Assembly (NCBI GenBank): GCA_021106775.1
Contig: JAIOTL010000411.1
Coordinates: 1-17,463, forward strand
DNA length: 17,463 nt
Reading direction: 5' to 3'
DNA from: Planctomycetota bacterium
GTDB lineage: Bacteria > Planctomycetota > UBA8742 > SKZP01 > JAIOTL01
The notes below the pieces were generated by a model that saw only the letters and a program-made list of their open reading frames with translations, had not been told where the DNA came from and searched no databases. This document shows positions 1 through 17,463 of the stretch, one piece after another (the stretch's first letter is position 1; each line of letters starts with the position of its first letter). Position numbers and translations under genes: made by a program.

Positions 1-1
1 C

Positions 2-6
2 AAGGA
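2..6 (+). promoter_or_regulatory. Ribosome binding site deciding the start at 12
   Basis: AAGGA lies 5 nt before the ATG at 12. It overlaps the in-frame ATG at 6, which would have no usable spacing, so the ATG at 12 is the better start. Confidence 0.6.
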
Positions 7-11
7 TGGAT

Positions 12-1511
12 ATGAAAACGAAGCTAAAAAGAACAAAGAAAGAATTCAACGAAATTCTGAGCATTCTTGAGAAGAAGTATCAGAACAAGATTACTCGTGA
101 GCCTAAGCCTGTGCTTTCTCAGCTCATTTTCAGTATAATCGCCAGGAACTTCACTCGAAAAGGTGCTGAGAAGGCTTTTGAAGTATTTCAGCAGAAATTC
201 GTCGATTGGAACGAGGTTCGCATTTCGTCAGTTTCTGAAATTTCAGAAATTCTTGAGGATCTAGGTGCTCCAAACGTTGAAAAGAAGGCGAAGAACATCA
301 AGAAAATTCTGGTTGATATCTATGACGATTATCATCAGATTGACCTTGATTTTGCAAAGCAATACTCGAAAGAAAAGACAAAGAAATTTCTTGATGGAAT
401 CAGAGGAATTACTCCAAGAGTTAGGGACAGCGTCTTGCTTTTTGCGCTGGAATATCCGGTTGTACCGATTTTATCGCCACTTGCTCGGGTTATCCGTAGG
501 CTCGGATTCGTTGATTTAACTGCACCTCAAAACATTATCCAGGATAAGCTTGAGCATTATATTCCGAAAACGAAAGTTGAAAAAACTGCCCGACTCATCA
601 CGTATTTTGGCGAAAACATTTGTGTTTTACAGAAACCGAAATGCGCAAAATGTATTGTAAAAAAATTCTGCCTGTATCCTAGTCAGCCGAAATCGAAGAA
701 AACAGCAGCATTTATCAAAAACACCGAAACGCTGGATTTCCTGAAAATCAAGGAATACGAAGAGAAAAAACTAAAAGAATTGAACAAGAAAAAAGAACCC
801 AAGAATACAAAAGCAAAAACAGTGAAATCGAAAGAAACGCTGGATGCAAAGAAGAAACAGGAAAAAAAGACTACAGCATCGGTAAAATCGAAGAAAGCTG
901 CAAGTGCTAAAACCTCTGGGAAGAAAAAGACACCCGCGAAGAAGAAAGTTGAAGCGAAAAAACCTGTGTCCGCAAGCAAGAAAACATCTGTAAAGAAAAA
1001 AACTGAAGCCAAAAAACCTACGTCAGCAAGTAAAAAAACACCAACAAAGAAAAAAACTCCTCCGAAAAAAGTAAAAGACTCAGCCATAAAAGAAACTAAA
1101 AAGCCTGCACCCAAAAAAGATGCACCTAAGAAGGTTGCAACCAAGAAAAAGGTCGTAAAAAAGGTTACAAAAGCAGCACCTGCGAAAAAAACTGCATCGA
1201 AAAAATCAGCGGTAAAAAGTGCAGCACCTGCAAAAAGCAAGCCCAAAGCAAAAAAAAGTCCTGTTAAGAAAACCGAAACCAAGAAACCAGCAAAGAAACA
1301 AGCGTCGAAGAAGGTAGTAGCAAAGAAAACAACACCAAAGAAGAAAGCTGAACCCAAAAAGACTTCAAAAGCAGTGAAGAAAGCTAATCCAGCAAAAAAA
1401 ACAGCTGTCAAAAAATCACCAACCAAAAAAGCACCTGTAAAAGTCACAAAATCGATAAAAAAACAAGCTAAACCCAAGAAAAAATCAGCCAGCAAGAAAT
1501 CAAAAAAATAA
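12..1511 (+). CDS. Endonuclease III-like HhH-GPD protein with histone H1-like Lys-rich tail; catalytic residues not conserved
   Basis: Residues 1-225 resemble the endonuclease III (Nth/MutY) superfamily of base-excision DNA glycosylases. The best mark is the 4Fe-4S loop C-x6-C-x2-C-x5-C at C204, C211, C214 and C220. A helix-hairpin-helix segment lies near residues 127-135 (LDGIRGITP). The family's catalytic Lys (GxGxKTA context) falls on Ile133, and the catalytic Asp (VDTH context) falls on Leu154 in PILSPLARV, by my hand alignment. Residues 226-499 are a low-complexity tail rich in Lys, Ala, Pro, Thr and Ser with many KK-[ATSP] units, like bacterial histone H1 mimics (Hc2, BpH1) and AlgP. 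E. coli Nth is about 211 aa, so the tail more than doubles the protein. Inference: a DNA-binding, perhaps architectural or damage-recognising protein rather than a normal glycosylase/AP lyase. The fold assignment is fairly secure; the function is not. Confidence 0.8.
   Translation: MKTKLKRTKKEFNEILSILEKKYQNKITREPKPVLSQLIFSIIARNFTRKGAEKAFEVFQQKFVDWNEVRISSVSEISEILEDLGAPNVEKKAKNIKKILVDIYDDYHQIDLDFAKQYSKEKTKKFLDGIRGITPRVRDSVLLFALEYPVVPILSPLARVIRRLGFVDLTAPQNIIQDKLEHYIPKTKVEKTARLITYFGENICVLQKPKCAKCIVKKFCLYPSQPKSKKTAAFIKNTETLDFLKIKEYEEKKLKELNKKKEPKNTKAKTVKSKETLDAKKKQEKKTTASVKSKKAASAKTSGKKKTPAKKKVEAKKPVSASKKTSVKKKTEAKKPTSASKKTPTKKKTPPKKVKDSAIKETKKPAPKKDAPKKVATKKKVVKKVTKAAPAKKTASKKSAVKSAAPAKSKPKAKKSPVKKTETKKPAKKQASKKVVAKKTTPKKKAEPKKTSKAVKKANPAKKTAVKKSPTKKAPVKVTKSIKKQAKPKKKSASKKSKK
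948..1055 (+). repeat. 54-bp tandem duplication inside the Lys-rich tail
   Basis: Codons 313-330 and 331-348 of the endonuclease III-like gene encode two consecutive 18-residue units of the form [VT]EAKKP[VT]SASKKT, then a short variable part and KKK. They differ at few residues, with additional silent changes. This suggests that the tail grew by in-frame duplication. A8 runs at 1250-1257 and 1394-1401 further along the tail are potential slippage sites. Confidence 0.7.
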
Positions 1512-1571
1512 TTGAAAATGCTTTGAATATATTTTAAACGAAATATTGATGTATCACCTAACGAGACTCAG

Positions 1572-2753
1572 ATGACCCAGAAGAATCAGACACAGCAGAC
1601 GCAACAGATAACGCCGAAAAGTTCAAGGATAATCAGCATCGACATCACCAGAGCGATTGCGATTCTCATTATGCTTGGGAATCATATAATTCATGCGACT
1701 TTAAACGCAAAATTTATGGGTACATCCGCTTACAATTCATGGGAATATTACCGTTCTTTCACTGCGCCGCTATTCCTCACGATTTCAGGATGTGTGTTCT
1801 TCGTTGCAACAAAAACTCATTGGGACAGACATACGTTTTTCAATAAAAGTTTCAATAAACGCATTTTGCGTGGATTATTCCTGATTGTACTTGGATATGT
1901 CCTGCAGCTTCCGGGTAAATATTTCAGTAGTTTTGAAACTCTTCAAGGGTCTGAGTATTATCGACTTGTCGGTTCAAATATTCTAAAACTTATTGGTTTG
2001 ATGCTAATTATTCTTGAAATTATGATTGCGAGCGTCCGCAGGGAAGGCACTTTTGTAGTTGTAGCAGGATTTTTGTTTGTAGCAGGCGCCATTGTTTCGC
2101 CAATTATCTGGCAAATACCGTGGGGTGATTTCCCGCAAAACATTCTGATGGGCTATCTCAACGGGAATCCGGGCAATTCAAAAACACTTTACTCGGTGTT
2201 TACGATTTTTCCGTTTGGTTTTTTTATGTTCGGCGGAATTCTGATAGGTTGGTTCTGGACGCGCGATACTGTTATCAATTATTCTGCGAAACGCTGGGTA
2301 ATCATGCTTTTTGCAGGTTGTCTCATGCTCTACATCGGCTATCTCATCAACAACAACATTGAACAAGAATGGATGAACCCGCGTGCGAAACTCGCACCAT
2401 TTTTCAAGCATTTTGGGGCAGCGATATTAATCATCGTAATAATTGACATGTTATGCAAGATGGTTAAACCACCAAATTTCCTGAAGGTTGCTGGCGGTGA
2501 AACACTCGGCATCTATTTCTTGCATATGCCCATTGTTTATGCTTCGATTTATAATCGCGGACTTTGGCAGCGTGTCGGTCAGACGAAATCACTTGCATAC
2601 TCGCTGATTGCCTTTGTTATCATTGCCATAGTTTTGATTGCCGTGGTCAACGGATGGGCATATTTGCGTAAAAAAGACCCAAGGATAACAAGAATTATCA
2701 TCGCATCGCTCTTCGCGCTGGGGATTCTCAACGGCTTCCTCAAATTTTACTAG
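1572..2753 (+). CDS. DUF1624 / heparan-alpha-glucosaminide N-acetyltransferase-like membrane protein
   Basis: A polytopic membrane protein of 393 aa. After a polar Gln/Thr-rich N-terminus (1-18), residues 19-41 read RIISIDITRAIAILIMLGNH, then IIH. This matches the opening of the DUF1624/HGSNAT catalytic family (a conserved Asp-x-x-Arg followed by His at the end of the first helix). The FTAPLFLTISG segment at 63-73 is the expected second signature. Further hydrophobic helices lie near 101-113, 135-153, 160-180, 207-229, 241-260, 280-296 and 341-361. The C-terminal GGETLGIYFLH (308-318) resembles acyltransferase-3/OpgC-type proteins. Known members move acyl groups across or at the membrane, often onto glycans, so that is the likely role; the substrate is unknown. 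No strong Shine-Dalgarno site is visible upstream. The stop is TAG, and the frame closes again 18 codons later. Confidence 0.75.
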   Translation: MTQKNQTQQTQQITPKSSRIISIDITRAIAILIMLGNHIIHATLNAKFMGTSAYNSWEYYRSFTAPLFLTISGCVFFVATKTHWDRHTFFNKSFNKRILRGLFLIVLGYVLQLPGKYFSSFETLQGSEYYRLVGSNILKLIGLMLIILEIMIASVRREGTFVVVAGFLFVAGAIVSPIIWQIPWGDFPQNILMGYLNGNPGNSKTLYSVFTIFPFGFFMFGGILIGWFWTRDTVINYSAKRWVIMLFAGCLMLYIGYLINNNIEQEWMNPRAKLAPFFKHFGAAILIIVIIDMLCKMVKPPNFLKVAGGETLGIYFLHMPIVYASIYNRGLWQRVGQTKSLAYSLIAFVIIAIVLIAVVNGWAYLRKKDPRITRIIIASLFALGILNGFLKFY

Positions 2754-2779
2754 TGCAGTGTTAAAGAAGTTTTTTGTAT

Positions 2780-2849
2780 TGGTAGGACAGGCTTCCTAGC
2801 CTGTCATTGATGATGCTGAAGGAGTCATGCAAGATGCCTGACCTACCGT
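2780..2849. repeat. Palindromic intergenic repeat, family R, intact copy
   Basis: An element of about 70 bp starts with GGTAGGACAGGC and ends with GCCTGACCTACC, which are inverted ends with one mismatch. Inside its left end is a perfect 8-bp hairpin, GACAGGCT-TCCT-AGCCTGTC (2786-2805). A second copy follows pyruvate kinase in the same orientation at 16311, and about 17 bp of sequence before the element is also similar (AAAGAAGTTTT...). It lies between convergent genes, so it could help end transcription on either side, although no T-run follows the stem. It is probably a small non-autonomous or REP-like element. Confidence 0.75.
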
Positions 2850-2888
2850 ATATTAACAAAATTAATGTAACATTGCCTTAGTGTGGGA

Positions 2889-3878
2889 TTAAAAGTGTTT
2901 TTCGAATTCTTCAAAAAGCGGAAATTCAGTATGCTTCAATTTCTGAAAAAGCTTCCAGATTTCAGAATTTACCGAGCTTTCTGACAGTTTTTCCTGTTTA
3001 TCGTTGATTAATTCAACAATCGATTGAGCGATTTCAGGAAGTTCCTCGAATTTGGGTATGAGTTTTTCAATCGCTAAATAACTGTTTTCCTCACAAATCT
3101 TCAAAAATGAAACGAGTTTTGTTCTCATTTCAATATAATCTCGCAAAATAAATCGCAAAAGATTGAGTAAAGACCAATTGCTGCTGATTAAATTAAGAAT
3201 AACGTCAAGTTCATCGTACGCACTAGCCCCTGCTGCCCATGTTCCTTCTCCAAGCACATGCGGCTTAAGATTGTTAAATGCACGTCGAAGTGTCATTTTG
3301 ACATCGTTTACACGCTTTTCCTGAGATGAAACTTCACCCATATTTGCTATGCCGATGAAATTGCGCCATTGAAAATCGTTCAGCAATTGTGCTTCAGGAT
3401 CTGATGGCAAAACAAACTCTTCGCAAGCATCGGGAACCAAAAGACTCGTCAGATAAAATGCTCTTTGCCTGTTCGATTCATCGAAACTGTAACCAACAAT
3501 CATTCTTACAATTGATGAATTGTCGAAACAGCGTGTAATAACCGGAATACCAGCCTCAAGACTCTTTCTGGTTTTATCAAACATCCCTGACAATGAATTT
3601 TGCAGATGCGACCAATACGACCATCCTGTGAACCTTGATGCAACACGAACAGGGTCGGGTCCATCAGTCAATTCTATATAGTATTTGGTGTAGTCGTCTG
3701 TAACAAGGTCAGCATTTTTCGGCATGTAAAAACGAAATAATAAGCCTGAAACACCAAGAAGTAAATCTTCCGGTATGTCAATACTCTTGTTCAGCAGAAT
3801 CGATTTCAGAGATTCGACCTCACCTGCAATTCCTTGCAATTTTGGCTGTTGTCGAACCATTAAAATTTCTTTAATCAT
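2889..3878 (-). CDS. Uncharacterised protein, possible BtrH_N/C39-like fold
   Basis: A soluble-looking protein of 329 aa with no signal peptide or membrane helix. I do not recognise it confidently. Its layout loosely recalls BtrH_N-type (cysteine peptidase C39-like fold) proteins: an N-terminal helix followed by LLLGVSGLLFRFYMP (39-53), then LEAGIPVITRCFD (107-119), then a strand with MIVGYSFD (126-133), and a segment after GTWAAGASAYDEL (212-224) that resembles the helical part of such proteins. At the expected nucleophile site, in GIAGEVESL (16-24), there is no Cys, and the His expected before the GYD-like strand is Arg125. If the assignment is right, it is probably not a peptidase or acyltransferase. 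The chosen ATG has AAGG 6 nt upstream, inside a short hairpin (CCAGC-AAG-GCTGG). An alternative start is Met7. Confidence 0.6.
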   Translation of the reverse strand: MIKEILMVRQQPKLQGIAGEVESLKSILLNKSIDIPEDLLLGVSGLLFRFYMPKNADLVTDDYTKYYIELTDGPDPVRVASRFTGWSYWSHLQNSLSGMFDKTRKSLEAGIPVITRCFDNSSIVRMIVGYSFDESNRQRAFYLTSLLVPDACEEFVLPSDPEAQLLNDFQWRNFIGIANMGEVSSQEKRVNDVKMTLRRAFNNLKPHVLGEGTWAAGASAYDELDVILNLISSNWSLLNLLRFILRDYIEMRTKLVSFLKICEENSYLAIEKLIPKFEELPEIAQSIVELINDKQEKLSESSVNSEIWKLFQKLKHTEFPLFEEFEKHF

Positions 3879-4214
3879 ATCCAGCCTTGCTGGTTTAAGT
3901 TTGCAACACAGTCAATAGGTCATATAACTCCTGAGTCCTATTGTCAATGCCGTGAGTAAAAGCAGGTTTACCTGTTATTATTCAAGTAAGAAAATTTCAA
4001 CTATTAAGAAACAAAGAAAATTTTTCGAATTTTACACAGGTTCCTCAAAGCAAAAACACATTTTCCAAAAAAATTGTACAATACTTCCAGTAAAAACCAT
4101 TTTGTATTCGTTAACCAATGACTGAATTGTAATCCTTTTGTAGTAATAATTGATAAATACAATTAATACTAACTGATGTAAATAGCTTGAACCGAAAATG
4201 GAAGTTTATAAAAA
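3879..4214. other. Divergent intergenic region
   Basis: 336 bp between two divergent genes, AT-rich and without a credible ORF. It must hold promoters in both directions, but I could not pick a convincing -35/-10 pair. One inverted repeat is visible, CAATAGG (3913-3919) and CCTATTG (3937-3943) with a 17-nt gap, which could be an operator or a weak hairpin in the leader of the minus-strand gene. A 5-bp hairpin at 3881-3893 encloses the ribosome binding site of the same gene. Confidence 0.5.
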
Positions 4215-5564
4215 ATGAATGAATCGAACAATCAAAAAATCGTTATTGTTTCTGGTACAAGAACACCTTTTCTTAGATGTAACACACAATTCAAGAATAC
4301 GGATTCCTCTGAGCTTGCAAAAATCGTTATTCGCGATTTAATTGACAGACTTGAGATTTCGCCTGAGATAGTTGATACGGCGATTCTCGGTACTACGAAT
4401 TCAAGCACAAATGCCATGAATCTTGCTAGAGAATCGTCGATACGAGCAGGTTTAACGGGTGAAATTAACGCAAGTACGATTTCAAAGGGTTTTGGTTCGT
4501 CGATTGAAGCGATTACTTCAGCGATTGAACGGATACGTTCTGGCAAAGCAAGTGTTGTGATTGCCGGTGGTGCGGATAATATTTCGCAAACTCGAGTCAG
4601 ACTTGATGAGAAATTAATTGAGCATTTCAGCAAAAAGCAAAAAAGTCGAAGTGAAGGTAAAAATATATGGCAAAAAATTCTCGGAATTTTCAATCCTGGC
4701 ACAAAAAAACTAGCTCAGTCGATTAAAGACGAAAAAAGCGGTGAAAATCCTGTTTCTGGCGATTCATTTTTGCACACAGGTGAAAAACTTGCCAGAAAAT
4801 TCGGAATACCAAGGCGGGAACAGGATAATTTTGCAATGCATTCTCACCTTAAAATCCAGAAAGCTATTGAAGAAAACAGATTAAATCCTGAAATGACAAC
4901 CACTTACGCTTATCCAGAATTCACTGCGCAAGGCGTCGACAATTGTCAAAAATCAAATATTTCACTTCAATACCTAAAAAAACAAAAACCTGCTGTCGAT
5001 TCGAATTACGGAAGCATAACATTCGCCAATTCCCAACAACCCTGCGACGGTGCAGCTGTTGTGCTTCTTATGACCGAAGAAAAAGCAATTTCTCTTGGCT
5101 TAAAGCCCATGGGATATATCGAGCATTACACTTTTGCATCAGTTAACAGATTTGATGAATCTGATGCTGAAAAAAATGAAGGTCTATCCGCTGTTTTCGC
5201 AATAGATAAGCTACTTTCGGAAAACAATATCAAGCTTGATGATATTGATTTGTTCGAAATCAACGAAATTACTGCAGCGCATGTTCAAACTTACCGGGAA
5301 ATTCTGAAGTCGAAAGAGTTTTGCAGCAGAATTTTGCATAGGGATGCTGAAATAGGCGAGATTCCCGACCACAAAATCAACTGCAACGGGGGAACAATCG
5401 CTTATGGGAATCCTCCTGGTGCAACGGGTGTAAGGCTTGTACTCTCAGCAGTTTTTGAAATGGCACGCAGCAAACAGAATCGAGCATTAATTGCTTCGGA
5501 AATCGACGGTTCTCAAGGTGTTGCGTTGATAATTAAAAAATTAGAAAAAACATATGGGGATTAA
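4215..5564 (+). CDS. Thiolase-fold protein lacking the catalytic Cys, His and Cys
   Basis: 449 aa, in the size range of FadI-type thiolases. Typical thiolase segments occur in order: RTPF near 16-19, SIEAITSAIERIRSGKASVV then IAGGADNIS (96-124), GEKLARKFGIPRREQDNFAM (189-208), YGSITFANSQQPCDGAAVVL (265-284), DIDLFEINE (343-351), NCNGG...GNPPGATGVR (389-407) and DGSQG (431-435). The catalytic positions are changed: the nucleophilic Cys of the C-x-S-G-x-Q-A motif is Phe93, the His of GHP is Asn399, and the second Cys of the C-x-x-G-G-Q-G motif is Glu429. The Asn-Glu of NEA is kept (N350-E351). The family condenses or cleaves acyl-CoAs through those residues, so this member should not do standard thiolysis; it may bind CoA esters or act as a partner subunit. 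It heads a cluster with the cyclophilin 1 bp downstream. Confidence 0.85.
   Translation: MNESNNQKIVIVSGTRTPFLRCNTQFKNTDSSELAKIVIRDLIDRLEISPEIVDTAILGTTNSSTNAMNLARESSIRAGLTGEINASTISKGFGSSIEAITSAIERIRSGKASVVIAGGADNISQTRVRLDEKLIEHFSKKQKSRSEGKNIWQKILGIFNPGTKKLAQSIKDEKSGENPVSGDSFLHTGEKLARKFGIPRREQDNFAMHSHLKIQKAIEENRLNPEMTTTYAYPEFTAQGVDNCQKSNISLQYLKKQKPAVDSNYGSITFANSQQPCDGAAVVLLMTEEKAISLGLKPMGYIEHYTFASVNRFDESDAEKNEGLSAVFAIDKLLSENNIKLDDIDLFEINEITAAHVQTYREILKSKEFCSRILHRDAEIGEIPDHKINCNGGTIAYGNPPGATGVRLVLSAVFEMARSKQNRALIASEIDGSQGVALIIKKLEKTYGD
5556..5560 (+). promoter_or_regulatory. Ribosome binding site deciding the cyclophilin start
   Basis: GGGGA lies 5 nt before the ATG at 5566 and inside the last codons of the thiolase-fold gene. 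It favours 5566 over the in-frame ATG at 5554, and puts a Sec signal peptide right at the N-terminus. Confidence 0.6.
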
Positions 5565-5565
5565 A

Positions 5566-7026
5566 ATGAGAAGAATTTTATTGATTTTGGTTTGTGTACT
5601 TTTTCTGGTCAGTTTGACTGATGCGAAATCAGGCAAGACCGAGAAATACAAGCTTGAGTACAAATTCGCAGAAAACTCCAGCAGAACATATCTGATTTCC
5701 AGCGAAATGAAGCTTGGAATTAATGACGCAAAACCAAGAAACATTGAGTATGTTATCAAGGTTGAGGATGTTGTTAAAACATCGAAGAAATCGAAAGCGA
5801 CGCTCAAACGCTTTTATCGAGGTTTCAAGTATTCAATGTACGATGTAACAATTTACAACAACATTGACGACAAGATTGAAGCGAAAAAATCGCATTTATC
5901 TGAGATTTTTAAAGCTTTGCAGGATGAAAGTTATGAATTCAGCGTAAGTTCGAGCGGTAAAGTCTCTGGGATTAAAGGAAGCAAGGACCTAATGAAAAAT
6001 GCAATGGTCAAGATATTTGGAAGCTCGAAAAAAACCAAGAAAACTGAACGTACATTTGATTTGCTGGCGGATATTACAGATTCTTCGACACTTGAAGCGG
6101 AAATATGTTTTGTTTACGTACCTCTGAGCCGGTCTTCGCTAAAGGTGGATTCAACATGGAAAAGCAAACCAAAGCGTTGTGTTTTTGAGGTAATGAACTT
6201 CGATTCACCTGAAGAATACAAAGTTGAAGACATATCAACTAAAAACAAGAGAGTGATGTTTTATATCAAATGTCGAGGCAGTGTAGAACCTAAAGAAACC
6301 AAAGGATATAAGGTCGAATCAAATAAAACAAAGGGTGATTTCAAATTTAATCAAACCGATGGTGAACTCCAGGAATTGAATCTGCGCACCAAATCTAAGT
6401 ATGTTTTTTATGCTGAAGATAGTGAAGATGAAGAAAAAAAGGTGGAATATATAAATGAATCCGATCAGACGGTTGAGGTTAAGCTTGTTTCAAGCAGTAC
6501 TGCTGGGAATCCTCGGGTGAAGATTATAACAAGCATGGGAGATATCGTTGTTGAGCTTTTTGAGGATGACACACCAAACACTGTTGCGAATTTCATCGAG
6601 CTTTGCGAAGCGAAGTTTTTCGACGACATCAGATTTCATCGGATTATCAAGGGTTTTATGATTCAAGGTGGATGTCCTTATGCAAAGGGTGAGGTATCGC
6701 AACGAGCAGGCTCAGGCGATGCTGGTTATAAATTTGCTGATGAGTTCGTTGACAAGCACAAATTCGACTCAAAAGGGCTTTTGGCAATGGCGAATAGTGG
6801 ACCCAACACGAACGGCTCGCAGTTTTTCATCACGCTTGGCGCAGCAACCTGGCTTAACGGAAAACACACGATTTTCGGCAAAGTTATTGATGGCATGGAT
6901 ATTGTCGATAAAATCGGTGCTGTCCAGACAAGCAAACCCGGAGATAGACCAGTAGAAGAAGTTTACATCAAGAAAACGGAAATCACACAAAAACGCAACC
7001 ACGAATACAAAGTCAAAAAGGATTAA
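5566..7026 (+). CDS. Exported cyclophilin-type peptidyl-prolyl cis-trans isomerase with a novel N-terminal domain
   Basis: 486 aa. Residues 1-20 are a signal peptide (MRR, a hydrophobic core, then a likely cut after LTDA), so the protein probably works in the periplasm or outside. Residues 316-474 are a full cyclophilin domain that isomerises X-Pro bonds during folding: FHRIIKGFMIQGG (357-369) with Arg359 and Gln367, NGSQFFIT (416-423), Trp429 and His434 are all present. Residues 21-315 are a polar, strand-rich, Lys/Glu/Ser-heavy region I cannot assign. It has repeated short Lys-Ser runs and an acidic stretch EDSEDEEKK (284-292), and could bind a client protein or be a DUF6263-like module. 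The start is 1 bp after the thiolase stop, indicating co-transcription. The pairing of a cytoplasmic thiolase fold with an exported foldase is odd and may be only positional. Confidence 0.88.
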   Translation: MRRILLILVCVLFLVSLTDAKSGKTEKYKLEYKFAENSSRTYLISSEMKLGINDAKPRNIEYVIKVEDVVKTSKKSKATLKRFYRGFKYSMYDVTIYNNIDDKIEAKKSHLSEIFKALQDESYEFSVSSSGKVSGIKGSKDLMKNAMVKIFGSSKKTKKTERTFDLLADITDSSTLEAEICFVYVPLSRSSLKVDSTWKSKPKRCVFEVMNFDSPEEYKVEDISTKNKRVMFYIKCRGSVEPKETKGYKVESNKTKGDFKFNQTDGELQELNLRTKSKYVFYAEDSEDEEKKVEYINESDQTVEVKLVSSSTAGNPRVKIITSMGDIVVELFEDDTPNTVANFIELCEAKFFDDIRFHRIIKGFMIQGGCPYAKGEVSQRAGSGDAGYKFADEFVDKHKFDSKGLLAMANSGPNTNGSQFFITLGAATWLNGKHTIFGKVIDGMDIVDKIGAVQTSKPGDRPVEEVYIKKTEITQKRNHEYKVKKD

Positions 7027-7036
7027 TCAATAAAAA

Positions 7037-7495
7037 ATGAATCAGAGTATAAATATTAGAGTCGGTATGAAAGACGATGCTGAAACTCTCGCAAAATTCA
7101 ACCGTAACATGGCAATTGAGACCGAGAACAAAGATTTGAACGAAAACACCGTAAATTCGGGCGTTTTGACCATGCTTGAGAATCCTAACTTCGGTTTTTA
7201 TCTCGTCGCTGAGGTAAATAAACAGGTTGTAGGCTCACTCATGATAACGACGGAATGGAGTGACTGGCGCAACTCACAATATTGGTGGATTCAAAGTGTT
7301 TACGTCATGCCGATGTATCGCAAACAGGGAATCTACAAATCTCTTTACGAGCATGTGAAATTGATTGCGAGTAAGCGCATGGATGTTCATGGATTCAGGC
7401 TTTATGTCGAGAAAAACAATCGCATTGCACAGGAAACCTATCGCAAACTCGGCATGAGTGAAACAGAATATTTTATGTTCGAAGAGAATGTGTAA
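7037..7495 (+). CDS. GNAT-family N-acetyltransferase
   Basis: 152 aa, a normal length for a single GNAT domain, which transfers an acetyl group from acetyl-CoA to an amine. Motif A, the acetyl-CoA pyrophosphate loop, is visible as VYVMPMYRKQGIYKSLY (88-104); it deviates from the usual R-x-x-G-x-G/A in having Tyr100 at the last place. Motif B follows as LYVEKNNRIAQETYRKLGM (122-140), with the conserved Asn128, Ala131, Tyr135 and Gly139. Residues 56-71 form the expected strand (YLVAEVNKQVVGSLMI). The substrate cannot be told. It starts 10 bp after the cyclophilin stop without a good ribosome binding site of its own, so it is likely the last gene of that cluster. Its end is 3 bp from the end of the convergent hydrolase gene. 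Confidence 0.85.
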   Translation: MNQSINIRVGMKDDAETLAKFNRNMAIETENKDLNENTVNSGVLTMLENPNFGFYLVAEVNKQVVGSLMITTEWSDWRNSQYWWIQSVYVMPMYRKQGIYKSLYEHVKLIASKRMDVHGFRLYVEKNNRIAQETYRKLGMSETEYFMFEENV

Positions 7496-7498
7496 TTT

Positions 7499-8062
7499 TC
7501 AATTGTTCTTAATAACCTCGAGGATTTGCTTGAATTCAGGTGCTTTTGAGGTGCGCATCCATTGATATGCAACAGACTCCCAGGTTGTCAGCCCCGCACC
7601 AAGCAATTTGAACATCTCAACTGCCATTTTATGCTCGATTTTACCACGTGAAGACACCGCATCAATCATCACATGCACGTCGTAACCCGCAGCAATCGCT
7701 TCTGTAACCGTCTGCAGAATGCAAATATGCGTTTCAATTCCAACAATCAGCAATGTTTTTCGGTTGTACGATTCGATTACCTGGCGGATTTTCTGCTCAC
7801 CCCATGCGGAAAAAATCACTTTTTCAATAGGTTTATAATCATCCCCAAGTGTCTCAACAATTTCAGGCACAATATGCCCCAATCCCTGCGGATAATGTTC
7901 TGAAACAACAATCGGAACACCAAGAATCTGGGCAATTTTGATAATCTTTTTGTGGGCAAAGATGATTTTCTCGGTATTTTTGACCATTTCCATCAGGCTT
8001 CCTTGAGGGTCGATAACAAACAATATCGATTCTTCGCGGTTGAGCAATTTTGGCGAACGCAT
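7499..8062 (-). CDS. Isochorismatase-family cysteine hydrolase
   Basis: 187 aa, typical of the isochorismatase-like hydrolase family (YcaC and nicotinamidase relatives). The Asp-Lys-Cys catalytic triad is visible: Asp18 in ILFVIDPQG (13-21), Lys81 in EKVIFSAWG (80-88) and Cys114 in GIETHICILQT (108-118). The rest of the domain is also standard, with VPIVVSEHYPQGLG (49-62) and the C-terminal AVEMFKLLGAGLTTWES region. The family includes nicotinamidases, isochorismatases and hydrolases of unknown substrate; the closest look is to the YcaC-like group, so the substrate is open. A clear GGAG lies 5 nt before the start. It is transcribed divergently from the lipoprotein peptidase gene across a 93-bp gap. 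Confidence 0.88.
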   Translation of the reverse strand: MRSPKLLNREESILFVIDPQGSLMEMVKNTEKIIFAHKKIIKIAQILGVPIVVSEHYPQGLGHIVPEIVETLGDDYKPIEKVIFSAWGEQKIRQVIESYNRKTLLIVGIETHICILQTVTEAIAAGYDVHVMIDAVSSRGKIEHKMAVEMFKLLGAGLTTWESVAYQWMRTSKAPEFKQILEVIKNN

Positions 8063-8155
8063 AAAAACTCCATAAAATTTAACTCAAGTTCATAAATCAC
8101 CTTGCAAAATGTTATATTAATCCTGATTGATTTCAATTCCTCAAAAAAGCGAAAA

Positions 8156-9142
8156 ATGAAGATATTTTCGATTATCCTGATTGCAATTTTCGTTACATCC
8201 TGCACGACAACAAATCTGTATGATGACAATGTAAAAGCACCATCCATTGACATTGACGCATCTGCGAAATTAAGCGATGAAATCATTGTTATCGATAATT
8301 TTTACGATAAAAATTCAAGCTCAAGTAACACCAGCAAAGAAGCAATTGCTGACCGCAAAAAACACTTGAAATCACTTTTGCCTCAAGGTGCAAGCTATAC
8401 AACAGAATACTTTCATTTCAATTCCGATATGTCATATGAGTTCACAAAATCATGGGCGATTTACATTAACGACGCGTTTTCCGAGCTTTCCATGCTGTTA
8501 AATCCTATCATCAAGGAGAAATCATCAATCAACGTGTTTCGCACCCGTGATAGATACAGAAATTATGCAAAACTTCTCGCACCTGAGAATGTCAACGCAC
8601 GAGGATATTATGATCCAAAATTCAGGTTAATTGTAACATTTTACGATGACAATCCCGAAAAGCTCAAACGCACATTATTGCACGAATGCACGCATCTTAT
8701 GCTCAGAAATTATCTCGGACACAACTGCATTCCACCCTGGCTTGACGAAGGGCTCGCATGTACGTACGAAACGGGGAATTACGTGAACGGCAAATGGGAG
8801 TTCGGACTACCAAGACTCAGTTTCATACGTTACCTCAAGAAAATCATGAAAGTGCGTGAAATTAACCCGTTTGCGGAAGTTATGAGCATGGGCTGGCGCA
8901 AATTTATCGACGGAACCAGACGAGAAGTTGAATATCGCTATATTCTGTCATGGTCGCTAGTATATTTTTTCATTTACCATAAAAACGGCATAAATAAGAA
9001 GCTGTTCATCGATTTTCTGCACAAAATCCGGGGGTTGCAAGAGCCTGAGATGAAATACAGCTTCATTTACGACGGTTTCATCAAACCTAATGAAACTCGT
9101 TTTTTAAGCTCCTGGAAAAATTTCCTGTTCTCGCTTAATTAA
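8156..9142 (+). CDS. Lipoprotein zinc metallopeptidase (gluzincin, peptidase MA-like)
   Basis: 328 aa from the ATG at 8156. That start gives a clean lipoprotein signal, MKIFSIILIAIFVTSC, with the lipobox VTSC and the lipidated Cys at 16; an in-frame TTG at 8102 would hide it. The zinc site is LLHECTHLML (174-183), an HExxH with His176, Glu177 and His180. It is followed by PPWLDEGLACTYE (193-205), in which Glu198 is the likely third zinc ligand, as in peptidase MA/DUF1570-type gluzincins. Residues 17-75 form a Ser/Asp-rich linker, and the region after 210 is helical. Expected role: membrane-anchored peptidase, possibly acting on envelope proteins or peptides. The ribosome binding site is weak (an A-rich stretch with AGCGA). 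Confidence 0.82.
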   Translation: MKIFSIILIAIFVTSCTTTNLYDDNVKAPSIDIDASAKLSDEIIVIDNFYDKNSSSSNTSKEAIADRKKHLKSLLPQGASYTTEYFHFNSDMSYEFTKSWAIYINDAFSELSMLLNPIIKEKSSINVFRTRDRYRNYAKLLAPENVNARGYYDPKFRLIVTFYDDNPEKLKRTLLHECTHLMLRNYLGHNCIPPWLDEGLACTYETGNYVNGKWEFGLPRLSFIRYLKKIMKVREINPFAEVMSMGWRKFIDGTRREVEYRYILSWSLVYFFIYHKNGINKKLFIDFLHKIRGLQEPEMKYSFIYDGFIKPNETRFLSSWKNFLFSLN

Positions 9143-9172
9143 TTGAATTCTGCATTTTATATTCCTGCAAAT

Positions 9173-9196
9173 ATCAGGCAAGATGCTTGTTCCACC
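9173..9196. repeat. Degenerate family R end
   Basis: ATCAGGCAAGATGC followed by TTGTTCCACC matches the right end of family R (GCAAGATGCCTGACCTACC at 2829) and the fragment at 9786, with a few substitutions. Confidence 0.5.
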
Positions 9197-9238
9197 GTTG
9201 CAAACAGCATGTAAAACTTACAAATCAGCATCAAGGTC

Positions 9239-9263
9239 GAAAGAAATGGATGCTTGCATCCTT
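9239..9263. repeat. Degenerate copy of the ATGCTTGCAT unit
   Basis: AAAGAAATGGATGCTTGCAT is a diverged version of the unit at 9725-9754, which contains AAAGAAACGCATGCTTGCAT. Confidence 0.45.
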
Positions 9264-9620
9264 AGCGTTTTGCAGGCGTTATGCAGATAAATTCGCTATA
9301 CTTTGCTATTGATTTGCTATGAAATCGATTCAGCAACAAATACGGATGAACTGCAATCATACAACTGCTTGTATCGTGCTATTAGGCAAATACACACCAC
9401 TCACTGTCATTCAGAGGGAAGAAATAACCAAAGAATCCAGGCTAACGGAAGGTTAAACGTGGAATACATTTAATTTATTATGTATGGAAAATTCTGAATC
9501 TGAGTCTTTGTCTTCATTGGATAAAATATTTTGTATTATTCTATGTTTTGTGTATGACAATCCTGGATTGCCACCTCAGTCGCTTTGCTTCTTCCTCGCA
9601 ATGACATGTGGGTTGTTTCC

Positions 9621-9644
9621 TCTACAAAACCGACAGGTTCGGTG
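9621..9644. repeat. 24-bp direct repeat, copy 1
   Basis: Begins TCTACAAAACCGACAG and ends TTCGGTG. It recurs with three substitutions at 9688-9711 and again at 16367-16390. Confidence 0.6.
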
Positions 9645-9687
9645 AAATATGTGCTGGATTCGGAAAGAAAAAGTGGGCTTAATAACC

Positions 9688-9711
9688 TTTACAAAATCGA
9701 CAGATTCGGTG
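9688..9711. repeat. 24-bp direct repeat, copy 2
   Basis: Begins TTTACAAAATCGACAG and ends TTCGGTG. The distance to copy 1 is 67 bp start to start. It is followed shortly by the unit at 9725, the same order as at 16367-16430. Confidence 0.6.
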
Positions 9712-9724
9712 TATTTCAAACAAT

Positions 9725-9754
9725 GGGACGCAAAGAAACGCATGCTTGCATGCC
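9725..9754. repeat. Palindrome-containing repeat unit
   Basis: GGGACGCAAAGAAACG followed by the palindrome CATGC-TT-GCATG and CC. A related piece at 16401-16431 reads GGAAACGCAAAGAAAAAGC then ATGCTTGCTTGCC, and a weaker one lies at 9239. In both of the better copies it follows the 24-bp direct repeat. Confidence 0.55.
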
Positions 9755-9785
9755 TCTTTGTTCTATTGTCTCTGTGGCAAAAAAG

Positions 9786-9810
9786 AGACAGGCAAGATGC
9801 CTGTCCTACT
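9786..9810. repeat. Family R right-end fragment with perfect hairpin
   Basis: GACAGGCA-AGA-TGCCTGTC (9787-9805) is a perfect 8-bp stem, followed by CTACT. It corresponds to one end of the family R element at 2780-2849. Confidence 0.6.
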
Positions 9811-9864
9811 GTTTTCATGGAAATGACAACTGCTAAATACATTTGTCCGTAAACACCTTGTGTA

Positions 9865-11178
9865 TCAACACTGTTTAATCATTACATCAACATCTTTGTA
9901 ATCATAATCAATTGCCTGAATATCCATCCAAATATCTTTCGCCTTTACTTTGTCATTCTTCTTGAAATACGTATGCCCAAGCCAGTACAGAGTTTCTTTC
10001 TTTTTTTCTTCTTTCAAGCCAACGGTTTTAACAAGACCGTTCAGAGTTCTTTCAGCAAGGTCAAAACTCTCAAGCTCAAGGAAGCATCTGCCAAGCATAA
10101 GTTCGCAATCGGACTGTTGTTTCAGGTCTTTTTTTGCTGCCTGTAATTCTCTAACAGCCTCCTTGTACAAATGCGCATGATACAAGAATGTTCCGAGTTT
10201 ATACTTTAATACGAGGTCTGTCGGTCGTGCATATACTCTGCGTTGGAATTCCTGAATCTGATACTCCTTAAGTTTTTTTGTGAATTCCGCTTCCTTATCC
10301 GCCAGCCCTTTTGCCTTACTTTCTCGAACCTTCTTTTGATAATGCTTAATTGTATAATCGCCAGCTTTATCAAGCATTTCAACAACAGTATTATTCATTT
10401 CATATGCCAATTTGTATGCTTTCACTGCGCTTGCATAATCATCAAGCTCTGCAAAATATTCCCCGATTGATGTTGCGTCCTTGTATGTCTTAACGCCTTC
10501 CAATCCACCAAGTCTCTTAATATTTGCTTCAAGCTCTTCTTTTGTGAGCTTTTTGTCCTTTTGAATTGCTTTCTGAACTTCTTCTTTGTCAACAACATCA
10601 ATAAAACTCTTTGCATCCGCCAGCTTCTTCTTATCCATTGTCTGACGGGCTGACAAGTCACGGTAAAAATCGCTGATACTCTTGTTCGTATTATCCAAAT
10701 CCATTGCTTTTGTTACGCTGTTCATCGCTTCGTCAATTTTCCCAAGTTCCTTTAATGCCTTAGAAAGCCAAAACCACGCCAAAACATGTTTCGGGTCAAG
10801 CTCGGTAAATCTTTTGCATGTTGCATAAACAGCATTGAAATGTTTCTGCCACATTAGTGCTTCTGCGAGAAATTCGAGAATTTTCGTGTTGTCAGGGTCG
10901 GTAATATGGTCTTCCCTTGCTCTATCTATCAGTGCTTCCCATTTTTTGAATGTAAACAACCCTTTAAGTTTAAGAAGCATTTTGCCTGGTTTGGGTTTTT
11001 TTCCGATTTTTTGCCATTTCTTCTGAACAGCCTGAAAATAAAGTGTATTACCCTTTGCGTTGTCGGGGTCCATCTTCAATAATTGCTGAAGGATTTGAAT
11101 CGCATAATCATAGTTATTTCTTTTGATCGCCTGATCGGCTTTTTCGGAAAGTCTTTCCAGATTGCCTTTTTCAGCCAT
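9865..11178 (-). CDS. Cytoplasmic TPR-repeat protein
   Basis: 437 aa with no signal peptide. TPR-type helix pairs are visible: ADQAIKRNNYDYAIQILQQL then LKMDPDN (14-40), FTELDPKHVLAWFWLSKALK then ELGKIDEAMNSVTKAMDLD (124-162), a pair near 236-263 (YFAELDDYASAVKAYKLAYE), one at 324-350 (KYKLGTFLYHAHLYKEAVRE) and a C-terminal set at 358-425. Between them lie Lys-rich helical linkers (58-80, 183-222, 281-312). Such proteins serve as scaffolds for protein contacts; no enzymatic domain is seen. It is the next gene after the caspase-fold gene on the same strand, 112 bp beyond the restored TAA of that gene, so a shared transcript is possible. The gap has no obvious terminator. The partner is unknown. 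Confidence 0.82.
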   Translation of the reverse strand: MAEKGNLERLSEKADQAIKRNNYDYAIQILQQLLKMDPDNAKGNTLYFQAVQKKWQKIGKKPKPGKMLLKLKGLFTFKKWEALIDRAREDHITDPDNTKILEFLAEALMWQKHFNAVYATCKRFTELDPKHVLAWFWLSKALKELGKIDEAMNSVTKAMDLDNTNKSISDFYRDLSARQTMDKKKLADAKSFIDVVDKEEVQKAIQKDKKLTKEELEANIKRLGGLEGVKTYKDATSIGEYFAELDDYASAVKAYKLAYEMNNTVVEMLDKAGDYTIKHYQKKVRESKAKGLADKEAEFTKKLKEYQIQEFQRRVYARPTDLVLKYKLGTFLYHAHLYKEAVRELQAAKKDLKQQSDCELMLGRCFLELESFDLAERTLNGLVKTVGLKEEKKKETLYWLGHTYFKKNDKVKAKDIWMDIQAIDYDYKDVDVMIKQC

Positions 11179-11183
11179 GATTT

Positions 11184-11188
11184 TCCTC
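11184..11188 (-). promoter_or_regulatory. Ribosome binding site deciding the TPR protein start
   Basis: GAGGA on the minus strand lies 5 nt before the ATG at 11178. It overlaps the in-frame GTG at 11190, which would place the start upstream of its own ribosome binding site, so the ATG is preferred. Confidence 0.65.
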
Positions 11189-11290
11189 ACATGATTGTAT
11201 TCATATAGAAGATAGCACTTTAATGATGCAAGGCAAGTATTATTGTTTCAAACCGGTGACCGCTAATTTAATGTTTGTTTCATCGAAATT

Positions 11291-11410
11291 TTATCTGACG
11301 GTGATAAGAGGCATCAGCAATGATGAATCCGAGATATTACAGATGGGCGATTGTAATTTTCCTCTGGTTTTAGTGAATTTCACAACCTCGGATTTAGCAT
11401 AATTTGCAAG
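11291..11410 (-). pseudogene. In-frame 3' continuation of the caspase-fold gene beyond a TAG
   Basis: Directly after the TAG at 11413-11411, the same frame stays open for 39 codons and closes at TAA (11293-11291). It encodes LANYAKSEVVKFTK, TRGKLQSPIC and a final NISDSSLLMPLITVR. This fits what follows the DGxVTxxEL segment in bacterial caspase-like proteins: a helix, a Gln-x-Pro strand and a closing Pro-Leu strand. A single base change (for example GAG to TAG) would explain the interruption. Nothing suggests that this piece is translated on its own, since it has no start codon or ribosome binding site of its own. Confidence 0.7.
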
Positions 11411-14400
11411 CTAGGAAACTGTTACAAATCCATCGTTGTTACCTGACATTTCATCGGCTTTTCCGGTTAAACCCTCGATAATATAAGATGTAAATAGTGT
11501 TGTACCATTGCGTTTGTACATGCCACCTCTTTGAGTTTTGTCGGAAGCAAGCATGGTTGTCGTTTTGTTGTTGGCAATACCTGTGAATACCGCAGAAGTT
11601 TCCGAGTTGAAGATGTCGAACTCCGATGTGTTATCAACAATTAGGAGCTTCTGCTCACTTGAGATTTTTCCGAATGTTTTTCGCAAAAAATCCACTGTTA
11701 TTGCTGTTTCTTCGAGGTTCGTGGGAATACAGTCATAAGGCAGGATGTAGCTTATACCAGCATTAGCATCTCTTATGCTGTGCCCAGAAAAATATACCAC
11801 AACTATATCATCCTTTCTTGAAGTGCGAACCAATGAGTTTAATCCGTCTTCAATTTCAGATTTTGTAGCTTCTGTGCCGATTAGGTTTTTCAAAGTTTTC
11901 AGCGTTATCGTCAATTGCTGCGCTTTCATTGTCTTTGCGAATTCCTTTGCATCATTTTCCGCCGTATTAAGTTGTGGTATAGTCAAATCATCGTACTCAC
12001 CGATTCCAATGCACAATATCCGCAGTTCTCCGCTTGTTTTCCTTAAATTTAGGACAAGATTTAACTCGGATTTTTTCTCAAGTGAATCAACCACCGAATA
12101 CTTCAGATAACTTTTGTCCTGCATCAACAAGACGTTGTATTCTTTAACTTCGTCGATAATAAAGTCGTCAACCATTTCAATTTGAACGAATTTCTTGTTT
12201 TCAAGCACTTTTCCGTTTGTGAATTGGTCGATTTTGATGTTTTTCTGCCCTTCAGGTGTATAAATCCTGAAACTCAGGTCAAAGTCCGGTACAAACGTAT
12301 CAAGCTCTTTTAGTCTGCGTTTTTGCAGCACGACCAACGGAGGAGCGTCAAACACGTTGTCAGGCGCAAAGACATTAACAATTGAAATTCCAAGCTTATC
12401 AAGAATGTCGGAAGAAGTTACAAGATGCGTTTTCTCGATCCAAACCGGTATTTCCTCGCCTGCGGAGTTAATGTAGCCGTTGATTTTATAAAAAAGTCCT
12501 GCCTGTGTGTTGATTGTAATCACACTGCCTGCTTTTAGCGTTGCTAGAGGATGAGAATACTGACTCGGCGCGCTGCGAAGGTATGCAAAATCAGTAAAAA
12601 CATACGCCTTCATCGACGAGATTACTGATTGAACAATCGGGATTTCCAAAACAGGAACATAAATGGTCTTGCTTAACTTGACAATCTTGGAATCAACGAA
12701 AAATGCGTTGCTGTAATCGATGTCTATATGATAACTCACATATTTTTTGCTGAAATCGATTTCGGGCAGCTCAATTTCGATGATTCTACTTGTGCCTGCA
12801 CTGATTTTCAGCACATCCTGCTCTTCGTAATCAATCATAAATGACGTTATTATCGCATCCGCACGACCGGAGTTGTTGAGAATCAGATTAATTTTGCCGG
12901 CTTCGTCAGGCTCGACAATCCCATTCTTGCCGCCCGAATCTTCTGCGAAATACCAGTTAAGAGCGAGCTTCGGCACAGGTCTGTCCGTTGGTGCAATATC
13001 AATTGATTTTTCTGCCAGTAGAGTTTTATAGGTATAAATTTTCAAATCTACTTTCGGCACACCTTTAAGAAAACCTGTCGGATACTTGAATTTTACAGTC
13101 CTCAAGAATTTCCTGCCTTCATCGATTCGACCGAAATAAACTTTCATCGAATCCAGAACTTTTCCCGTATCCGAGAAAATCATATCTCCAAAGACCCGCG
13201 AAAGCTGATTCCCTTGATTTTCAACAGTAAACTCGAATTTATGCACGTTTGATTCACGCTCAAGTGGTGAATTCGCGTTTTCAATGAGTTTTGTTTCAGC
13301 AATAGCAAGTTTTGACTCGTCTTCCGAAGGTTCCCCATTCGTCCAATTTATCGAGTCCTTACCGATTTTGAACTCGTCAATATCTAGATTAATCAGCTTT
13401 AAGCAATCGTCAGAATCAACGAGAATAGCCTCTGCAGAAGGAGAAAATTCAAAGCTCATTTTGCTGTTACCATTAAGAATTTCAGGATATTTCCTGTTTC
13501 TTTTGAAGAAAGATTTAACCTCAAATTTCGACTCACCACCTTTTTCGATGACATAAGCATATTTTCGCAAATCCGAACAAAGTTTGAATTTGTATGACTC
13601 CGAATCAAGTTTAAGGGTTTTTGCATTTTGGAAATCAAGTAGAGGATGGATGCGCAAATTGCCGTTTCCGTGCATAAAAATGATTCGCTGATAATCCGAC
13701 TTCGGTACTAAAAACCTGAAATCGACGATATCACTGTCAAAAGTGTTCGAATAATACGCGATAATTGTAGGTTTCTTGTTGTCAAGACTGTAAATCTTGA
13801 ATACATCCGAATCTCCGTTATTACCGACCTGAGAAAAGAGAATACCGATTAAATCCTTCATCGGCGGGAATGCAATTGATTTGATGCTGGTAATTTTCTC
13901 AGCAAGCTTAATCTCCGATAAGAATGTCGTGCCGATTTCATTGAATTTATAAATGCGTACCGAATTTTGTGAAGCGATTGCAAAAAGATTGTCAATCGGC
14001 GAGAATGCAAAAACTGCAACACCTGCCTGTGTCAGGATTTCAGAACCATCACTTACCGAGTAAATTGAGAATTCTTGAGCCTTGTTTATTACCGCAACAT
14101 GTGAACCAGTCTGATTGATTTCAAAACTCTGCAATGCACTTTTTGTATCAATCGTCTTGAAATTATTGAAGTCTGACCAATTGTAAAGGTCGATAATGCC
14201 CGTTTCATACCCCACCGCAAACCTCGCAGTTGTATTCGCGCTGTCAATATCAACAACATCCGCATCACGACATTTAAGCTCGAGCATTATATTCTCGCCA
14301 ACTAGGTCGGGAACATCAGCATCTTTATAATGTGTTATCGAAAGTCTGAAATTTACATTCGATGAAACGAACTCATGAGAAGAATATTGGAATGGTGTTG

Positions 14401-14476
14401 CAGGCAGAGTATCGGTAAAACATGAGCAAAGAAGCATCAATGTCGAAATTAAACTGATTTTGAAATATATTTTCAT
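11411..14476 (-). CDS. Caspase-fold (C14-like) lipoprotein with beta-propeller, CARDB-like and SH3-like regions; catalytic Cys missing, ends at a premature TAG
   Basis: 1021 aa. The signal peptide ends in LCSC, giving a lipidated Cys19. Residues 73-370 contain WD40/propeller-like blades (for example VAVFAFSPIDNLFAIASQNS at 153-172 and FEFSPSAEAILVDSDD at 342-357). Residues 410-610 look like Ig or CARDB-type sheets, with NGIVEPDEAGKI at 518-529. Residues 622-687 resemble a bacterial SH3 domain (AYLRSAPSQYSHPLATLKAG). From 817 on there is a caspase-like domain: LRILCIGIGEYDD, LNTAENDAKEFA, and DIVVVYFSGHS with the catalytic His899. The nucleophile motif DACHSG reads DNTSEF (948-953), so Cys is replaced by Thr950 (ACA codon). 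The frame ends at TAG after NNDGFVTVS, short of the usual C-terminus. AGGTG precedes the start by 5 nt. Inference: a surface or periplasmic scaffold or pseudopeptidase. The TPR gene follows. Confidence 0.82.
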   Translation of the reverse strand: MKIYFKISLISTLMLLCSCFTDTLPATPFQYSSHEFVSSNVNFRLSITHYKDADVPDLVGENIMLELKCRDADVVDIDSANTTARFAVGYETGIIDLYNWSDFNNFKTIDTKSALQSFEINQTGSHVAVINKAQEFSIYSVSDGSEILTQAGVAVFAFSPIDNLFAIASQNSVRIYKFNEIGTTFLSEIKLAEKITSIKSIAFPPMKDLIGILFSQVGNNGDSDVFKIYSLDNKKPTIIAYYSNTFDSDIVDFRFLVPKSDYQRIIFMHGNGNLRIHPLLDFQNAKTLKLDSESYKFKLCSDLRKYAYVIEKGGESKFEVKSFFKRNRKYPEILNGNSKMSFEFSPSAEAILVDSDDCLKLINLDIDEFKIGKDSINWTNGEPSEDESKLAIAETKLIENANSPLERESNVHKFEFTVENQGNQLSRVFGDMIFSDTGKVLDSMKVYFGRIDEGRKFLRTVKFKYPTGFLKGVPKVDLKIYTYKTLLAEKSIDIAPTDRPVPKLALNWYFAEDSGGKNGIVEPDEAGKINLILNNSGRADAIITSFMIDYEEQDVLKISAGTSRIIEIELPEIDFSKKYVSYHIDIDYSNAFFVDSKIVKLSKTIYVPVLEIPIVQSVISSMKAYVFTDFAYLRSAPSQYSHPLATLKAGSVITINTQAGLFYKINGYINSAGEEIPVWIEKTHLVTSSDILDKLGISIVNVFAPDNVFDAPPLVVLQKRRLKELDTFVPDFDLSFRIYTPEGQKNIKIDQFTNGKVLENKKFVQIEMVDDFIIDEVKEYNVLLMQDKSYLKYSVVDSLEKKSELNLVLNLRKTSGELRILCIGIGEYDDLTIPQLNTAENDAKEFAKTMKAQQLTITLKTLKNLIGTEATKSEIEDGLNSLVRTSRKDDIVVVYFSGHSIRDANAGISYILPYDCIPTNLEETAITVDFLRKTFGKISSEQKLLIVDNTSEFDIFNSETSAVFTGIANNKTTTMLASDKTQRGGMYKRNGTTLFTSYIIEGLTGKADEMSGNNDGFVTVS

Positions 14477-14618
14477 TCCAACACCTCGATTTTTGTACGA
14501 TTGTCATAGTTCTAAAATTATCACAACAATTGCAAATAAAAACAAATGTTAAGAAATAATAAATTTTGTCTTAACAATTAAGATTTACACTAAACTAAAT
14601 TAGAAAACTATCTTATAG

Positions 14619-14699
14619 TGTCATTCCCAACTTGATTGGGAATCCAGAATCTGCGATATTCAGCATATTCTCTGGATTCCTGCTTTCGCAGGAATGACA
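14619..14699. repeat. Family M inverted-repeat element, copy 1
   Basis: An 81-bp element bounded by TGTCATTCC and GGAATGACA. It folds into two hairpins, ATTCCCA...TGGGAAT on the left and ATTCCTGC-TTTC-GCAGGAAT on the right. The reverse complement of 16605-16684 aligns to it closely, so the two copies face each other around pyruvate kinase. It is 64 bp before the pyruvate kinase start and probably lies in or near its leader. Confidence 0.75.
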
Positions 14700-14753
14700 G
14701 CTTTCGAGTTTTCAAATACAATCTAAGTTAATTTTGACAAAAAATAATTTAGA

Positions 14754-14759
14754 GGGAGG
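14754..14759 (+). promoter_or_regulatory. Ribosome binding site deciding the pyruvate kinase start
   Basis: GGGAGG lies 4 nt before the ATG at 14764. It rules out the in-frame TTG at 14734, which has no ribosome binding site and would add ten residues not expected in the family. Confidence 0.8.
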
Positions 14760-14763
14760 TTTT

Positions 14764-16284
14764 ATGAAATTGAGTTCAACAAAAATAGTCTGCACAATAG
14801 GTCCCGTAAGTAAAGATGAGGAAACCCTAAAAGGATTGGTTGATGCTGGTATGTCAGTTGCTCGACTCAATTTCTCGCACGGTACTCACCAAGAGCATAA
14901 AGAGAATTTCGATTTAATCCGCAAAGTCGAGGCTGAAAGCGGACGTTCCATCGCTATTCTGCAGGATTTGAGCGGTCCAAAAATTAGAATCGGCAAATTC
15001 GACAAACCGCCTGTAAAACTAAAGCCAGGTTCGCAATTCACAATTATCGCGGGTGGTGCTGAAATCGGTAATGAAACCAAAGTTTGCTGCAATTATCCCT
15101 ACCTGGCAGACGACCTAAAACCCGGCAATATCGTTCTTCTCGCAGACGGCACAATTGAGCTTGAAGTTGTAGAAATCATTGAAAACAGAGTTATCTGCAA
15201 TGTCATTCTCGGTGGAGAGCTTGGAAATCACAAAGGTATTAATTTAAGGTCTGGCACGCTCAAAGCACCTGCATTAACCAACAAAGACAAAGAAGACCTT
15301 GAATTCGGGCTGAATTTGGGTGTTGATTTAATCGCTTTGAGTTTTGTTCGCAGTGCTTCTGATATTCTCGAAGCTCGCAGCATTATTGAAAAACATGGTC
15401 TGCGAAAGCACATTATCGCAAAAATCGAACGCCATGAAGCAATTAAGCATTTGGATGAAATTATCGATGTAACAGACGGTGTTATGGTTGCTCGCGGAGA
15501 TTTGGGTGTTGAAGTCGCATTCTCCGAGGTTCCGATTCTGCAGAAACAAATAATAAATAAATGCAACAGACGTGGAAAACCCGTTATCGTCGCAACCCAA
15601 ATGCTGAAAAGCATGATAGCTTCTCCAAGACCTACACGGGCGGAAGCAAATGACATTGCAAACGCGATAATTGATGGTGCAGATGCGGTTATGCTCAGCG
15701 AAGAGACCGCAATCGGGAATTATCCAGTTGATGCTGTGAAAACCATCACTCAAATCGCAGACACAATGGAAGCCGAGCAGCACTGGCGCGAAAGATATCG
15801 AAAAGAGCTTGAAGACCTGGTGAGCAAAGACAAAAGTCGATTGATTCAGGATGTAATTTCGCAGTCAGCATTTGAGATTTCGGGCAAGCTTGATGTTGTG
15901 TGTTTACTTGTTCCGACAAGCAGCGGTTCAACTGCGCGTAAAATTGCTCGATTTCGTCCAAAAGCCAAGATTCTCGCATTAAGTGATAACCTTGAAACAA
16001 TCAAGTTTCTTACGCTTTGCTGGGGTGTAATCCCTTATTACGTTCCAGGTTTCGGGCATCTTGGGGACATTATCGCTGGTGCAATGCAAATTGCGCTAAA
16101 TGAGGGATTCGGAAAGCCAGACGACCATGCGGTTATTATTGCCGGCTATCCAGTCGATAAACCTGGGACGACGAATCTCATTAAACTCGGTAAACTTCCG
16201 AAGAGGAAAGAATCAGCAGAAATTACTGACAGAATCTTTTCAGGCGATTTTACTAAAGGAATTTCCGGCGAAAGATTTCTATAA
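14764..16284 (+). CDS. pyk: Pyruvate kinase
   Basis: 506 aa, close to the usual bacterial length of 470-590 aa. It makes pyruvate and ATP from phosphoenolpyruvate and ADP, the last step of glycolysis, in the cytoplasm. Key segments: KIVCTIGPVS (7-16), MSVARLNFSHG (30-40) with Arg34, Asn36, Ser38 and His39, ILQDLSGPKIRIG (65-77) with Lys73, and the active-site signature IIAKIERHEAI (217-227) with Lys220 and the metal ligand Glu222. Also present are MVARGDLGVE (241-250) with the metal ligand Asp246, VATQMLKSM with Thr278, and the SPRPTRAEANDIANAIIDGA region. The C-terminal domain (357-470) contains PTSSGSTARKIARFRP, the typical effector-side region. The ribosome binding site is strong. It is a single-gene unit bracketed by two family M repeats, with a family R repeat 30 bp after the stop. 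Identification is very secure. Confidence 0.97.
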   Translation: MKLSSTKIVCTIGPVSKDEETLKGLVDAGMSVARLNFSHGTHQEHKENFDLIRKVEAESGRSIAILQDLSGPKIRIGKFDKPPVKLKPGSQFTIIAGGAEIGNETKVCCNYPYLADDLKPGNIVLLADGTIELEVVEIIENRVICNVILGGELGNHKGINLRSGTLKAPALTNKDKEDLEFGLNLGVDLIALSFVRSASDILEARSIIEKHGLRKHIIAKIERHEAIKHLDEIIDVTDGVMVARGDLGVEVAFSEVPILQKQIINKCNRRGKPVIVATQMLKSMIASPRPTRAEANDIANAIIDGADAVMLSEETAIGNYPVDAVKTITQIADTMEAEQHWRERYRKELEDLVSKDKSRLIQDVISQSAFEISGKLDVVCLLVPTSSGSTARKIARFRPKAKILALSDNLETIKFLTLCWGVIPYYVPGFGHLGDIIAGAMQIALNEGFGKPDDHAVIIAGYPVDKPGTTNLIKLGKLPKRKESAEITDRIFSGDFTKGISGERFL

Positions 16285-16310
16285 TACGCTATCAAAGAAG
16301 TTTTAAGTAT

Positions 16311-16444
16311 TGGTAGGACAGGCTTCCTAGCCTGTCATGCTGATGCTTAAGGAGTCAGGCATTATCTCTACAAAACCGACTAATTCGATGAGCATTAATC
16401 GGGAAACGCAAAGAAAAAGCATGCTTGCTTGCCCTGACCTACCG
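16311..16444. repeat. Family R repeat, copy 2, split by an inserted segment
   Basis: The left part (16311-16357), with the perfect hairpin GACAGGCT-TCCT-AGCCTGTC at 16317-16336, and the right part (about 16430-16444, CCCTGACCTACCG) match the intact copy at 2780-2849. Between them about 63 bp are extra, made of the 24-bp direct repeat (16367-16390) and an ATGCTTGC unit. It begins 27 bp after the pyruvate kinase stop, in the same gene-relative place and orientation as the copy after the DUF1624 gene. Confidence 0.7.
16367..16390. repeat. 24-bp direct repeat, copy 3, inside the split family R element
   Basis: Begins TCTACAAAACCGACTA and ends TTCGATG. It matches the copies at 9621 and 9688 apart from a few bases. 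Confidence 0.6.
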
Positions 16445-16604
16445 TTTGTTAATCATAATAAATGTTACAGAGCTATAAATTTTGTACTTCAGATAAAAAA
16501 ATCTCGAAACATTTTTCCGAATGATTGTTATTTATTGCATATAAATACCGAATGTGTAAAATGCAGGTTAACCCAAATTTGGTAGTGGTAAACATTTAAT
16601 TGTG
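16445..16604. other. Spacer between the pyruvate kinase 3' repeats and the clpP-proximal repeat
   Basis: About 160 bp of AT-rich DNA between the split family R repeat and family M copy 2. Together with those repeats it makes up the 445-bp gene-free stretch before clpP. I see no gene or clear terminator. The clpP promoter must lie here or in the repeat, but no convincing -35/-10 pair was found. Confidence 0.4.
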
Positions 16605-16684
16605 TGTCATTCCTGAGAAAGCAGGAATCCAGAAATTGAATTTTCATTGTATTCGCTGGATTCCCAATCAGGTCGGGAATGACA
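16605..16684. repeat. Family M inverted-repeat element, copy 2
   Basis: An 80-bp element bounded by TGTCATTCC and GGAATGACA, in inverted orientation relative to the copy at 14619-14699. It carries the hairpins ATTCCTG...CAGGAAT and ATTCCC...GGGAAT. Its right end is 45 bp before the clpP start, so it probably lies in or near the clpP promoter or leader. Confidence 0.75.
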
Positions 16685-16717
16685 GAAACATTATTTCTGT
16701 ATCACAACCACAAATTA

Positions 16718-16723
16718 AAGGAG
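16718..16723 (+). promoter_or_regulatory. Ribosome binding site deciding the clpP start
   Basis: AAGGAG lies 6 nt before the ATG at 16730. It is a strong site, and excludes the longer in-frame start at 16679, which would begin inside the family M repeat. Confidence 0.8.
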
Positions 16724-16729
16724 AAGCAC

Positions 16730-17395
16730 ATGTTCGATAAACACATGTTTAAAGAATATACAAACGACCTCGAAAAATATCCGAAGCATTTCCAGACAAA
16801 CAACTTCGTGATTCCGTCAATCATCGAGAAAGGTGATCGCGGCGAACGCATGTACGACCTGTTCTCGCGGCTGATGGAAGACAGAATTATCATCATCGGC
16901 GGAGTTATCAACGAGTTTGTTGCTGCTATTGTTACTGGTCAGCTTCTGTTTCTGCAAAAAGAGAACAAGAACCAGTATATTTCAATTTATATCATGTCAC
17001 CAGGTGGCGGTGTTACTGCTGGTTTGTCAATTTATGACACGATGCAGTTTGTAGCATGCGATACCTCGACGTTTGCAATTGGTATGGCGGCAAGCATGGG
17101 TGCTGTCATTCTCACAGGCGGAACAAAGGGCAAAAGATATTCGCTGCCGCACTCGCGCATCATGATTCATCAACCCTGGGGTGGCATCGGCGGAACCGCT
17201 GAAGACATCAAACGCCAGGCTGAAGAAGTGCTCGAAGAAAAGAAGATTCTTATCGATATTCTTGCTCAGCATTCAGGAAAATCTGTTGACGTTATCACAA
17301 AAGACGTTGACCGCGATAATTTCATGTCTCCGATACAAGCTGTTGAATACGGTCTCATAGACGAAGTCATCACCACGCTCAAAGAAGAAAAATAA
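16730..17395 (+). CDS. clpP: ATP-dependent Clp protease proteolytic subunit ClpP
   Basis: 221 aa, a serine protease that forms a tetradecameric barrel and degrades proteins fed by ClpX or ClpA-type unfoldases. The catalytic triad is complete: Ser122 in IGMAASMGA (117-125), His147 in HSRIMIHQPWGG (141-152) and Asp196 in DRDNFMSP (194-201). The SPGGGVTAG segment (90-98) supplies the oxyanion region. RGERMYDLFSRL (37-48) is the standard start of the mature fold. The N-terminus before it is some ten residues longer than in E. coli ClpP and could be a propeptide. No trigger factor gene lies upstream; clpX could follow beyond the window. The ribosome binding site is strong. Very secure identification. 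Confidence 0.95.
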   Translation: MFDKHMFKEYTNDLEKYPKHFQTNNFVIPSIIEKGDRGERMYDLFSRLMEDRIIIIGGVINEFVAAIVTGQLLFLQKENKNQYISIYIMSPGGGVTAGLSIYDTMQFVACDTSTFAIGMAASMGAVILTGGTKGKRYSLPHSRIMIHQPWGGIGGTAEDIKRQAEEVLEEKKILIDILAQHSGKSVDVITKDVDRDNFMSPIQAVEYGLIDEVITTLKEEK

Positions 17396-17433
17396 CCCGT
17401 TTTGTAACGATTATTGCTTCACAGAATAACATA

Positions 17434-17463
17434 TTGACTAAATATGCAATATATTGTACAAAA
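17434..17463 (+). promoter_or_regulatory. Possible sigma70-type promoter at the window edge
   Basis: TTGACT (17434-17439), a 17-bp spacer and TACAAA (17457-17462) give a weak match to the -35/-10 consensus. If real it would drive a gene beyond the window. AT-rich DNA yields such matches by chance. Confidence 0.2.

What the first reader, a model, noticed from the sequence alone, without database searches (positions are those of the whole stretch)
11291..11413. In-frame TAG interrupts a caspase-fold lipoprotein 39 codons before its natural end
Seen directly: the minus-strand frame stops at TAG (11413-11411) right after NNDGFVTVS, then runs on without a stop through 39 codons to TAA. Established: in bacterial caspase-like proteins a DGxVTxxEL segment is followed by a helix and a Gln-x-Pro/Pro-Leu ending, which is what the continuation encodes. 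Inference: the ancestral codon was probably GAG, AAG or CAG. The options are a recent nonsense mutation, programmed readthrough yielding two C-terminal forms, or an assembly error. TAG is rare as a stop here; only one other gene in the window (the DUF1624 gene, 2751-2753) uses it, and its frame closes soon after, which argues against global TAG recoding.
Basis: partly seen in the sequence, partly recalled or inferred. Interest (0 to 1): 0.72.

Follow-up and report, generated by a model that had tools for sequence, protein, structure and literature searches.

The report
Truncated, catalytically dead bacterial caspase-like lipoprotein
A stop codon cuts the last 39 residues off a bacterial caspase-like protein that had already lost its catalytic cysteine, most likely an ordinary late truncation of a dead enzyme rather than a special way of reading the code.

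Summary
In detail: a 1021-codon minus-strand frame ends at TAG (11413-11411) and runs 39 sense codons further to TAA (11293-11291). The continuation is homologous to the C-terminus of the caspase (Peptidase_C14) domain. It raises the score against a profile built without the window from 109.8 to 121.9 bits; 1 of 2000 shuffles and 1 of 5000 unrelated stop-free stretches do as well. The ten best genome relatives all end 36-41 residues after the same column. TAG stands at the start of the last helix; 82 of 90 profile relatives have Glu there.

Not noticed before: the domain was already a pseudoenzyme. The catalytic His is kept, but the Cys of 120 of 120 relatives is absent, with no Cys between residue 916 and the TAG. 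Genome-wide TAG recoding is very unlikely: no in-frame TAG in 4010 codons of 11 other genes. Programmed readthrough has only weak hints.

Best reading: a nonsense substitution truncating a pseudo-orthocaspase in an unplaced bacterium. A base error cannot be excluded, since no reads, genome or close relative were available. Ordinary; low interest.

The parts
11411..14476 (-). caspase-fold lipoprotein ORF, 1021 codons plus TAG; N-terminal signal with a lipobox-like LCSC (by eye, no predictor run)
11411..11413 (-). in-frame TAG, codon 1022, at the start of the last helix of the caspase fold
11294..11410 (-). 39-codon continuation, homologous to the end of the caspase domain: last helix (residues 1020-1036 of the model) and a short strand (1045-1047)
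11291..11293 (-). TAA, the likely original stop
11630..12016 (-). Peptidase_C14 match in the uninterrupted part (residues 821-949)
   Evidence: E 1.4e-10
11780..11782 (-). retained catalytic His899 (YFSGHS)
   Evidence: His in 120 of 120 relatives
11627..11629 (-). Thr950, aligned with the catalytic Cys of 120 of 120 relatives (the alignment puts the next residue, Ser951, there); no HSG follows
12473..12586 (-). weak SH3_3 match (residues 631-668), below Pfam's cut-off
12479..13369 (-). linker (residues 370-666) weakly matching profile positions 533-835 of TIGR03900 (MXAN_5808 type), below cut-off
   Evidence: E 7.1e-14, 50.7 bits against a cut-off of 660.95

Best explanation
The gene encodes a probable exported lipoprotein with a C-terminal caspase-fold domain that had already become a pseudo-orthocaspase (His kept, Cys gone, active-site loops eroded) and so presumably acts as a binding or scaffold module, not a protease. 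A single substitution then created TAG at the start of the last helix. Ribosomes terminate there and release a 1021-residue protein without the last helix and last strand of the fold. Because catalysis was already lost, loss of the C-terminal edge was probably tolerated, and the 39 codons still look intact because too little time has passed for them to decay. Shown: TAG position, homology of the tail, end position in the ten genome relatives, loss of Cys. Inferred: lipoprotein export, order of events, tolerance, efficient termination.
For: Tail is homologous domain sequence. The ten best genome relatives end 36-41 residues after the column. No stop inside any of 70 matches found in 52 of 395 genomes, 47 of which run past residue 1022 (at most two candidates per genome were scored); none in the C14 matches listed for 109 of 296 genomes (list cut). 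Catalytic Cys in 120 of 120 profile relatives and in 10 of 10 genome relatives, absent here. Columns conserved in the relatives (58 in all) and kept here: up to His 17 of 24, His to Cys motif 1 of 7, Cys loop 1 of 6, from there to the TAG 7 of 17, tail 2 of 3. No in-frame TAG in 4010 codons of 11 other genes. Some relatives also lack the end of the fold (11 of 90 end 3-26 residues after the column), so its loss can be tolerated. Pseudo-orthocaspases are a known class (PMC6426788, PMC3501461, passages seen).
Against: No second copy of the locus, no reads and no close relative, so a base error in one contig gives the same picture. The tail keeps Q-x-P, as selection on a still-translated tail would also do. 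RNA around and after the TAG folds somewhat better than shuffles (z -2.05; -1.74 and -1.87; 1 of 54 control windows reaches -2.05), which could be read as a readthrough element. Erosion is not confined to the active site: the part up to His also keeps fewer conserved columns than any of 116 relatives, so plain divergence is part of the picture.
Confidence: 0.66

Rival explanations
1. The TAG is a base error, or a minority strain variant fixed into the consensus of a metagenomic contig; the real gene reads on to the TAA and makes a 1061-residue protein.
For: One record only, no genome held, no orthologue found. All 47 genome matches crossing the site are open. The 11 other genes are uninterrupted, so nothing suggests a decaying genome.
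Against: The eroded active site upstream makes a tolerated real mutation plausible; no other sign of poor sequence in the 11 other genes.
Confidence: 0.23
2. Programmed or selected leaky readthrough: most ribosomes stop, some insert an amino acid at UAG and make a form with the complete fold.
For: Tail conserved in sequence and ending where relatives end. Mildly stable RNA around the stop.
Against: None of the 47 genome matches that cross the site has a stop there, though these are distant relatives. The context is not a hotspot by the E. coli results in PMC11126739 (section 10 read): T-rich upstream and C, not G, downstream; that study found no correlation of readthrough with predicted mRNA structure. 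No suppressor tRNA in the window; the genome is not available.
Confidence: 0.06
3. TAG is a sense codon in this organism (reassignment, suppressor tRNA or pyrrolysine) and the protein is simply 1061 residues long.
For: The frame is open across the TAG.
Against: No in-frame TAG in 4010 codons of 11 other genes: P 0.018 at a frequency of 0.001 per codon and 1.9e-9 at 0.005 (the genes were delimited with the standard stops, but most match known families). The DUF1624 gene ends in TAG. That the site is unlike known pyrrolysine sites is recalled.
Confidence: 0.02
4. The shortened end is a selected new C-terminus of a repurposed pseudo-caspase, fixed in this lineage.
For: 1021 codons upstream stay open although the active site is lost. 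Two profile relatives, P0047 and P0053, share a similar shorter end 19 residues after the column.
Against: The tail has not decayed, so the change would be very young; no lineage data.
Confidence: 0.03

Closest known systems
Bacterial pseudo-orthocaspases (p20 domain with substituted His-Cys dyad; PMC6426788, PMC3501461, passages seen)
   Same: Caspase p20 fold with a substituted catalytic residue inside a larger protein.
   Different: Dyad is His-Thr (or His-Ser by the other alignment) without the following HSG, not the commonest Tyr-Ser; the frame is cut by TAG before the last helix; a lipoprotein-like N-terminus.
Orthocaspase-type 'caspase family proteins' (P0008-P0127, several named as Saprospiraceae or Chitinophagaceae; L041-L050)
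   Same: Same fold and C-terminal pattern (GLxGxAD ... VT..x(L/I)..Y ... QxP); same end position in the ten genome relatives.
   Different: They carry the catalytic Cys (120 of 120 and 10 of 10) and no stop; identity about 20-36%.
Bacterial genes truncated by a nonsense mutation (general class)
   Same: A single in-frame stop with homologous sequence after it.
   Different: Only the last 39 of 1061 codons are lost, so the product may remain functional.
Programmed stop codon readthrough
   Same: In-frame stop followed by an extension with homologous sequence.
   Different: No stop at this place in the distant relatives examined; no stimulatory context shown.

Membership tests
Peptidase_C14 / caspase fold | sequence match to the family profile | tested here: met
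   Pfam PF00656 E 1.4e-10, 41.7 bits against cut-off 21.4; PADLOC caspase model E 2.1e-8
Peptidase_C14 / caspase fold | caspase three-dimensional fold | tested here: met
Active orthocaspase/metacaspase | catalytic His-Cys dyad | tested here: not met
   His899 kept; no Cys at the motif; Cys in 120 of 120 relatives
Pseudo-orthocaspase | p20 domain with substituted dyad | tested here: met
Pseudo-orthocaspase | no p10 domain | not tested
   the p10 profile of PMC6426788 was not built here
Pseudo-orthocaspase | absence of proteolytic activity | not testable with these tools
   needs an assay
Caspase, EACC1-associated type (NF047832) | score over the curated cut-off | tested here: not met
   62.6 bits against 140
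Nonsense-truncated gene | homologous sequence continues in frame after the stop | tested here: met
Nonsense-truncated gene | stop present in the organism, not only in the assembly | not testable with these tools
   no reads, no second assembly
Programmed stop codon readthrough | stop and extension conserved among relatives | tested here: inconclusive
   0 of 70 genome matches have a stop inside, 47 cross the site, but all are distant; no close relative was found
TAG reassignment | TAG used in frame in many genes | tested here: not met
   0 in 4010 codons of 11 other genes
TAG reassignment | suppressor tRNA or missing RF1 | not testable with these tools
   no genome held; no tRNA in the window

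The most novel reading that the evidence does not exclude
A catalytically dead caspase-fold lipoprotein makes two C-terminal forms from one gene through leaky UAG: a short form lacking, and a rarer long form having, the last helix and the edge strand that (recalled) mediates dimer contacts in caspases, so that readthrough sets the ratio of two assembly states.
Probability: 0.04. Interest if true: 0.55.

Novelty: new member of a known kind. Interest (0 to 1): 0.17.

Why it matters
Taken as real, it suggests that once a bacterial caspase-like domain has lost catalysis, its C-terminal edge can be lost too. It is also a caution: an open frame after a stop, even with clear homology, is expected of any recent truncation and does not by itself argue for readthrough. 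Consequence for the wider field is small.

Tried and rejected
Global TAG recoding: very unlikely. Suppressor tRNA in the window: none found; Rfam: no match at gathering score. Promoter- and terminator-like sites around the tail: at shuffle level (2 against a mean of 1.6; 0 against 0.4). RNA structure: z -2.05 by the tool, 6 of 200 shuffles as good; -1.74 for the same stretch and -1.87 for the 100 bases after the TAG in my script; 0 of 21 windows of the caspase gene and 1 of 33 of other genes reach -2.05. Suggestive at most. Codon usage of the tail: inconclusive.

Placing the organism failed. The pyruvate kinase scan of genome contigs gave 7 loci at 35-42% identity from several groups. Residues 380-860 have no relative but the window's own protein at E 0.01 (only the 7990 candidates sharing most words were scored). 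A viral-contig scan gave no relative. A search of three genomes for TIGR03900 was uninformative: the matches listed lie at profile positions 74-413, not in the part (533-835) that the window resembles, and 12 of 14 control genomes also match. The genome samples are the phylum of L004's genome, which I take to be Bacteroidota from its record title; it need not be the window's phylum.

Rows dropped and results against: of the 242 relatives only the 120 listed were used. At the TAG column 30 of 120 have a gap; 29 of those have 0-27 residues after it, and many look like proteins cut off or shifted in frame, which I did not check on DNA. Of the 90 with a residue at the column, 11 end 3-26 residues after it; some, such as P0047 and P0053 with similar ends, may be real shorter ends. 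The relatives came from a profile that included the window (A2), but the scoring profile was built without it. In the first null, 18 of 2000 stretches reached the score; stretches of the caspase gene were allowed there, and with the gene left out 1 of 5000 did. In one search the query included the tail, so reaching past residue 1022 is partly by construction; 23 of 70 matches do not cross it, 2 of these ending at 1022. The ends of the ten loci do not depend on that. The aligned place of the lost Cys differs between alignments (Thr950, Ser951). The EF-hand-like pattern was chosen after looking at the column counts. PMC13345370 was opened at its outline and abstract only and not used; papers and 66 other than those cited were seen as listings only.

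Full report
What is there. On the minus strand, 14476-11411 is one frame of 1021 codons ending in TAG at 11413-11411. The frame continues for 39 sense codons to TAA at 11293-11291. The protein begins with a signal-like stretch and LCSC (lipobox by eye, no predictor run). It has weak beta-propeller and SH3_3 matches, and a Peptidase_C14 match at residues 821-949. Residues 370-666 weakly match part of TIGR03900, and the caspase part matches NF047832, both below their cut-offs. No whole genome is held for the window.

Is the continuation really part of the protein? Yes. A search with residues 800-1061 (X at the stop) found five proteins besides the window's own, and all five have sequence beyond the site. 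A search with their alignment found 242 relatives, of which the 120 listed were used. A profile built from these 120 without the window aligns across the stop. The window scores 121.9 bits with the tail and 109.8 without it. 1 of 2000 shuffles of the tail and 1 of 5000 stop-free translations from outside the gene reach that score. At the TAG column 82 of the 90 relatives with a residue have Glu, 4 Asp, 2 Ser and 2 Asn; 30 of 120 have a gap. Beyond it the window keeps L, Y, V and Q-x-P. Not all relatives go on: 11 of the 90 end 3-26 residues after the column, some perhaps cut by contig ends, some perhaps with real shorter ends.

In 395 genomes of one phylum (that of L004's genome, Bacteroidota by its record title) 52 gave 70 matches, none with a stop inside; 47 of the 70 run past residue 1022 (at most two candidates per genome were scored). 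The ten best were fetched. All ten end 36-41 residues after the column, against 39 in the window. So the TAA at 11291-11293 is very likely the old stop. In these ten the column itself reads E in 3, M in 3 and S, T, A, G once each, so the ancestral residue is less certain than the larger set suggests.

The domain was already dead. The catalytic His (120 of 120 relatives) is kept as His899. The catalytic Cys (120 of 120) falls on Thr950, or on Ser951 in the alignment; either way there is no Cys between residue 916 and the TAG, and no HSG follows. Of 58 columns conserved in the relatives the window keeps 17 of 24 up to the His, 1 of 7 between His and the Cys motif, 1 of 6 in the Cys loop, 7 of 17 from there to the TAG, and 2 of 3 in the tail. 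Relatives as low as the window: 0 of 116, 2 of 120, 0 of 120, 0 of 105 and 13 of 80. So the window is divergent throughout, and most so around the active site, while the tail is not unusual. The ten genome relatives all have the Cys. Such pseudo-orthocaspases are known: 858 of 9,994 bacterial orthocaspases in PMC6426788 lack the dyad (10 of 1078 sequences in Bacteroidetes), and 84% of bacterial homologues in PMC3501461 have it intact (passages seen). As 1021 codons stayed open while the active site eroded, the protein was probably kept for a non-catalytic role, and the nonsense change came later. This order is inference.

Why not recoding or readthrough. Eleven other genes have no in-frame TAG in 4010 sense codons; 8 end in TAA, 2 in TGA, 1 in TAG (the genes were delimited by standard stops, but most match known families). 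There is no tRNA in the window. The context (TTTCC TAG C) is not a hotspot by the E. coli study PMC11126739 (section 10 read, passages), in which T upstream lowers readthrough, G just downstream raises it, and no correlation with predicted RNA structure was found. In that study UAG was replaced mainly by Tyr, Gln or Lys. RNA around the stop is somewhat stable, which I count as weak evidence against my reading. The base after the other stops is T in 8 of 11, A in 2 and C in 1 (ClpP), while this TAG has C; this fits a stop that was not built as one, but the sample is small.

What remains open. With one contig and no reads, a base error or a minority variant looks the same. I give a real truncation 0.66, an error or minor variant 0.23, readthrough 0.06, a selected new end 0.03 and recoding 0.02. 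These are judgements, not computed; the checking of the report did not change them.

Verdict. The result is most likely an ordinary truncation at the end of a pseudoenzyme, of low interest.

Noticed in passing
window 11411-11446 (minus), and P0008-P0127: In 65 of 90 relatives the 12 residues ending at the TAG column match an EF-hand-like loop D.[DN].[DN]..[ILV]...[ED], and the pattern occurs nowhere else in the 120 proteins (pattern chosen after seeing the columns). 11 of 61 aligned proteins have weak Pfam EF-hand_1 matches, best E 0.01. A possible calcium loop in front of the last helix of these orthocaspases; 2 of 10 genome relatives have it. The window's loop lacks the first Asp, and its last position is the TAG. 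PMC6426788 mentions EF-hand motifs in 7 archaeal orthocaspases (passage).
   Followed up: partly
2744-2807 and 16275-16338; also 2819-2849 and 9782-9812: Dispersed repeat with a palindromic core (GACAGGCTTCCTAGCCTGTC), 83% identical over 64 bases, lying across the ends of the DUF1624 and pyruvate kinase genes; a second shorter repeat lies nearby.
   Followed up: no
14619-14699 and 16605-16684: Two pairs of inverted arms (29 bases each, 93-97% complementary) lie on either side of the pyruvate kinase gene.
   Followed up: no
6-1511: Protein weakly matching DNA glycosylase/endonuclease III families with a C-terminal tail of about 250 residues rich in Lys, Ala and Pro, recalling histone H1-type tails.
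   Followed up: no
5554-7026: Cyclophilin domain behind a DUF6263 domain in one protein with a signal-like N-terminus (signal by eye).
   Followed up: no
P0002 (the window's own protein): The database cluster of this protein is listed with 2 member sequences but 1 contig; whether the second member is a separate sequence could not be seen.
   Followed up: no
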